Made by a program: the position numbers and the translations under genes. The notes below the pieces were generated by a model, which was given only the letters and a program-made list of their open reading frames with translations, was not told the DNA's origin and searched no databases. From assembly GCF_000526195.1 (NCBI RefSeq), contig NZ_JAFP01000001.1, forward strand, positions 248,001 to 312,000: a DNA stretch of 64,000 nt, in the 5' to 3' direction. Shown one piece after another: positions 1-64,000 of this stretch; within the stretch, counting starts at the first letter, position 1, and each line of letters opens with the position of its first letter. This DNA is from Hippea sp. KM1. GTDB taxonomy: Bacteria > Campylobacterota_A > Desulfurellia > Desulfurellales > Hippeaceae.

Positions 1-1
1 T

Positions 2-919
2 GAGGCGGAGTATGCAAAAAAAATAGCTCAAATTATAGGAAGCGAACATTATGAATATTTTTTTGATGCAAAAGATGTGTTAGATTTAATGGATGATTTG
101 GATTATTATTATAATGAGCCCTTTGGAGATGCCTCTGCTCTTCCAATGTTGCTTCTTAGTAGGACAACCAAGAAGAGGGTCACAGTTGCTTTAAGTGGTG
201 ATGGTGGAGATGAATTGTTTTTGGGATACGATAGGTACTTTTTTACAAAGAAGTATTATCTTCTGTTGAGACATATGCCTTTTAAGACGCTTATATCAAG
301 GATTTTTTCTATTTTACCAAATGACAAATTAGAAAAAATGGCATTGCCTGTAAAAAACCCCACATACGAAAACCTATATTCTGTTCTCTATTTTGCTATA
401 AAACCGTGGCAGTTAGACATGGTTTTTAATAAGGATATGTTAAATGGCCTTGATATTTCTTTTAAAGGCATATTGGAGTATAGTAACAATTTGAAAACAA
501 TTGATGATTTAAGCAGATTGGATTTTTATAGGTATTTACCCGATGATATACTCGTTAAGGTTGATAGGGCAACGATGGCCTATTCACTTGAGGCAAGGGT
601 GCCAATTCTTGATCATAGGATTGTAGAGATAGCGTATAAATTGCCTGAGCAGGTCAAGCTAACCAAAGGAAGAAAATCTATTTTAAGAAAAATTCTATAT
701 AAATACATCCCAAAGGATATTGTAGATAGACCCAAGCACGGATTTAGTGTTCCCCTTAAGATATGGTTTAGAAATGAACTTAAAGAGCTTTTGTTTGAAA
801 AAATAAAGTCTTTGGATGGCTCTATATTCAACAAAAAGAGCTTATTGAACTTATTTGAAAAACACCAAAGAGGATATAATTATGAATATCTATTCTGGAA
901 TTTGATGAGGGTTAAATGA
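2..919 (+). CDS. Asparagine synthase-like amidotransferase, C-terminal part (5' end outside window)
   Basis: The frame is open from base 2, so only the synthetase half of an AsnB-type enzyme is present; the N-terminal glutaminase domain must lie upstream. Visible family motifs are SGDGGDELFLGYDRY (AMP/aspartate site region) and VDRATMAYSLEARVPILDH. AsnB proteins transfer glutamine-derived ammonia to an adenylated carboxylate. In glycan clusters relatives amidate uronic acids, so the substrate may be a sugar carboxylate rather than aspartate (inference). The stop overlaps the next start by ATGA, so it is co-translated with the pgl genes. It is a paralogue of the complete AsnB at 3742-5553. Confidence 0.85.
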   Translation, partial: EAEYAKKIAQIIGSEHYEYFFDAKDVLDLMDDLDYYYNEPFGDASALPMLLLSRTTKKRVTVALSGDGGDELFLGYDRYFFTKKYYLLLRHMPFKTLISRIFSILPNDKLEKMALPVKNPTYENLYSVLYFAIKPWQLDMVFNKDMLNGLDISFKGILEYSNNLKTIDDLSRLDFYRYLPDDILVKVDRATMAYSLEARVPILDHRIVEIAYKLPEQVKLTKGRKSILRKILYKYIPKDIVDRPKHGFSVPLKIWFRNELKELLFEKIKSLDGSIFNKKSLLNLFEKHQRGYNYEYLFWNLMRVK

Positions 920-2052
920 GAAGGAGAATCTCCCTGTTTATATATTCTCTTTCGAGTGGTGGCGCTGAGCGTGTTGTGTCTATGCTGTTAAGGCATCTAA
1001 AAAATAAATATGACATAACTCTGGTCTTGATGAATAGTACTATATTCTATGAAATACCTAAGGATGTAAATATATTCTATTTGGAAGATTCCGATCCAAA
1101 TGAAAGTGGATTTAAAAAATTCATAAAACTGCCTTTTCTGGCATGGAAATACAGAAATTTTTTAAGAAAGAATAAGATCAAAATATCTTTGAGTTTTCTC
1201 TCAAGGCCTAATTACATAAATGCAATGGCGAAGTTGTTTGGAGGTAGAGCAAAAACGATAATTACCGAGAGGGCAACGCCCTCTTTACAATATGGATATG
1301 GAGACCTTTTGTCTGTTGTAAATAAGTTGCTTTTAAGATTGTATAACCTTGCTGATATGATAATATCAAATTCCAAGGGCAACGCTTATGATCTTAAAGA
1401 TATTTTTAATATAAAGGCAAACATAAAGACCATATATAATTTCATTGACAGCAAGGCCTTAAAAAGGGAATGCAACAAGTCAAAAAGTTCAAGTAAAGGG
1501 TTTATTTTTATAACGGTTGGTAGACTTGACAAAGGTAAAAACCATATCCTTCTGCTGAAGGCAATTGAGGGTTTAAATGCCAAGTTGTGGATAATTGGCG
1601 ATGGTGAACTTAAAGAGTTTCTAAATGATCAAATTAGTAAAATAGGCTTAGAAGAGAAGGTAAAACTCTTGGGAAGGCAAAAAAATCCGTTTGAGTTTTT
1701 AAAACAGGCCGACTGTTTTGTTTTTTCCTCAAATCATGAGGGCTTCCCCAACGCAATTTTAGAGGCCTTGGCTTGTGGTCTTCCTGTGATTTCAACAGAC
1801 TGCAGAAGTGGTCCCAGGGAAATACTTGCTCCTAACACAGATTTTAAGATGCAAGCAAAAGATGTGGAGTTAGCAGAATACGGAATACTTGTTCCTGTAA
1901 ATAATGCAGATAGAATGCAAAAGGCAATGGAGCTAATCATGAAGAACCATGATATAAGAGAAAAATACGCTCAAAAAGCAAAAAAAAGGGCGATGGATTT
2001 TGATATAGAAAAGATTATGGAGAAGTGGGAGAAGGTTTTGGAAAGTGCTTAA
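916..2052 (+). CDS. pglJ: PglJ-like GT4 glycosyltransferase
   Basis: GT-B fold, family 4 glycosyltransferase of 378 residues. The N-terminus (FIYSLSSGGAERVVSMLL) and the following stretch with ITLVLMN and KLPFLAWKY match my memory of Campylobacter PglJ closely. The C-terminal half has VGRLDKGKNH and the donor-binding EGFPNAILEALACGLPV segment. PglJ adds alpha-1,4-GalNAc to undecaprenyl-PP-linked GalNAc-bacillosamine on the cytoplasmic face of the membrane. It overlaps both neighbours (ATGA with the upstream gene, 8 nt with pglK), as in a tight operon. The exact sugar cannot be read from sequence; PglH is the nearest alternative. Confidence 0.82.
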   Translation: MRRRISLFIYSLSSGGAERVVSMLLRHLKNKYDITLVLMNSTIFYEIPKDVNIFYLEDSDPNESGFKKFIKLPFLAWKYRNFLRKNKIKISLSFLSRPNYINAMAKLFGGRAKTIITERATPSLQYGYGDLLSVVNKLLLRLYNLADMIISNSKGNAYDLKDIFNIKANIKTIYNFIDSKALKRECNKSKSSSKGFIFITVGRLDKGKNHILLLKAIEGLNAKLWIIGDGELKEFLNDQISKIGLEEKVKLLGRQKNPFEFLKQADCFVFSSNHEGFPNAILEALACGLPVISTDCRSGPREILAPNTDFKMQAKDVELAEYGILVPVNNADRMQKAMELIMKNHDIREKYAQKAKKRAMDFDIEKIMEKWEKVLESA

Positions 2053-3766
2053 TATATTTAAGAAATTAAGGGTTATATTGTCCAGACGAGATAAAGAATT
2101 TCTTGCATTCCTTTTGATGTTTTCTGTTGCTGTTTCTGCTGTTGAGGTTGTAGGGGTTGGCATAATTATGCCCTTTATAGGTGTTGCCACCAATTTTAAT
2201 AATATATTTTCGAATAAATACCTAAAAGGAGTATACAACATCTTTGGTTTTTCATCGCCTGTGAGTTTTGTTATAGCCTTTGGTTTATTTCTTGTATTTT
2301 TTTATATTTTTAGAAGCGTATTTAATCTGTTGTATTTTTACCTTCTAAGCAGGTTTTCTCAGGGTAGATATCACCTTATAGCGTATAAATTGTTTGAGAA
2401 GTATTTAGGCATGCATTATGTGGATTTTGTTAACAAAAACTCCTCTCATTTTATAAAAACTATAGTGAACGAGGCTCAAAACCTTGTTCAACTTATATCA
2501 AACATTCTATTCATGATGAGCGAAATATTCGTCGTTATCTTTATATACAGTATGTTGGTATATGTAAATTGGAAGATGACTTTACTATTAACAACTTTTC
2601 TTGGAATAAATGTATTTATTTTGAAAACCTTTGTATCAACCAAGATAAAAAAGGCAGGAGAGATAAGAAACGAGATGCAGCAAAGGTTTTATGAGATAAT
2701 GACCTCATCCTTTGGTAACTTTAAGATAATCAAGCTTAAAGGGAACGATAAAGATATATTGAAGAAATTCTCAGAGGCCAGTTATGGTTTTGCTAAGGTT
2801 AACATACTCAATCAGACATTGGTGCAGGTGCCAAGACTGTTCCTGGAGGCTATAGGTTTTGGTTTAATTTCACTCATAGTGGTGTATTTGGTGTATAAGT
2901 ACAAAAGTGATATAAAGGCTGCGTTGCCTATCCTGAGTATGTTTGTTTTGGGATTATACCGGTTGATGCCGAGTGTAAATAGAATTTATACCTCATACAA
3001 TCAGGTTTTATTCTATCTAAAATCTTTAGACATAACTCATGCTGATTTATTGTATGAGCCTGAGGCACTAAAGGATGAAAAGATAGAATTTGGAAGAGAA
3101 ATAAAGTTAAAGGATGTGTGGTTTGAATACCAAAAAAATAAGCCTGTATTAAAGGGTATAAACTTAACTATAAAGAAGGGTGAAAAAATAGGAGTAATGG
3201 GCAAAAGCGGAAGTGGCAAATCCACTTTAGTCGATCTAATTATAGGGCTTTACAAACCAGCAAAAGGAGAAATATTGGTTGATAATAGAAAATTGAGTGA
3301 GAAAAATGTTAAATCCTGGAGGAAAAAGATAGGTTACATCCCTCAAACTATATATCTATTTGATGGGACGGTAGCTGAGAATGTTGCCTTTGGAGAGGAG
3401 ATAGATGAGGAAAAAGTTAGAAAGGTCTTGGATATGGCCAATATTTTGGATTTTTTAGAGAAAAATCACAATGGTATATATACCAGAGTTGGGGAAAACG
3501 GAGTTATGCTTAGCGGAGGACAGAAACAAAGGGTTGCAATTGCAAGAGCTCTCTATGGTGATCCAGAAATATTGGTGTTGGATGAAGCAACGAGTTCTCT
3601 TGATTCCCAAACAGAGGCAAAGATTATGGATGAGATATACAGGATAGGCAAAAGCAAAACGATGATAATTGTCGCTCATAGAACTTCAACCCTGGATAGG
3701 TGCGATAGGATTGTGGAAGTTAGGAATGGAGAGATTAAAAGATGTGTGGAATTGCAGGCGGGGTGA
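2045..3766 (+). CDS. pglK: PglK-type lipid-linked oligosaccharide flippase (ABC transporter)
   Basis: A half-transporter of 573 residues with an N-terminal membrane domain of about six helices (roughly residues 20-310) followed by an ATPase domain. Visible are Walker A GKSGSGKST, a signature LSGGQKQR, Walker B ILVLDEATSSLD and the H-loop VAHRTST. Segments such as LYRLMPSVNRI and GYIPQTIYLFDGT resemble Campylobacter PglK. It would flip the undecaprenyl-PP glycan to the periplasm for PglB. It starts with GTG inside the end of pglJ and overlaps the following asnB by 25 nt. MsbA-like lipid exporters are the main alternative, but length, motifs and context favour PglK. Confidence 0.88.
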   Translation: MLNIFKKLRVILSRRDKEFLAFLLMFSVAVSAVEVVGVGIIMPFIGVATNFNNIFSNKYLKGVYNIFGFSSPVSFVIAFGLFLVFFYIFRSVFNLLYFYLLSRFSQGRYHLIAYKLFEKYLGMHYVDFVNKNSSHFIKTIVNEAQNLVQLISNILFMMSEIFVVIFIYSMLVYVNWKMTLLLTTFLGINVFILKTFVSTKIKKAGEIRNEMQQRFYEIMTSSFGNFKIIKLKGNDKDILKKFSEASYGFAKVNILNQTLVQVPRLFLEAIGFGLISLIVVYLVYKYKSDIKAALPILSMFVLGLYRLMPSVNRIYTSYNQVLFYLKSLDITHADLLYEPEALKDEKIEFGREIKLKDVWFEYQKNKPVLKGINLTIKKGEKIGVMGKSGSGKSTLVDLIIGLYKPAKGEILVDNRKLSEKNVKSWRKKIGYIPQTIYLFDGTVAENVAFGEEIDEEKVRKVLDMANILDFLEKNHNGIYTRVGENGVMLSGGQKQRVAIARALYGDPEILVLDEATSSLDSQTEAKIMDEIYRIGKSKTMIIVAHRTSTLDRCDRIVEVRNGEIKRCVELQAG

Positions 3767-5553
3767 ATATAAAAGCTGATTATAATTTTTTGCTGAACTC
3801 TTTAAAACACAGAGGGCCTGATGATTGGGGGAGATGGGAGAGTAAAAACCTATTTCTTTTTCACACAAGGCTTGCAATTCAAGATATTAAGCAGGGAAGG
3901 CAACCCTTTGAATATAAGGATTTTTTGATTGTTTTTAATGGGGAAATTTATAACCATTTAGAGTTGAGAAAACACTATTTGCAGGAATTCAAATTTAAGA
4001 CAAATTGCGATACAGAAACCCTGCTCTATCTATACATTAAATATAAAGAGAAAATGTTTGACAAGATTGATGGCATGTTTGCCTTCTGTATATTTGATAA
4101 AAAAGAAAACAAGCTGTTTTTAGCAAAAGATAGGGCGGGTAAAAAACCCCTTTTTTATTATAAAAAGGGCGATAAGCTCTTTTTTGCCAGTGAGCTTAAG
4201 GCTTTTGGGTTTTTGGAGGGTATTTATCCGAATGAAGAATCTATCTATACATATTTAAGGACTGGTTTTTTTCCTTTTGAGTATACACCGTTTAGAGATG
4301 TTAAAAAACTAAAGAACGGATCTTTTTTGATTTATGATCTTAGCGATAACACTATAAAAACAAAGAGATATTTTGATATTGAGAAATATTACAGACAAGA
4401 TAGGCTTAATAAAAAGGAAGATGAAATCTTGGAGGCTTTGGATGAAAAATTGACAGAAAGCATAAGAGATAGGATGCTTGCGTCGGATCTTGAGGTTGGA
4501 GCGTTTTTAAGTGGGGGCATAGACAGCTCTTTGGTTGTTGCAATAGCTTCTGAGTTTACAAAGAGGTTAAAGACCTTTACTGTAAAATTCGAAGGGGCTT
4601 ACGATGAATCCAATCTTGCTAAATTGACTTCACAGATGTACTCAACCGACCATACAGAGATTGAAATCACAATGGATCTAAAAAACGATATAGAGAAGAT
4701 TCTATCCAATTACGGAATGCCTTTTATGGATTCATCGGCTATACCGAGTTATTATGTAAGTAGAGAGGCAAAAAAACACATCACGGTTGTTTTAAACGGG
4801 GATGGAGCAGATGAGTTGTTTGGGGGATATAGGCGTTATGTTCCTATTGCAAATAGGTTGCTGAGGCGTTTTAAAAGATTGGCTTTTTTATTTAGAATGC
4901 TCCCTCCGCCAAAAGAAAAGCAGTCGCATTACAATTACCTGTATAGGTTGGCAAGCATGTCTAACAAGGAAGGGCTTGATCTTTATTTATCGGCAACCAC
5001 GGATGTATTTGAGGATGTGTATGAGTTTAAAGACGCATTTCAACTTAACAGACTTAATGGGTTTGTTAAAAAAGTGCTCAATGATAACATGCTAACGGAT
5101 CTATCCAAGTTTCTATATTTGGATTTTGAGCTTATACTATTTTCGGATCTGTTGATTAAAATGGACATTGCGACGATGGCCAACTCTTTGGAGGCAAGAA
5201 GCCCTTTTCTTGGCAAAGGCATATTGGAGTTTGCTCCTTTGTTGGAGGACAACCTGAAAGTCAGAGGGGCAACCACGAAATATATTTTAAGGAGATTAGC
5301 AGAAAAATACCTTCACAAGAAATTGATTAAACAGCCAAAAAGGGGATTTGAGGTTCCTCTAAAAAAATGGGTGAATAGTGAACTTAAAGAGGCTATTTTT
5401 GATTATTTGCAAAAAGGATGCTATTCGGAGAATTTCATAAATAGGAGCTTTATCGATAGATTGCTGGAGAACAGGATAAGGGTCTCAGAGGAAAAAAGAG
5501 CCAAGATGTTGTGGTCTATGTTTTGCCTTGAGGTATGGAAGAATAATTTATGA
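3742..5553 (+). CDS. asnB: Asparagine synthetase B-like glutamine amidotransferase
   Basis: A full-length AsnB of 603 residues. It begins MCGIAGG, so Cys2 becomes the N-terminal nucleophile of the class II glutaminase, which is followed by NGEIYNH. The synthetase domain carries the PP-loop FLSGGIDSS, then NGDGADELFGGYRRY and MDIATMANSLEARSPFL. The start lies inside pglK and the stop overlaps pglA by ATGA. It could supply asparagine, but the position between pglK and pglA and the second copy upstream make amidation of a sugar carboxylate a reasonable alternative (inference). Confidence 0.88.
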   Translation: MCGIAGGVNIKADYNFLLNSLKHRGPDDWGRWESKNLFLFHTRLAIQDIKQGRQPFEYKDFLIVFNGEIYNHLELRKHYLQEFKFKTNCDTETLLYLYIKYKEKMFDKIDGMFAFCIFDKKENKLFLAKDRAGKKPLFYYKKGDKLFFASELKAFGFLEGIYPNEESIYTYLRTGFFPFEYTPFRDVKKLKNGSFLIYDLSDNTIKTKRYFDIEKYYRQDRLNKKEDEILEALDEKLTESIRDRMLASDLEVGAFLSGGIDSSLVVAIASEFTKRLKTFTVKFEGAYDESNLAKLTSQMYSTDHTEIEITMDLKNDIEKILSNYGMPFMDSSAIPSYYVSREAKKHITVVLNGDGADELFGGYRRYVPIANRLLRRFKRLAFLFRMLPPPKEKQSHYNYLYRLASMSNKEGLDLYLSATTDVFEDVYEFKDAFQLNRLNGFVKKVLNDNMLTDLSKFLYLDFELILFSDLLIKMDIATMANSLEARSPFLGKGILEFAPLLEDNLKVRGATTKYILRRLAEKYLHKKLIKQPKRGFEVPLKKWVNSELKEAIFDYLQKGCYSENFINRSFIDRLLENRIRVSEEKRAKMLWSMFCLEVWKNNL

Positions 5554-6650
5554 AAATAGCCTTTCTGTCGCATTTAGATTTGAATCTATATCTTTTTAGA
5601 CTGCCCATTATGAAGGAGTTGGTTAAAAAGGGGCATAGGGTTTATGCAATAGCGCCAAAGGGTGAGTTTTTGGAAAAATTCTTAGAATGCGGCATTACAC
5701 CTGTAAATTATGAGATAGAAAGGCAGAGTCTGAATCCTTTTAAAGAGTTGAAGACCCTAAAGCTCATTAGAAGCATAGTTCATGATATTTCGCCCGATAT
5801 ACTGCACACTTTTATGCATAAACCAAACATATACGGGAATCTCACGGGTGCTAAGAATATAGTTAACACTATCACAGGTTTGGGGAGTTTTTTTATTCAT
5901 GATGACATCAAGTCTGTTGGTGTGAGGGTATTGATAGAGGCGCTGTATAAATGCACCTCAAGCAGGACAAAAAGGATTGTCTTTCAAAATAGAGACGATT
6001 TGGATCACTTTGTTAATAAGGGTATAATACCAGAAGAGAAAGCTGTTTTGATAAAAGGGAGCGGAATAGATACAAAAGCCTTCGAGCCCATGCCAAAAAA
6101 CAAAAAATTAATAAAGGAATTGGGGTTGGGCGATAAACCTGTTGTTCTAATGGTTGCAAGGGTTATTAGAGATAAAGGCGTTGAAGAGTATATAAAAGCT
6201 GCCGAGTTGTTGAAAGATAGGGCTTACTTTCTATATGCAGGAGAAATAGACAGGGGCAACAAGAATGCGTTTATACCAGGCTGGAAAAATATTAATTACT
6301 TAGGCTTTAGAAGTGATATAAAAGAGCTTCTGTCAATTTGCGATATATTCGTTCTGCCCAGCTATAGAGAGGGCATCCCAAGAACTTTATTAGAGGCAGC
6401 GTCAATGGAAAAGCCCATTGTCACCACAGACACGGTTGGTTGCAAGGAGGTTGTGGATAATGGCGTAAATGGCTTTTTAGTGCCTGTTAAGGATAGCAAG
6501 GCACTGGCTGAAAAAATTGAATTTCTAATAGATAATCCTGAAATTAGGAAAGAGTTTGGCAAAAGAGGGAGAGAAAAGGTATTGAAAGAGTTTGATGTTA
6601 AGATCGTTGTTGAGCAATATTTGAGATTGTATAATGAAATTTTGGATTAA
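5550..6650 (+). CDS. pglA: PglA-like GT4 glycosyltransferase
   Basis: 366 residues, GT-B fold. [20 protein letters not shown] at the N-terminus, then [23 protein letters not shown] and [20 protein letters not shown], parallel Campylobacter PglA as I recall it. PglA adds the first alpha-1,3-GalNAc to undecaprenyl-PP-bacillosamine. The family's catalytic EX7E region is present near residues 273-281. It sits directly before pglC, which makes its acceptor, 3 nt apart. The donor sugar is inferred from the family, not seen. Confidence 0.85.
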
Positions 6651-6652
6651 CT

Positions 6653-7258
6653 ATGTATAAAAATTTTTTCAAACCGCTGTTGGATAAGGTTTTGGCTTTG
6701 ATTGGTATAACTATATTTTCCCCTGTAATGCTATGCGTTGTCGTTTCGATTTATATATGGGATGGAAGGCCGATATTGTTTATTCAGGAAAGGCCTGGGT
6801 ATAAAGAGAAGGTATTCAAGATTTATAAGTTTCGCACAATGACGAACGAAAGAGATGAAAATGGCAATTTGCTTCCCGATGAGAAGAGGCTAAAAGGTGT
6901 TGGTAGGATTATAAGGAGCTTGAGTTTGGATGAGCTGCCGCAGTTGTTTAATGTCTTGAAGGGTGATATGAGTTTTGTTGGACCTCGACCTTTGCTCGTT
7001 GAGTATTTACCTTTATATAACGAAAGACAAAGAAAAAGGCATGATGTAAAACCGGGTATTACCGGTCTTGCTCAGGTTATGGGAAGAAACGCATTGAGCT
7101 GGAAAGAAAAGTTTGAATACGATGTTTACTATGTTGAAAACCTCTCTTTTTGGCTTGACTTAAAAATTATATTGCTGACAATATGGAAAGTACTGAAAAG
7201 AGAAGGTATTTCTCAAAAGGGCAGAGCCACTATGGAGAAGTTCAATGGGAGGAATTGA
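6653..7258 (+). CDS. pglC: PglC-like phosphoglycosyl transferase
   Basis: A 201-residue monotopic phosphoglycosyl transferase. One N-terminal re-entrant membrane segment (residues about 12-35) precedes IYKFRTM, the catalytic Asp-Glu dyad in [22 protein letters not shown] and [10 protein letters not shown]. PglC transfers phospho-bacillosamine from the UDP-sugar to undecaprenyl phosphate, the first membrane step of the N-glycan. In Campylobacter pglD follows; here the stop is directly abutted by an antitoxin-like gene, with only a pglD stub further on. That marks the 3' end of pglC as an insertion or rearrangement boundary. Confidence 0.92.
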
Positions 7259-7516
7259 ATGATAGTTATTGAGAAGGGAGCTAAGGTGTTCAAGGTGGAT
7301 GATGAGCTGTTTGATGATGTAAAGGAGTTTTTGCACGATTTGGCCAAAAAAAGGAATAAATCCTTTAGCTACTTTGATGAGTTGGGGGATTTGATTGTAG
7401 TGAAAGGAAATGAAGAATTTGTAATACCGATGGATGAGGATGTGAAGGCTATATCAGAGGCTGAAAGAGAAGATTTTTTGGATGAAGAGGAAGTGAAAAA
7501 GATACTGGATGTATAG
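7259..7516 (+). CDS. Small acidic antitoxin-like protein
   Basis: 85 residues, strongly acidic, with a short N-terminal strand (MIVIEKGAKVFKV), a middle strand (DLIVVKGNEEFVIPM) and a C-terminal charged helix. It starts on the base after the pglC stop with a GGGAGGA Shine-Dalgarno inside pglC. I do not recognise a named family. The size, charge and an 8-nt overlap with a RelE-like toxin remnant are typical of the antitoxin in a type II toxin-antitoxin pair. If so, it is an orphan antitoxin. Confidence 0.5.
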   Translation: MIVIEKGAKVFKVDDELFDDVKEFLHDLAKKRNKSFSYFDELGDLIVVKGNEEFVIPMDEDVKAISEAEREDFLDEEEVKKILDV

Positions 7517-7619
7517 TGTAAAATACAGTAAACAAGTAGTGAAGTTTTTGCAAAAGCAGGATATAGGAATAAGAGTTAAGGTTATAAAGGCGAGTAGTAG
7601 GGGTGATGTTTATAAATGA
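7509..7619 (+). pseudogene. RelE/ParE-type toxin remnant (internal deletion)
   Basis: A 36-codon frame starting at an ATG overlapping the antitoxin-like gene by 8 nt. The N-terminus (MYSVKYSKQVVKFLQKQD) looks like the first helix of RelE-type toxins and the C-terminus (KASSRGDVYK) like their conserved last strand. Intact members are about 85-95 residues, so roughly 50 central residues, including the core sheet, appear to be missing. It is probably inactive. A naturally short unrelated peptide cannot be excluded. Confidence 0.55.
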
Positions 7620-7720
7620 TAGAAGGCAGTAAAATTTTATACATCTATGGAGCAAGTGGGCATGGTAAAGTTGTATGTAAAAGAGATGAAAGTGAAAAAG
7701 GGAGTAGGTTAAGGCTTTGA
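7616..7720 (+). pseudogene. pglD: PglD N-terminal remnant (sugar N-acetyltransferase)
   Basis: A 34-codon frame encoding MIEGSKILYIYGASGHGKVV and then 14 unrelated residues to a TGA. The Rossmann-like segment KILYIYGASGHGKVV is characteristic of PglD/NeuD family N-termini (Campylobacter PglD has a very similar IYIYGASGHG). The left-handed beta-helix acetyltransferase domain, about 170 residues, is absent. It lies between pglC and pglE, where pglD belongs. Its stop overlaps the ATG of the ATP-grasp gene (TGATG). The simplest reading is that pglD was replaced, leaving its first 20 or so codons. Confidence 0.75.
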
Positions 7721-8667
7721 TGAAGGAAATTAATGTTTTGATTACAAGTGCTGGAAGAAGGGTTAGTCTGGTAAGAAACTTTCAAAAATACGCTAAGGTA
7801 TATACATGTGATATGAATCCAGAAATGAGTGCAGCTTGCCAGGTTAGCGACGGGTATTTTAGGGTGCCAAAAGTAAATGATAAAAATTATATTGAGATAT
7901 TGTTGGATTATTGTTTGAAAAATAACATAAATATAGTAATTCCGACAATTGATCCAGAATTAATTATTTTATCAAAAGCTAAAACAGATTTTAAAAAAAA
8001 CAATATACTGATAGCTATCTCATCTCTAAATATATGCGAGATGTTTTACTCAAAAAGAAAAACAGAATATTTTTTCAAAAAAATCAAACTAAAAACACCT
8101 CGGGTAATCGATAATTTGAAGGATGCTACTTATCCTTTATTTGCGAAACTTGAAAATTCTTCTTCCTCAGTAGGGGCAACAAAAGTTGAGAGCTATGAAG
8201 AGGCTATAATATTAAAGAAAAAGAACCCCTTATATGTTTTTCAGGAATATATAGAGGGGGAAGAATATACTGTTGATGTATTTGTTAATAGAGAAGGTAA
8301 GGTAATTTCTATAGTTCCAAGACTGAGAATAGAAGTAAGGTCGGGAGAAGTTAGCAAGGGAAAAACAGTAAAGGATGCTCATATTATCGGACAAATTAAA
8401 AAGCTCTTTAAACACTTAAACGGAGTATACGGGGCTATAACTGTGCAGTTGTTTAAAAAAGAGGGTGAGCTATTTTTTATAGAAATCAACCCTAGGTTTG
8501 GAGGCGGTTATCCGCTTTCATATTTGGCAGGATCGGATTTTGCGAAATACCTTATAAAAGATTATTTGGGTGAGAATTTGGAATATTCAGAGAATTGGAA
8601 AAATAACCTAATAATGCTCCGCTATGATGCAGAGGTATTAGTTGATGGTGGTGGTATTCGATCTTGA
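7720..8667 (+). CDS. ATP-grasp ligase in the pglD position
   Basis: 315 residues when started at ATG 7720 (a TTG 3 nt upstream is less likely). It has an N-terminal nucleotide-binding-like fold (VLITSAGRRVSLV), the ATP-binding Lys in PLFAKLENSSSSVGATK (about residue 143), the QEYIEGEEYTVDV strand and the metal-binding EINPRFGG near residue 255. ATP-grasp enzymes form amide or ester bonds through an acyl-phosphate. Neisseria PglB2 uses an ATP-grasp domain where PglB uses an acetyltransferase, giving a glyceramido-bacillosamine. By position this protein could do the same to UDP-4-amino-sugar (inference). The gene is visibly more AT-rich than pglE and pglF. Confidence 0.75.
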   Translation: MKEINVLITSAGRRVSLVRNFQKYAKVYTCDMNPEMSAACQVSDGYFRVPKVNDKNYIEILLDYCLKNNINIVIPTIDPELIILSKAKTDFKKNNILIAISSLNICEMFYSKRKTEYFFKKIKLKTPRVIDNLKDATYPLFAKLENSSSSVGATKVESYEEAIILKKKNPLYVFQEYIEGEEYTVDVFVNREGKVISIVPRLRIEVRSGEVSKGKTVKDAHIIGQIKKLFKHLNGVYGAITVQLFKKEGELFFIEINPRFGGGYPLSYLAGSDFAKYLIKDYLGENLEYSENWKNNLIMLRYDAEVLVDGGGIRS

Positions 8668-9277
8668 TGATACTTTATACGATGAAATAAACTTCGTAAG
8701 AAGCGGTTTTGCGGAAATAGCATCTTACTTAGGGGATAGGAAATATTTCGACTTTTTGTGGGAAGATTTTATGAAGAAAGGTAGTGGAAAGAATATAGAT
8801 AATTTACTTTCTGTCTTTAAAATAAAAGAAAAAAAAGAAAAACTGATAGAAATATATAGATTTCATACACCAAATATAGAGCTTAATAATGATGCGAGAG
8901 CGGTATTGCATTATTTAAAAGAAAAAAAAATATCTACTGCAATTATAACAGATGGCCACTATATAACACAAAAAAATAAGTTCACGGCTTTGGGCTTGGA
9001 TAAGTTAATAGACTTTGTTGTTTTTACTGATTATTACCATACAAAAAAACCGGATTTAAGGCCATTTCATATTGTTATGTCTCATTTCTCAAAAGAAAAA
9101 TATTTTTGTTATATAGCGGATAACCCACAAAAAGATTTTATAGCTCCTTTAAAGCTCGGATGGAAGGCTGTAAGATACAAAAATAAAAATGGAGTGTACA
9201 ATAAAATAAAATGTGCATTGCAGATACCAGAAATTAGCAATCTGATGGATGCAGTAGAAATATTGGGTCTAAAATGA
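8645..9277 (+). CDS. HAD-family phosphatase
   Basis: 210 residues from the ATG at 8645. Motif I is FDLDDTLYDE with nucleophile Asp6 and Asp8. Motif II is IITDGHY, the motif III Lys is in HTKKPD, and the last loop reads YIADNPQKDF, an Asn-Pro variant of the usual GD-D. The alpha-helical cap lies between residues about 15 and 80, giving a subfamily I architecture like YjjG. It overlaps the ATP-grasp gene by 23 nt and pglE by ATGA, so the pair is embedded in the pgl operon. It might supply the dephosphorylated acid, for example glycerate, to the ATP-grasp ligase (inference). It is AT-rich like its partner. Confidence 0.75.
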   Translation: MVVVFDLDDTLYDEINFVRSGFAEIASYLGDRKYFDFLWEDFMKKGSGKNIDNLLSVFKIKEKKEKLIEIYRFHTPNIELNNDARAVLHYLKEKKISTAIITDGHYITQKNKFTALGLDKLIDFVVFTDYYHTKKPDLRPFHIVMSHFSKEKYFCYIADNPQKDFIAPLKLGWKAVRYKNKNGVYNKIKCALQIPEISNLMDAVEILGLK

Positions 9278-10359
9278 ACAGTAAGATCTTTCTCTCCCCA
9301 CCCCATATGTCGGGGAAAGAGCTTGATTATATAAAAGAGGTTTTTGAGAGCAATTATATTGCGCCGGTTGGTGAGTTTATAGAGAGGTTTGAACAGTCTA
9401 TTTGTGATTTTACAAAGGCAAAGTATACTTGCGCCGTTGTCAATGGCACAAGCGCAATCCATCTTGCTCTGAGGATTTTGGGAATTAAGAATGGAGATAA
9501 GGTTTTAGCCTCAACATTTACATTTATAGGCTCAATTACGCCCATACTCTTTCAAAATGCTGAGCCTGTTTTTATTGACAGCGACGAGAGCTGGAATATA
9601 GACCCAGGCCTTGTTGAGGAGGCTGCAAAAAAAGAAAAACCCAAAGCTCTGATTGTTACGCACCTTTACGGTCAAATGGCAAAGATTGAGGATTTGCTGT
9701 TTTTATCAAGAAAATACGGTTTTTATTTGATAGAAGATGCCGCTGAAGCCCTTGGTGCTACATACAAGAAAAAACATGCAGGCACATTTGGCGATTTTGG
9801 CATATACAGTTTTAACGGCAATAAGATTATCACAACGAGCTCGGGTGGAATGCTTGTGAGCTCTAACGGAGAATGGATAAGACAGGCAAGATTTCTATCA
9901 ACGCAGGCAAAGGAGAATTACCCGTGGTATGAGCATGAAACCTTTGGCTATAATTACAGGATGAGCAATGTCTTGGCTGCAATTGGTGTAGCTCAGATGG
10001 AGGTTTTGGAAGAAAGAGTAAAAAGAAAAAGGGAAATCTTTGATATTTACAAAAGGGAACTTGGAGATATAGCCGATTTTATGCCAGAGATTGAAAACTC
10101 AAGAGGCAACAGGTGGCTTACAACTTTAATTTTTAAAGATAAAAACCCTCTGAAGGTTTCAGAGACGCTAAAAAAACACAATATAGAATCAAGGCCTCTG
10201 TGGAAGCCTATGCACACACAGCCTGTTTTTAGAAATGCAAAGGCATACATAAACGGCGCATCTGAGGCTCTATTTAAGAAAGGCCTGTGTCTGCCAAGCG
10301 GTACGGCTTTGAAGGATGAGCAAATAATTGAAATTTGCAGGATAATAAGGAAAGGATAA
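9274..10359 (+). CDS. pglE: PglE-like UDP-4-keto-sugar aminotransferase
   Basis: 361 residues, DegT/DnrJ/EryC1 (fold type I PLP) family. The motifs SPPHMSGKELDYI, VNGTSAIHLALR, LIEDAAEALGA and SFNGNKIITTSSGG are present; the Lys in the last binds PLP. It makes UDP-4-amino-4,6-dideoxy-GlcNAc from the 4-keto sugar made by PglF, with glutamate as amino donor. The product's 4-amino group is what PglD, or here perhaps the ATP-grasp enzyme, acylates. It overlaps the HAD gene upstream by ATGA and pglF downstream by TAATG. Confidence 0.9.
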   Translation: MNSKIFLSPPHMSGKELDYIKEVFESNYIAPVGEFIERFEQSICDFTKAKYTCAVVNGTSAIHLALRILGIKNGDKVLASTFTFIGSITPILFQNAEPVFIDSDESWNIDPGLVEEAAKKEKPKALIVTHLYGQMAKIEDLLFLSRKYGFYLIEDAAEALGATYKKKHAGTFGDFGIYSFNGNKIITTSSGGMLVSSNGEWIRQARFLSTQAKENYPWYEHETFGYNYRMSNVLAAIGVAQMEVLEERVKRKREIFDIYKRELGDIADFMPEIENSRGNRWLTTLIFKDKNPLKVSETLKKHNIESRPLWKPMHTQPVFRNAKAYINGASEALFKKGLCLPSGTALKDEQIIEICRIIRKG

Positions 10360-12203
10360 TGGATTTACTTAAACCAACACAGACCAAGAGATTAATCTTT
10401 TTTCTGTTAAGCGATACCGTATTTTTTGCCTTTAGTCTCTATTTTTCTCTCCTTTTGAGGTTTAACTTTGAAATACCTGCCAATTTTATAAGCAACTACT
10501 TTTACTGGCTTTTGCCTACAATACTGATAAAGATATCATTGCTTTGGATTTTTGACATCTACAAACTCAACTGGCGATTTGTCAGTATCGGTGAATTTTA
10601 TAAGATTATAAAGGGTTTGTTTATAGCCTTTTTTGTGTTGTATTTGCTAAACTTAGGTGCACAAAGGTTTTATTCTGCTCTTTGCCTTCCAAAATCATCA
10701 GTTATTATAGATTTTCTCATCTCAAGCTTTCTTGTGTTGCTTCTAAGGGCTGCAAGAAGGGTCTATTTTGAGGTTATTAACCCTCCAAAAAACAGCAACG
10801 CAAAGAATACTCTAATTATAGGTGCAGGATACACCGGCGAAAAAATCATAAGGGAAATAAATATGACGCCTAAGACTAAATACAAACCCGTTGCAATTTT
10901 GGACGATGATAAGGAAAAGCATAACACTCTTATTCATAATGTAAAGGTGGTTGGGACATTAGACGATATTGAGAAAGCAGTTGATAGGTATAACATAAAA
11001 AGTGCCGTTATAGCTATTGCAACACTTCAGCACAACAAAGTAAAAGAGCTATACGATAGGCTCTCAAACTCTGGTGTAAAAGATATAAAGATCGTTCCGA
11101 GTCTTGATAAGCTGCCCAACAAGGATGTGTCTTTGAAGGATTTGAAGGATATATCCATTGAGGATTTGCTTGCAAGGGAAATGGTAATAATTGATACAAC
11201 AGGAATTAGATCATTTTTGGAGAACAAGGTAATTTTGGTAAGTGGGGCTGGTGGTTCTATTGGGTCGGAGATTGTTAATCAGTTGCTTTCATATAATCCA
11301 AAAAGCGTTATAGGCTTTGAAATCGATGAGACCGAACTCCACTCTTTGATGTTGAAATTTAAGGATAAACCGTTTTTGCCTGTGGTTGGTGATATTAGAA
11401 ACAAAGAGAAGCTTTTAAAGGTATTTAATATATATAAACCACAAATTGTATTCCACGCTGCAGCATACAAGCATGTGCCTATGATGGAGATGTTTCCCGA
11501 AGAGGCTATAGAGACAAACATATTGGGCACGCTTAATCTAATAGAATCGTCGCTTGAGGCAGGTGTTGAGAAATTTATAAACATATCAACCGATAAGGCG
11601 GTTAACCCCAAAAATGTAATGGGAGCGACAAAACGGATAGCCGAGATTCTCTGCCGGGCATACAACGAAAGGGGTAAAGCCAAATTCATATCGGTTAGGT
11701 TTGGCAATGTGCTTGGAAGCAGGGGTTCGGCAATCCCCTTATTTATTGAACAGATCAAAAAAGGTGGCCCAATAACAATCACACACCCAGATATGAAGCG
11801 ATACTTCATGAGTATACCAGAGGCGGTTTCACTGGTTTTGCAGGCTGCATATATGGGTGAGGGCGGTGAGGTTTTTGTTTTGGATATGGGTGAGCCGATA
11901 AAGATTGTGGAGCTTGCAGAGAGGTTAATAAAACTTGAAGGACTTGAACCTTATAAGGACATAGATATTGTTTTTACGGGTGTTCGACCTGGAGAGAAGT
12001 TATTTGAAGAGCTTTTGACGGCAGAGGAGGGCGTGGATAAGACTTATCATGAGAAAATATATGTAGCCAGAATAAAATCGGATTTTTCCAATAAGCAGAT
12101 AGAGGATATTGTTTCAGAAATTAAAGAGGCTCTGAGGGGAGTTGATAAGTCAGAGATAAAAAAGGTATTGAAAAAATATATTCCTTCTTATGATCAGTCT
12201 TGA
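10359..12203 (+). CDS. pglF: PglF-like UDP-GlcNAc 4,6-dehydratase
   Basis: 614 residues from the ATG that overlaps the pglE stop. Four N-terminal membrane helices (residues about 10-135) are followed by a CoA-binding-like Rossmann domain (TLIIGAGYTGEKI) and a catalytic SDR domain with VSGAGGSIGSEI. The active-site segment STDKAVNPKNVMGATKR has Met and Lys in place of Tyr-Lys, as in PglF/CapD. It converts UDP-GlcNAc to the UDP-4-keto-6-deoxy sugar, the first step to bacillosamine. It is the last gene of the pgl operon; I see no strong terminator in the 114 nt that follow. Confidence 0.92.
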   Translation: MDLLKPTQTKRLIFFLLSDTVFFAFSLYFSLLLRFNFEIPANFISNYFYWLLPTILIKISLLWIFDIYKLNWRFVSIGEFYKIIKGLFIAFFVLYLLNLGAQRFYSALCLPKSSVIIDFLISSFLVLLLRAARRVYFEVINPPKNSNAKNTLIIGAGYTGEKIIREINMTPKTKYKPVAILDDDKEKHNTLIHNVKVVGTLDDIEKAVDRYNIKSAVIAIATLQHNKVKELYDRLSNSGVKDIKIVPSLDKLPNKDVSLKDLKDISIEDLLAREMVIIDTTGIRSFLENKVILVSGAGGSIGSEIVNQLLSYNPKSVIGFEIDETELHSLMLKFKDKPFLPVVGDIRNKEKLLKVFNIYKPQIVFHAAAYKHVPMMEMFPEEAIETNILGTLNLIESSLEAGVEKFINISTDKAVNPKNVMGATKRIAEILCRAYNERGKAKFISVRFGNVLGSRGSAIPLFIEQIKKGGPITITHPDMKRYFMSIPEAVSLVLQAAYMGEGGEVFVLDMGEPIKIVELAERLIKLEGLEPYKDIDIVFTGVRPGEKLFEELLTAEEGVDKTYHEKIYVARIKSDFSNKQIEDIVSEIKEALRGVDKSEIKKVLKKYIPSYDQS

Positions 12204-12251
12204 TTTACCTCTCAACCGTCTTTAGCCTGTCTAAATGCGCAAGGATTATTG

Positions 12252-12282
12252 TTGAATAAGGTTAAATTTTTTTATATATAAA
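12252..12282 (+). promoter_or_regulatory. Putative sigma-70 promoter for the 12.3-kb operon
   Basis: TTGAAT at 12252-12257 is followed 17 nt later by TATATA at 12275-12280 (or TATAAA at 12277). It lies 36 nt before the next gene's start, in an AT-rich gap after pglF. Confidence 0.5.
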
Positions 12283-12317
12283 TTAAGAAGGATTTAAAAG
12301 TTGATAAGGAGTGGGAG

Positions 12318-12512
12318 ATGGGGCAGATGCATACCTATAAGGTTTTGGCTCTTGTGATATACAGGGATGAGAGGAAGCTCGTTACCACAAACATAGTCAG
12401 GGCGAAGGATAAAAAAGAGGCAAAGAGGCAGATTGAGAGGAAATATAAGAAATTGCCAGAGGCCAGCGAGGTTATAATAAACGAAGAGGTCGATATAATT
12501 CAGTTGGTTTAG
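12318..12512 (+). CDS. Small conserved-looking protein, function unknown
   Basis: 64 residues, basic in the middle (RAKDKKEAKRQIERKYKK) and acidic at the end. The AAGGAG Shine-Dalgarno 7 nt upstream supports the ATG at 12318; a second ATG three codons on is possible. The predicted pattern is strand, strand, helix, strand. I do not recognise the family. It is followed 8 nt later by the resolvase-like gene and the two probably share a transcript. Confidence 0.6.
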   Translation: MGQMHTYKVLALVIYRDERKLVTTNIVRAKDKKEAKRQIERKYKKLPEASEVIINEEVDIIQLV

Positions 12513-12520
12513 GAGGGTAT

Positions 12521-12856
12521 ATGGGAAGGATTTACGGATACATTCAGTATGATTCCGAAGCGGATAGGGTTGTTCAAAAGGCTGCTATAGATAAGTTTGT
12601 AAAAACAAAATACGGAGTTGATTCCGGCGAGATTGAATACTTAGAGGAGGAGGTTAAGCCCTATATCAGCTGGAAGAACAGGCAGCTTGGCAAGGAGCTT
12701 TTGCCTAAGTTAGAGGAAGGCGATGTGTTGATTGTGTCAGAATCCAAGAGATTGGGCAGCTCATCGCCTGAAATCGATGTCTTTTTGATGTATGCAACAG
12801 ATAAGGGAGCAGAGGTTTACGAAGCGAAGTTGGAGACAAAAATATCTGGATATTAA
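12521..12856 (+). CDS. Resolvase-like domain protein lacking catalytic residues
   Basis: 111 residues with the outline of a serine-recombinase N-terminal domain: MGRIYGYIQYDSEADR, then SWKNRQLGKELLPKLEEGDVLIVSE, then KRLGSSSPEIDVFL and GAEVYEAK. In active enzymes the start reads YxRxS and the later segment RLGRS. Here the YxRxS Arg is Gln, the Ser position is Asp (a Ser follows one residue later) and the Arg of RLGRS is Ser. There is no DNA-binding C-terminal helix-turn-helix. It is therefore unlikely to recombine DNA and may be a repurposed fold. An AGGAGGG ribosome site precedes the ATG. Confidence 0.6.
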   Translation: MGRIYGYIQYDSEADRVVQKAAIDKFVKTKYGVDSGEIEYLEEEVKPYISWKNRQLGKELLPKLEEGDVLIVSESKRLGSSSPEIDVFLMYATDKGAEVYEAKLETKISGY

Positions 12857-12860
12857 AAAA

Positions 12861-12878
12861 GGGAGGCTTAAGCCTCCC
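12861..12878. terminator. Bidirectional rho-independent terminator
   Basis: A perfect palindrome GGGAGGCTTAAGCCTCCC sits between two convergent genes. Preceded by a run of A on the plus strand, it gives a stem followed by six T for the minus-strand CoA-transferase gene. On the plus strand it follows the resolvase-like gene with a weaker T tract. Confidence 0.85.
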
Positions 12879-12887
12879 TGAATTGTT

Positions 12888-14552
12888 TTAGATGATTCCA
12901 CCCTCTTTGAGGATGCTGTCGATGTACTCTTTCAAGACGCCCAGGTCTTTGTAGAACAATACCTCAGGCATCGTCTCGACATTCTCTGGAACCTCTGGTT
13001 TGAAGTTCATCTTAGCGAGTATGTCTTTCTCTATATCAACACCAGGTGCAACCTCTTTGAGTCTTAAGCCGTTCTCTGTTAGCTCAAATACAGCCCTCTC
13101 TGTTACATAGAGGATCCTCTTACCGCTCTTTACAGCCTGAGGACCACTGAAGACGATCTTTACGATCTCCTGATTGAACTTCAATATATTACCGTCGCTG
13201 TTGATGATGAGCTTACCGTTGTCTGCGTCTATATCGATGCCCTTTCCTGCTGTGAAGCCACCAGCAAAGAATGTCCTTGGGGAACCAGCACTAATTACAG
13301 GGAATCCACCAGGACCGGATACCCTTACCGGGCTGTAGGATGGGTTAACATTACCCTTCGGGTCGATCTCCATGAAGCCCAAGGATGCAAAGTCGATAAT
13401 ACCACCCTCATAGTTTGTGAACATATCGGGCATTGGGATGATGGCGTTTGGTGAAATAGCAACACCGAAGTCCTGTCCAACTAAAGCAACACCACCAACA
13501 GGACCAGGCTCAACAGTTAGGGCCAAGAAGTCGCTGTATCCAAACTCGCCTGCCAGCCAGGATACGAAAACAGGTATTCCAATACCCAAGTTTCCAAAGA
13601 GCGGTTTCTTAAGCTGAGCAACAAGCCTCATTGTCTCTATCAAGACCCTACCGGCTGCGATTCTGTCTCTTATCTTGTCAGGTGTTGGCAAGAGGCTTTC
13701 AAGCTCTTTAGTTTTCTGTGCCTTAACCGTTCCTGCCAGTCTTGGGTCAACAACATAGCTTCCGGATACCCTGTGGTATTTGTCTGCATCTGGAGAAACA
13801 ACAACATAATCTATTAATGGTGCAGGAACGACAACATCCCTTGTGGGTATTGTGTCTTTTCTTGCAACATACTTAACCTGAACGATTGTCTTTCCTGGGT
13901 TGGGCTGGGCCTTTGCAGCCTGTGCCATGTTAAGAACCGTGCCATAGAAGCCCTCTTCCTCCATGGATACATTACCGTCTGTATCTGCCGTTGTTCCCCT
14001 GATGAGCGTTACATCTGGTGTTGGAGCTGTATAGAGCAACCACTCCTCACCGTTTATCTCCATCAACTCGACCTTGCAGGTCTTCTTCTCTTTTGCTATC
14101 TCGTTGGATGCACCACCGTCGATCCTTGGGTCTAAGAATGTGCCAAGACCAACCTTTGTAATCAAGCCGGGCCTACCGCTTGCGATCTCCCTGAACCAGT
14201 AGGATGTTGTTCCGATAGCGTAGGAGTAAACCTCTATCCTGTTTTCAAGTGTCATCTTCATCAATGCTGGAGACCAGCCGATGAATGGCATCAAAACGCC
14301 TCTAATGAAGTTCTGGTTCTTATCCTCATAAAGCTCTGCAAATACCTTATCCAAGCCCCTATCTGGAACTGCTGGCAATGTGTCGGAGATGATGAACAGG
14401 TTGTTTGGATGGCCAGTTTCTTTGTACATCTCATAAAGCTCTAATATTAGATACTCTGGGGATGTGGTTAGGTTAAATCCTGAAATGGCCACCACATCGC
14501 CGTCTTTAATTACGCTCAACGCTTCCCTTGCGTCCACTACCTTATTTCTCAT
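12888..14552 (-). CDS. Family I acyl-CoA:acetate CoA-transferase (propionate CoA-transferase/YdiF-like)
   Basis: 554 residues from the ATG at 14552, which has AGGAGG 6 nt upstream. Alpha and beta subunit halves are fused, as in propionate CoA-transferase. The second half carries TVEPGPVGG, whose Glu (about residue 348) aligns with the catalytic glutamate forming the glutamyl-CoA thioester. Other family segments are GNLGIGIPVFVSWLA and SAGSPRTFFAGGFTAGKG. It would move CoA between acetate and a short acyl-CoA such as succinyl-, propionyl- or acetoacetyl-CoA; the substrate is not readable. It is divergent from a second CoA-transferase operon, with a private promoter and terminator. Confidence 0.85.
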   Translation of the reverse strand: MRNKVVDAREALSVIKDGDVVAISGFNLTTSPEYLILELYEMYKETGHPNNLFIISDTLPAVPDRGLDKVFAELYEDKNQNFIRGVLMPFIGWSPALMKMTLENRIEVYSYAIGTTSYWFREIASGRPGLITKVGLGTFLDPRIDGGASNEIAKEKKTCKVELMEINGEEWLLYTAPTPDVTLIRGTTADTDGNVSMEEEGFYGTVLNMAQAAKAQPNPGKTIVQVKYVARKDTIPTRDVVVPAPLIDYVVVSPDADKYHRVSGSYVVDPRLAGTVKAQKTKELESLLPTPDKIRDRIAAGRVLIETMRLVAQLKKPLFGNLGIGIPVFVSWLAGEFGYSDFLALTVEPGPVGGVALVGQDFGVAISPNAIIPMPDMFTNYEGGIIDFASLGFMEIDPKGNVNPSYSPVRVSGPGGFPVISAGSPRTFFAGGFTAGKGIDIDADNGKLIINSDGNILKFNQEIVKIVFSGPQAVKSGKRILYVTERAVFELTENGLRLKEVAPGVDIEKDILAKMNFKPEVPENVETMPEVLFYKDLGVLKEYIDSILKEGGII

Positions 14553-14588
14553 ACACAACCTCCTAAAAAGATATTCTTACATGGCTAA

Positions 14589-14617
14589 AATATATAAAAT
14601 TATTTCTAAAAAGTCAA
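14589..14617 (-). promoter_or_regulatory. Sigma-70 promoter of the family I CoA-transferase gene
   Basis: On the minus strand TTGACT (14617-14612) and TATATT (14594-14589) are separated by 17 nt, giving a start near 14582 and a leader of about 30 nt to the ATG at 14552. Confidence 0.7.
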
Positions 14618-14687
14618 TCTCTAAATTAGGATTCTTTAAAAAAAGTTTATTAACTATTTTAATAAGTAAAACTTTATTTATTAAAAC

Positions 14688-14830
14688 TGCAACTAAAAAG
14701 GCCTGTTGCAAAGCCATTTTTTCAAAAATTCTTATCTGCAAAAATGAAACCGATAGATTTTCTTAATTAACTACAGATAAAGTTCAATCTTTTTAATTTT
14801 AATGCTGCAAATTGATTTAGTGTTGCAAAT
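14688..14830. repeat. Cluster of TGCAA motifs in the divergent CoA-transferase promoter region
   Basis: The 450-nt AT-rich gap between the divergent CoA-transferase units (14566-15020) has no convincing gene. It holds repeated CTGCAA/TTGCAA words at 14688, 14704, 14736, 14803 and 14821. The last two are near-identical 10-mers (TGCTGCAAAT and TGTTGCAAAT) 18 bp apart, and AAATGCAAC lies at the start region of the plus-strand promoter. This spacing would put two sites on nearly one DNA face, as for a transcription factor. It may be chance in AT-rich DNA. Confidence 0.35.
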
Positions 14831-14965
14831 ATTTGAATTTAATTAACCAATATTATAAAATTAAGTAAACTAAATAGGGGGTATTTTATGTAAAAAATAT
14901 TATATCTAAAGGAAAAAAGTTATAAGAAAAGCCCGAAAAATTTAGTTAATTAATTAAAAAATTTC

Positions 14966-14994
14966 TTGACATTTAAGATTTGCTATATTAAAAT
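14966..14994 (+). promoter_or_regulatory. Sigma-70 promoter of the IpdAB-type CoA-transferase operon
   Basis: TTGACA at 14966-14971 and TAAAAT at 14989-14994 with 17 nt between; the TATATT at 14984 overlaps. The predicted start is near 15001, about 36 nt before the first gene's start. Confidence 0.75.
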
Positions 14995-15036
14995 GCAACT
15001 GACAATAAGAAATTATAGAAGAAGGAGGTGAGAGGG

Positions 15037-15408
15037 GTGATAGCTTATCCAAAGTCCTTTAGAGAACGCTGGGAAAAGCCCTCCAAAGCCGAGCCTCAAG
15101 AGAGACCCACCTCAAGGGAGAGTCTGGAAGTCTGGAAGGCTTTGACCAGCGAGGTATGGGAATTGGCCATGTCCAATTACTATTTTGAGACCTGGATGTG
15201 GCAGTTCAAGAAGGTGCCTGCCGCCATTACCCGCTTGAACAAGCTTGTCGGCCAGCTTCATGAGAGAAAGACCGCTGAGATTATGGAGAATGAGTTAAGG
15301 ATCAAGCTTGATTACATCAAAAACGCCAAGGAGATGTTGGAATTTGCAGAGAATAAGATCGAAGACACATTGAGGACACTCTGGGCAAAGAAGAGGGAGC
15401 TTGAGTAA
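15037..15408 (+). CDS. Unrecognised helical protein encoded before a CoA-transferase
   Basis: 123 residues from the GTG at 15037, which has GAAGGAGG 8 nt upstream; a GTG at 15028 falls inside that Shine-Dalgarno and is rejected. The first 30 residues are Pro/Arg/Glu-rich and look flexible. The rest is mostly helical and Trp-rich (SLEVWKALTSEVWELAMSNY) and ends in a charged coiled-coil-like stretch. No signal peptide or metal motif is visible. It is the first gene of the operon leading to the two CoA-transferase subunits, and its base composition is like theirs. I do not recognise the family; an accessory or assembly role is only a guess. Confidence 0.7.
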   Translation: MIAYPKSFRERWEKPSKAEPQERPTSRESLEVWKALTSEVWELAMSNYYFETWMWQFKKVPAAITRLNKLVGQLHERKTAEIMENELRIKLDYIKNAKEMLEFAENKIEDTLRTLWAKKRELE

Positions 15409-15840
15409 ATGTCGGGCGATTTCAGTGTATTACCGGGTCGCATTATTGGCGGTGGAGAATTCATAACATTCGAAGAGATAATAGAGAAGGTCAAGGGTTT
15501 AGGTAAGATTACAAAGACGGGAGGTTCAAGTTTTAGGCTTGTGCCGCACAATGAAAGCGGCAGAGACATCCTGGATTTTGACGATATGTATCCTACGGTT
15601 TACTTTAACAAGGATTACTCAGTCGATTTTTACATTACCGGTTTAAAGTATGAAAAGGTTGTGGAATTTATAGAGAAGCTCTCCGATGTTTTGGGTGTGC
15701 CGATTGAGTATGCGGATCTGGGTAATGAAGAACCGGATCCGGAGGAGGAACTCAAAAAATTAGAAAAATTTTTAGAAGAATTTGGAGGGGGCTATGGCAG
15801 AGGAAAAAAGCAAGATAATGTCAGTTCAGGAAATCGTTAA
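15409..15840 (+). CDS. Unrecognised acidic protein encoded before a CoA-transferase
   Basis: 143 residues starting on the base after the previous stop. It begins MSGDFSVLPGRIIGGGEFIT, has a mixed alpha/beta middle with FRLVPHNESGRDILDFDDMY and ends in an acidic helix (EEPDPEEELKKLEKFLEEF). Its last 47 nt overlap the CoA-transferase alpha gene in another frame, so the two are probably translationally coupled. No known domain is recognised. With the previous gene it forms a small two-protein module tied to this CoA-transferase. Confidence 0.7.
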   Translation: MSGDFSVLPGRIIGGGEFITFEEIIEKVKGLGKITKTGGSSFRLVPHNESGRDILDFDDMYPTVYFNKDYSVDFYITGLKYEKVVEFIEKLSDVLGVPIEYADLGNEEPDPEEELKKLEKFLEEFGGGYGRGKKQDNVSSGNR

Positions 15841-17026
15841 GAGGTTCATCAAACCCAAGAGGGCCTGGTGCGTTGGCGGATTTGGATACACAAGAACAAA
15901 TGTCTCCATCCCAAGGGAGGTTATCAGGCAGAACATTCCTGATCTCTATGTTCAGACAAACGCAGGTGCTACACCTATCATGATGATGGGTGGTGCAGGT
16001 CAGCTTGCCTGGGTTGAGATGACATACTTAGGCCTTGAGACGATTCAGCCTGTTTCCTATGAGGTCAGAAAGGGGCTTGAAGATGGTCAGATCGAGGCCG
16101 TTATGGATCACACCAATTACTCCTGGGCTTTGAGGACTATCGCAGGAAAATACGGTATGCAGTTCGTCTCTGGAATGACAGAGCTTGGTTCTGATCTTTT
16201 GGAGTATGACACCTTTGAGGAGGCAGGTCTGAGGGGTAAGGACGATAACGGTTTGTGGATCCATCCGGATATTCCTCCAAAGAGACACGCAATCATTCAG
16301 GATCCATTTGATGCATGGGGTTTGAGGCCTCACCAGTATGACCCCAACAATAAATACTCCCCCGGCGACGAGCCTGACAGCACAATGAATAAGACCGCCG
16401 CCGAGGAAGACGGAATATACTACGAAGCACTGCGCAAGAGGGTCAATAAGTATACACAACAGAAGGGCCCAATTGCAATACTTTATCCTCCCGCCATTCC
16501 ATATGTAACCACCACACATGTCCAGAGGGTTGGAGAGAAAGGAACAGCAAGGATTGAGGGATTGCTCGTTCCCGATGTTGAGCAGTCCATCTCTGCAAAG
16601 TATCTGGTGGTTTCTGCTGAGAAGATCGTTCCTGAGGAAGAGTTGAGACTAAGACCTTCTGAGAACCACATACCATTTACACATGTTGATGCTATCCTTG
16701 AGGCTCCATGGGGATGCTATCCAACCGGTTCAACATATTACTATGACTATGACTGGATGTGGTGGATGTTCTATATCAAAGCCAATAGGGCTGCAGGCAC
16801 AAACGACGGTAAGAAGGCATTGGCCGAATACTGGCACAACATAGTCGGTAAGGATGAGTGGGACTTCTTGCAGAATAAGGTCGGAACGGATTACTTCAAG
16901 TTTGGAAACATCGAGGCCAAATACGAGTGCCCAAGCGGTGCAACCGGTTTTGCAAGGCTGTATGAGTTAAGGGCAGATGCAAAATACGGTTATAAACCAG
17001 ATCTTTACAGACCTATTGGAAAGTAA
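15794..17026 (+). CDS. CoA-transferase alpha subunit, glutaconate/IpdA type
   Basis: 410 residues from the ATG at 15794 with GGAGGGG upstream. The N-terminal segment CVGGFGYTRTNVSIPREVI and the following GAGQLAWVEMTYLGLE match the GctA/IpdA branch of class I CoA-transferases. It is long for the family (usually about 300 residues); an extra stretch near residues 150-215 (HPDIPPKRHAI to AAEEDGIYYE) and a Trp/Tyr-rich region near 310 (YYYDYDWMWWMF) account for it. Together with the downstream beta subunit it should transfer CoA to, or hydrolyse, an unidentified acyl-CoA. High codon regularity suggests strong expression. Confidence 0.7.
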   Translation: MAEEKSKIMSVQEIVKRFIKPKRAWCVGGFGYTRTNVSIPREVIRQNIPDLYVQTNAGATPIMMMGGAGQLAWVEMTYLGLETIQPVSYEVRKGLEDGQIEAVMDHTNYSWALRTIAGKYGMQFVSGMTELGSDLLEYDTFEEAGLRGKDDNGLWIHPDIPPKRHAIIQDPFDAWGLRPHQYDPNNKYSPGDEPDSTMNKTAAEEDGIYYEALRKRVNKYTQQKGPIAILYPPAIPYVTTTHVQRVGEKGTARIEGLLVPDVEQSISAKYLVVSAEKIVPEEELRLRPSENHIPFTHVDAILEAPWGCYPTGSTYYYDYDWMWWMFYIKANRAAGTNDGKKALAEYWHNIVGKDEWDFLQNKVGTDYFKFGNIEAKYECPSGATGFARLYELRADAKYGYKPDLYRPIGK

Positions 17027-17041
17027 ATAAGGGAGGTAAAA

Positions 17042-18118
17042 ATGGCTGTAAAAGTTCCTGTTAAAATACCAACGGTTGACGAAGTTATAGAATTGGTCAA
17101 GGGGTTTTCTTCAGGCATTAGCGATGCAGAATACGAGGCATATTGCAAGGAATACGACCTGCCTCCGGATGAGTTTACGACAATAGAGCTTTTGGCAATA
17201 GCCGGCTCCACGATGATTCCATACGGAGCCTCCATGTTTGTCGGAACGGGTCTGCCCGTTCTTACGATGGCTGAGGCTCAGCATACAGTAAACCCCGCTG
17301 CTATCACCGTTATGGAGGCTGGAATGCTCGATCCGAAATTTGAGCATGTTCCAATCTCCGTTGCAGACATCAGGGGAACATACATGTCCTCAACAGCCCT
17401 CTCTATGGCTGATGCCTTTGGAACATACGAGCAGAGGGGTTATGTTACAGGCGGTGTTTTAGGCGGTGCGGAGTATGACGAGTATGGAAATATCAACTCC
17501 ACGGCCATCTGGGATAAGGAAAAGGTCGGAAGGGATGGTTATTGGCCTTCCATTATAAAGAAGGGTGAAAGAAGCCAGGCTGAAAGGCTTGATGATGTTA
17601 AGTTAGGTCCACCCGTTAGGTTTACGGGTTCTGGTGGTGCTAACCCGATCGGTCAGCAGTCAGACTTTACATTGGCCATCATGGTTCAGGAGAAGAGAAG
17701 ATTCCCACCGCATGTGTGCTATCTGACAACGATGGCAGCAGCGAGGGGTCCTGAGGGTGAGACGAGATGGGATTACGGTGCACCAAGGGGCGGTAAGGGA
17801 ATTATGGCCTCCGATGTGTGCGTCATGGAGAACTATCCTGAGGATGGAACATACGATATGAGGTTAAGGAGTGTCCATCCAGGCGTTAGCTTGAAGGATG
17901 TTATAGACAACACAGGTTGGGAGTTGAAGGATAGAAGCGGCAAGGTCTTAAAGCCGACCGACGATATACCAGAGACACCAACACCATCCATTGAGCAGCT
18001 TAAGGTTTTGAGGATGATCGTTGATCCGACGAGGATCTATCTCAGCAGGAAGACCTTAAGAGAGATAGAGTATGAGAAAGAGCACGGCAAGCCCTGGAGG
18101 GTTAAGATTAAGACCTGA
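17042..18118 (+). CDS. CoA-transferase beta subunit, glutaconate/IpdB type
   Basis: 358 residues with GGGAGG before the ATG. Family features are TIELLAIAGSTMIPYGASMFVGTGLPVL and ITVMEAGMLDPK; the Glu in VMEAG lies where GctB keeps its catalytic glutamate, and FTGSGGANPIGQQSD follows. Usual beta subunits are about 260 residues, so this one is also extended. It lies 15 nt after the alpha subunit and is followed by a terminator. A hydrolase role like IpdAB (steroid ring opening) is an alternative to true CoA transfer. Confidence 0.7.
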   Translation: MAVKVPVKIPTVDEVIELVKGFSSGISDAEYEAYCKEYDLPPDEFTTIELLAIAGSTMIPYGASMFVGTGLPVLTMAEAQHTVNPAAITVMEAGMLDPKFEHVPISVADIRGTYMSSTALSMADAFGTYEQRGYVTGGVLGGAEYDEYGNINSTAIWDKEKVGRDGYWPSIIKKGERSQAERLDDVKLGPPVRFTGSGGANPIGQQSDFTLAIMVQEKRRFPPHVCYLTTMAAARGPEGETRWDYGAPRGGKGIMASDVCVMENYPEDGTYDMRLRSVHPGVSLKDVIDNTGWELKDRSGKVLKPTDDIPETPTPSIEQLKVLRMIVDPTRIYLSRKTLREIEYEKEHGKPWRVKIKT

Positions 18119-18132
18119 TAAAGGAGTGATGG

Positions 18133-18154
18133 GGGAGGGGTTGCCCTCCCTTTT
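18133..18154 (+). terminator. Rho-independent terminator of the CoA-transferase operon
   Basis: A 7-bp stem GGGAGGG/CCCTCCC with a GTTG loop, followed by TTTT, 15 nt after the beta-subunit stop. Confidence 0.8.
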
Positions 18155-18175
18155 ATGATTTTTAGGAGGGAGCGT

Positions 18176-18505
18176 ATGAGGTGTAAATTTTGTGGAAGAG
18201 AGATGAGGAGGGTCGTAACCCCGTTTAGGAGGCCTGTAAAGGGAGAGATGATAACGGTTAAGGATATAGAGGTTTACAGATGCCCAGAATGCGGGGCTGT
18301 ATTTGTTCCAAAGGAGACGGTCAAGCATATAGGCAGAAAGACCGGTGAGAAGTTGCTCAAGGTTGCAAAGGAAAGAGGCAGGATAAGGGATGAGAAGGAG
18401 CATTTAAGGGAGATGAGGGAGAAGACAGCGAAGGATATTGAGGATGCCATAAGAAGGGGTGAGATTAAAAAGAGGGAAGATGCCCCTATGAAGGTGTTTA
18501 CCTAA
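18176..18505 (+). CDS. YgiT-type zinc-finger protein
   Basis: 109 residues from ATG 18176, preceded by TTAGGAGGG. Two CxxC pairs, in MRCKFCG and YRCPECGAVFVP, form the YgiT/MqsA-type zinc knuckle. The rest is a basic helical tail (EHLREMREKTAKDIEDAIRRGE). MqsA-like antitoxins carry such a knuckle before a DNA-binding HTH, but no HTH or neighbouring toxin is evident. Its stop overlaps the stop of the convergent amidase gene by 4 nt. Function unknown; a small regulator is possible. Confidence 0.65.
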   Translation: MRCKFCGREMRRVVTPFRRPVKGEMITVKDIEVYRCPECGAVFVPKETVKHIGRKTGEKLLKVAKERGRIRDEKEHLREMREKTAKDIEDAIRRGEIKKREDAPMKVFT

Positions 18506-19284
18506 AACATACCCTTAAACTGTTTTAATGAATCCTTAAGCGAAGTTAATTGGTTTCTTATAGTGTCTATCTCATTCATCGGTAATGAGAGTGTGAAAGC
18601 GTCTTCTTTTTCGAAAAGACCACCCATTATTTCCCCCCATCCGTTTATTATGGCCGAATGGCCGGCCAGCTCCCATTTTCCGCTTATTCCAACACCGTTT
18701 GATGTTAGGAGGAAAAACTGATTCTCTATAGCCCTTGCCTGTGTCAATGTTTGCCAGTGGTTTAGCCTGCTTTTGGGCCAGATAGCCGGATGAAGGTGGA
18801 TGTAAGCACCGTTAAAGGCCGATTTTCTGAAAAACTCCGGGAATCTCAACTCATAACATATGCTAACACCTATCGTTATACCGTCTAAGTTGAATGTGTT
18901 TTTCTGCTTAAAGCTTCCACTTGTGAAGTATTTGTCTTCCCCGGTTAGGCCAAACAACATGGTCTTTTTGTATTCAAAGATCACCTGGCCGTCTTTTATC
19001 GCATAGAATATGTTGTAAACCTTATCGTCGTTGGGGTTGTCTACTATGTATGTTCCGCATATGCAGGTGTTAGCAGATAGCTTTTTGACCTCTTCTATTA
19101 TCTCTGGCGTTGTTTTTGATAGCTCCTTTAGCTTTTTGAAAGCAAAGCCCGTTGTCCATACCTCGGGCAAGAGGATTAGCTCTGCCTTTTGCTGTTTTGC
19201 CTTTTTTATAAGCGACAGGCCCCTGTCTGTATTGGATTTGACATTGCCCGCTTCTACCATCATCTGAATTATACCAACCCTCAT
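18502..19284 (-). CDS. Carbon-nitrogen hydrolase (nitrilase superfamily)
   Basis: 260 residues from ATG 19284, with GGGGTGAG just upstream. The catalytic triad is visible: Glu41 in LLPEVWTTGF, Lys106/107 in FEYKKTML and Cys143 in GVSICYELRFPE. It hydrolyses a small amide; omega-amidase or deaminated-glutathione amidase are typical activities of this subgroup. The start overlaps the end of recG, so it ends the long minus-strand array. Confidence 0.82.
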   Translation of the reverse strand: MRVGIIQMMVEAGNVKSNTDRGLSLIKKAKQQKAELILLPEVWTTGFAFKKLKELSKTTPEIIEEVKKLSANTCICGTYIVDNPNDDKVYNIFYAIKDGQVIFEYKKTMLFGLTGEDKYFTSGSFKQKNTFNLDGITIGVSICYELRFPEFFRKSAFNGAYIHLHPAIWPKSRLNHWQTLTQARAIENQFFLLTSNGVGISGKWELAGHSAIINGWGEIMGGLFEKEDAFTLSLPMNEIDTIRNQLTSLKDSLKQFKGMF

Positions 19285-19288
19285 TTTC

Positions 19289-21439
19289 TCACCCCACATT
19301 TATATAGTTCAACCTCTCCTTCCATTTGAATCTTAGCATACCCAAAAGCCCCTCGTTTAGGGGGTAATGCTTTTCAAGCAACATCTCTATGTCGTTTTTG
19401 ACGGCCTGTATAAGCTTTGTATCTGTCAGTATGTTTGTGTATTTTAGGTCTCTGCCGTGCTGCCTTGTTCCCAATATTTCACCTGATCCCCTCAGTTGAA
19501 AGTCCAGCTGGGCAAGCTCAAACCCATCGTTTGTCTTCAACAGGGCCTCTATGCGTTTCTTTGCCGTATCGCTTAGGTTGTTATCTGTTATCAGGATGGC
19601 ATAGGCATCAAGAGAGCTTCTGCCGACCCTGCCCCTTAATTGATGGAGTTGTGCAAGACCGAACCTCTCTGCATTTTCTATGATTATGACCGTGGCAAGG
19701 GGTGAGTCTATACCCACCTCTATGACAGTTGTGCTAACCAGGCAGTCTATTTTTCCTTGTCTGAATTCCTTTATGATTGCATCCTTTCTGTCGGGTTTTA
19801 TTTTTCCGTGCAATAGCTCAACCCTGAAATCCCTAAAGATGCCATCTCTTAGTTCTTCATATAGCCTTATGGCCGCTTTGTAATCCTCAAAGTGTTCGGA
19901 TTCATCGATCAGCGGGACAATTACATAGACCTGGTGTTTTTTGTTTAGCTCATCAAGGGCTATCCTGTATGCCTCATCCCTTCTGTCTTTATAAAAGTGG
20001 AGGGTTTTTAGGTTTCCCCTGTTTTTGGGTTTTTCTTTGATCGTTGATAGGCTTGTTTTTGAGTATAAGACCATAGAGAGGCTTCTTGGTATCGGTGTTG
20101 CGCTCATTAGAAGCACATGGGGGAATTTGCCTTTTGATGATAGGCTCTTCCTCTGCTCAACGCCAAACCTGTGCTGCTCATCTATGACAATAAAGCCCAA
20201 ATTCTTAAACTCCACCTGCTCCTCTATTAATGCGTGTGTTCCGATGATGCAGTCTATCTGGCCGTCTTTTATTTCCTTGTATATAGCCTCTTTCTGTTTT
20301 GTTGAGCTTATAAGCAGCGATGTTTTTATATTGAAGTGTTTAAAGAGATTTTCTGCCTGCAAAAAGAACTGAACCGCTAAGGGCTGGGTGGGCGCCATGA
20401 TGGCCACCTGATAGTTGGCCTTTAGTGCGGCGAGTGCACATATCAGGGCAACAACGGTTTTGCCGCAACCCACATCGCCCTGCAGAAGCCTCAGCATGGG
20501 TCTTGAGCGGGCCATGTCTTTGAGTATCTCATCTATAGCCTGGATCTGGCCGTTTGTTAGCTCAAAGGGCAGGTGTTTTTTAACCTCATCCAAGAAGCCT
20601 GCCTCTGTTTCTATTGATGGTGCTGTCTTTTGGGCTAAGTGTTTCTCCTGCAGTTTCAGGCCCAAAAGCAGAAAGAACATCTCCTCGTATTTCTGTCTCT
20701 TTTGAATCTGCTCATTTACTCCATCTGACTTTAAATGCTCGAAGAACTCATCCAATAATGGCAGGCTGTTTTTGGATATGACGGAATAGGGCAGATAATC
20801 AAAGGGTCTTTTTGGCAGCATTAGCATGGCTTTCTCTTTGGCCTTTTCTATAGTGGAGTTCTTTAGCCCCATGCTCGGGTATATAATTTTCTTCTGTGGC
20901 TTGAATTCTTCCAATTTTGTTAGCTTTGGGTGGTTGAGTTGTAATAAAAATCCATCCCTGTTTGCCTTGCCCAAACAGACCACCTCATCGCCAAGTTTTA
21001 TTGAGGATAGCATCCTTTTTATATACGGCGTTAGCCTGAACCAGTTGCACCTTATGTGAATTCCTTTTGCATTCAGCACAATACTTAAGACCCTCAAGCC
21101 CCTATTTTTTGATAGAACAGTGCCATTTATTGCGCAATATTCGCCGTTTTTTACGGATTTTGGGTCTTTTAATGAATAGTCCTCAACCCGCAGGGGCTCA
21201 AGGCTCAATATATCCATTACGGTTGTTATACCTCTGCGGGTTAGTTTTTCTTGTGCGGATTTGGATAGCTTTAGCTTTGAGATGTCATTTACAAGGGCAT
21301 CTGCGGTTTTTTTGAACTTTAAGAGGCTGTTTTCCTTTTTTATTATGCGTTTTGCAGTCTCAAAGTCCTTATTAAAAAGAGCCTTGAATAACTCGCTTTC
21401 TAACCTATCGAGTGTTTTTAGAAGGGTCTGCCTTTCCAT
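19289..21439 (-). CDS. recG: ATP-dependent DNA helicase RecG
   Basis: 716 residues with an N-terminal OB-fold wedge domain (residues about 60-170), Walker A LLQGDVGCGKT, the DEQH box IDEQHRFGVEQR and helicase motif VI QLRGRVGRS. RecG reverses stalled forks and migrates Holliday junctions. A helical extension of about 60 residues precedes the wedge. It is joined to the upstream nitroreductase by a TAATG overlap. Confidence 0.96.
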   Translation of the reverse strand: MERQTLLKTLDRLESELFKALFNKDFETAKRIIKKENSLLKFKKTADALVNDISKLKLSKSAQEKLTRRGITTVMDILSLEPLRVEDYSLKDPKSVKNGEYCAINGTVLSKNRGLRVLSIVLNAKGIHIRCNWFRLTPYIKRMLSSIKLGDEVVCLGKANRDGFLLQLNHPKLTKLEEFKPQKKIIYPSMGLKNSTIEKAKEKAMLMLPKRPFDYLPYSVISKNSLPLLDEFFEHLKSDGVNEQIQKRQKYEEMFFLLLGLKLQEKHLAQKTAPSIETEAGFLDEVKKHLPFELTNGQIQAIDEILKDMARSRPMLRLLQGDVGCGKTVVALICALAALKANYQVAIMAPTQPLAVQFFLQAENLFKHFNIKTSLLISSTKQKEAIYKEIKDGQIDCIIGTHALIEEQVEFKNLGFIVIDEQHRFGVEQRKSLSSKGKFPHVLLMSATPIPRSLSMVLYSKTSLSTIKEKPKNRGNLKTLHFYKDRRDEAYRIALDELNKKHQVYVIVPLIDESEHFEDYKAAIRLYEELRDGIFRDFRVELLHGKIKPDRKDAIIKEFRQGKIDCLVSTTVIEVGIDSPLATVIIIENAERFGLAQLHQLRGRVGRSSLDAYAILITDNNLSDTAKKRIEALLKTNDGFELAQLDFQLRGSGEILGTRQHGRDLKYTNILTDTKLIQAVKNDIEMLLEKHYPLNEGLLGMLRFKWKERLNYINVG

Positions 21440-22107
21440 TACTCATAAAATACGGCAAAATCCTCCACTTTATCGCGTGGCATTCTAACCTTGTTTATAG
21501 GGGCACTGGGATCGGGATAGCCAAGCGATATGCCATACACTATCATCTTGTTTTGTGGAATACCTAAAACCTCTCTGATGATGTCTGGATACATGGCTAT
21601 TGATGTTTTAGGACAGCTTGCAAGACCAAACTCCAAAGCGGCAAGCATTATGCTTTGTGCAAACATGCCCAAATCCAAAAATACCGCCTCGCCTATTCCC
21701 CTTTCTGTCATAACTATTAACTCAACGGGTGCATCGAAAAACTTAAAATTCTGCAGGATATGCTCAAGGAGCTTGTCTTTGTCCTTCTTTGGGTCGATCT
21801 TTTTTGCGTCAAATACAATGGCGTTGCATGTGTTGAATCTCTCTTTGAGTTTTTCCGGGAGTTGTTTGGTGTAATGCTCATAGTCGTATTTGCGCGGCTC
21901 TCTATTTTTTACAGCCTCCATTAGCCTTTCTGCAAGCTCCTGCTTCTTTTTACCCATCACAACGGCAACCTCCCAGGGCTGTATATTATGCCCTGAGGGT
22001 GAAAACCGTGCTATGTCCAAAATCTTATAAACGGTTTCTTTGCCTACGGGTTTGTCTAAATAGGCCCTTGTTGAGAATCGCCACTTAATAGCCTCACTAA
22101 CATTCAT
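21439..22107 (-). CDS. Nitroreductase-family flavoprotein
   Basis: 222 residues, FMN-binding. The N-terminal RFSTRAY, the SPSGHNIQPWEV loop and the C-terminal GISLGYPDP are the family's FMN-contact segments. These enzymes use NAD(P)H to reduce nitro groups, quinones or enones; the natural substrate is unknown. It overlaps ubiD by ATGA and recG by TAATG. With ubiD and ribF upstream, three consecutive genes either use or make FMN. Confidence 0.88.
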   Translation of the reverse strand: MNVSEAIKWRFSTRAYLDKPVGKETVYKILDIARFSPSGHNIQPWEVAVVMGKKKQELAERLMEAVKNREPRKYDYEHYTKQLPEKLKERFNTCNAIVFDAKKIDPKKDKDKLLEHILQNFKFFDAPVELIVMTERGIGEAVFLDLGMFAQSIMLAALEFGLASCPKTSIAMYPDIIREVLGIPQNKMIVYGISLGYPDPSAPINKVRMPRDKVEDFAVFYE

Positions 22108-23558
22108 AGCCTACCTCCTTTTAGGTATTTGTTTAGGAGTTTATCCATCCTGATTTTAACATCTTCGCTCATTTGTATATCGTCAGGCCATTCCCTTGCA
22201 AAGCCCTCGCTCTTCCACTTCTTTGTTGCATCTATACCCATCTTTGAGCCAAAAAACGGCAAATCCGATGCATGCTCCAACACATCCAACGGCCCTTTTG
22301 TGAATATGATGTCCCTTTTGGGGTCTATGTTGTTGCCCAGGCGCCAGATCACCTCCGATATATCCTGAACATCCACATGTTTATCGAAGATTACAATTAT
22401 CTTGGTTAGGCTCATCATGCCCAATCCCCACAGGGCGTTTATGACCTTGAAGGCGTGTCCTGGGAACTGTTTGTCGATGGAGACGAATGCAAAGTTGTGA
22501 AATATACCCTCAACGGGCAGGTTTATATCGACAATCTCCGGCAGTATCTTCTTAATTATCGGCAGGAATAACCTTTCTGTGGCTTTGCCCAAAAAGCAAT
22601 CCTCCATGGGGGGTTTGCCCACGATGGTTGCAGGGTATATGGGGTTTTTTCTCATTGTTATCCGTTCTATGTGGAATACGGGATAGTAATCGGCTAAGGA
22701 GTAATACCCTGTGTGGTCGCCAAATGGACCTTCTATATGCAAAGGCTCATTGGGATCGACATAACCCTCAAGTATGATTTCTGCCTCTGCAGGCACCAGT
22801 ATATCCGAAAGCGTGGCCCTGGTTAGCTTTACCGGCTTCCTTCGCAAGAAACCTGCAAACAGCATCTCGTCTATATCCTCAGGCAGCGGCGCTGTTGCTG
22901 TGTATATGGTTATGGGGTCTGCACCTATTGCAACACAGACCGGCATCTTCTGGTTTTTCTCTTTATACCACCTATAGTGGTGGGCTCCGTCTTTGTGTAT
23001 GTGCCAGTGCATGCCCGTTGTGTTTTTGTCGAACACCTGCATCCTGTACATGCCGCAGTTTTGCTTGCCCGTCTTGGGGTTTTTTGTAAACACAAGCGGC
23101 AGTGTGATAAAACGCCCACCATCCAGCGGCCATGTCTTTAGTATGGGCAGCTTGGTTAGGTCTGGCTTGTCTATGATTACCTCTTGCGATGGGGCTTTGG
23201 ATACGATTTGTGGTATAAACTTGCTGAACTCCTTAAGCTTTACTATGTTTCTTAGCTTATCCCAGAAATTGTAAGGCACCTCAGCGTTTACAAGCTCCTC
23301 AACCCTCTTGCCAAGCTCATCCAAGCTTTCAACATTTAAGGCAAACTCGGTTCTTTCTTTTGTGCCAAACAGGTTCATGGCAACCGGTATTTTGCTGCCT
23401 TTGGGGTTTTCAAACAGAACCGCTGGCCCCCCACTTTTTATAAGCCTGTCGGCTATGTATCCCATCTCATAGATTGGGTCGACCTCATCCTTTATAACCA
23501 ACAGCTCTTTTCTTTTTTTGAGCGCCTCTATGTAGTTGCCCAAGCTTTCAAAAACCAT
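22104..23558 (-). CDS. ubiD: UbiD-family decarboxylase
   Basis: 484 residues, close to the 490 usual for UbiD. The motif EGPFGDHTGYYS carries conserved active-site acids, and MHWHIHKDGAHHYRWYK matches the prenyl-FMN/metal site region. UbiD decarboxylates 4-hydroxy-polyprenylbenzoate or related acids in quinone synthesis with prenylated FMN from UbiX (not seen here). In an anaerobe menaquinone (futalosine) or aromatic acid substrates are alternatives. It lies 9 nt after ribF. Confidence 0.88.
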   Translation of the reverse strand: MVFESLGNYIEALKKRKELLVIKDEVDPIYEMGYIADRLIKSGGPAVLFENPKGSKIPVAMNLFGTKERTEFALNVESLDELGKRVEELVNAEVPYNFWDKLRNIVKLKEFSKFIPQIVSKAPSQEVIIDKPDLTKLPILKTWPLDGGRFITLPLVFTKNPKTGKQNCGMYRMQVFDKNTTGMHWHIHKDGAHHYRWYKEKNQKMPVCVAIGADPITIYTATAPLPEDIDEMLFAGFLRRKPVKLTRATLSDILVPAEAEIILEGYVDPNEPLHIEGPFGDHTGYYSLADYYPVFHIERITMRKNPIYPATIVGKPPMEDCFLGKATERLFLPIIKKILPEIVDINLPVEGIFHNFAFVSIDKQFPGHAFKVINALWGLGMMSLTKIIVIFDKHVDVQDISEVIWRLGNNIDPKRDIIFTKGPLDVLEHASDLPFFGSKMGIDATKKWKSEGFAREWPDDIQMSEDVKIRMDKLLNKYLKGGRL

Positions 23559-23567
23559 CGCCCTCTC

Positions 23568-24482
23568 CTAAAGGATTGTTTTTATCTGTTTTATATCCTG
23601 TTTTATCTGGCTTATCAGATCGGCTATTCTTTTAAACCTTCTCTCAGGCCTTATAAAATCTATAAATTCGATTGTTATTTTCTTGTGGTATAGATCACCA
23701 TCAAAGTCGAATACAAAGGCCTCTATGTGTTTTTGCTTGCCCTTGAATGTGGGGTTAACGCCCACATTGACGGCTGCTGGGTATTTCTTTGAGTCTATAT
23801 AAACATAGGCAGCATATACGCCGTTTGTTAGGAGTATCTCGTTGGTGGGATAGATGTTTGCCGTAGGAAAACCCAGGGATGAGCCGCGCCTTTCCCCCTC
23901 CCTCACAATGCCGGATATGGTGTAATTTCTGCCCAAGAACTCGTTGGCCAGCCTGATCTGACCCGTCCTTAAAAACTCCCTTATCTTTGTTGAACTTACG
24001 ATCATGCCGTCTATCTTAAACGGCGGTATTACGATAAGCTCAAAGCCCAAGCTATTGGATAGCTCCCTCAATGTCTTTGTTGTTCCACTGGCCTTCTTGC
24101 CAAATGTATAGTCGTGTCCCACACATATCGCCCTTGCATGCATTCTATCTATGAGTATGTCTTTTACAAAGTTATACGGCTCCATCTGGGCAAACACTTC
24201 AGTAAAATGGGCGCAGACGATTATGTCTATACCAAAGCTCTCTATGATTTTGGCCTTTTCCTTGAATCTCTGAATCAAAAACGGCTCATCTATGTGCTCT
24301 ATAACCTTTTTAGGATGGGGGTGGAATGTGAATACCGCTGGTGTTAGGTTGAGTTTTTTGCCCAACTTGACCGTTTCGTTTATGAGCGCCTGATGCCCAT
24401 TGTGTATGCCGTCAAAGTTGCCCAATGCCATGGCCGTTGCCTCTATATCACACTCTGCGTATATATCCCTTATAACCCTCAT
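23568..24482 (-). CDS. ribF: Bifunctional riboflavin kinase/FMN adenylyltransferase
   Basis: 304 residues. The N-terminal nucleotidyltransferase has GNFDGIHNGHQ and the ISST-like SSTKIREFLRTG. The C-terminal kinase domain has GFPTANI and GVYAAYV. It makes FMN and FAD from riboflavin. It overlaps ychF by ATGA. Confidence 0.95.
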   Translation of the reverse strand: MRVIRDIYAECDIEATAMALGNFDGIHNGHQALINETVKLGKKLNLTPAVFTFHPHPKKVIEHIDEPFLIQRFKEKAKIIESFGIDIIVCAHFTEVFAQMEPYNFVKDILIDRMHARAICVGHDYTFGKKASGTTKTLRELSNSLGFELIVIPPFKIDGMIVSSTKIREFLRTGQIRLANEFLGRNYTISGIVREGERRGSSLGFPTANIYPTNEILLTNGVYAAYVYIDSKKYPAAVNVGVNPTFKGKQKHIEAFVFDFDGDLYHKKITIEFIDFIRPERRFKRIADLISQIKQDIKQIKTIL

Positions 24483-25570
24483 ACATTAAACCTGAAATAG
24501 ACTACATCCCCGTCTTCCATGATGTAATCCTTGCCCTCAAGCCTCATTAATCCCTTTTCTTTGGCCTGTTTTTCGCCACCTGCGGCTATGTAGTCTTCGT
24601 ATTTTATCACCTCAGCCCTGATGAAGCCCCTTTCTATGTCTGAGTGTATGACACCTGCAGCCTGCTTGGCCGTTGTGCCTTTCTTTATAGTCCAGCCCCT
24701 GACCTCTTTTTCGCCAGCGGTGAAGAATGTGATAAGGCCAAGCATTTTATAGCCCACCTTTGCAAGCCTATCAAGCCCCGACTCCTTTAGGCCCAGCATC
24801 TCCATGAATTCCACCCTTTCCTGATCAGACAGCCTGGATAACTCCTCTTCAACCTTGCTTGATAGAACGATCACGGGTGCGTTTTCCTTGTTTGCTATCT
24901 GTTTGACAACCTCTGAGTATTCATTGCCGTTTAGGCTATCCTCCGATACATTGGCCACATATATCACAGGCTTTGCGCTTAAAAGCCTCAACTCCTTTAT
25001 AAGCTCTTTTTCCTCCTCATTCAGGCTCTCACCCCTTAGGGGTTTTCCACTCTCAAGAAGTCCTTTGAATCTATTTAATATCTCAAGCTCGGCTTTGGCC
25101 TTTTTATCACCGCTTTTTGCTATCTTAAGCGTCTTGTTCTCCCTGTTTTCTATGGTTTGTAAATCGGCAAGCATCAGTTCCGTATCGATGATCTCTATAT
25201 CCCTTTTGGGGTCAACCTCACCGACCGAATGCACGATGTCCTCATCCTCAAAACACCTGACCACATGAACGATAACCTGCACATCCCTTATGTGCGATAA
25301 GAATTTATTGCCCAATCCTGCACCCTCGCTTGCACCCTTCACAAGGCCTGCTATATCGACAAACTCAACAACGGCCGGCGTTATCTTTTTGGGCTTTACC
25401 AGTTCTGCAAGCTTGTATAGCCTTTCGTCTTTGACCTCGGCTATACCCACATTGGGCTCGATTGTGCAGAACGGGAAGTTGGAGCTTTCTGCATTACCCC
25501 TGCTTAGGGCGTTGAATGTTGTTGATTTGCCGACATTGGGAAGGCCCACTATTCCGCATTTAAATCCCAT
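24479..25570 (-). CDS. ychF: Obg-like GTPase/ATPase YchF
   Basis: 363 residues. P-loop GLPNVGKST, switch segments PFCTIEPN and DIAGLVKGAS, a helical insert, and a C-terminal TGS domain ending DYIMEDGDVVYFRFNV, as is typical. YchF binds ATP in many bacteria and associates with ribosomes. It lies 7 nt after the prfA stop. Confidence 0.96.
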   Translation of the reverse strand: MGFKCGIVGLPNVGKSTTFNALSRGNAESSNFPFCTIEPNVGIAEVKDERLYKLAELVKPKKITPAVVEFVDIAGLVKGASEGAGLGNKFLSHIRDVQVIVHVVRCFEDEDIVHSVGEVDPKRDIEIIDTELMLADLQTIENRENKTLKIAKSGDKKAKAELEILNRFKGLLESGKPLRGESLNEEEKELIKELRLLSAKPVIYVANVSEDSLNGNEYSEVVKQIANKENAPVIVLSSKVEEELSRLSDQERVEFMEMLGLKESGLDRLAKVGYKMLGLITFFTAGEKEVRGWTIKKGTTAKQAAGVIHSDIERGFIRAEVIKYEDYIAAGGEKQAKEKGLMRLEGKDYIMEDGDVVYFRFNV

Positions 25571-25577
25571 TTTTACC

Positions 25578-26642
25578 TCACATTCCGCTTTCTTTTAGTT
25601 TCCTTGCCTGCTCATCAACGATTAATGCCTCTATCAGCTCGTCAAGCTCCCCCTCCATGATGCTGTCTAATTTATAAAGCGTCAGGTTTATCCTGTGGTC
25701 TGTGACCCTGCCCTGGGGGAAGTTGTATGTCCTTATGCGTTCGGATCTATCGCCTGAACCTATCTGGCTTTTCCTCTCTTTGGCCCTCTCTTCTTCCTTT
25801 TTGCGCCTGTAGAAGTCATAGAGCCTCGATTTTAATATCTTTAGCGCCTTTTCCTTGTTTTTAAGCTGTGATTTCTCATCCTGGCAGCTTACCACCATGC
25901 CCGTGGGCAGGTGTGTTATCCTTACGGCCGAGTCGGTCGTGTTTACATGCTGACCACCGTGTCCGCTGGCCCTGAATACATCTATCCTCAAATCCTCCGG
26001 CTTTATCTCGACATCGACATTCTCCGCCTCGGGTAATACGGCGACGGTGGCAGCCGATGTATGGATTCTGCCCTGGGATTCGGTTATAGGTATCCTCTGA
26101 ACCCTGTGTGTGCCGCTTTCGTGCTTGAACAGATGATAGGCGCCCTTGCCCTTTATTTCGGCTATTATCTCCTTTATGCCGCCGGTATCGGATAGGCTTT
26201 TGCTCAACACCTCTACCTTGAAGCCCTTGTTCTCTGCATATCGTGAATACATCCTGAATAGGTCTGCTGCAAATAAGGCGGCCTCTTCACCACCCGTTCC
26301 TGCCCTTATCTCCAATATTACATCTTTATCGTCGGCCTCATCCTTTGGCAGAAGCAGAAGCTTTATCTGTTTTTCAAGTTGTGGGAGTTTCTCCTTTAGC
26401 TGCTTTAGCTCCTCCTTTGCCAGCTCCTTTAACTCTTCATCTTCAAGGAGTTCCTCGTTTTCCTCTATCTGCTTGAGTATCTCGTGATACTCCTTTGATT
26501 TTTCCACGATAGGCGTTAGCCTTTTTAGCTCAGCGCTTAGGTTTTTATACCTCTCTATGTCGTTTACAACATCGGGATCGGAAAGGGAGGCCTCTATCTG
26601 GGCGTATTTGCTTTCTATCTCTTTGAGCTTTTCCTTAAGCAT
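25578..26642 (-). CDS. prfA: Peptide chain release factor 1
   Basis: 354 residues. The GGQ motif is in [14 protein letters not shown] and triggers peptide release. The codon-recognition tripeptide region [14 protein letters not shown] has P-I-T in place of the usual PxT residues, as expected for RF1, which reads UAA and UAG. It overlaps the upstream PP-loop gene by 8 nt. No HemK/PrmC follows it here. Confidence 0.95.
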
Positions 26643-27627
26643 TGTCTCCTCCGACTCTATAGTTGTTTATTCTTTTATCATCCATCGCTTTGACATCTAT
26701 GATAAACTCCCTTGAACCCTTAAAGATGAGATTTTGGGCCTTTTTGGAGTATCTCTTCAGGATAGCCGCCGCCGTCACAATTGTGTCTATGTGGGGTTCT
26801 TTTAAAAATACACCCACAGCGCAGGGGTTGTTTAGACACCTTATCTGGGGCAGGTCAGAAAAGTTTTCAATTAATATTTTTGTCTCGCTTGCGTTTCGTG
26901 ATACGACAAACTTAAAGCCGTCAATCCTAAAATGCCTGCCTATTTTTAGAAGCTCTATGGCTGTTGGGTTGTTTAACTCCTCTTTTCTTTTGAATATCTC
27001 CTTCAGCCTTGCGCTGAACTGTGCATCTGTTAATAGGCACCCTCCGGCCGGGCTTTCAAAATCCTCAATGCCGAAGGTCTTGGCAAGTTCAAATTGTGCC
27101 TTTCTCGTTCTGCCCTGTATGCAGTATAGACTTTCTCTGTTTACTATTCCCTCTTTTTCCATGATGGTTTGCGGGAGGCATTTTGCAGAAAGCGGCCTTA
27201 AGACCAGATCGATTAGACCCGCATGCTTTTCTATCGTTCGAAGGACGGTATAGGACCTCTGGCTCATGGGTCTTTGACCCAATACCTCACCCGTTACAAT
27301 GAAGCTTGCTCCGATTTTATCGGCAAATTCCTTGGCCTTTTTATAGAAGAATACCTTGCAATCTATACACGGGTTCAGGTTTTTGCCGTATCCAAAGCGG
27401 GGATTTAGAAGCATCTCTATGTATGCCTTGTTGTCTTCTGCTATGGTGAGCCTTAAGCCGAATCGGTTTAGTTGTTCTTTTAGCTTTTCTGTGTCTTTGT
27501 TATAGAAGGGTGTCTTGACAAACAAGGGGTATACCTCTAAGTTTAGCGATCTTGCTATCAATATAGCAAGCAGACTGTCAAGCCCACCGGAGTATAGTCC
27601 AACACACCTCTTGTTTAGCTTTTCCAT
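26635..27627 (-). CDS. PP-loop ATPase with C-terminal DUF814-like domain (putative tRNA thiolation enzyme)
   Basis: 330 residues. The ATP-pyrophosphatase loop SGGLDSLLA is at the N-terminus. NPCIDCK supplies a CxxC pair near residue 83 and [12 protein letters not shown] and [10 protein letters not shown] follow. The C-terminal part ([17 protein letters not shown]) resembles the NFACT-R/DUF814 domain. Enzymes of this type are related to ThiI/MnmA thiouridylases, and a tRNA thiolation role is inferred. A candidate second Cys is in YCIQGR. It lies between hpt and prfA in a translation-linked array; the ribosome site is weak. Confidence 0.75.
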
Positions 27628-27647
27628 ATGGCCATTTGATTTTTATG

Positions 27648-28163
27648 CTATGATTCGCCCATTAGATAGATTGCGGGCAGTTCCCTGTATTTTTCGTTGT
27701 AATCCATGCCGAAGCCGATAATGAAGCCCTTGTCTAAATCAAACAGGTAATAATCCGGCTCTATCTCTTCCTCTCGCCTCTCGTGCTTGTTTACGGCCAC
27801 GCATATCTCACAGGCTGTCGCTCCCTTGGATAGCATGTAATTCTTTACCTCTTTTATCGTTCTGCCTGTGTCTAATATATCGTCCACGATTATGCAGTGT
27901 TTGCCCTTTAAATCAACAGAGGGCTTCTTGATCCATTCTATCTTGCCGGTTGATTTGTCGCCAGAATAGCTTTTTACCCGTATGCTGTCCTTTATCGGCT
28001 GTATCTTCATCTTTTGCGTTAGCTTTTCAAAAAACGGCTTGCCGCCCTTTTCTATATACAGCATAACTGTTTTGTCCTGTTTATCCTTTAGCTTTTCGTC
28101 CAATAACCTTGCTAATTTCTCTATCCTCTCTTCTATCTCTTCCTCTGCAAATAACAACCTCAC
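27648..28163 (-). CDS. hpt: Purine phosphoribosyltransferase (HPRT-like)
   Basis: 171 residues from GTG 28163, with an AAGGTGAGG-like site at the end of the upstream gene. The PRPP-binding motif is IIVDDILDTGRTIKEV. The C-terminal FIIGFGMDYNEKYRELPAIY is typical of hypoxanthine-guanine phosphoribosyltransferases. It salvages hypoxanthine or guanine. It starts right after the amrS stop. Confidence 0.88.
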   Translation of the reverse strand: MRLLFAEEEIEERIEKLARLLDEKLKDKQDKTVMLYIEKGGKPFFEKLTQKMKIQPIKDSIRVKSYSGDKSTGKIEWIKKPSVDLKGKHCIIVDDILDTGRTIKEVKNYMLSKGATACEICVAVNKHERREEEIEPDYYLFDLDKGFIIGFGMDYNEKYRELPAIYLMGES

Positions 28164-28164
28164 C

Positions 28165-29181
28165 TTAGCTCTCCACTATATCGATTTTTGCCCCGCATTT
28201 AGGGCATTTACCGTCTTTTATGGTATAGGATAAAATCTCATAACCGTATCTTGCAATCAAAAGCTCACCGCAGCTTGGGCAGTATGTGTGCTCACCCTCA
28301 TCACCCGGCATGTTGCCTGTATAGACATATTTTAAGCCCATCGATAGGCCGATCTGCCTGAAGTTCTTTATGACCTCAACCGGTGTCGGCATAACATCGC
28401 TGAACTTGTAAGCCGGATAGAACCTGCTTATATGCCAGGGGATTGACGGGTCTATGTTGTATATGTGTTCGGCTATCTGCATCGCCTCGGCCGGGTCATC
28501 GTTTGCCGTGGGTATGACAAGCGTGGTGACCTCAACCCATATGCCCTTTGACTTCATATACTCTATGCTGTCAAGAACGGGCTTTAGCCTTGCACCACCG
28601 CATATCTGCATGTAAAAGGCATCGTTAAACGCCTTAAGGTCAACATTGGCCGCATCTATTAAGCCATCCATCAAATCTATTGCTTCCTTTGTCATGTATC
28701 CGTTTGTTATGAAGATGTTTTTTAGCCCCTTATCTTTGGCTATCCTTGCTGTATCTATGGCGTATTCAAAGAAGATCGTTGGCTCGGTGTATGTGTATGC
28801 TATGGATTTGCAGCCTGCGTTTATTGCATCCTCCACAACCCTCTCAGGCGGATAATCCTCGCCGACAATAGCGCCGTTGTGCTCTTTGGGGTATTGGCTT
28901 ATATCTGCATTCTGGCAGTGTAGGCAGTTAAAATTGCACCCGACGGTTGCTATTGAGAAGGATTTGCTCGATGGCAGGAAGTGGAACAGGGGTTTTTTCT
29001 CTATAGGATCGATAGCCTTTGCTATGGTTTTGGAATAAACCATCGAATAGAGCGTTCCGCCCTCGTTCTTTCTCACGCCACAGATGCCTATCTTGCCGTC
29101 TGCCAACTTACACCTGAATGAACAGAGGTTGCATTGAACCTTATTATCCTCAAGCCTTGAGTAAAGGTAAGCCTCTTTCAT
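28165..29181 (-). CDS. amrS: AmmeMemoRadiSam-system radical SAM protein AmrS
   Basis: 338 residues. The radical SAM cluster motif CNFNCLHC is near residue 82, preceded by CNLCSFRC and GICGVRKNEGG as in the pyruvate-formate-lyase-activase-like AmrS family. A C-terminal zinc ribbon (CPSCG, CPKCG) is an addition seen in part of the family. The substrate is unknown; relatives are linked to MEMO and AMMECR1 proteins, neither of which is in this window. Confidence 0.85.
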   Translation of the reverse strand: MKEAYLYSRLEDNKVQCNLCSFRCKLADGKIGICGVRKNEGGTLYSMVYSKTIAKAIDPIEKKPLFHFLPSSKSFSIATVGCNFNCLHCQNADISQYPKEHNGAIVGEDYPPERVVEDAINAGCKSIAYTYTEPTIFFEYAIDTARIAKDKGLKNIFITNGYMTKEAIDLMDGLIDAANVDLKAFNDAFYMQICGGARLKPVLDSIEYMKSKGIWVEVTTLVIPTANDDPAEAMQIAEHIYNIDPSIPWHISRFYPAYKFSDVMPTPVEVIKNFRQIGLSMGLKYVYTGNMPGDEGEHTYCPSCGELLIARYGYEILSYTIKDGKCPKCGAKIDIVES

Positions 29182-29190
29182 CGCCTTCTC

Positions 29191-29817
29191 CTAAGACAAC
29201 AGAATAGTGGATAGCGGCAATACGAAGAATGTATAGATGAAATCGAAAATGCCAAGAAACAGAAGCGCTATAACTATATACATGCCATAGGGTTCCAATC
29301 TTGAAAAGCTATAAGCCCATTTGGGCGGCAGAAGCGATGCCAATATTCTGCCACCATCAAGGGGCAGGATGGGTATGAGATTGAAAAAGGCAAAGATCAA
29401 GTTTAGCTGAACGCCGTATAGGCATGTTAGCACAACCGGCTGGGTTATGAAACCATTGGGCAGAAACAGCGCTATTCTGTATATAACGGCAAAGGCTATG
29501 GCAAGCAGGATGTTCGTTATAGGCCCTGCTGCTGCAACGATTGCCGAATCCCTCTTGGGGTTTCTGAGGTTAAAGAAGTTGACAGGCACGGGCTTTGCCC
29601 ATCCAAATAGTATGGGCGAGTGGGCTATTATCAGAACGGCCGGCAGGATAATCGTTCCCAGAGGGTCTATGTGTGCTATCGGGTTTAGCGTAAGCCTGCC
29701 TGCGAATTTGGCTGTGTTATCGCCTAACTTGTATGCCACATACCCGTGGCTTACCTCATGGAATACCACCGCAACCAGAAACGGTATGACCATCAAAAAG
29801 ATATTGGGATCTATCAA
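29191..29817 (-). CDS. Site-2 protease family membrane metalloprotease (M50)
   Basis: 208 residues starting at TTG 29817 behind a purine-rich site. The zinc motif HEVSH is at residues 20-24 in the first helix, and PILPLDGGRIL gives the second metal ligand. About five membrane helices; no PDZ domain, unlike RseP at 60489. It is the compact type of intramembrane protease with unknown substrate. It heads the minus-strand array and lies divergent from the isocitrate dehydrogenase gene. Confidence 0.85.
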   Translation of the reverse strand: MIDPNIFLMVIPFLVAVVFHEVSHGYVAYKLGDNTAKFAGRLTLNPIAHIDPLGTIILPAVLIIAHSPILFGWAKPVPVNFFNLRNPKRDSAIVAAAGPITNILLAIAFAVIYRIALFLPNGFITQPVVLTCLYGVQLNLIFAFFNLIPILPLDGGRILASLLPPKWAYSFSRLEPYGMYIVIALLFLGIFDFIYTFFVLPLSTILLS

Positions 29818-29903
29818 CCTTCTCCCCCTTTCTTTGCTAAGAAAAAGAATGCCCTATGAGAGCAAAAAAGTCAAGCTTAAAGCCTTGAAAAATCAATAAT
29901 TTC

Positions 29904-29932
29904 TTGACACAACTTGATAATTGGTGTATATC
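29904..29932 (+). promoter_or_regulatory. Sigma-70 promoter of isocitrate dehydrogenase
   Basis: TTGACA at 29904-29909 and TATATC at 29927-29932, spaced 17 nt; the leader to the ATG is about 80 nt. This is one of the best promoter matches in the window. Confidence 0.8.
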
Positions 29933-30017
29933 TTGCGCAGAGTTTGGGGAGTGTCTGCTTGGGAGGCTCTTTTATAAAAAGTGAAAAATAAAAAATTTTA
30001 TAGAAAGGAGTAGGAAG

Positions 30018-32255
30018 ATGGCCACAGGAAAACCTACAATCGTATGGACGAAGACTGACGAGGCTCCCTATTTGGCATCATTTTCGTTGTTGCCTATAGT
30101 AAAGGGCTTCGTTAAGCATGCAGATGTTGATGTGGAGGTAAGGGATATCTCCTTAGCGGGAAGGATCTTAGCCACATTCCCTGAGTATTTGAAGGAAGAC
30201 CAGAGGATCAACGACGATCTGGCCTATTTGGGCGAGTTGGTCAACAAACCAGAAGCCAACATCATAAAGCTTCCAAACATCTCTGCCTCTGTTGTTCAGC
30301 TTAAAGAGGCGATTAAAGAGCTTCAGGAGAAGGGATACAATGTTCCTGACTATCCTGAGGAGCCAAAGGACGAAAAAGAGAAGGAGATAAAAGAGAGATA
30401 CGCAAAGGTTTTGGGTAGCGCCGTTAACCCCGTTTTGAGGCAGGGCAACTCAGACAGAAGGCTTCCAACCTCCGTTAAGGAGTTTGCAAAGAAATATCCA
30501 GACTCAATGGGTTTGCCGCTGAAACCGTGGCCAGAGGATTCAAAGAGCCATGTTGCCCATATGGATGGCGGTGATTTCTATGAGCATGAAAAGTCCTTCA
30601 CAGCCGAGAAGGAGATGGATATTGAGATCCAGTTTGTTGATGAGAGCGGCAACGCCCAGACAATGAAGAAGCTCCACCTGCTGAAGGGTGAGGTTTTCGA
30701 TGGAACATTCATGAGCGTTAGAAGGCTCAGGGAGTTCTTCGATCAGCAGATAAAGGATGCCAAAGAGAAGGGCGTTCTTTTGTCGTTGCACCTGAAGGCC
30801 ACAATGATGAAGGTATCCGATCCTATAATGTTCGGTCATGCCGTTGAGATATACTTCAAGGATGTATTTGAGAAACACAAGGAGACATTTGAAGAGCTCG
30901 GCGTTAACCCAAGAAACGGTTTGACAGACATTTATGATAGAATCCAGAAACTTCCAGAGGATAAAAGGAAAGAGATTGAAGAGGATATACAGAAGGTCTA
31001 TGAGAGCAATCCTGACCTTGCAATGGTTGACTCAAGGAAGGGCATAACAAACCTCCATGCTCCAAACCTCATCATTATCGATGCCTCCATGCCGCCTATG
31101 ATAAGGGATGGCGGTAAGATGTGGAACAAGAACGATGAGCTTCAGGATACAAAGGCCATAATCCCGGATAGGTCCTATGCAACGATGTATAAGGAGATCG
31201 TTGAGGACTGCAAGAGGAATGGCCAGTTTGATAGAACAACAATGGGCGATGTCTCCAATGTCGGTTTGATGGCCATGAAGGCTGAGGAGTACGGCTCACA
31301 CGATAAGACATTCGAGGCCCCGACTAATGGTAAGTTCAGGGTTGTTGATGAGAACGGCAATGTTCTCATGGAGCATGAGGTTGAGAAGGGCGACATCTGG
31401 AGGGGTTGCCAGGCTAAGGATGAGGCCATCAGAGACTGGGTTGGTTTGGCTGTAAGAAGGGCAAGGGCAACCGGTTATCCTGCTATATTCTGGCTTGATG
31501 AGAATAGGGCTCACGATGCCCAGCTTATAAAGAAGGTTAAGGAGTATCTGAAAGAGCATGATACCGATGGCCTTGACATAAGGATTATGCCGCCTAAAGA
31601 GGCCATGAGGTTCTCTTTGGAGAAGGTCAGAAAGGGCGAGAATGTAATATCCGTTACGGGTAATGTTTTGAGGGATTACCTAACAGACCTCTTCCCGATC
31701 TTAGAGGTTGGAACATCGGCAAAGATGCTCTCCATCGTTCCGCTGCTTGCAGGTGGTGGCCTGTTTGAGACCGGTGCTGGTGGTTCTGCTCCAAAACACG
31801 CCCAGCAGCTCATTGAAGAGGGACACCTAAGATGGGATTCTTTAGGTGAGTTTGGCGCCATTTTTGCCTCACTTGAGCATATAGCCGAAAGGTATAACAA
31901 CAAGAAGGCCAAGGTGATGTCCGATGCTGCCGATAAGGCCATGACAAAGATCTTGGAGAATCAGAAATGGCCTGGCAGGAAGGTTCATCAGTTAGATACA
32001 AGGGGCAACCACTTCTATTTTGCTATGTATTGGGCTGAGGCTTTGGCTGAGCAGAACGAGGATGAGGAGCTTAAGAAGATCTTCGAGCCAATAGCCAAGG
32101 AGATGAAGGAGAACGAGGAGAAGATTATAAACGACTTCGATGCCGCTCAGGGTAAGCCTTGCCAGATCGACGGCTATTACTGGCCGGATGAGGATAAGGT
32201 TGACAAGATAATGAGGTGTAGCGAGACGCTCAACTCCATCATTGCAAAACTGTAA
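30018..32255 (+). CDS. icd: Monomeric NADP-dependent isocitrate dehydrogenase
   Basis: 745 residues, the length of the monomeric (IDH-II) type, not the 420 of dimeric Icd. It starts [20 protein letters not shown]. The family segments [24 protein letters not shown] and [14 protein letters not shown] are present. It converts isocitrate to 2-oxoglutarate with NADP, or the reverse at high CO2. The product or substrate 2-oxoglutarate links directly to the oorDABC genes next door. GAAAGGAG precedes the ATG, and its own terminator follows, so the oor genes may need read-through. Confidence 0.95.
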
Positions 32256-32265
32256 AAAATGGATG

Positions 32266-32288
32266 GGGGGCTTAAGCCCCCTAATTCT
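32266..32288 (+). terminator. Terminator after isocitrate dehydrogenase
   Basis: A perfect palindrome GGGGGCTTAAGCCCCC at 32266-32281, with a short broken T tract (AATTCTTTT). It resembles the palindrome at 12861, which also has a central CTTAAG. It probably attenuates rather than fully stops transcription into oorD. Confidence 0.65.
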
Positions 32289-32308
32289 TTTAAAGAAGGA
32301 GAGGTTGT

Positions 32309-32581
32309 ATGGCTGAAAAACGCATGCCGGTTGAGATTAATGAAAAGTTGTGCAAGGGTTGCGGTTTGTGTGTTAATGTTTGTCCAAAGAATGTTTTGGA
32401 GATGGTTGAAGATCTCCATGTCTGGATGGGAACCATTGCAAAGGTTGCAAGGCCTGAGGATTGCATCAGGTGTAAGATGTGCGAGGATATCTGTCCAGAC
32501 TTTGCCATCACTGTTGCCGACATTGGCGTGGAGCTTGAGTTTACAGATAGTAAGGGAAATACGGTTACAAAAAGTAAGTAG
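32309..32581 (+). CDS. oorD: 2-oxoacid:ferredoxin oxidoreductase delta subunit (ferredoxin)
   Basis: 90 residues with two 4Fe-4S motifs, CKGCGLCVNVCPKNVL and CIRCKMCEDICPDFA. It carries electrons from the TPP enzyme to ferredoxin. GAAGGAGAGG precedes the ATG. It is 9 nt before the alpha subunit. Confidence 0.9.
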   Translation: MAEKRMPVEINEKLCKGCGLCVNVCPKNVLEMVEDLHVWMGTIAKVARPEDCIRCKMCEDICPDFAITVADIGVELEFTDSKGNTVTKSK

Positions 32582-32590
32582 GAGGAATCA

Positions 32591-33787
32591 ATGGGAAGAA
32601 TTGGATTTATGGATGCTAACGCTGCCATAGCTGAGGCGGCTGTTGTTGCTGGATTGGGTTTCTATGCGGGTTATCCGATAACACCCTCCAGCGAGGTTCC
32701 AGAAAGGCTTTCAAAGATAATGCCCGAAAGGGGCGTGCCCTTCATAATGATGGAGGATGAGATAGCTTCTATTAACGCCTGTGTAGGAGCAGCTGCAAGC
32801 GGCGTTAAGGCTATGACATGTACAAGCGGTCCTGGTTTGTCTTTGAAGCAGGAAGCCTTCGGTATGGCCTGTATGTTTGAGGTTCCGCTTGTGGTTGTCG
32901 ATGTTATGAGGGGCGGTCCTTCAACTGGTCTTCCAACAAGGCCTTCTCAGGGCGATATAATGCAGTCAAGGTGGGGAACGCACGGTGATCACCCCGTAAT
33001 AGCCGTTGCTCCGTGTAACGCTCAAGAGGCCGTTTTTGAGACGATCAGGGCATTCAATCTGGCAGAGAAGTTCAGACAGCCCGTTTATATCTTAACGGAT
33101 GGTTCTCTGTCTCACTTGCACACCAAGGTTTACATACCCGATCCAGAAGAGGTCGAGATCATCGACAGGCAGGCTCCAGAGGTTGAGCCGGATGAGTATT
33201 ATCCTTACGATTACAATTACGAGATTCCGCCTCTTGCCCCATGGTGGACAAAGGACGGCAAGAGCTATAGATACCACATGTCCAGCTTGATCCACGATAA
33301 AACAGGCTTCCCGACCGTTGTGCCTAAGTATGTTCAGTGGCTTTTGAACAGGATGCATAACAAGATAAACAACCACCTTGATGAGATATTGAAGTATGAG
33401 TATTACAAGATGGACGATGCTGAAACCTGCATCATAGCATTTGGCTCCACTGCTGAGTCTGCAAGGGTTGCCATTGATGAGGCAAGGAAAGAGGGTATAA
33501 AGGTTGGAATGTTCAGGCCTTTGACGATCTGGCCATCACCACAACAGCAGATAAAGGATATTGCAAGCAAGGTTAAGAATATTATCGTGGCAGAGATGAA
33601 TTTGGGTCAGTATATACTTGAGGTTCAAAGAATCGTCGGCGATACTGCACCGATCTATGGCATCAATCAGGCCACAGGAACCCTGATTAGGCCTTCTCAG
33701 ATTCTTGAGAAGATCAAGAATCCAGAGAAGAAGGTCGAGATTGTCATGACCGATGAGGAGATTAGAAGGTTTGGAGGAGGCGAATAA
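32591..33787 (+). CDS. oorA: 2-oxoglutarate:ferredoxin oxidoreductase alpha subunit
   Basis: 398 residues. FMDANAAIAEAAVVAGLGFY and GYPITPSSEVPERL are the pyrimidine-binding start of KorA/OorA, and the C-terminal transketolase-like domain contains NLGQYILEVQRIVGD. Together with B it interconverts 2-oxoglutarate plus CoA and succinyl-CoA plus CO2. The neighbouring isocitrate dehydrogenase favours 2-oxoglutarate over other 2-oxoacids. It overlaps oorB at one base (TAATG). Confidence 0.9.
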   Translation: MGRIGFMDANAAIAEAAVVAGLGFYAGYPITPSSEVPERLSKIMPERGVPFIMMEDEIASINACVGAAASGVKAMTCTSGPGLSLKQEAFGMACMFEVPLVVVDVMRGGPSTGLPTRPSQGDIMQSRWGTHGDHPVIAVAPCNAQEAVFETIRAFNLAEKFRQPVYILTDGSLSHLHTKVYIPDPEEVEIIDRQAPEVEPDEYYPYDYNYEIPPLAPWWTKDGKSYRYHMSSLIHDKTGFPTVVPKYVQWLLNRMHNKINNHLDEILKYEYYKMDDAETCIIAFGSTAESARVAIDEARKEGIKVGMFRPLTIWPSPQQQIKDIASKVKNIIVAEMNLGQYILEVQRIVGDTAPIYGINQATGTLIRPSQILEKIKNPEKKVEIVMTDEEIRRFGGGE

Positions 33788-34734
33788 TGGCTGTTGATTA
33801 CACAAAATATCTAAGAATGGAAAAGATGCCGCTTTACTGGTGTCCAGGTTGCGGCGATGGTATCGTTTTGAAGTGCTACTTAGAGGCCATTGATGAGTTG
33901 GGTTGGAGCAAGGACGACTGTGCTATGGTGTCCGGTATCGGATGTGCAGCAAGGGTTACCGGATATGTCGATTTCCATACGCTTCACACCATTCACGGAA
34001 GGGCTGTAGCCGTTGCAGTCGGCGTTAAGATGTCCCATCCGGATAAGCATGTGTTTGTTTTCGGTGGTGATGGTGATATAGTTCACATCGGTGGAAACCA
34101 CCTGCTTCATGCATGCAGGAGAAATGTGGACATCACGGTTGTTTTGATTAACAACTGGATTTACGGAATGACGGGTGGCCAGCACTCCTGTACAACACCC
34201 CCAGGAGCAAAGGCATCCACGGCGCCAAGGGGAACATTTGAGCCTACAATCGATGTCTGCAAGATGGCAATCGGCGCCGGTGCAGGCTATGTTGCAAGGG
34301 GCTTTGCAGGCGATCCTGTAAGGCTTACAAAGCTCATTAAAGAGGGTCTTGCATATAAGGGCTTCAGTCTTATAGAGGTCTTCAGCCCATGTCCTATTAA
34401 CTTCGGAAGAAGGAATAAATTGGGCGATCCTGCCAAGTTGATGGATTATATGAAGAGCTTCCTTGTAAGCTCAGCTAAGGCCAAGAAGATGAGCGAGGAG
34501 GAGCTTAAGGGTAAATTCGTAACGGGCGTATTGCACAAGGATGAGAGCAAGCCGGAGCTTACAGAGTCTTACAGGCAGCTTGTTGAGAAGGCTCAGGCAA
34601 GCGATGAGTACTGGGCAAAATACGCAAAGGGCACACTGACCGATGCCGATAAAGACAAAATAACCAGGGAAGAGTTGAAGGGTCTGTATCCATACGATGT
34701 TGAAACACCATTAAAAGAATGGAAAAAACTTTAA
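33787..34734 (+). CDS. oorB: 2-oxoglutarate:ferredoxin oxidoreductase beta subunit
   Basis: 315 residues. The YWCPGCGDGIVLK start has two conserved Cys for an iron-sulfur cluster, and the TPP/Mg motif runs from GGDGDIVHIGGNH to INNWIYGMTGGQ. The C-terminal 60 residues are lysine/glutamate-rich and extend past the family core. It is co-translated with oorA and followed by oorC 15 nt later. Confidence 0.9.
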   Translation: MAVDYTKYLRMEKMPLYWCPGCGDGIVLKCYLEAIDELGWSKDDCAMVSGIGCAARVTGYVDFHTLHTIHGRAVAVAVGVKMSHPDKHVFVFGGDGDIVHIGGNHLLHACRRNVDITVVLINNWIYGMTGGQHSCTTPPGAKASTAPRGTFEPTIDVCKMAIGAGAGYVARGFAGDPVRLTKLIKEGLAYKGFSLIEVFSPCPINFGRRNKLGDPAKLMDYMKSFLVSSAKAKKMSEEELKGKFVTGVLHKDESKPELTESYRQLVEKAQASDEYWAKYAKGTLTDADKDKITREELKGLYPYDVETPLKEWKKL

Positions 34735-34749
34735 GGAAGAGGTAAGAAA

Positions 34750-35322
34750 ATGGCATTTCATTATGAATTGAGATTTGGAGGAGTAGGTGGACAGGGTTCC
34801 CTCACAGCAGGAACCATTCTTGCCCATGCAGCCGTTTTTAGAACCAAATACTATGCTACGCAGGTGCCTACATATACATCCCAGGTTAGGGGTGGTGCAG
34901 CAAAGGCCGACATTATTATTTCCGATGAGCCGATAACATTCCCTGAGTCAACCAATGTTGACTTCTTCTTGTCAACCCATCAGAAGGCCTATGATGCATA
35001 CAAGGGTGATTTGAAAGAGGGTGCCTATGTTTTGGTTGACTCCGGTTTAGTTGTTGTTCCGGATGAGGATGCCAAAAAATACAAGGTTTATGAGTATCCG
35101 CTTGTTAGGACGGCCAAATACGAGATAGGCAATGTTGTTACGATGAACATATTGGCCGTTGGAATCTGTCTGGGTCTTACAGAGGTTTTGCCCATCGATG
35201 CAGTCAGAGATACGGTTAAGGAAGAGGTGCCTGCAGCATTCCTTGATATGAACATGAAGGCCTTTGATATGGGCTTAGAGGTGGGCAGGAAGTTCAAGGC
35301 TGAGGGGCCAACAAAGAAGTAA
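34750..35322 (+). CDS. oorC: 2-oxoglutarate:ferredoxin oxidoreductase gamma subunit
   Basis: 190 residues. The start, RFGGVGGQGSLTAGTILA, is the diagnostic gamma-domain loop. TYTSQVRGGAAKADIIIS follows. It completes the four-subunit enzyme and ends the operon ahead of a strong terminator. Confidence 0.9.
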   Translation: MAFHYELRFGGVGGQGSLTAGTILAHAAVFRTKYYATQVPTYTSQVRGGAAKADIIISDEPITFPESTNVDFFLSTHQKAYDAYKGDLKEGAYVLVDSGLVVVPDEDAKKYKVYEYPLVRTAKYEIGNVVTMNILAVGICLGLTEVLPIDAVRDTVKEEVPAAFLDMNMKAFDMGLEVGRKFKAEGPTKK

Positions 35323-35348
35323 ATCCTGTTTTTGGGATTTAACCTAAA

Positions 35349-35388
35349 AGGGGTTGTGGCTTAAAAAGGCTGCAACCCCTATTTTTTT
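35349..35388 (+). terminator. Rho-independent terminator of oorDABC
   Basis: Stem AGGGGTTG/CAACCCCT enclosing a further imperfect stem, followed by seven T at 35382-35388. Confidence 0.85.
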
Positions 35389-35410
35389 GTCTAAAAAGGA
35401 GGATTGAGGT

Positions 35411-36271
35411 ATGGCTTATTTTCCTGAGTTGTGGTTTACAGAGAAATACACGGGAACCTGCGGTTTTACATTCAAGGTGAAAAGGGTTCTAAACACCCAG
35501 CAGAGTCCGCTTCAGAGGCTTGATATTTTAGAGACATACGATTTTGGCAGGGTGATGCTGCTTGACGGTTTGATTATGTTCACAGAGAGGGATGAGTTTG
35601 TTTACCATGAGATGATAGCGCATCTGCCATTGTTTGCCGCCCATGAGCCTAAAGATGTTTTGATAATCGGCGGTGGTGATGGTGGAACGGCAAGGGAGGT
35701 GTCAAAACACACATATCTAAACAGTATTACCAATGTTGAAATAGACGAGGTGGTGGTTGAAAATAGCAAGAAATATACACCATTTGTTGGCTCTGGCTTT
35801 GACAATGACAGGGTTAATCTGATTATTGGCGATGGTATTGAGTTTGTTAAAAACAAGAGTGAACTTTACGATGTGGTTATAGTGGATTCAACCGATCCGT
35901 TCGGACCTGCTGAGGGTCTGTTCAATGTTGAATTTTACACCAATGTCAGAAACATTTTAAGGGAGGGTGGCATTGTTGTGGCTCAGGCCGAAAACGCCTA
36001 TTACGATAAGCGATGGATGATGCGCTCGGTAAACAACATGAGAAAGGCGTTTGGTGTGGACAATGTTGCCATATACCAGGCCGCCATTCCCACATACCCC
36101 TCAGGCACCTGGGTTTTTGCCATCGGCTGGAAGTCGGGTGAGCATCCAAGGGATAGGTTTGATAGCGATAGGTTTGAAGGATTGGGTTTGGATTTGAAGT
36201 ATTACAACCCCGAAATCCACAGGGCTGCATTCGTTTTGCCCAATTATGTGAAGGAAATTTTGAAAGGGTAA
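35411..36271 (+). CDS. speE: Spermidine synthase
   Basis: 286 residues. The decarboxy-SAM binding motif is VLIIGGGDGGTAREV, and VDSTDPFGPAEGLF contains the catalytic Asp region. It transfers aminopropyl from decarboxylated SAM to putrescine or a related diamine. AAGGAGG lies upstream. No SAM decarboxylase gene is in the window. Confidence 0.92.
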   Translation: MAYFPELWFTEKYTGTCGFTFKVKRVLNTQQSPLQRLDILETYDFGRVMLLDGLIMFTERDEFVYHEMIAHLPLFAAHEPKDVLIIGGGDGGTAREVSKHTYLNSITNVEIDEVVVENSKKYTPFVGSGFDNDRVNLIIGDGIEFVKNKSELYDVVIVDSTDPFGPAEGLFNVEFYTNVRNILREGGIVVAQAENAYYDKRWMMRSVNNMRKAFGVDNVAIYQAAIPTYPSGTWVFAIGWKSGEHPRDRFDSDRFEGLGLDLKYYNPEIHRAAFVLPNYVKEILKG

Positions 36272-36278
36272 TAAAAAA

Positions 36279-36298
36279 AGCGGGGCAGTTGCCCCGCT
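36279..36298. terminator. Bidirectional terminator between speE and the porin gene
   Basis: AGCGGGGCA/TGCCCCGCT hairpin between convergent genes. On the minus strand it is followed by seven T, on the plus strand by GTGGTTTTG, so it is stronger for the porin transcript. Confidence 0.85.
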
Positions 36299-36320
36299 GT
36301 GGTTTTGTGATTTTGCTTGA

Positions 36321-37553
36321 TTAGAAGCTGTAGGTGTAAGCCATGAAGTAGGAGTTGCCGCTATAACTTGTCGTTATCGGGTTGGCAGCTGTTGCAGCTG
36401 GATCGTATGCCTTTGTCTTAATGTGGTCATACTCAAGCATCAATGTTGTGTATTTTGTTGTCTTTATAGATGCATTAACGAAAACAGTCGAATTTTTCTT
36501 TATTTGATTTGCAGCGAATCCACCATTTTTAAATTTTAGATGGCCATATCCTGCAGCCACAGAAACACAAGCCATAGGTGTAATTTTAGCTTCCAAGTTC
36601 CAAGCTGTATATTTTGTTGTCTCTATGCTGTTAGTTGTTCCGTTCCACCAGTAAGAGGGTGGAGTTGATAAAGCTCCTGTTGTTGCGACTCCAGCTAATG
36701 CGTTCATGCCCTTTGCATGGGCATACTCACTCTGAACGGTTACCATAGATACGGGCAGAACTATGCCAAAAGTATAACCCACACCTGTTTTCGATGTTTC
36801 TGTCCATGTTGCAGGGTTTATATTTAGAATCTTATCATTCTCTGTTACAACACCACCGTAAACCCTTGCTGGTGCACCAAAACCGGTCTCGAAGTTTACA
36901 CCCACATTCAAACCGATTGTTGGGAATGTTCTTCTATTTTGGGATAAACCAGCTCCATAAGTTGCATAGTTAGAGTTCATGAAGGCGAACTTAAAATCAA
37001 GGCTTGCTGTATCGGCTATGTCGAATTTACCACCCACAGCAACCTGAGGAGACCTTGGGGCTGCTCCGTTGAGACCCGCTATTCCGTTAGGTAGCATATT
37101 GAAAGAGGTGTAGTTAGCTTCAAATGTGTTGTCGGTCTGACCTACTAACACATAGAGGCCGTTGTCAAATGTGTGTTTAATATAAGCATGTCTTAGGTTT
37201 ACACCAGCTGTTCCTGTTCCTATCTCCAATTTACCAGATAGGTTTGCATCCTTGTTGGAGAAGTTGAAGCCAAACTTTGTTCCTGCACCATTCATTGTGA
37301 AGCCTTGGAAGTTCAGCTTATTCTGAGCCCTATCACTTACATTGTTATTTCTGCTTTTGAAAGCCGTGTTTGCGGTCAAACCGTTTGTCCTGCTTGCCCA
37401 ATCTGCTGTGAATTTAAGTGCTCCATACAACTGAACCTGGGTATCACCCTTTACGGCAACTGTGCCAGCCTGTGCGGATACAGGAGCAGATACAGTAGCT
37501 ATACCACCTACCAATGCTGCTGCTGCTACCAAAGAAATCAACCTTTTCTTCAT
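36321..37553 (-). CDS. Outer-membrane porin
   Basis: 410 residues with a signal peptide MKKRLISLVAAAALVGG and likely cleavage after VSAQA. The mature chain alternates polar and hydrophobic residues, is rich in Gly, Thr, Asn and Tyr, and ends AYTYSF, the aromatic C-terminus recognised by the Bam complex. It is most likely a trimeric diffusion porin. Two bacterial N-glycosylation sequons are present: D-A-N-L-S at residues 102-106 and E-A-N-Y-T at 145-149. It is monocistronic with its own promoter and terminator. I see no close named family. Confidence 0.85.
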   Translation of the reverse strand: MKKRLISLVAAAALVGGIATVSAPVSAQAGTVAVKGDTQVQLYGALKFTADWASRTNGLTANTAFKSRNNNVSDRAQNKLNFQGFTMNGAGTKFGFNFSNKDANLSGKLEIGTGTAGVNLRHAYIKHTFDNGLYVLVGQTDNTFEANYTSFNMLPNGIAGLNGAAPRSPQVAVGGKFDIADTASLDFKFAFMNSNYATYGAGLSQNRRTFPTIGLNVGVNFETGFGAPARVYGGVVTENDKILNINPATWTETSKTGVGYTFGIVLPVSMVTVQSEYAHAKGMNALAGVATTGALSTPPSYWWNGTTNSIETTKYTAWNLEAKITPMACVSVAAGYGHLKFKNGGFAANQIKKNSTVFVNASIKTTKYTTLMLEYDHIKTKAYDPAATAANPITTSYSGNSYFMAYTYSF

Positions 37554-37691
37554 GTTTAAAACCTCCTAACAAAGTTTTTCAAAATTTTCTGCATCGCTTC
37601 CACATAATAAGCCCAACCCTCTTGTTTGTCAAGCCCCTTTCTCACTTTTTCTTTAACTCCCACCCCCTTAGTTAAGAAATTCACATTCCCT

Positions 37692-37719
37692 ATTCTATAT
37701 ATTTTTCTCGGCAAGTCAA
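37692..37719 (-). promoter_or_regulatory. Sigma-70 promoter of the porin gene
   Basis: On the minus strand TTGACT (37719-37714) and TAGAAT (37697-37692) are spaced 16 nt, giving a leader of about 130 nt. AGGAGG lies just before the ATG. Confidence 0.7.
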
Positions 37720-37777
37720 TAGAAAATTTTAATTTTATTTAATTTTTTAGCTGGCATATTAGTTCGATTTTTTGGTC

Positions 37778-37805
37778 TTGACAGGATTTATATGATGTAT
37801 AAAAT
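37778..37805 (+). promoter_or_regulatory. Sigma-70 promoter of the aminotransferase gene
   Basis: TTGACA at 37778-37783 and TAAAAT at 37800-37805, spacing 16 nt (an overlapping TATAAA is at 37798). The leader is about 30 nt. Confidence 0.7.
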
Positions 37806-37842
37806 TCACCCACTTATACAAATGAGGGGGAGGTAATATATA

Positions 37843-39195
37843 ATGTTGGGGAATCCTGACAAGAAATTCTCAAATTTTTTTAACAGCGTAAAGCCATCCG
37901 GTTTAAGGCTTGCCCAGACTGTATTCGAAAAGAGGCTAAAGAGGGATATAGCAGAGGGTAAAAAGCCTATAGAGGCCGTTAATGTTGCCATCGGCAGCGT
38001 TTCTTTAAAAACCCACCCCAAATTGCTTCAGAGGTTTTTGAATCCAACAGATGAGGAGTTGATCAACGGTATATGGAGATACGGTGAGACACCCGGAACC
38101 CAGAAGGCCAATGAGGTTTTTATAAAGATAATAAAGGCGTTTCTGCCTGAGGGGGTAAATCCCAGGCTCTATTCCATAATTCAGGATGGCGGCTCGGGGG
38201 CTATGAGGACGGCTATCTTGGGTTTGTGTGGTGATGCCGGTGCTGATGATAGGCCGTTGCTTGTTATGAATCCCACATACACCAATTACAAGGCGGTGGC
38301 CGATGAGCTTGGCAGAAGGATTGTTGCGGTTGAAAGGGCCTTAGACAGAAGCGGCAACTTCAACCATGTCGCCGTTGAGAAGATAGAGGAGGCTGTCAGG
38401 AGGTATAAGCCGGGTGCTTTGTTGATCATCCCGTATGATAACCCCTCGGGACAACTGATGAGGCAGAAGACGATAAACGAGTATGTCAGGATTTGCCTTG
38501 AGAACGATATGTTTATCATAAGCGATGAGGCATACAGGGGGCTTTACTATACAGACGATGAGCCGCCGAGTGTGTGGCGGGTGACGGATAGGGATGTGCC
38601 GGGGATTGAGAGTGCAGGCATAAGGATAAGCATAGAGAGTTTGTCTAAGACATTTAACTCATGTGGCTTGAGGATGGGTGCCCTGGTTACCGACAATGAG
38701 TCTTTCAGGGATAGGGCTGTTGCGGCCAATACCACCTATCTATGCCCCTCGATAATCGATCAGCACATAGTTGAGGGTCTGTATGAGGAGAGCTATGAGG
38801 ATATAAAAGGATGGATTGCCTCGTTGAGGGATTACTATAAAAAGCTGCTTGAGTATATGTATGAAGAGCTAAAGAAGCGCCTGCCCGATGCCATTGTGTC
38901 AAAGCCTGAGGCCTCTATCTATATGGTTGTGGATCTTAGGGATATGGTCGATGAGGATTTCGAGGCAGAGGATTTTGTGATGTATTGCGCAAAAGAGGGC
39001 GAGGTTGAGATAGACGGTAAGCGATACACCCTGCTTGTTAGCCCCATGTGGGGTTTTTACAATGTTATAGAGGGCAGAAACCCGGGCCATACGCAGGTTA
39101 GGATAGCCTGTGTTGAGCCTGAGGAGAAGATGATGATTGTGCCTGAGCTTTTTGCCGAATTGTTGAAGGGGTATCTGGCCAAAAGAAGAAGGTAA
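37843..39195 (+). CDS. PLP-dependent class I/II aminotransferase
   Basis: 450 residues, fold type I. The PLP Lys is in SIESLSKTFNSCGLRMGAL. IIPYDNPSGQLMRQ holds the substrate-contact Asn-Pro, and FIISDEAYRGLYY carries the Asp that binds the pyridine nitrogen. The substrate is undetermined; alanine or aspartate type is plausible. It is longer than usual (about 400). GGGGGAGG precedes the start. It is monocistronic, behind its own promoter. Confidence 0.82.
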   Translation: MLGNPDKKFSNFFNSVKPSGLRLAQTVFEKRLKRDIAEGKKPIEAVNVAIGSVSLKTHPKLLQRFLNPTDEELINGIWRYGETPGTQKANEVFIKIIKAFLPEGVNPRLYSIIQDGGSGAMRTAILGLCGDAGADDRPLLVMNPTYTNYKAVADELGRRIVAVERALDRSGNFNHVAVEKIEEAVRRYKPGALLIIPYDNPSGQLMRQKTINEYVRICLENDMFIISDEAYRGLYYTDDEPPSVWRVTDRDVPGIESAGIRISIESLSKTFNSCGLRMGALVTDNESFRDRAVAANTTYLCPSIIDQHIVEGLYEESYEDIKGWIASLRDYYKKLLEYMYEELKKRLPDAIVSKPEASIYMVVDLRDMVDEDFEAEDFVMYCAKEGEVEIDGKRYTLLVSPMWGFYNVIEGRNPGHTQVRIACVEPEEKMMIVPELFAELLKGYLAKRRR

Positions 39196-39254
39196 TTTTG
39201 TAATATATACATTAAAAATAGTTGAGGAAAAATAAAGTTAATTTGTAAACTATA

Positions 39255-39283
39255 TTGACTTTTTTTTATATTTCTGGTAAGTA
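39255..39283 (+). promoter_or_regulatory. Putative promoter of the acyl-CoA synthetase pair
   Basis: TTGACT at 39255-39260 and TAAGTA at 39278-39283 with 17 nt spacing. The -10 is imperfect; the leader is about 25 nt. Confidence 0.5.
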
Positions 39284-39314
39284 TTCCCCCTAAAAGAAAC
39301 GGGAGGTCTTTATT

Positions 39315-40994
39315 ATGACAAGGCATAACATGGTGAATTACGATGAAGAGGTTAAGAACTTTAAGCTTGAGGTGCCCGAGTATTACAACTTTGCGTTTGA
39401 TGTTGTGGATAAGTGGGCCGAAGACAGGACAAAGCTGGCCCTTGTATGGGCGGATACCCCGGGTAAGAACATAAAGAAATACACCTTTTGGGATATATCG
39501 GTGATGTCCAACAAGTTTGCCAATGTTCTGCTTAAGCTGGGCATCAAAAAGGGCGATAATGTGTTTGTTATGGTTCCCCGCATCGTTGAGTGGTATGCGG
39601 TTATGCTGGGGCTTAATAAGGTGGGTGCTGTGGCCCTGCCTGCACCAAACATATTGATGGCTGAGGATATAAGATACAGGATCAGGAAGGGTGAGGCCGT
39701 TATGGCTATAGCCAGCGCCTCCAATGCCTCGAAGGTTGAAGAGGCCTGCTCAAACGGCGACTGCCCAAGCCTGAAGGTCAAAATGATTATAGATGGAGAC
39801 CTTGAGGGGTGGCTATCGTTTGAGAATCAGATGGATATGGCCTCGGATAAACTCTCAAGGGACGATGTTGAGCCGACAAAGGCTACCGATCCGCTTTTGA
39901 TATACTTCACAAGCGGCACAACGAAGTATCCCAAGATGGTGATGCATGATCAGGCATACGCCTTAGCCCACATCGTTACGGCCAAATACTGGCACGACCT
40001 AAAACCCACCGACCTGCACTGGACGATTTCCGATACAGGGTGGGGAAAGGCCGTCTGGGGCAAGCTATACGGACAGTGGCAGATAGGCGCTGCTGTCTTT
40101 ATGCATAATGCGGGTGCTCACTTTGACCCAAAGATAACGCTGAAGCTTTTAACCACCCAGGGCATAACATCCTTCTGTGCTCCGCCGACGGTTTACAGGA
40201 TGTTGATTCAGGAGGATTTGAGCCAGTATGACTTTTCATCCTTGAGACATTGCACATCCGCCGGTGAGCCTATAAACCCTGAGGTGATAAAGGCGTGGAA
40301 GAATGCAACAGGCACATTGATTTACGATGGTTATGGTCAGACGGAGACCGTTTTGATTGTGGCCAATTATCCGTGCATGCCGATAAAGTATGGTTCTATG
40401 GGTAAGCCCGTGCCGGGTTATGATGTGAGGATTGTTGATGATGATGGAAACGATATGCCTGTTGGTGAGCCCGGCCATATAGCCGTTAAGATAAAACCCA
40501 ACCACCCGATAGGCATAGCTAAGGAGTATTACAAGGACGAGGCCGCAACGGCTGAGGCCTTCAGGGGTGATTTCTATTACACGGGCGATAGGGCCTATAT
40601 GGATGCGGATGGTTATTTCTGGTTCTATGGAAGGGCCGACGATGTTATTAAGTCTTCGGGATACAGGATTGGACCGTTTGAGGTTGAAAGCGCCCTTCAG
40701 GAGCATCCGGCTGTAGCAGAAAGCGCCGTTGTTGGAAGCCCGGATCCCATAAGGGGTACGATTGTTAAGGCGTTTATCATACTTGCAAAGGGTTATGAAC
40801 CCTCAGAGGAGCTAATCAAGGATATTCAGGATTTTGTCAAGAGCAAGACAGCACCTTACAAATACCCGAGGGAGATAGAGTTTGTTAAGGAATTGCCCAA
40901 GACCATAAGCGGTAAGATCAAGAGGGCGGTTTTGAGGAGAATGGAGATAGAGAAGAAATTGGGCAAAAAAGGCACAAACGGTTCGTTTGTTTAG
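39315..40994 (+). CDS. AMP-forming acyl-CoA synthetase (medium-chain/acetate type)
   Basis: 559 residues, ANL superfamily. The phosphate-loop A3 motif is YFTSGTTKYPKM, A5 is YDGYGQTET, A8 includes DDVIKSSGYRIGPFEVE, and A10 KTISGKIKR carries the adenylation Lys. The subgroup resembles medium-chain acyl-CoA or benzoate-CoA ligases more than classical Acs, whose length is about 650. It activates a carboxylate with ATP and CoA. It sits 9 nt before a second synthetase; a GGGAGG site precedes the ATG. Confidence 0.85.
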   Translation: MTRHNMVNYDEEVKNFKLEVPEYYNFAFDVVDKWAEDRTKLALVWADTPGKNIKKYTFWDISVMSNKFANVLLKLGIKKGDNVFVMVPRIVEWYAVMLGLNKVGAVALPAPNILMAEDIRYRIRKGEAVMAIASASNASKVEEACSNGDCPSLKVKMIIDGDLEGWLSFENQMDMASDKLSRDDVEPTKATDPLLIYFTSGTTKYPKMVMHDQAYALAHIVTAKYWHDLKPTDLHWTISDTGWGKAVWGKLYGQWQIGAAVFMHNAGAHFDPKITLKLLTTQGITSFCAPPTVYRMLIQEDLSQYDFSSLRHCTSAGEPINPEVIKAWKNATGTLIYDGYGQTETVLIVANYPCMPIKYGSMGKPVPGYDVRIVDDDGNDMPVGEPGHIAVKIKPNHPIGIAKEYYKDEAATAEAFRGDFYYTGDRAYMDADGYFWFYGRADDVIKSSGYRIGPFEVESALQEHPAVAESAVVGSPDPIRGTIVKAFIILAKGYEPSEELIKDIQDFVKSKTAPYKYPREIEFVKELPKTISGKIKRAVLRRMEIEKKLGKKGTNGSFV

Positions 40995-41003
40995 GAGGGT
41001 GCC

Positions 41004-42698
41004 ATGTTAAGTTATGCGTTTGAGGGTTCAACGACCAAATTCATCGCCAAGACCATAGGCGATATGCTGGATGAGAATGCAGAAAAGTATGCAAACAACG
41101 ACTGTATCGTTAGCCTCCATCAAGGCGTAAGGATGACATACAGGGAGTTTAAGCAGGAGGTTGACAGGCTTGCAAAGGGGCTTTTAGCCTTGGGCATCAA
41201 AAAGGGCGATAAGGTGGCCATATGGTCAACAAATAATGTGGAGTGGGTGTTAACGCAGTTTGCCACGGCCAAGATAGGCGCCGTTTTGGTTACGATAAAC
41301 CCAGCATACAGGACAAACGAGCTTGAGTATGCGCTTAAGCAGTCCGAGGTTAATACGCTGATATTAATAGAGAACTTCAAAACCTCTGATTATATACACA
41401 TGTTTTATGAGGTTGCCCCGTTTGCAAGGGGTGCCATACCCGGACAGATCCATTCAAACAAGCTGCCCCATCTTAGGAATGTTATATGCATAAGCGATAC
41501 CAAACATACAGGCATGTTTAAGTGGAAGGATGTTCTTGCGATGGCATCGAAGGTGGACGATAGCGAGCTTAGGGATAGGCAGAGGATACTCGATTTTGAT
41601 GATGCCATAAACATCCAATACACCTCAGGCACGACCGGATTTCCTAAGGCTGCCACATTGAGCCACTTCAACATAATCAACAACGGCTTCTTTGTCGGAG
41701 AGGCGATGAAGTTTACCGATAAGGATAGGCTGTGCGTGCCCGTGCCGTTCTATCACTGCTTTGGTATGGTTATGAGCAATTTGACATGCGTTACCCACGG
41801 TGCAACGATAGTTCTGCCGAGTGAGTATTTCAACGCCGAGGCCACACTTGAGGCCGTTGAGAAGGAGAAGTGCACCGCACTGCACGGGGTTCCAACGATG
41901 TTTATTGCCGAGCTTGAGCATCCACGCTTTAAGGAGTTTGACCTAACCAGCCTAAGAACAGGCATCATGGCCGGTTCGCCTTGCCCTGTTGAGGTTATGA
42001 AGAGGGTAAACAAAGAGATGCATATGGAGCAGGTCGAGATAGCATACGGCCAGACCGAGGCAAGTCCCGTTATAACCCAGACATTGGCCGATGATACGCT
42101 TGAGCATAGGACGGAGACGGTTGGAAGACCGCTACCGTTTATAGAGGTTAAGATAATAGACCCAGAAACCGGCAGGATATTGCCGGTTGGCGAGCAGGGT
42201 GAGCTGTGCGCCAGGGGTTATAATGTCATGAAGTATTATTACAACAACCCTGAGGCAACAAAAGAGGCGATAGATGAGGATGGATGGCTGCATACGGGGG
42301 ATCTGGCAACAATGGATGAGGATGGCTATTTTAAGATTACAGGCAGAATAAAGGATATGATCATCAGGGGTGGTCAGAACATCTATCCGAGGGAGATAGA
42401 GGAGTTTCTCTATACCCATCCAAAGATCGCCGATGTCCAGGTTATCGGTGTGCCTGACAGGAAATACGGCGAGGAGGTTTGCGCCTGGATCAGGCTTAAA
42501 GAGGGTGAGACGGCAACAGAAGAGGAGATTAAGGAGTATTGCAAGGGCAGGATAGCCCATTACAAGATTCCAAGATACATCAAGTTTACCGACTCATTCC
42601 CCATGACCGTTACGGGCAAGATCAGGAAGGTGGAGATGAGGGAGATCTCCATAAAAGAGCTCGGCCTTGAGGATATAGCAAAGATAAAAACGGCATAA
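41004..42698 (+). CDS. AMP-forming acyl-CoA synthetase (FadD/AcsF2-like)
   Basis: 564 residues, ANL superfamily. A3 is QYTSGTTGFPKAATLSH, A5 is IAYGQTEASPV, A8 is DMIIRGGQNIYPREIEEFL and A10 is MTVTGKIRKVEM. It is clearly a different subgroup from its neighbour, so the pair likely handles different acids. AGGAGG lies ahead of the ATG. A terminator follows. Confidence 0.85.
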   Translation: MLSYAFEGSTTKFIAKTIGDMLDENAEKYANNDCIVSLHQGVRMTYREFKQEVDRLAKGLLALGIKKGDKVAIWSTNNVEWVLTQFATAKIGAVLVTINPAYRTNELEYALKQSEVNTLILIENFKTSDYIHMFYEVAPFARGAIPGQIHSNKLPHLRNVICISDTKHTGMFKWKDVLAMASKVDDSELRDRQRILDFDDAINIQYTSGTTGFPKAATLSHFNIINNGFFVGEAMKFTDKDRLCVPVPFYHCFGMVMSNLTCVTHGATIVLPSEYFNAEATLEAVEKEKCTALHGVPTMFIAELEHPRFKEFDLTSLRTGIMAGSPCPVEVMKRVNKEMHMEQVEIAYGQTEASPVITQTLADDTLEHRTETVGRPLPFIEVKIIDPETGRILPVGEQGELCARGYNVMKYYYNNPEATKEAIDEDGWLHTGDLATMDEDGYFKITGRIKDMIIRGGQNIYPREIEEFLYTHPKIADVQVIGVPDRKYGEEVCAWIRLKEGETATEEEIKEYCKGRIAHYKIPRYIKFTDSFPMTVTGKIRKVEMREISIKELGLEDIAKIKTA

Positions 42699-42723
42699 TC
42701 TAAAATAAACGCAAGACTTATCA

Positions 42724-42747
42724 AGCCGGCTTAGGCCGGCTTTTTTT
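42724..42747 (+). terminator. Rho-independent terminator of the synthetase operon
   Basis: Stem AGCCGGC/GCCGGCT with a TTAG loop and seven T. Confidence 0.9.
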
Positions 42748-42753
42748 ATTGCC

Positions 42754-42779
42754 TTGACAAAAGATTAAAAATGTAGGAT
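42754..42779 (+). promoter_or_regulatory. Weak promoter candidate before murE
   Basis: A full TTGACA at 42754-42759 directly after the terminator, but the best -10 (TAGGAT at 42774) is only 14 nt away; a 17-nt spacing meets GATTTT. Confidence 0.35.
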
Positions 42780-42795
42780 TTTAGAAGCGGCCTTT

Positions 42796-44205
42796 GTGGT
42801 CAATAAGATTTTTAGGGTTTTAGCTATGGAGTGTTTGGATAGGATAGAGGCATTCAGGCCGATTGATATGGTTTATGATTCCCGCCAGGTTGGTGAGGGT
42901 TTTGTCTTTTTTGCCATAAAGGGTGCAAATGTAAATGCAAACAGGTTTGTGCCGGACATTCTGGATAGATTCAAAAGGGTATTGGTTGTAAGCGAGGAGT
43001 CCTTTGGTGATGAGCGGTGTATAAGGGTTGATGATGTAAGAAGATGTATGGGGCTTGCAGCCGATAGGTTCTTTAATCGTCCGTCCAAAAGACTCAAGGT
43101 TGTGGGTATTACAGGCACAAACGGCAAGACAACCACAACATACCTTCTAAGGAGCATCTTTGAGAATAGCGAGATTATAGGAACAACCGGATGGACGCTG
43201 AAGGAGGAGAGGTTTAAGCTAAACAACACAACGCCTGAGTCGTTGGATCTGCACAGGATACTAAACAGGATGGTTTTGGCCGATACAGAGTATTGCTTTG
43301 TTGAGGTTTCCTCTCATGCCTTGAGCTTTAACAGGATCGAGGGTGTCGATTTTGCTTTGAAGGTGTTTACCAACATATCGCAAGATCACCTGGATTTTTA
43401 CGGCAGTTTTGAGAATTATGCAAAAACAAAGCTTTCTTTCTTTGAAAGGTTGAAGCCCAAGGTTGTAAACGCCGATGATGATTATGGCAGAACGCTTATA
43501 GATGCTGCCACAATCAGCTATGGTTTTTCTGAATTTGCTTTCATAAGGCCTATAGTTTATGAGTATTCGCTTGATGGCATAAAGGCCAAGCTCAATGCGG
43601 CAGGCAGAATTCTCAATATAACATCGCCGTTGATAGGTGATTATAACCTCTATAACATAATGGCCTCTGTTGGTGTTGCCTTCTTCTTCGGGGTGGATTT
43701 TGACAGGATTGAGGAGGGTATAGCAAAAAGCAAGGGCGCACCGGGCAGGCTTGAGTTTTTCAAAAAAGACGGTGCCTATGCCGTTGTCGATTATGCCCAT
43801 ACGGATGATGCAATGAGGAATGTTTTGTTGACCCTGAATAAGATAAAGAAGAACAGAATCATAACGGTCTTTGGTGCAGGTGGCGATAGGGATAAAACAA
43901 AGAGGCCCAAGATGGGGTCTGTGGCAGAAGAGTTAAGCGATGTTGTTGTGATTACAAGCGACAACCCAAGGAGCGAGGAGCCTATAGCCATAATTGAGGA
44001 TATATTGAAGGGCATAAAGGACAAGAAGAAGGTTATAGTTGAGCCTGACAGGTTTGAAGCCATAAAGAAGGCCCTGGATATGGCTGAAAAAGGCGATATA
44101 GTGGCCATTCTGGGCAAGGGGCATGAGGATTACCAGATTTTGAGGGATAAGACAATCCACTTTGACGATAGAGAGACGGTGAAGAAGCTTTGGAATTTGG
44201 AATAG
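42796..44205 (+). CDS. murE: UDP-MurNAc-L-Ala-D-Glu:meso-diaminopimelate ligase
   Basis: About 460-469 residues. ATP site GITGTNGKTTTT, and the substrate-specific loop TSDNPRSEEP with the DNPR motif that selects meso-diaminopimelate. It adds the third stem amino acid. The start is uncertain: GTG 42796 has no clear ribosome site, while ATG 42826 (MECLDRIEAF) lies after a weak TAGGG. It opens the cell-wall gene set and overlaps murF by 16 nt. Confidence 0.92.
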   Translation: MVNKIFRVLAMECLDRIEAFRPIDMVYDSRQVGEGFVFFAIKGANVNANRFVPDILDRFKRVLVVSEESFGDERCIRVDDVRRCMGLAADRFFNRPSKRLKVVGITGTNGKTTTTYLLRSIFENSEIIGTTGWTLKEERFKLNNTTPESLDLHRILNRMVLADTEYCFVEVSSHALSFNRIEGVDFALKVFTNISQDHLDFYGSFENYAKTKLSFFERLKPKVVNADDDYGRTLIDAATISYGFSEFAFIRPIVYEYSLDGIKAKLNAAGRILNITSPLIGDYNLYNIMASVGVAFFFGVDFDRIEEGIAKSKGAPGRLEFFKKDGAYAVVDYAHTDDAMRNVLLTLNKIKKNRIITVFGAGGDRDKTKRPKMGSVAEELSDVVVITSDNPRSEEPIAIIEDILKGIKDKKKVIVEPDRFEAIKKALDMAEKGDIVAILGKGHEDYQILRDKTIHFDDRETVKKLWNLE

Positions 44206-45479
44206 GCGAGCTGATTGAGCTTTTAAAACCCAGGGAAGTTTCGATAGATAAAAACTGCACCGTAAGGGGCTTTTCCATCGATTCACGCACCATAAAAGGG
44301 GGTGAGGCTTTTGTCGGCATAAGGGGGGGGCGGTTCGATGGGGTTGACTTTGCTTGCGATGCTGTCAGAAAGGCAAAGACATTTGCCATAGTGGAGAAGA
44401 GAATAAACTGCCCCCACATGGTTGTCGATGATGCCCTTGAGGCCTTGAAGAGACTTGCGGCGTTTAAGCTAAAAAAATCAAAAGCGGTTTCGATTGCCGT
44501 TGTTGGCTCTGTGGGTAAGACAACAACCAAGGAGCTTGTGGCGGATTTTCTATCCTGCAGGTATTCGGTTTGCAGAAGCTTTGAGAATGAAAACAACGCC
44601 ATAGGTGTGTGCAAGACGCTTTTAAGGGTTGAGGATGAGGATTTCTGTGTTGTTGAGGTGGGCATAAACAGGCCGGGTGAGATGGAGGGGATAGCGGCCT
44701 TCTTTAAGCCGGATAATGTGCTGTTTTTGAATGTTGCACCGACGCACATAGGAAACTTCAAAAACATAGAGGTCATCTTTGAGGAGAAATCCAAGATCAT
44801 AGGCGATGGTGCTAAGCTGGTTTACAATGCCGATGATGTAATGCTCAAAGAGGCCTTTGAAAACAGGGATAACTCATTCGGTTTTTGTTTCTTGCACGAT
44901 TGTGCGTTTAGGGCCAAAGGTAATGAGAGGATACAGGTAAAAGATACGATTTTTGAAAAGCCGTTTGGCTTAAACCCCTATACGGTTCTTGCCGCCTATA
45001 GCGCTGCTGAAGTCTTTGGCGGTTTTGAGGATGGGGAGTGCTTTAAAAATAAACTGGCTTCATTTGAGCCTGTAGGATACAGGATGAGGCGTGAGGTCCT
45101 TAAGGATAGGCTGTTTATTCTTGACTGCTATAACGCCAATGTAAACTCCATGAAACATGCGATTGATGAGTTATCTAAATTAAGCGGAAGGAAGTTGGCC
45201 ATATTGGGTGATATGTTTGAGCTTGGGGATATGTCTGAAGAATTCCACAGGGAGGTTGGAAGGTATTTGAACAACAAGGGTGTGGAATTGTTGGCTGTTG
45301 GCAGGGATGCCTTTTTCATCTTTGAGGGCTTCTTGGGAAGGAAACATTACTTAAAAACCAAGGTCGAAGCCGTTGAGTTTCTAAGGGATAGGCTTTCTGA
45401 ATACGATGTGATTTTGCTTAAGGCCTCACGAGGCATGAGGCTTGAGGATATATTTGAACAGCTAAGAGGGAGTCAATAG
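44190..45479 (+). CDS. murF: UDP-MurNAc-tripeptide:D-Ala-D-Ala ligase
   Basis: 429 residues from TTG 44190 within the murE end. ATP loop AVVGSVGKTTTKE and FENENNAIGVCKTLL are as in MurF; note Ser-Val in place of the usual Ser-Asn/Thr-Asn before GKTT. ILDCYNANVNSM is the conserved third region. It adds D-Ala-D-Ala. It abuts mraY exactly. Confidence 0.9.
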   Translation: MEFGIGELIELLKPREVSIDKNCTVRGFSIDSRTIKGGEAFVGIRGGRFDGVDFACDAVRKAKTFAIVEKRINCPHMVVDDALEALKRLAAFKLKKSKAVSIAVVGSVGKTTTKELVADFLSCRYSVCRSFENENNAIGVCKTLLRVEDEDFCVVEVGINRPGEMEGIAAFFKPDNVLFLNVAPTHIGNFKNIEVIFEEKSKIIGDGAKLVYNADDVMLKEAFENRDNSFGFCFLHDCAFRAKGNERIQVKDTIFEKPFGLNPYTVLAAYSAAEVFGGFEDGECFKNKLASFEPVGYRMRREVLKDRLFILDCYNANVNSMKHAIDELSKLSGRKLAILGDMFELGDMSEEFHREVGRYLNNKGVELLAVGRDAFFIFEGFLGRKHYLKTKVEAVEFLRDRLSEYDVILLKASRGMRLEDIFEQLRGSQ

Positions 45480-46571
45480 ATGCTTTACTATATCTTCTAT
45501 CAAAAGTTAATTGGTTTGTTTTCCCCGTTTAATGTTTTTCATTACATAACATTCAGGATGATCATGGCTTCACTTACATCGCTTGGTTTGTCTTTGTGGT
45601 TGGGCAGGATTCTAATCCCTAAGCTTAAGAGTATGCAATTTGAGGATAGTTTTAAGGGGTATGAGCCTCAGACGCATAAACAGAAAAGCGGCACCCCCAC
45701 GGTGGGCGGGCTTATCATATGGGGCGGTTTCTTTGCATCGGCCCTGATGTGGATACGGTTTGATTCACCGCTTGTATGGGTAGTGTTGCTTGGGAGTTTT
45801 CTGTTTATGCTTATAGGCTTTTTGGATGATTTGCTGAAGATAAAGAGGGGCAAGAACAACGGACTTAAGGCCAGGACAAAGTTCTTTTTACAAACAGTTG
45901 TGGGGGTTGTTGTATCTTTGTTGATCTTTAGGATTGAGAACATATTGACGGGTTGTGCAGGTTGTCTCTATTTGCCGTTTATTAAACAGGGTGTCTTTGA
46001 TCTTGGCTATTTCTATCTGATTATAGCCGTTTTTGTTATAGTGGGCAGCTCAAACGCTGTAAATCTGACAGATGGCCTTGATGGGTTGGCCACCGGTCCT
46101 TCTTTAACCACGATATTCTCCTTGACGGTTTTTGCCTATGCCACGGGTAATGCCATATTCTCCCGCTATCTGCACCTTCCGTATGTTGTGGGTGCTGGCG
46201 AGATTAGCGTGTTGCTTGCCGCCCTGTCCGGTTCTCTGTTGGGATTTTTGTGGTATAACTGCTATCCGGCCGAGGTGTTTATGGGCGATACGGGCTCCTT
46301 GGCTTTGGGCGGTTTTTTGGGGATAGTGGCTGTGGCTATTAAGGAGGAGGTTGTCCTTGCCATAGCCGGTGGTATATTTGTTTTGGAGACCGTATCGGTG
46401 ATTATACAGGTTGCAAGCTATAAGACCACCGGCGAGCGCATATTCCGCATGGCCCCGATCCATCACCACTTCGAGCTAAAGGGGTGGCCTGAATCGAAGG
46501 TTATCGTCAGGTTCTGGATAATATCGTTGGTGCTGGCCTTGTTGAGCTTGACGGCGCTTAAGTTGAGGTGA
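45480..46571 (+). CDS. mraY: Phospho-MurNAc-pentapeptide transferase
   Basis: 363 residues, about ten membrane helices. The motifs GTPTVGG, LIGFLDD, the catalytic NLTDGLDGLATG and MAPIHHHFELKGW are all present. It transfers phospho-MurNAc-pentapeptide to undecaprenyl phosphate, the same lipid PglC uses. The stop overlaps the murD GTG start. Confidence 0.96.
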   Translation: MLYYIFYQKLIGLFSPFNVFHYITFRMIMASLTSLGLSLWLGRILIPKLKSMQFEDSFKGYEPQTHKQKSGTPTVGGLIIWGGFFASALMWIRFDSPLVWVVLLGSFLFMLIGFLDDLLKIKRGKNNGLKARTKFFLQTVVGVVVSLLIFRIENILTGCAGCLYLPFIKQGVFDLGYFYLIIAVFVIVGSSNAVNLTDGLDGLATGPSLTTIFSLTVFAYATGNAIFSRYLHLPYVVGAGEISVLLAALSGSLLGFLWYNCYPAEVFMGDTGSLALGGFLGIVAVAIKEEVVLAIAGGIFVLETVSVIIQVASYKTTGERIFRMAPIHHHFELKGWPESKVIVRFWIISLVLALLSLTALKLR

Positions 46572-47881
46572 GTATGCTGGTCGGTGTGGTTGGTTTTGGA
46601 AAAAGCGGGCAGGCTGCATACAGGCTGCTTAAGGATAGAGGCTTTGATGTCTATGTGTTTGACGATAGGGTTGAGCTTAATGGCGATGGTTTGTTTGGTA
46701 AGGATAGGGCGGATAGGTTCTTTGATATTGAATTTGATGAGGTTGTCCTAAGCCCGGGTATAAAGCCGTACCATCCGTTTGTTAAGCACTGCATAGAGAG
46801 ACGGATAAGGATTATAAGCGAACTTGAGCTTGGCTATAGGTATGCGAAAGGCGAAATAATTGCAATAACAGGCACAAACGGTAAATCGACCACCGTTGCC
46901 CTGGTGGAGAGGATTCTGAAAGGGTCGAGCAGAAAGGCCTTAGCATGTGGTAATTACGGTCTGCCTCTGAGTGAGGCCGTTTTTTTTGATGCGGATTACT
47001 ATGTGGTTGAAGCAAGCAGCTATCAGCTTGAGTTTATAGACGGTTTTAGGCCCCACATAGCGGCTATTTTAAATATAGCCTTTGACCATCTGGGCTGGCA
47101 TGGGAGTATGGATAATTACATAGAGGCCAAAAAGAAGATATACAAAAACCAGACGAATAGGGATTTCTTCATAAAGAACGATAGCGATGGGTATAGCTTT
47201 GATGGTAAGGCTGAGTTGTTTTTGGTTTCATCGAAAAGCAGGGATGCCGATTGTTTTTATAACAGAGACGGCGTTGTTGTAAATAGGCCTGATAGGCTTA
47301 AGATAGATAAAACAGGACTATTTGGTTCTAAGGTCTTTGAGAATGTTGCATTCGCATCGGTTATTGGCCTTTTGTGCGGTGTTCAGGGGAAAATAATAAA
47401 GGAGGTGGTTGGAGCGATGAGTAATTTAGACCACAGGATAGAGTTTGTCGATGAGATTGAAGGGGTTAAGTTTTACAACGATTCTAAGGCCACGAACTTG
47501 GATGCCGTTGAGGCGGCTATAAATTCGTTTGATGAAGATGTGGGTATCGTTTTGATATTGGGGGGAAAGCACAAGGGTGAGCCTTACTCTAAGCTGTTGC
47601 CGCTGTTTGAAAAGAGGGTTAAGGCTATTGTTGTTTACGGTGATGATAGAAAGCTCATATTGACAGAGCTTGAGAAGTTTTTACCCATACCGCTGCCTGC
47701 TTTGAATATCTGGGGTGCCGTTAGGGCCGCCTTTGAGGTGGCAGCAAAGGGTGATGTGGTGTTGTTTAGCCCGGGTGGTTCAAGTTGCGGGCCTTATAAG
47801 AACTTTGAGGAGCGTGGAGAGGCTTTCAAGGAGGAGGTAAAGAAGTTTAAGAAGGAGTATGAAGAAGTCCCCCTGGTTTAG
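46568..47881 (+). CDS. murD: UDP-MurNAc-L-alanine:D-glutamate ligase
   Basis: 437 residues from GTG 46568 (GTGA overlap), or ATG two codons on. Rossmann start VGVVGFGKSGQAA, ATP loop AITGTNGKSTTVALV, ILNIAFDHLGWHGSMDNY, and the C-terminal KFYNDSKATNLDAVEAAI. It overlaps ftsW by 23 nt. Confidence 0.95.
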   Translation: MSMLVGVVGFGKSGQAAYRLLKDRGFDVYVFDDRVELNGDGLFGKDRADRFFDIEFDEVVLSPGIKPYHPFVKHCIERRIRIISELELGYRYAKGEIIAITGTNGKSTTVALVERILKGSSRKALACGNYGLPLSEAVFFDADYYVVEASSYQLEFIDGFRPHIAAILNIAFDHLGWHGSMDNYIEAKKKIYKNQTNRDFFIKNDSDGYSFDGKAELFLVSSKSRDADCFYNRDGVVVNRPDRLKIDKTGLFGSKVFENVAFASVIGLLCGVQGKIIKEVVGAMSNLDHRIEFVDEIEGVKFYNDSKATNLDAVEAAINSFDEDVGIVLILGGKHKGEPYSKLLPLFEKRVKAIVVYGDDRKLILTELEKFLPIPLPALNIWGAVRAAFEVAAKGDVVLFSPGGSSCGPYKNFEERGEAFKEEVKKFKKEYEEVPLV

Positions 47882-48953
47882 GCCATCTTTTATTATTTTG
47901 CCATACTTTCTTTTGCTTGCTATAGGCATAGTTGAGGTGTGGTCGTCCTCTTACTATTTTGCGTTTAAGAGGTTTTCAGACCCCAACTTCTTTCTTAAAA
48001 GGCAGGCGGTCTTTGCTTCTTTATCCATAGCGGTTGCCTGGTTTTTTTCTGTTCTCAACTATAGGTTCTTGAAGAAAATATCGCTGATTTTGGTTGTTTT
48101 TGCCCTGTTTTTGCTTGTGTTTTTACACATAGACGGTGTGAATGTCAGAGGGGCGACCCGATGGCTCAAGATAGGCAGATTTATGTTTGAGCCCAGCGGG
48201 TTTGCCCAACTGGCTTTGTTGATATATATAGCCGATTTTATCAGCAGGAAGCAGCAGTTTAAGGATGACATCACAAGGGGCGTGATGCCTGTGGCAGCTG
48301 TTGTTGGTATCTTCTTTCTGCTTATTGCTGTTGAGCCGGATGTCGGGAGTGCTGCACTCTTAATATTGGTGTTTTTGATTATGATATATGTGTTTGGTTA
48401 TAAGCCCAAGCATATCGTAATGCTTGTTATGCCTGCTGCCGTTGTCGCTGCGGCTGTGATCTATACAAACCCCAACAAGGTTCAGAGGGTTATAAACTTC
48501 TTTATCACAGGCAAGGTCAACTATCAGGTGGAGCACGCCCTGGTTGCCTTAGGCAGCGGCGGGCTTTTGGGTGCAGGGCCTGCTAAGGGTATATACAAAA
48601 GCCTCTTTGTGCCGGATTCCTATAACGATTTTATTATGGCGGGTATCGGTGAGGATTTCGGGTTCTTGGGCGTTCTGGCCGTTATCGTGCTTCTATCTTT
48701 TCTGCTGTTGTTTGTGTTTGAGGTGTCGGTTAGGTGCAAGGATACATTTGGCAAGGCCTTAAGCTTCGGCGTGGGCGTTTTGTTGTCTTTGGAGGCCATT
48801 ATTAACCTATTTAGCGTTTACCATATCATGCCGCCAAAGGGTATTACCATGCCTCTTTTGAGCTATGGGGGAACATCGCTTCTTGTTGATGGTGCCTTGA
48901 TTGGTATGGTTTTGAGTGTTTATAGAAGGTGTCCCAATGGAGAAGAAGCTTAA
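47859..48953 (+). CDS. ftsW: SEDS-family peptidoglycan glycosyltransferase FtsW
   Basis: 364 residues, about ten helices. NVRGATRWLKIG, AVEPDVGSAAL (with the catalytic-Asp region), GEDFGFLG and the C-terminal MPPKGITMPLLSYGGTSLL are SEDS signatures. FtsW polymerises lipid II at the septum; RodA is the alternative, but the position after murD favours FtsW. murG and murC, which commonly follow, are absent. Confidence 0.92.
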   Translation: MKKSPWFRPSFIILPYFLLLAIGIVEVWSSSYYFAFKRFSDPNFFLKRQAVFASLSIAVAWFFSVLNYRFLKKISLILVVFALFLLVFLHIDGVNVRGATRWLKIGRFMFEPSGFAQLALLIYIADFISRKQQFKDDITRGVMPVAAVVGIFFLLIAVEPDVGSAALLILVFLIMIYVFGYKPKHIVMLVMPAAVVAAAVIYTNPNKVQRVINFFITGKVNYQVEHALVALGSGGLLGAGPAKGIYKSLFVPDSYNDFIMAGIGEDFGFLGVLAVIVLLSFLLLFVFEVSVRCKDTFGKALSFGVGVLLSLEAIINLFSVYHIMPPKGITMPLLSYGGTSLLVDGALIGMVLSVYRRCPNGEEA

Positions 48954-49575
48954 GTATTTGTTTAAGAGTGAGATCTATGATATTTATATTGTCAGGCATC
49001 CAGAGGTTGAGAATTATTATAGGAATGTATTTAACGGGCATATAGATGTGGATCTTTCTGAAAGGGGTTATAAGCAGGCTGAGGAGCTTGTCAGGTTTTT
49101 TGAGGATAAGAACATACGGTATGTTTATACATCGCCCCTTAAGCGGTGCAGGGTGGTGGCCGATGGGTTTGAAAAGACCCGTGTGATTGTGGATGAGAGG
49201 CTTAAGGAGCGCTCCTTTGGTATATTTGAGTCTTTAAGCTGGGAGGAGATTGAGTATAGGTTTCCAGAGGAGGCAAGAGCTTTTTTGGATGATCCGTTCT
49301 TTTACAGACCCAAAAACGGTGAGAGTTTTGAAGATGTGCACAAGAGGGTTAAGGATTTTATCTCAGAAAGGCTTTCTTCGTTGGATGGTAATGTGTTGAT
49401 AGTGGCGCACGGAGGGGTGAACAGGGTCTTTATAATGGAGTTTTTGTCCCTTAAGGGCAGCTCTGTTTTGAATATATCACAGGACTATGCCTGCATAAAC
49501 CACTTTGAAAGCGATGGCGATTTTATGCTGGTAAAGCTTATAAACGGGAAGGTGTGTTTTGATAGGGGTGTTTGA
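48937..49575 (+). CDS. Histidine phosphatase-family protein
   Basis: 212 residues from ATG 48937, behind AGAAGGTG in the ftsW tail. The phosphohistidine motif reads VRHPEVE, so Pro replaces the usual Gly of RHG. YTSPLKRC, the Glu in KERSFGIFESL and VAHGGVNR complete the active site. It is like CobC/GpmB-type small-molecule phosphatases; the substrate is unknown. It overlaps murI by 17 nt, which hints at a role tied to the cell wall operon but does not prove one. Confidence 0.8.
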   Translation: MEKKLKYLFKSEIYDIYIVRHPEVENYYRNVFNGHIDVDLSERGYKQAEELVRFFEDKNIRYVYTSPLKRCRVVADGFEKTRVIVDERLKERSFGIFESLSWEEIEYRFPEEARAFLDDPFFYRPKNGESFEDVHKRVKDFISERLSSLDGNVLIVAHGGVNRVFIMEFLSLKGSSVLNISQDYACINHFESDGDFMLVKLINGKVCFDRGV

Positions 49576-50314
49576 TTCCGGCGTAGGAGGCTTGAGCGTT
49601 GTTAAGCAGCTCCTTGGAGCGTTTAATTCAGATATAGTGTATTTAGGCGATACGGCCAGGCTTCCCTATGGGACAAAGTCCAAGGATACGGTTCTTAAAT
49701 ATTCGCTTCAGAATGCGGAATTTTTATCTAAATTTGGTGTTGATGCTATTGTTGTTGCGTGCAATACGGCAAGCAGTGTTGCCATAGATGCTCTAAGGGA
49801 GAGGTTTAACCTGCCCGTATTTGGCGTTATTGAACCGGCCGCCAGACTTGCAGCTGGGTTTAAAAAGGTGTGCGTTATAGGCACAACCTCAACAATACAG
49901 AGCAATGCCTATCCAAAAAAGATAGCTAAGTATAGCGCCTCTTGCGGGGTTGTTCAGAGGCCCTGTCCTTTGTTTGTGCCGCTGGTTGAGGAGGGCTGGC
50001 TTGATGATGAGATCACCTATGCAGTAGCCAGGAGGTATTTGGGTGATTTGAACTGCGAGGCGCTGATTTTGGGTTGCACGCACTATCCACTGCTTAGGGG
50101 TGTCATACGGGATATTATGGGGGATGGTGTAAGGCTTATAGATAGCGGTGAGGCCTTGGTTGAGGAGCTTAAAGTTAGAGGGCTTGAGGGGCTGTTTAAG
50201 GGAAGCGGCAGACTAATTTGCTATACGACCGATTCTGAGGAGAAGTTTGCCAGATTGGGCAGTATGTTTTTAGGTAAGCAGTTTAACGGCGTTAAGCTTG
50301 TTGATTTGGGGTAG
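49559..50314 (+). CDS. murI: Glutamate racemase
   Basis: 251 residues from TTG 49559 with GGAAGG upstream; no ATG or GTG gives a fitting start. GVFDSGVGGLSVVK, VVACNTASS with the first catalytic Cys, and GCTHYPLL with the second. It makes D-glutamate for MurD. Confidence 0.94.
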   Translation: MIGVFDSGVGGLSVVKQLLGAFNSDIVYLGDTARLPYGTKSKDTVLKYSLQNAEFLSKFGVDAIVVACNTASSVAIDALRERFNLPVFGVIEPAARLAAGFKKVCVIGTTSTIQSNAYPKKIAKYSASCGVVQRPCPLFVPLVEEGWLDDEITYAVARRYLGDLNCEALILGCTHYPLLRGVIRDIMGDGVRLIDSGEALVEELKVRGLEGLFKGSGRLICYTTDSEEKFARLGSMFLGKQFNGVKLVDLG

Positions 50315-50317
50315 CCT

Positions 50318-50938
50318 ATGGGTTATATAGCGGTAATCGATTACGATAGTGGCAATGTCAGGAGTGTCTCTAAGGCGGTTGAGTTTGTTGGCTATGAGGC
50401 AAAGCTGACCAACAACAGGGATGAAATCCTGTCAAGCGATGGTGTTATATTGCCGGGCGTTGGCGCCTTTGGCGATTGCATGGACAAGCTTAAAGGGTAT
50501 GGGCTTGTTGATGTAATCTATAGGGTGGTTGAGGATGGAAAGCCCTTTCTTGGCATCTGCGTCGGTTTGCAGCTTTTGTTTGAGGAGAGCGAGGAGTTTG
50601 GTCTGCATAAGGGTTTTGGTTTTATTAAGGGCAGGGTTGTTAGGTTTGAGGGCAAAGGCCTGAAGGTGCCCCATATGGGTTGGAATACGGTAAAAATAGA
50701 AAAACAGAACAGGCTCCTTGAGGGTATAAACGATAACAGCTTCTTCTATTTTGTGCACTCCTATTACGGTGTGGCCTTGGATGGTTCGGCGATTGCAAGG
50801 TGTAATTACGGTGTGGATTTTACTGTAGCCGTAAATGTGGGTAATGTGTGGGGGGTGCAGTTCCATCCAGAAAAGAGCCAATCTTTGGGGCTTAGGGTGT
50901 TGAAAAACTTTTGTGATATTTGTGAGGGTAAGCCATGA
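50318..50938 (+). CDS. hisH: Imidazole glycerol phosphate synthase, glutaminase subunit
   Basis: 206 residues, class I glutaminase. The nucleophile Cys is in FLGICVGLQLLFEES, and the His-Glu pair is in GVQFHPEKS. It supplies ammonia to HisF, which is not in the window. It overlaps hisA by ATGA. Confidence 0.95.
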   Translation: MGYIAVIDYDSGNVRSVSKAVEFVGYEAKLTNNRDEILSSDGVILPGVGAFGDCMDKLKGYGLVDVIYRVVEDGKPFLGICVGLQLLFEESEEFGLHKGFGFIKGRVVRFEGKGLKVPHMGWNTVKIEKQNRLLEGINDNSFFYFVHSYYGVALDGSAIARCNYGVDFTVAVNVGNVWGVQFHPEKSQSLGLRVLKNFCDICEGKP

Positions 50939-51663
50939 TAGTAATTCCTGCAATAGACCTTATGGATGGCAAAGCGGTCAGGCTTGTGCGGGGCAGAAGG
51001 GATAATGTTAAGATTTACCATGAAAACCCGATAGAGTTGGTGGAGTATTTCAATAGCTTAAACATCAAGCGCATACATCTGGTTGATTTAGATGCGGCCT
51101 TTAGCGGTGGAGATAAGAACAACCTAAAGCTCATAGAGGAGATGGTTCAAAAGAGTAAGGCCATGGTTGAGGTTGGCGGCGGTATGAGGAGCCTTGAGGA
51201 TGTGGAGAGGGTCTTCTCATCAGGGGCAGCCAGGGTTGTTATAGGAACCATGCCTGTTAAGAATCCAGAGGAGTTTGATAGGGTTGTTGAACTTTTTAGG
51301 GATAGGATCATTGCCGGCGTTGATGTCGATAACGGTTTTGTCAGGATATTGGGCTGGCAGGAGGATAGCAAGATAGAATACATATCGTTTTTGCTTAAGA
51401 TGAGGGATAAGGGCATAAAGGAGGCTATAATAACCGATATAAGCAGGGATGGCACACTAAGCGGGGTGAATGAGGAGTTTTACAGGGAGATTGCCGTAAG
51501 AACCGACTTAGACATAATAGTTTCTGGTGGTGTTAGGGATATAGACGATATAAAGAGGGTGAAAAGGCTTGAGCAGTTCGGCGTTATCGGTGTTATAGTG
51601 GGTAAGGCGATGTATGAAAAAACCCTATCTTTAGAAGAGGCTATGGAGTTGTGCCATGCTTAA
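50935..51663 (+). CDS. hisA: ProFAR isomerase HisA
   Basis: 242 residues, TIM barrel. IPAIDLMDGKAVRLVRG holds the first catalytic Asp, and GVDVDNGFVRILGWQE the second region; phosphate loops are EVGGGMRS and VSGGVRD. It is histidine pathway step four. It overlaps the next gene by 8 nt. Confidence 0.95.
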   Translation: MIVIPAIDLMDGKAVRLVRGRRDNVKIYHENPIELVEYFNSLNIKRIHLVDLDAAFSGGDKNNLKLIEEMVQKSKAMVEVGGGMRSLEDVERVFSSGAARVVIGTMPVKNPEEFDRVVELFRDRIIAGVDVDNGFVRILGWQEDSKIEYISFLLKMRDKGIKEAIITDISRDGTLSGVNEEFYREIAVRTDLDIIVSGGVRDIDDIKRVKRLEQFGVIGVIVGKAMYEKTLSLEEAMELCHA

Positions 51664-52483
51664 GATAACAACGCTTGTTGAGAATACGGCTATTAAGGCC
51701 AGATTCAGGGCTGAGCACGGATTGAGCATGTTGATAGAAAAGGATGGCGAGCTTGTTTTGTTTGATACTGGACAGACCGATGCTTTAATCCATAATGCGA
51801 AGCTTTTGGGCGTGGATCTGTCGAGGATTGATAAGGTTATCTTGTCTCATGGACATTATGACCACGGGGGTGGGCTTAAATATCTGCTTGATTATGCAAA
51901 GCCCGTTGTTTATGCCCATCCTGAGATATTCAGAAAGAGATACTCAAAGCTCAGCGATGATGGCAATTTGAGGTATATAGGCATAGAGGATAGGGAGTTT
52001 TTTGAATCCAGAGGGGCGAGGTTTGTTTTGTCTGAAGAACCCATAGAGGTTGTAAAGGGCGTGTGGACAAGCGGTTTTGTAAATATGGTGAATGATTTTG
52101 AAAGTGTGGATAAGAACTTTGTCTATGAAAGGGATGGAGAGCTTGTCAAGGATAATGTTGATGATGACTTAAGCGTGTTTATTGAGCTTAACAGCGGGTT
52201 GTTTGTGCTGTTTGGGTGTGCCCATAGGGGCATAATAAACATCATGAGGCAGGCTGAAGATACCTTTGATAGATGTGTTTCTGGTTTTTTGGGCGGCACA
52301 CATTTGGGCCCTGCCGATGAACTTCAAAGAAAAAAAACCATAGAAGCCTTAAGAGAGATGGATTTGAGGATTATGGGGCCTTCCCACTGCACCGGCCTTT
52401 TGATGACATCGAGGATGTACTGTGAGTTTGGCGATAGGGTGGTGTTTAACAATGTGGGTGTTATAACGGTTGTGGAGGATTGA
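51656..52483 (+). CDS. MBL-fold metallohydrolase
   Basis: 275 residues. The metal-binding HxHxDH motif is in SHGHYDHGGGL, with further ligands in FGCAHRG and MGPSHCTG. It resembles archaeal/bacterial 7,8-dihydropterin-6-methyl-PABA-phosphate synthase homologues, whose role in bacteria is unclear. It is coupled to hisA; no functional link is evident. Confidence 0.8.
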   Translation: MLKITTLVENTAIKARFRAEHGLSMLIEKDGELVLFDTGQTDALIHNAKLLGVDLSRIDKVILSHGHYDHGGGLKYLLDYAKPVVYAHPEIFRKRYSKLSDDGNLRYIGIEDREFFESRGARFVLSEEPIEVVKGVWTSGFVNMVNDFESVDKNFVYERDGELVKDNVDDDLSVFIELNSGLFVLFGCAHRGIINIMRQAEDTFDRCVSGFLGGTHLGPADELQRKKTIEALREMDLRIMGPSHCTGLLMTSRMYCEFGDRVVFNNVGVITVVED

Positions 52484-52484
52484 T

Positions 52485-53099
52485 ATGAGGGGTGTGTTGT
52501 TTGAGGGCAATTTTATCTGTCCGAGTAAGGTTGTGTGTATAGCAAGGAACTATGTTGAACACATAAAGGAGTTAAACAACGAGCAGCCGGGTAATATAAC
52601 GCTGTTTATAAAGCCCAATAGCTCTGTATCGACCGAGCTGTTTTTGCCTAAGTTTGGAAGGTGCCATTATGAGGGTGAGATAAGCCTGCTTGTTAAGGAT
52701 GGTGATTTTGTTGGTGTGGGTTTTGGTATAGATCTGACGATAAGGGATATGCAGAGTGTTTTAAAGGAGAAGGAGCTGCCGTGGGAGAAGGCCAAGGCAT
52801 TCGATAATGCGGCTGTTTTTAGCGATTTTGTGGCTATAGATAGGGCCGATATAGATGGGCTGGGTATAGAGTTGTACATAAATGGAGACCTAAAGCAGAA
52901 GGGCGATGTCTCTTTGATGATAAACAAGCCGTATGAGATACTAAATGAGGCAAAAAAATACTTTAGCTTCTGTGATTACGATATATTGATGACAGGCACA
53001 CCCAAGGGTGTTGGCGAATTTAAAGAAGGTGATAGGTTTTTAGGCAGAATACTTCTAAATGGTAAGGTGGTAATTGAAAAAGAGTGGGTCGTAAAATGA
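52485..53099 (+). CDS. Fumarylacetoacetate hydrolase-family protein
   Basis: 204 residues from ATG 52485 with GGAGG upstream. The family segments are KVVCIARNYVEHIKEL, the metal-binding YEGEISLLV with FGIDLTIRDMQ, and MTGTPKGVGEFKEGD. Short FAH-domain proteins include acylpyruvases and oxaloacetate tautomerases/decarboxylases. The latter would suit a TCA-based metabolism (inference). The last residues overlap the STT3 gene by ATGA. Confidence 0.82.
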   Translation: MRGVLFEGNFICPSKVVCIARNYVEHIKELNNEQPGNITLFIKPNSSVSTELFLPKFGRCHYEGEISLLVKDGDFVGVGFGIDLTIRDMQSVLKEKELPWEKAKAFDNAAVFSDFVAIDRADIDGLGIELYINGDLKQKGDVSLMINKPYEILNEAKKYFSFCDYDILMTGTPKGVGEFKEGDRFLGRILLNGKVVIEKEWVVK

Positions 53100-55093
53100 A
53101 GCGGGTAGGCTATTTTAATTTTAAGCTGTTCCTAATTTTTGTTGTGCTTGTCTTTTCGGCCTCGTTCTATTTCAGGTATCATCAATTCAGCGTGTGGAAG
53201 ACCATGCCCGATGTCTATTTTGTTAGGAATTACCCTGCCATGACCACACTTGATGCCTATTACTGGTTGAGGTATGCAAAGGAATACAAAAACGGCACTT
53301 ACTATAACTCCGATAATGACACCTTAATGGCGTATCCTGAATTTACAACAAAACCCAGACCGGTTCCCATGATAAGCTTTTTGATAGCCTGGCTTTCAAA
53401 GATAACCGGTATGTCTATATACTTAAGTGGCTTGATGCTTGTTCCGATACTGGCAAGCCTTTTTATTATACCGTTTGCGCTTTTGTTTTATGAGGCTGAA
53501 ATGCCCATAGCGGGCCTTGTTGGCGGCTTTGTGGGGGCTTTCTCGTGGATGTATGCCATAAGAACGGCCATGGGCAGGGTGGATACAGACCTCCTTCAGT
53601 TGTTTTTTATGTTTCTTGGCTCTTATCTTGTCATAAGGACCGGGTATGCGAAGGATGGAAGGAATAGGTATGTGTATGCATCGCTGCTTGGCTTGAATTT
53701 CCTCCTGTTTGGATGGTGGTATGGACATGTGGGCATTGACCTTGTCTATTTTGCCATACTGTTGTTTGTGCTTTTGGTTAGAAGGGTAAAGATAAAAGAG
53801 ATAGCCGTTGCTTCTGCTCTGTTTATCCTGTTTGCCAACCCTGTATGGTTCTTTTCAGGCTTTGACAGTATCATAGGGTTCTTTAGCAATTATGGAAAGA
53901 TAACCACCACATCGGGTGGCAGCTTTCCCAATATAATGAAAACAATCACAGAGACTGAGCATGTGCCTGCAGCAAGGGTGTTGGGGTATATACTCTCTGT
54001 GCCGATTATAGACACTATAGGGCTTATACTGTCGCTGTTTGGTCTTGTTTTTGCAAGGCTCTATGGCGTTGCCGTTTTGCCTGCGTTTCTGTTGGGGCTT
54101 TTGGCCTTTAGGTCGTCCAACAGAACCGTTATGTTTCTGGCGCCGTTTGTTGGCATCGGTGTCGGTTTTCTGTTTGATTTTATTCTGGGCAGGCTGAAAA
54201 ACGACAGGTTTAGCAGTATTTTAAGGAATGCTGTTGCCTGTTTGGTTGTGGTTGTTTTGATTATAGCCCTTGGCAGGTTTAGTGCATATAGGTTTGTGCC
54301 CAAACCCTCCATAGCAGCACCCATTGTCGATAGCTTCATAGATCTAAAGGGCAGGTTGGGTAAGGCTGTGATTTTCTCCTGGTGGGATTACGGATACGCC
54401 ATTGAGGATATAAGCGGTTTTGCGACATACCACGACGGAGGCGTCCACGGTGGGGCAAGGACATACCTGGTGGCCAAAGCGCTCATCAGCGACAATCAAA
54501 CGCTTATGCATAACATAATATCGTTTATGGATCATTACGGCGTTAAACCCATAATGGACAATATAACCAAGGACAACATCTCTGCGGGTAAGGCTGTCAG
54601 GATGGCGTTTGGGTTTGAAAAACCCTTGAAGGACAACAACAACTATGTTTTGTTCAGCGAGGATATGATAGGCAAATACTATGCAATAAGCTATCTGGGA
54701 AGCTGGGATTTTGATAAGGAGAAGTCTTTTCCTGATGGCTATTCTGTGTTTGTGTGTTTTGATTTTAAGGGTGGCATCTTTAGGTGCAACAAGGGCTTTA
54801 TAGATACAAAAAAGGGGTTTGTTTCAAATAAACTGCCCATAAAGAGGCTTGTTTATGTTGTAAACGGCAATGTTCAGAGTATAAAGGAGATACACGATAA
54901 GGGCGTGAATGTGGAGATTTGTCTGACAAAACAGGACAACGGTCGTCTCACCTTTAGGTTTGCTCTTATCTGCGACGATAGGGTGTTTATGAGCAACTTT
55001 AACCGCATGTACATATTGGGTGATTACGATAAGGGGCTATTTGAGGAGGTTTACAATAGATTTCCGACGGTTAGGGTTTTTAGGGTTAAATAG
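53096..55093 (+). CDS. pglB: PglB/STT3-family oligosaccharyltransferase
   Basis: 665 residues from ATG 53096 (ATGA overlap). The N-terminal ~400 residues form about 12-13 membrane helices, followed by a periplasmic domain. Catalytic features: Asp53 in TTLDAYYWLRY, the DxD pair in GRVDTDLLQ (residues 163-165), the TIxE motif as TITE near 283-286, and the acceptor-binding WWDYG at 429-433. It transfers undecaprenyl-PP-linked glycan to Asn in D/E-X-N-X-S/T. It is encoded about 41 kb from the other pgl genes, at the end of the murE-to-FAH gene run. Confidence 0.92.
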   Translation: MKRVGYFNFKLFLIFVVLVFSASFYFRYHQFSVWKTMPDVYFVRNYPAMTTLDAYYWLRYAKEYKNGTYYNSDNDTLMAYPEFTTKPRPVPMISFLIAWLSKITGMSIYLSGLMLVPILASLFIIPFALLFYEAEMPIAGLVGGFVGAFSWMYAIRTAMGRVDTDLLQLFFMFLGSYLVIRTGYAKDGRNRYVYASLLGLNFLLFGWWYGHVGIDLVYFAILLFVLLVRRVKIKEIAVASALFILFANPVWFFSGFDSIIGFFSNYGKITTTSGGSFPNIMKTITETEHVPAARVLGYILSVPIIDTIGLILSLFGLVFARLYGVAVLPAFLLGLLAFRSSNRTVMFLAPFVGIGVGFLFDFILGRLKNDRFSSILRNAVACLVVVVLIIALGRFSAYRFVPKPSIAAPIVDSFIDLKGRLGKAVIFSWWDYGYAIEDISGFATYHDGGVHGGARTYLVAKALISDNQTLMHNIISFMDHYGVKPIMDNITKDNISAGKAVRMAFGFEKPLKDNNNYVLFSEDMIGKYYAISYLGSWDFDKEKSFPDGYSVFVCFDFKGGIFRCNKGFIDTKKGFVSNKLPIKRLVYVVNGNVQSIKEIHDKGVNVEICLTKQDNGRLTFRFALICDDRVFMSNFNRMYILGDYDKGLFEEVYNRFPTVRVFRVK

Positions 55094-55096
55094 GGC

Positions 55097-55125
55097 TTGT
55101 AAAAGTTCTGGCTTTTGTATATAAA
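55097..55125 (+). promoter_or_regulatory. Sigma-70 promoter of rpsB-tsf
   Basis: TTGTAA at 55097-55102 and TATAAA at 55120-55125 with exactly 17 nt between. The predicted start near 55132 leaves a leader of about 80 nt. Confidence 0.75.
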
Positions 55126-55151
55126 TTCACAACCACGCACATTCCCTGTAA

Positions 55152-55203
55152 AAAGGATCCCCTGCAAAGGGGTGAGGGGATGGTGGTAAAATCCTTTAGG
55201 AGG
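55152..55203 (+). promoter_or_regulatory. Structured rpsB leader, possible S2 autoregulatory site
   Basis: Within the rpsB leader AAAGGAT (55152-55158) can pair with ATCCTTT (55191-55197), enclosing an inner hairpin CCCC-TGCAAA-GGGG (55159-55172) and a G-rich bulge. The closing strand lies directly before the AGGAGG Shine-Dalgarno at 55198-55203. Such a fold could control S2 translation by protein binding, as known for rpsB leaders elsewhere. I cannot confirm it matches a described motif. Confidence 0.5.
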
Positions 55204-55211
55204 TTTGAGGT

Positions 55212-55985
55212 ATGTCTTATGTTACGATGAAGGAGCTTTTAGAGGCCGGCGTCCATTTTGGTCATCAGACCAAGCGCTGGAATCCGAAGATGAAGCCGTT
55301 TATCTTCGCCGCAAGGAAGGATATCCACATCATCGACCTTCAAAAGACCATTGTCTATTTCGACAGGGCCTATGAGTTTTTGGAGGATTTGGCTGCTCAA
55401 GGCAAGACGGTTCTGTTTGTCTGCACCAAGAAGCAGGGCAAGGAGGAGATCAAAGAGGCGGCCCAATCCTGCGGTATGCCGTATGTTAACGAGAAGTGGC
55501 TCGGTGGTCTGCTTACCAACTTTGCCACGATTCAAAAGAGCATAGAGAAGCTGCAGAGATTGGAGGAGATGGAGGAAAGCGGAGAGATAGAGGCATACAC
55601 CAAAAAGGAGCAGAAGATCTTAAGAAAAAGGAAGGAGAAGCTTCAGAAATACTTAGAGGGTATAAGGCAGATGGCCAACCTGCCCGATGCATTGCTCATC
55701 ATCGATGTTAAGAGGGAGGAGTTGGCCGTTAAGGAGGCCAACAAGTTAGGTATACCCATTGTTGCTTTGGTGGATACAAACTGCGATCCAGACCCGATTG
55801 ACTATGTGATTCCCGGAAACGATGATGCTATAAGGTCTATAAAGCTTGTTGCAAGCAGGCTTGCTGAGGCCATCAAGAACGGACAGGCGAGGTATGAGAA
55901 GGAGCTTGAACTGAAACAGGAAGAGGAGGCCTTTGAGGAAGGCAGGGAAGAGAAATTACAGGCAGAAGAGGAGGAAGAGGAGTAA
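55212..55985 (+). CDS. rpsB: 30S ribosomal protein S2
   Basis: 257 residues. [22 protein letters not shown] and [16 protein letters not shown] are S2 signatures. It ends in an unusually acidic Glu-rich tail of about 30 residues. It is followed by tsf with TAATG. Confidence 0.98.
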
Positions 55986-56581
55986 TGGCTAACATAACAG
56001 CTGCGATGGTTAAGGAGTTAAGGGAGAGAACGGGTGCGGGCATGATGGCCTGCAAGAAGGCGCTTCAGGAGACAGACGGCGATATAGAGAAGGCTATAGA
56101 TAAGCTCAGAGAGATGGGTCTGGCCCAGGCGGCAAAGAAGGCAGGAAGAGAGGCCAATGAGGGTAAGGTTGCAAGCTATATACACGCAGGCGGAAAGATA
56201 GGCGTTCTGGTTGAGGTTAACTGCGAGACCGATTTTGTTGCCAATACGGACGATTTCAACAGGTTGTGCAAGGATATAGCCATGCATATAGCCGCTGCTG
56301 CCCCTGAGTATGTAAAAAGGGAGGATGTGCCTGAGGATGTTATCAACAAAGAGAAGGAGATCATGAAGGAGCAGCTGAGGCAGGAGGGCAAACCTGAGAA
56401 TATTTTGGATAAGATCGTTGAGGGTAAGATAGAGAAGTTCTATGAGCAGGTGTGTCTGCTTGAGCAGCCCTTCATCAAGGATGACAGCATGAAGATTAAA
56501 GACCTTGTGCAGAATGCTATAGCCAAGATGGGTGAGAATATAGTCGTAAGAAGGTTTGCACGCTTTAAGATAGGTGAGTAA
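55985..56581 (+). CDS. tsf: Elongation factor Ts
   Basis: 198 residues, the short EF-Ts type. [19 protein letters not shown], then the nucleotide-exchange segment [13 protein letters not shown]. It recycles EF-Tu-GDP. Confidence 0.98.
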
Positions 56582-56584
56582 GCA

Positions 56585-57298
56585 ATGGAAAAGCCTGTTT
56601 TTAAAAGAATACTGTTGAAGCTAAGCGGGGAGGCCCTTATGGGCTCCCTTTCCTATGGAATCTGCGAGGACACCATAAAGGAGATAGCCAGGCAGATAAA
56701 GGAAGTAAAGGAGTTGGGTGTTGATGTGTGCACCGTTATAGGCGGTGGCAATATTTTCAGAGGCGTTAAAGGTGCAGCCATGGGCATGGATAGGGCCAGC
56801 GCCGATTATATGGGCATGCTGGCGACCGTTATCAACGGATTGGCGCTTCAGGATGCTTTGGAGAAAATGGGTGTTCAGACCCGTGTTGTAAGTGCCATAG
56901 AGATGAGGGAGATTGCAGAGCCTTACATAAGAAGGAGGGCCTTAAGACACCTTGAAAAGGGAAGGGTTATAATATTTGTGGCTGGCACGGGTAACCCCTA
57001 TTTTACAACGGATACGGCTGCATCTTTAAGGGCTATGGAAATGGGTGCGGATGTCATATTGAAGGCAACCAAGGTGGACGGTGTTTACGATAAAGACCCC
57101 ATGGTTTATGCCGATGCAAAAAGGATCAAGACCATCACATACATAGAGGTGCTGGATAGAAACCTAAGGGTTATGGATTCAACGGCTATTTCTATGTGCA
57201 TGGAAAACCAGATGCCCATCATAGTGTTTAGCATCAAACAATACGGTGCCTTAAAGAGGATAGTGTTGGGTGAGAACTTGGGCACCCTGGTCAAATAG
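56585..57298 (+). CDS. pyrH: UMP kinase
   Basis: 237 residues, amino-acid-kinase fold. [23 protein letters not shown] and [13 protein letters not shown] are typical. It makes UDP, which leads to the UDP-sugars used in cell-wall and glycan synthesis. Start 3 nt after tsf. Confidence 0.97.
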
Positions 57299-57309
57299 GG
57301 AGGTGATGT

Positions 57310-57876
57310 ATGGAGGAGAGTTTAGATAAGGTTATAGGTCAGATGAAGGATGAGATGAAAAAGACCATTAGCTCGTATAAAAAGTATCTGACGACGGTTA
57401 AGACCGGAAGGGCGCATGTTGCCGTATTTGAGAATATAAAGGTGGAAAGCTATGGGCAGCAGATGCAACTGAAGCAGCTTGCGACTATATCAACGCCGGA
57501 TGCCACAACCGTCGTTATACAGCCGTGGGATACATCGATTATAAAGGAGATCGAGAAGGCTATTTTGAAGGCCAATTTGGGATTCACGCCGCAGAATGAT
57601 GGCAAAACGGTAAAGATAAGCATACCACCTATGACCGAAGAGGACAGGAAGAAGGTGGTAAAGCTTCTGAAGCAGGAGAGTGAGAATTACAAGGTTGCCC
57701 TAAGGAACGCAAGGAAGAAGGCGTTAAAGACCATAAAGGATATGGAGAAAGATAAGATTATATCGGAGGATGAATCCAAGAGGGCCGAAAAAGAGGTTAA
57801 GAAGATACTTGATGAGAACTCCAAGAAGCTCGATGAGTTGATGGGCAGCAAAGAGAAAGAGATACTCAATCTGTGA
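57310..57876 (+). CDS. frr: Ribosome recycling factor
   Basis: 188 residues, three-helix bundle. TVKTGRAHVAVFENIKVE and the C-terminal KDKIISEDESKRAEKEVKK are typical. GGGAGGTG precedes the ATG. The stop overlaps uppS (TGATG). Confidence 0.97.
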   Translation: MEESLDKVIGQMKDEMKKTISSYKKYLTTVKTGRAHVAVFENIKVESYGQQMQLKQLATISTPDATTVVIQPWDTSIIKEIEKAILKANLGFTPQNDGKTVKISIPPMTEEDRKKVVKLLKQESENYKVALRNARKKALKTIKDMEKDKIISEDESKRAEKEVKKILDENSKKLDELMGSKEKEILNL

Positions 57877-58580
57877 TGGGGGAGAACTTTCCTTACCATG
57901 TTGCCATCATTATGGATGGCAACGGCAGGTGGGCAAAACAGCAGGGCAAGAATAGAACATACGGCCACTATATCGGTTCGAATGTGGTGGATAGGATAGT
58001 TGAGGCGGCCATAGATGAGGGTGTTAGGTATCTGACGCTGTATACATTTTCCACAGAGAACTGGAAACGACCAAAAAGCGAGATACGGTTTTTGATGGTT
58101 CTGCTTAAAAAGCAGCTTGTAAAAAAAAGGGATCTGTTTTTAAAGAAGAATGTAAGGTTTGGTGTTATAGGCGAGATAGACTCCTTTGATGAGCAGATAA
58201 GGGAGAATATAGAAGGATTGATAGAAGCAACGCAAAACAACACCGGTTTAAGGGTTAACCTTGCACTGAATTACGGCGGACGATACGAGATAGTAAGGGC
58301 TGCAAGACAAATAGCAGAAGAAGTCAAAAGGGGCGATATAGACCCGAATCAGATAGATGAGGGTCTGTTTGCCAGATACCTTTATGCGCACGACATACCC
58401 GATGTTGACCTGCTTATCAGGACCGGTGGGGAAAAGAGGGTAAGCAACTTTTTGTTGTGGCAGATCTCCTATGCCGAGTTTGTATTTGTCGATAAGTATT
58501 GGCCTGAGTTTACAAGGGATGACTTAAGGGCTGCTATTGAGGAATTCAAAAGGCGCAAAAGAAGATTTGGCGGGCTGTGA
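57876..58580 (+). CDS. uppS: Undecaprenyl diphosphate synthase
   Basis: 234 residues from ATG 57876. IIMDGNGRWAK has the catalytic Asp, FSTENWKRP and LLIRTGGEKRVSNFLLWQ follow. In most homologues the last motif reads GGExRxSNFL, as here. It builds the C55 lipid carrier used by MraY and PglC. Confidence 0.97.
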   Translation: MGENFPYHVAIIMDGNGRWAKQQGKNRTYGHYIGSNVVDRIVEAAIDEGVRYLTLYTFSTENWKRPKSEIRFLMVLLKKQLVKKRDLFLKKNVRFGVIGEIDSFDEQIRENIEGLIEATQNNTGLRVNLALNYGGRYEIVRAARQIAEEVKRGDIDPNQIDEGLFARYLYAHDIPDVDLLIRTGGEKRVSNFLLWQISYAEFVFVDKYWPEFTRDDLRAAIEEFKRRKRRFGGL

Positions 58581-59359
58581 TAAAGCGGATTGTTTCTGCT
58601 TCTATACTCATACCGTTAGTTGTCTATCTGGTATTAAAGGCCGATCTTTTTTATGTTAGATTGAGTCTGTTTGCCGTTGAGGTTTTGGCGTTTTTTGAAT
58701 GGCTCTCTCTTGATGGTAAATCCTTTGGCCTGAAAAAGGGCGCCTATCTTTTGCTATCTGCCATCTTGAGCCTTGTTTTTTTGTTCTATAGCGGGTTTTT
58801 TGTATATGCCCTGTTTTCTGTTTTTGTTATCAGCATGGTTATAAGCTTTGGCTCTCTGAAGGAGGGCGAGGTATTTAACGATTATTTTTACTTCTCGGGC
58901 ATCCTCTATGTGATGCTGTATTCGTTTGGTGAGAAACTCATGGGATTTGATAACGGCAGATGGCTTCTGCTTTTGCTGTTTGTCTCCATCTGGGCGGGCG
59001 ATAGCGTTGCATACTTTTGTGGCAGAAGCCTTGGCAGGAATAAGCTTGCACCCACTATAAGCCCTAAAAAGACCGTGGAGGGTGCCCTCTGCGGTGTGGT
59101 AGGTGGTATTTTGGCTGGTCTTCTGTTTGGTTTTGCCTTCAGTGTTGACTTGTATGATGCCCTGCTTATATCCGTTGTATCGAATATAACGGGCATTCTT
59201 GGCGATTTGGCCGAATCGGTTGTAAAGCGATTTTTCTCAAGGAAGGATTCATCAAACCTGATACCGGGCCACGGTGGTATATTGGATAGGCTTGATAGCT
59301 TTGCCTTTGCCGCATTCTTTTCTTATCTGGTGATTCAATGCAAAACCTTGTTGTTTTAG
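58577..59359 (+). CDS. cdsA: Phosphatidate cytidylyltransferase
   Basis: 260 residues from GTG 58577 (GTGA overlap). About seven helices, with the C-terminal signature SVVKRFFSRKDSSNLIPGHG then GGILDRLDS. It makes CDP-diacylglycerol. It overlaps dxr by 22 nt. Confidence 0.95.
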   Translation: MIKRIVSASILIPLVVYLVLKADLFYVRLSLFAVEVLAFFEWLSLDGKSFGLKKGAYLLLSAILSLVFLFYSGFFVYALFSVFVISMVISFGSLKEGEVFNDYFYFSGILYVMLYSFGEKLMGFDNGRWLLLLLFVSIWAGDSVAYFCGRSLGRNKLAPTISPKKTVEGALCGVVGGILAGLLFGFAFSVDLYDALLISVVSNITGILGDLAESVVKRFFSRKDSSNLIPGHGGILDRLDSFAFAAFFSYLVIQCKTLLF

Positions 59360-60492
59360 GCTCAACGGGCTCCATAGGCCAGAATACGCTTGATATAATC
59401 AGAAACAGTTCAGGGTTTAGGGTTATAGGGCTTAGCTGTAACAGGAATGTTGAGCTTCTAAAAAGGCAGATTGATGAGTTTAGGCCCCTGTATGTTTGTG
59501 TCGGTGAGGGTGTTGATCTGGATGGGCTTAAGCTGCTCTATCCGGATATTCGCTTCTTAAGGGGTAAGGAGGGGCTTGTCGAACTTGCGGGTCTAAATGA
59601 GGCCGATGTGGTGGTTAATGCGCTTGTGGGTGTATCGGGCCTTCTTCCAAGCTATTCTGCGTTGAAGGCCAGAAAGAAGCTTGCTTTAGCCAATAAGGAG
59701 AGCCTGGTTGTTGCAGGGAGGGTATTGAGTAGGTTGGCCTTTGAGAATGGGATGGAGATTGTGCCGATAGATTCAGAGCATTCGGCCATCTATCAATGCT
59801 TGGAGGGCAGGGATAAAAAGAGCGTGTCTAAGATTATACTTACAGCAAGCGGCGGCCCGTTCTGGGATAGGGAGGGCTTTGATGGAATCAAGCCTGAGGA
59901 TGCACTCTCCCATCCTAATTGGGATATGGGCAAGAAGATCACTATCGATTCGGCCACTATGATGAACAAGGGGTTTGAGATAATAGAGGCCAGATGGTTG
60001 TTCGATGTGTCGGCCGATAGGATAGATGTTGTTGTGCACAGGCAGAGCATAATCCATTCTGCCGTTGAGTTTATTGACGGCTCCATTATAGCCCAGATAG
60101 CAGACCACGATATGAGAATACCCATTGCCTATGCATTGACCAAGCCCAAAAGGCTTAACCTGCCGTTTAGGATGGATTTGGGCAGTGTAGGATCGTTGAC
60201 ATTTGAGAAGCCGGATTTTGAGAGGTTTAAAACGCTTAATTTTGCCTATGAGGCGTTGAAGGATGAGGATAAGAATTTGGGGATGGTGCTCAATGCAGCC
60301 GATGAGGTTGCCGTGGATGAGTTTTTGAGGGGCAACATCGCCTTTAAGGATATATTTGAGATTTTGGAGGTTTCGTTGTATAAATTTAGGGATAGATTGC
60401 CTGAGGATATATTTGAGATCGATAGGGAGTCGGAGAGGTTGAAGCAAGAGGTTTTAAGGTTGATTAGAAGTGATTTTGGAGGAAGTAAATGA
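59338..60492 (+). CDS. dxr: 1-deoxy-D-xylulose 5-phosphate reductoisomerase
   Basis: 384 residues. NADPH site LGSTGSIGQNTLDI, ALANKESLV, the metal-binding DSEHSA and substrate loop ASGGPFWD, and MNKGFEIIEARWLF. It is step two of the MEP pathway to isoprenoids. Confidence 0.97.
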   Translation: MQNLVVLGSTGSIGQNTLDIIRNSSGFRVIGLSCNRNVELLKRQIDEFRPLYVCVGEGVDLDGLKLLYPDIRFLRGKEGLVELAGLNEADVVVNALVGVSGLLPSYSALKARKKLALANKESLVVAGRVLSRLAFENGMEIVPIDSEHSAIYQCLEGRDKKSVSKIILTASGGPFWDREGFDGIKPEDALSHPNWDMGKKITIDSATMMNKGFEIIEARWLFDVSADRIDVVVHRQSIIHSAVEFIDGSIIAQIADHDMRIPIAYALTKPKRLNLPFRMDLGSVGSLTFEKPDFERFKTLNFAYEALKDEDKNLGMVLNAADEVAVDEFLRGNIAFKDIFEILEVSLYKFRDRLPEDIFEIDRESERLKQEVLRLIRSDFGGSK

Positions 60493-61574
60493 GCTGGCTA
60501 TGGGGCGTTGTTGGCCTTGTTTTGATGGTCATAATACACGAATTTGGCCACTTTATCGTGGCAAGGCTTTTGGGTGTAGGCGTTGAGAGGTTTTCTGTGG
60601 GCTTTGGGCCTATTCTGTTTAGGTTTAAGCCCAAACAGACTGAATATGCCTTCTCCTTGATTTTGCTTGGTGGTTATGTGAAGCTGAAGGGTGAGAGCTT
60701 AAGGGATGATGATGCCAATCAGCCCGATTCGTTTGTGGCTCAGCCCTTGTGGAAGAGGGTGTTGATAGTATTTGCCGGTCCGTTTTTTAATATAATTTCG
60801 GCTGTGGTTTTTATAGCCCTGGCATACAATATAGGCATAACAACGCTTGCGCCGTCTGTGGGAAAGGTGATGAAGGACTCACCGGCCCAGATAGCAGGCC
60901 TCAAAAAAGGTGATGTTATTGTCGCCATAAACGATAAGCCCGTTAAGACATGGAAACAGATGGCAAGGCTCATAAGGATGCATCCTGCTGAAACCATTAA
61001 GTTGACTGTAAAAAGGGACGGTAAGCTGATCAGTATTGAGGCAACGCCTAAGGCAGAAAGGGTTAAGGATACCTTTGGTAAGGAGGTTTTGCAGGGGAGG
61101 CTGGGTATTGCGCCTTTGGGCGATACGGTTAAGCTAAGATACGGCCCGATTGAGAGTATTCAGAAAGGGGTTGAGGAGACCATATACATGACAAAACTCA
61201 TAATCGTCGGGCTGGTTAAGTTGATAGAGAGGGTTATACCGACCTCTGAGATTGGTGGCCCCATTATGATAGTGGATTTTGCTGGAAAGGCTGCGTCTGC
61301 AGGCCTTGGGGCGTTTCTGTGGTTTATTGCAATAATAAGCATAAACTTAGGCATCTTGAATCTTTTGCCCATACCTGTATTGGATGGTGGGCATTTGATG
61401 TTCTATGCCATCGAGGCCATAAGGGGTAAACCGGTCAGCGAGAAGGCGCAGGAGAACTTCCAGAAGATAGGTATAGCGCTGCTGCTGGCCTTGATGTTGT
61501 TCGCCTTTGCCAACGATTTTAAAAGATACGGCGTTGTGAAGTTTGTTAAGCACCAGATAGAGCAGAAGAAATGA
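60489..61574 (+). CDS. rseP: RseP-type site-2 protease
   Basis: 361 residues. The zinc motif HEFGH is in the first helix, a single PDZ domain (about residues 120-200, with KKGDVIVAIND) follows, then NLLPIPVLDGGHL. It cuts membrane proteins, classically anti-sigma factors. It lies between dxr and ispG, both overlapping by ATGA. Confidence 0.94.
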   Translation: MSWLWGVVGLVLMVIIHEFGHFIVARLLGVGVERFSVGFGPILFRFKPKQTEYAFSLILLGGYVKLKGESLRDDDANQPDSFVAQPLWKRVLIVFAGPFFNIISAVVFIALAYNIGITTLAPSVGKVMKDSPAQIAGLKKGDVIVAINDKPVKTWKQMARLIRMHPAETIKLTVKRDGKLISIEATPKAERVKDTFGKEVLQGRLGIAPLGDTVKLRYGPIESIQKGVEETIYMTKLIIVGLVKLIERVIPTSEIGGPIMIVDFAGKAASAGLGAFLWFIAIISINLGILNLLPIPVLDGGHLMFYAIEAIRGKPVSEKAQENFQKIGIALLLALMLFAFANDFKRYGVVKFVKHQIEQKK

Positions 61575-62644
61575 GCTTGATAAAGAGAAAAAAGACCAAA
61601 CAGATAGATGTGGGCGGTGTTAAGATAGGCGGTGGTGCGCCTGTTGTTGTTCAATCCATGACCAATACAGACACCCGTGATATAGAGGCCACGCTAAAAC
61701 AGATAGAAAGGCTCTATATGAGGGGGTGTGAGGTTGTCAGGTGCGCCGTTGTCGATGAGGATGCGGCTGTGGCCTTAAAACAGATAAAACAGAAGAGTCC
61801 GATCCCTGTAATTGCCGACATACATTTCAACTATAGATTGGCGCTTATGGCTGTTGAAAGCGGTGTGGATGGTTTGAGGATAAATCCGGGCAATATAGGC
61901 TCCTTTGATAAGGTTAAGGAGATCTTGAGGGCTGCTGGAGAATACGGCATCCCCATAAGGGTCGGTGTAAACAGCGGTTCACTGGAGAAGGACCTTTTGG
62001 ATAAATACAACGGACCTACGGATGATGCTTTGGTTGAAAGCGCCCATAGGTGGGTTAGAAGGATAGAGGATGCAGGCTTTGTCAATATGAAGGTTTCCAT
62101 AAAATCATCAGATCCCCTATCGACGATTATCTGCAATGAAAAGATATCACAGCTTATAGACTATCCCCTGCATTTGGGCGTGACGGAGGCTGGAAGCTCA
62201 AGGGAGGGGATTGTTAAGTCAACCTCGGCTTTAGCTGTTTTACTCAGGCAGGGGATCGGTGATACAATAAGGATATCATTGACTGAACCGCCCGAGAATG
62301 AGATAGATGTTTGCTATGAGTTGTTGAATGCACTGCATTTAAGAAAGAAGCGCTCGATAGATTTTGTATCATGTCCCACATGCGGGAGGATCGAGATAGA
62401 CCTGCTCTCCTTGGTGGATGAGTTAAAAAGGAGGCTATCTGATATAGACAAGCCCATAAAGGTTGCCGTTATGGGGTGTGTGGTTAATGCCCTTGGTGAG
62501 GCAAAGGAGGCGGACATAGCCATAGCCGGAGGAAGGCATTTTGGCCTGATTATAAAAGAGGGAAAGATTGTGAAAAAGGTTAAAGAGGATAGGCTTGTTG
62601 ATGAGTTTGAGGCGTTTGTGAGGGAGTATGCGAAGGATAAATAG
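61571..62644 (+). CDS. ispG: 4-hydroxy-3-methylbut-2-en-1-yl diphosphate synthase
   Basis: 357 residues. VVVQSMTNTDTRD at the start, then FVSCPTCGRIEIDL and MGCVVNALGEAKEADIAIAGG provide the three Cys of the 4Fe-4S cluster. It is the penultimate MEP-pathway step. Confidence 0.97.
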   Translation: MSLIKRKKTKQIDVGGVKIGGGAPVVVQSMTNTDTRDIEATLKQIERLYMRGCEVVRCAVVDEDAAVALKQIKQKSPIPVIADIHFNYRLALMAVESGVDGLRINPGNIGSFDKVKEILRAAGEYGIPIRVGVNSGSLEKDLLDKYNGPTDDALVESAHRWVRRIEDAGFVNMKVSIKSSDPLSTIICNEKISQLIDYPLHLGVTEAGSSREGIVKSTSALAVLLRQGIGDTIRISLTEPPENEIDVCYELLNALHLRKKRSIDFVSCPTCGRIEIDLLSLVDELKRRLSDIDKPIKVAVMGCVVNALGEAKEADIAIAGGRHFGLIIKEGKIVKKVKEDRLVDEFEAFVREYAKDK

Positions 62645-64000
62645 GTTTGTTTTGGTTGTCCTTGTCGTTTTTGGTTTCTATCAGTCGGCCTGTGCAGGTT
62701 TGAGTCAGAGGGTTGTCTATCACTACACGGCAGGGTATCTGGCGTTTTTTAAAGGCGATTTTAAGAATGCATCAAAACATATGTGGGCTGTATTTCCCCT
62801 TGTTAAGTCGAGGGATTTCTTCAACGAGCTTTCCGATGTGCTGATATACCGTGGCGATTATTACAAGGCCGCCAGGGTGTTAAGGAAGGCCATATCCATT
62901 TACAAAAACGACAAGGAGTTTTATTACAAGCTCTTCGATGTTTACACCATCTTAAGGGATAAGAAGAAGGCTGAGGAGTTGATGGCGGTCATACAGAAAC
63001 GGTTTGAGAATCAGCCCAGAACATTAAAGGGTATGGCTTTTATGTATATAAAGAACGGCGAGTATGAAAAGGCCTATCCAAAGCTTAAGGAGTATTTGAA
63101 GCTAAAGCCCAACGATCCTGCGGCTTTGTATTATTTGGGTGAGGTTTGTTTGAAACTTAAGAAGATGGAGTGTGCAAGGGATGCCCTAAAGAAGGCCTAT
63201 GGCCTTGCGCCCAATAATTTGAGGATAGCCTTTTCGCTGGCGAGTATTTATGAGAAGGAACATAACTATAAAGGGGCTGTTGGGATTTACGATAAGCTTC
63301 CCAAAACCCACTTCATCTGGTATTTCATGGGAAACGATTATTACCTGATGGGGGATTATAAAAAGTCGTTTGAGGGTTTTGAGAAGGCCTTTGGATTGTC
63401 AAAGAGGGTGGACTATTTAGAGAAGTTGATGTTTGTCGGCATCAGAGCCGGCATGTTTGACAGGGTTAGGGGTTATTGCGATGATTTTTCCGATCTGGTT
63501 CATGAGTCGGATAGATTGAAGCTGTTTTGCGGGATAGCCTATAGGGATAACTGCACCAGGGCCTTTGGGTATCTTGATAAGATAAATCCGAAGGTGGCGT
63601 TTTTTGATGAGGTTGTTTATGTTAAGATAGACTGTCTTGTTAAGCAAAAGGATTGGGATAAACTAAAGACGCTCATCGACTCATACGATAAGCTGGATTA
63701 TTACCTGTATGCCTCATCTGCCCTGGTTCGACATAAGATGTGCAAAGAGGCTTTGGGGCTTTTGTCTGTTGCACTGGATAGGTTTAAAGATCAATCAAAA
63801 AGGGCGAAGCTTTACTTCTATCGGGGTGATATATATTACGATTGCCTAAAGAAGAGGGATAAGGCCATAGAGGATCTGAAGAGCTCTTTGAGACTAAACC
63901 CCAAGGATGCGAGGGTTTTGAACTATTTGGGGTATCTCTATATCGATGAGGATATTGATGCGGCCAGGGGGGTTAAACTGGTTGAGAAGGCCTTAGAGAT
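62628..64000 (+). CDS. Exported tetratricopeptide-repeat protein (3' end outside window)
   Basis: An open frame from ATG 62628, overlapping ispG by 17 nt, continues past the window edge for at least 457 codons. The start MRRINRFVLVVLVVFGFYQS and the A-C-A-G site look like a signal peptide; the Cys is not in a clear lipobox. TPR units recur, for example AALYYLGEVCLKLKKMECA, LAPNNLRIAFSLASIYE and KLYFYRGDIYYDCLKKRDKA. It is a periplasmic scaffold, possibly for envelope assembly. Confidence 0.8.
   Translation, partial: MRRINRFVLVVLVVFGFYQSACAGLSQRVVYHYTAGYLAFFKGDFKNASKHMWAVFPLVKSRDFFNELSDVLIYRGDYYKAARVLRKAISIYKNDKEFYYKLFDVYTILRDKKKAEELMAVIQKRFENQPRTLKGMAFMYIKNGEYEKAYPKLKEYLKLKPNDPAALYYLGEVCLKLKKMECARDALKKAYGLAPNNLRIAFSLASIYEKEHNYKGAVGIYDKLPKTHFIWYFMGNDYYLMGDYKKSFEGFEKAFGLSKRVDYLEKLMFVGIRAGMFDRVRGYCDDFSDLVHESDRLKLFCGIAYRDNCTRAFGYLDKINPKVAFFDEVVYVKIDCLVKQKDWDKLKTLIDSYDKLDYYLYASSALVRHKMCKEALGLLSVALDRFKDQSKRAKLYFYRGDIYYDCLKKRDKAIEDLKSSLRLNPKDARVLNYLGYLYIDEDIDAARGVKLVEKALE

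Follow-up and report, generated by a model that had tools for sequence, protein, structure and literature searches.

In Hippea sp. KM1, a two-gene cassette encoding an ATP-grasp ligase and a HAD-type phosphatase has taken the place of PglD in a Campylobacter-type pgl operon. PglD is the acetyltransferase of the first sugar in the diNAcBac pathway. The pair probably swaps the acetyl group on this sugar for a glycerate-type acyl group. The replacement of PglD by the two genes, first proposed in a sequence-only reading, is supported by the exchange of the slot among relatives, by a pglD stump and by the phylogenetic trees of both enzymes.

The pgl operon and the pglD stump

The window analyzed here is the whole stretch of 64,000 nucleotides at C1:248001-312000 in a complete genome (1,742,311 bases, single contig, 99.99% complete). 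Hippea sp. KM1 belongs to the order Desulfurellales, which is placed within Campylobacterota by NCBI. The pgl operon spans window positions 2045-12203 on the + strand, with the gene order PglK, AsnB-type, GT4, PglC, two short reading frames, pglD stump, ATP-grasp, HAD, PglE, and PglF (Table 1). The solved Campylobacter enzymes were the best matches of PglC, PglE, PglF, and PglK, each well above the next family. PglC transfers the sugar 1-phosphate of a UDP-bacillosamine-type sugar to undecaprenyl phosphate. The AsnB-type neighbor is conserved alongside the cassette in genome G006 and in the loci L055 and L053. A large polysaccharide-type gene cluster adjoins the operon upstream. In this cluster, upstream of the window, an ATP-grasp-like gene distinct from that of the cassette was recognized by eye next to genes for an oxidoreductase and a DegT aminotransferase (L030:11944-13095).

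Table 1. Features of the pgl operon and the distant oligosaccharyltransferase gene, in window coordinates
Feature	Position	Strand	Basis
PglK, ABC flippase of lipid-linked glycan	2045..3766	+	C. jejuni PglK 5c73, 586 bits vs 327 for the next
AsnB-type amidotransferase gene	3742..5553	+	PF00733, PF13537
GT4 glycosyltransferase, directly before pglC	5550..6650	+	PF00534; conserved with cassette
PglC, monotopic phosphoglycosyl transferase	6653..7258	+	PF02397; C. concisus PglC 8g1n, 296 bits vs 114 for the next family
pglD remnant, 34 codons	7616..7720	+	Alignment to G017 PglD; PF17836 positions 2-15
ATP-grasp ligase, proposed N-acylase of UDP-4-amino sugar	7720..8667	+	PF21360/PF02655/PF15632
HAD-IA phosphatase (predicted)	8645..9277	+	PF13419
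PglE, UDP-4-keto-6-deoxy-GlcNAc 4-aminotransferase	9274..10359	+	C. jejuni PglE 4ztc, 449 bits vs 263 for 7b0m
PglF, UDP-GlcNAc 4,6-dehydratase	10356..12203	+	C. jejuni PglF/WlaL 5bju, 294 bits
STT3/PglB oligosaccharyltransferase, outside operon	53084..55093	+	PF02516, PF21436 above cut-off; WWDYG motif

The stump (MIEGSKILYIYGASGHGKVVCKRDESEKGSRLRL, followed by a stop codon) keeps the N-terminal nucleotide-binding motif alone. When aligned locally with intact PglD from genome G017 it scored 60, and the highest score among 1000 shuffles was 42. The motif at the start of the intact protein (LLIYGASGHGKVI) is nearly the same as that of the stump (LYIYGASGHGKVV). The best Pfam match of the stump was PglD_N, positions 2-15, with an E-value of 0.0023. 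The sequence-only reading had placed about 20 codons of pglD between pglC and pglE, immediately followed by ATP-grasp and HAD genes overlapping into pglE; the remnant and the overlaps stand, while the remnant is now longer and is itself preceded by two reading frames of 85 and 36 codons. The stop codon of the stump (7718-7720) and the ATP-grasp start (7720) have one base in common, the end of the ATP-grasp frame overlaps the HAD frame, and the HAD stop overlaps the pglE start. Of the PglD acetyltransferase of the Campylobacter-type pgl (diNAcBac) pathway, only this stump was found. The possibility of an intact pglD elsewhere in the genome, raised earlier, did not materialize: PglD_N (PF17836) had zero matches in the nearly complete single contig, and the TIGR03570 search of the genome returned, below the cut-off, hexapeptide proteins and the nucleotide-binding domain of PglF and nothing more. 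Other genomic acetyltransferases were considered for the role of PglD and rejected, as the hits were hexapeptide-only and the best was a serine acetyltransferase-like protein. No pglD remnants were found in the corresponding slots of genomes G014 and G006.

Between pglC and the stump (7259-7619), the 85-codon frame is acidic and antitoxin-like by eye, without a Pfam match above the cut-off, and the 36-codon frame resembles the start of a RelE-type toxin, apparently truncated. The same slot in G014 holds a nucleotidyltransferase (MNT-like) gene (L047:9321-9653). The slot seems to gather toxin-antitoxin-like genes.

Exchange of the slot and conservation of the pair

The comparison set comprised 19 genomes of the order, 6 of which encode a close PglE. 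Genome G017 (L049), from the same family as Hippea sp. KM1, shares the order PglC-x-PglE-PglF with the window, but x is an intact PglD acetyltransferase in G017, whereas the window genome (G000), G006, and G014 have PglC-ATPgrasp-HAD-PglE-PglF. The ATP-grasps of G006 and G014 are 62-64% identical to that of the window, and in G009 the contig ends at the slot. At 31.4%, the 1.56-kb ATP-grasp/HAD block has a lower GC content than any other stretch of its length in the window, which fits a gained cassette; the GC3 of the cassette is 0.26-0.28 vs 0.36-0.41 in PglK, AsnB, GT4, PglC, PglE, and PglF. In a further genome of the order, G013, pglE-pglF lies beside a different phosphoglycosyl transferase (L048:5549-7259) with neither PglD nor ATP-grasp, so the 4-amino sugar there may receive an acyl group by another route or stay unacylated.

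An unbiased scan of the genomes of 84,980 species with the ATP-grasp alone as the query gave 51 loci from at least six phyla (Pseudomonadota, Planctomycetota, Myxococcota, Acidobacteriota, Verrucomicrobiota, Actinomycetota, Thermodesulfobacteriota). A homologue of the window HAD was located directly downstream of the ATP-grasp in 46 of these loci, and therefore the two genes form a unit. On the other hand, more distant ATP-grasps of the same superfamily, collected by profile search in two sets of other genomes, were almost never followed by a homologue of this HAD. PglC and PglE were present on the same strand in 7 of the 51 loci, and PglD was found on that strand in none of the seven. A Desulfohalobiaceae MAG carries AsnB-GT4-ATPgrasp-HAD (L168:742-5542) with an ATP-grasp ~60% identical to that of the window; the absence of an adjacent pglC or pglE suggests cross-phylum transfer of the cassette or misbinning.

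The ATP-grasp protein matched PylC-like_N, ATP-grasp_3, ATPgrasp_Ter, and PRK12767 (Pfam/NCBIfam), and its signature residues are retained. The carbamoyl-phosphate-synthase-like PRK12767 family is its best profile, although the score of 329.5 bits is under the NCBIfam cut-off of 390, and among solved structures 2pn1 comes closest to it in both sequence and fold, although 2pn1 has no characterized function in the matches. The model of the ATP-grasp (pLDDT 94) had 2pn1 and PylC (4ffl) as its nearest ligase folds. The HAD protein matched HAD_2 (Pfam), its catalytic residues D6, D8, K135, D159, and D164 are invariant in 28 homologues, and its model (pLDDT 97) was nearest to PH1655 and N-acylneuraminate-9-phosphatase. 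Both folds are borne out by the predicted models, from which the substrates are not readable.

Kinship with the pglB2 locus of Neisseria

Neisseria-type loci were reached through a 23S signature pattern, which led to a betaproteobacterium, to its order, and to five genomes. In these five loci, the gene for a PglB-type phosphoglycosyl transferase is separated by an A-rich junction from an ATP-grasp gene in the next frame, after which comes a HAD gene. Genes for a formyltransferase-like protein, an aminotransferase, and a dehydratase follow, and DNA-uptake motifs of the neisserial kind occur close by. From the order, the uptake (DUS) motifs, and the locus layout, we infer that the loci belong to Neisseria. 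The layout agrees with the pglB2 locus in the gene table that lists pglB2, pglB2b, two further tags, pglC, and pglD (PMC7643975). A search for Neisseria by its DNA-uptake motif in 369 genomes of the Halospina class found none. Genome G282, with six matches, was rejected as Neisseria, being Haemophilus-like with its own uptake motif (AAGTGCGGT). One region of it (L131, G282:C28:15001-35000) holds many copies of the uptake motif of Neisseria, ATGCCGTCTGAA, which suggests a recent transfer between genera.

In the maximum-likelihood tree, the window ATP-grasp falls with the neisserial ones into one 12-member clade (bootstrap/SH-aLRT 100/99), and the HAD tree recovers the same 12 members (98/96) with a congruent topology. 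The earlier concern that the ATP-grasp might group with an unrelated ligase family is thereby answered. The window pair shares with the PglB2-type cassette an ATP-grasp of the lineage of the PglB2 C-terminal domain, as judged against the putative Neisseria loci, and a downstream HAD of the same lineage. The phosphoglycosyl transferase and the ATP-grasp are separate genes in the window, not one polypeptide (Table 1); the five Neisseria-type loci likewise have them in two reading frames, and a split pglB2 allele is reported to be functional (PMC4569582), so fusion is not a strict requirement. In Neisseria, pglB2 is phase-variable through a simple repeat (PMC8627216), PglB2 leads to glyceramido-acetamido-trideoxyhexose (GATDH; PMC6959607, PMC11130364), and the glyceramido group is on C4 according to cryo-EM (PMC10948894).

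The two systems have in common the genes for phosphoglycosyl transferase, ATP-grasp, HAD, aminotransferase, and dehydratase, and in both the acetyltransferase of the diNAcBac pathway is replaced. They differ in that phosphoglycosyl transferase and ATP-grasp can be fused in Neisseria, that the neisserial glycan is O-linked, and that the flanking enzymes of the window are of the Campylobacter type. Moreover, Neisseria has an additional formyltransferase-like gene between HAD and aminotransferase (L163:8785-9606, also in L162, L164, L165, and L166), for which no counterpart was found in the window; if this gene is needed for GATDH, the analogy weakens.

Proposed pathway

We hypothesize that the first sugar is made and transferred in five steps. 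By orthology, PglF and PglE would convert UDP-GlcNAc to UDP-4-amino-4,6-dideoxy-GlcNAc. The ATP-grasp would then use ATP to activate a carboxylic acid, which is joined to the 4-amino group instead of acetyl; judging from the fold, the slot, and the kinship with PglB2, this step is very likely. The acid is somewhat more probably than otherwise glycerate or phosphoglycerate, in which case the enzyme would acylate the 4-amino group by way of an acyl phosphate of that acid, and the product would be GATDH, the glyceramido sugar known in Neisseria. The HAD likely strips a phosphate at one of two points: 3-phosphoglycerate could lose it ahead of ligation, or the ligated product could lose it afterward. 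It is similarly likely that PglC loads undecaprenyl phosphate and that the glycan, once extended by the GT4 enzymes and flipped by PglK, is transferred to Asn by the STT3/PglB homologue. We infer the identity of the acid, the HAD step, and the Asn linkage, and all five steps taken jointly are less certain than the acyl swap alone. The most likely product of the pair would be glyceramido-bacillosamine for N-glycosylation.

Linkage of the glycan

The sequence-only reading had assigned the operon to a PglB-type N-glycosylation set. An oligosaccharyltransferase is indeed present in the window, but not in the operon, from which it lies 40 kb away. Like the C. jejuni pgl N-glycosylation operon, the window has orthologues of PglC, PglE, PglF, and PglK, and the genome encodes a predicted STT3/PglB with the expected domains and WWDYG motif; unlike it, the window has a PglD stump with ATP-grasp and HAD instead, and a PglB outside the operon that is only weakly similar to C. 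lari PglB (6gxc, 48 bits). A less likely, though not negligible, alternative is that the cassette makes the sugar but its glycan is not N-linked and serves O-linked protein glycosylation, surface polysaccharide, or LPS instead. This alternative bears on the final transfer and may hold alongside the acyl swap. It draws on the O-linked product of Neisseria (PMC11130364), on the polysaccharide-type cluster upstream, and on the distribution of STT3, which is found in 17 of the 19 genomes of the order, with or without this operon, and in only 2 of 12 other cassette-bearing genomes, so that carrying the cassette does not in general imply N-glycosylation. In G014, a 97% complete MAG that carries the cassette, no STT3 match was found. 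Against it, PglK, PglC, PglE, and PglF specifically match the N-glycosylation set of C. jejuni and C. concisus, and the genome has STT3/PglB with WWDYG.

Identity of the acyl group

The window ATP-grasp shares only about 41% identity with those of Neisseria, and therefore the acid could differ from the neisserial one. What the ATP-grasp ligates to the 4-amino group might instead be an amino acid or a different hydroxy acid, such as lactate or hydroxybutyrate, with the HAD freeing the acid from its phosphate; we regard this as rather improbable. In such a case the replacement of PglD stands and the sugar is not GATDH. The diversity of PRK12767-type ATP-grasps, the amino-acid ligase PylC as the nearest characterized ligase by fold, the differences at about 59% of positions from the neisserial enzymes, and a HAD specificity not readable from sequence all leave room for another acid. 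By contrast, the ATP-grasp and the HAD are each sister to the neisserial pair, and the co-conservation of a phosphatase in different phyla is in keeping with an acid that derives from a phosphorylated central metabolite. Finally, a decaying operon that lost pglD and carries the pair as unrelated cargo, leaving the 4-amino group free or the pathway dead, would agree with the toxin-antitoxin-like debris and the stump in the slot and with G013, but it is very improbable given intact and overlapping reading frames, order and adjacency shared by G006, G014, and L055, retained catalytic residues, and a PglC-ATPgrasp-HAD-PglE linkage that recurs in other phyla.

Significance

In the glyceramido reading of the pair, the neisserial chemistry would occur, in unfused form, within an N-linked-type operon. 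The fullest version of this reading, an Asn-linked glyceramido-bacillosamine made by a mobile, unfused, PglD-exchanging cassette of at least six phyla in which the HAD is an obligate and so far unrecognized enzyme, is tentative and falls somewhat short of an even chance. In the literature searched, no publication joining an ATP-grasp with bacillosamine or GATDH was found, and no earlier report of a cassette-exchangeable reducing-end sugar of N-glycans. In the literature found, no HAD step was given for the synthesis of glyceramido sugars, for which the HAD is a candidate second enzyme. The ATP-grasp/HAD pair may serve as a simple genome marker, in many phyla, for 4-N-acylated sugars other than the acetylated ones. 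The reducing-end sugar of the Campylobacter N-glycan is diacetylbacillosamine. Because the acetylating enzyme of Hippea sp. KM1 is replaced by a cassette related to the glycerate-attaching one of Neisseria, the first sugar of its protein-linked glycans is probably chemically different. If this is true, it would point to cassette exchange of the reducing-end sugar in bacterial N-glycans, like that of the O-linked one in Neisseria.
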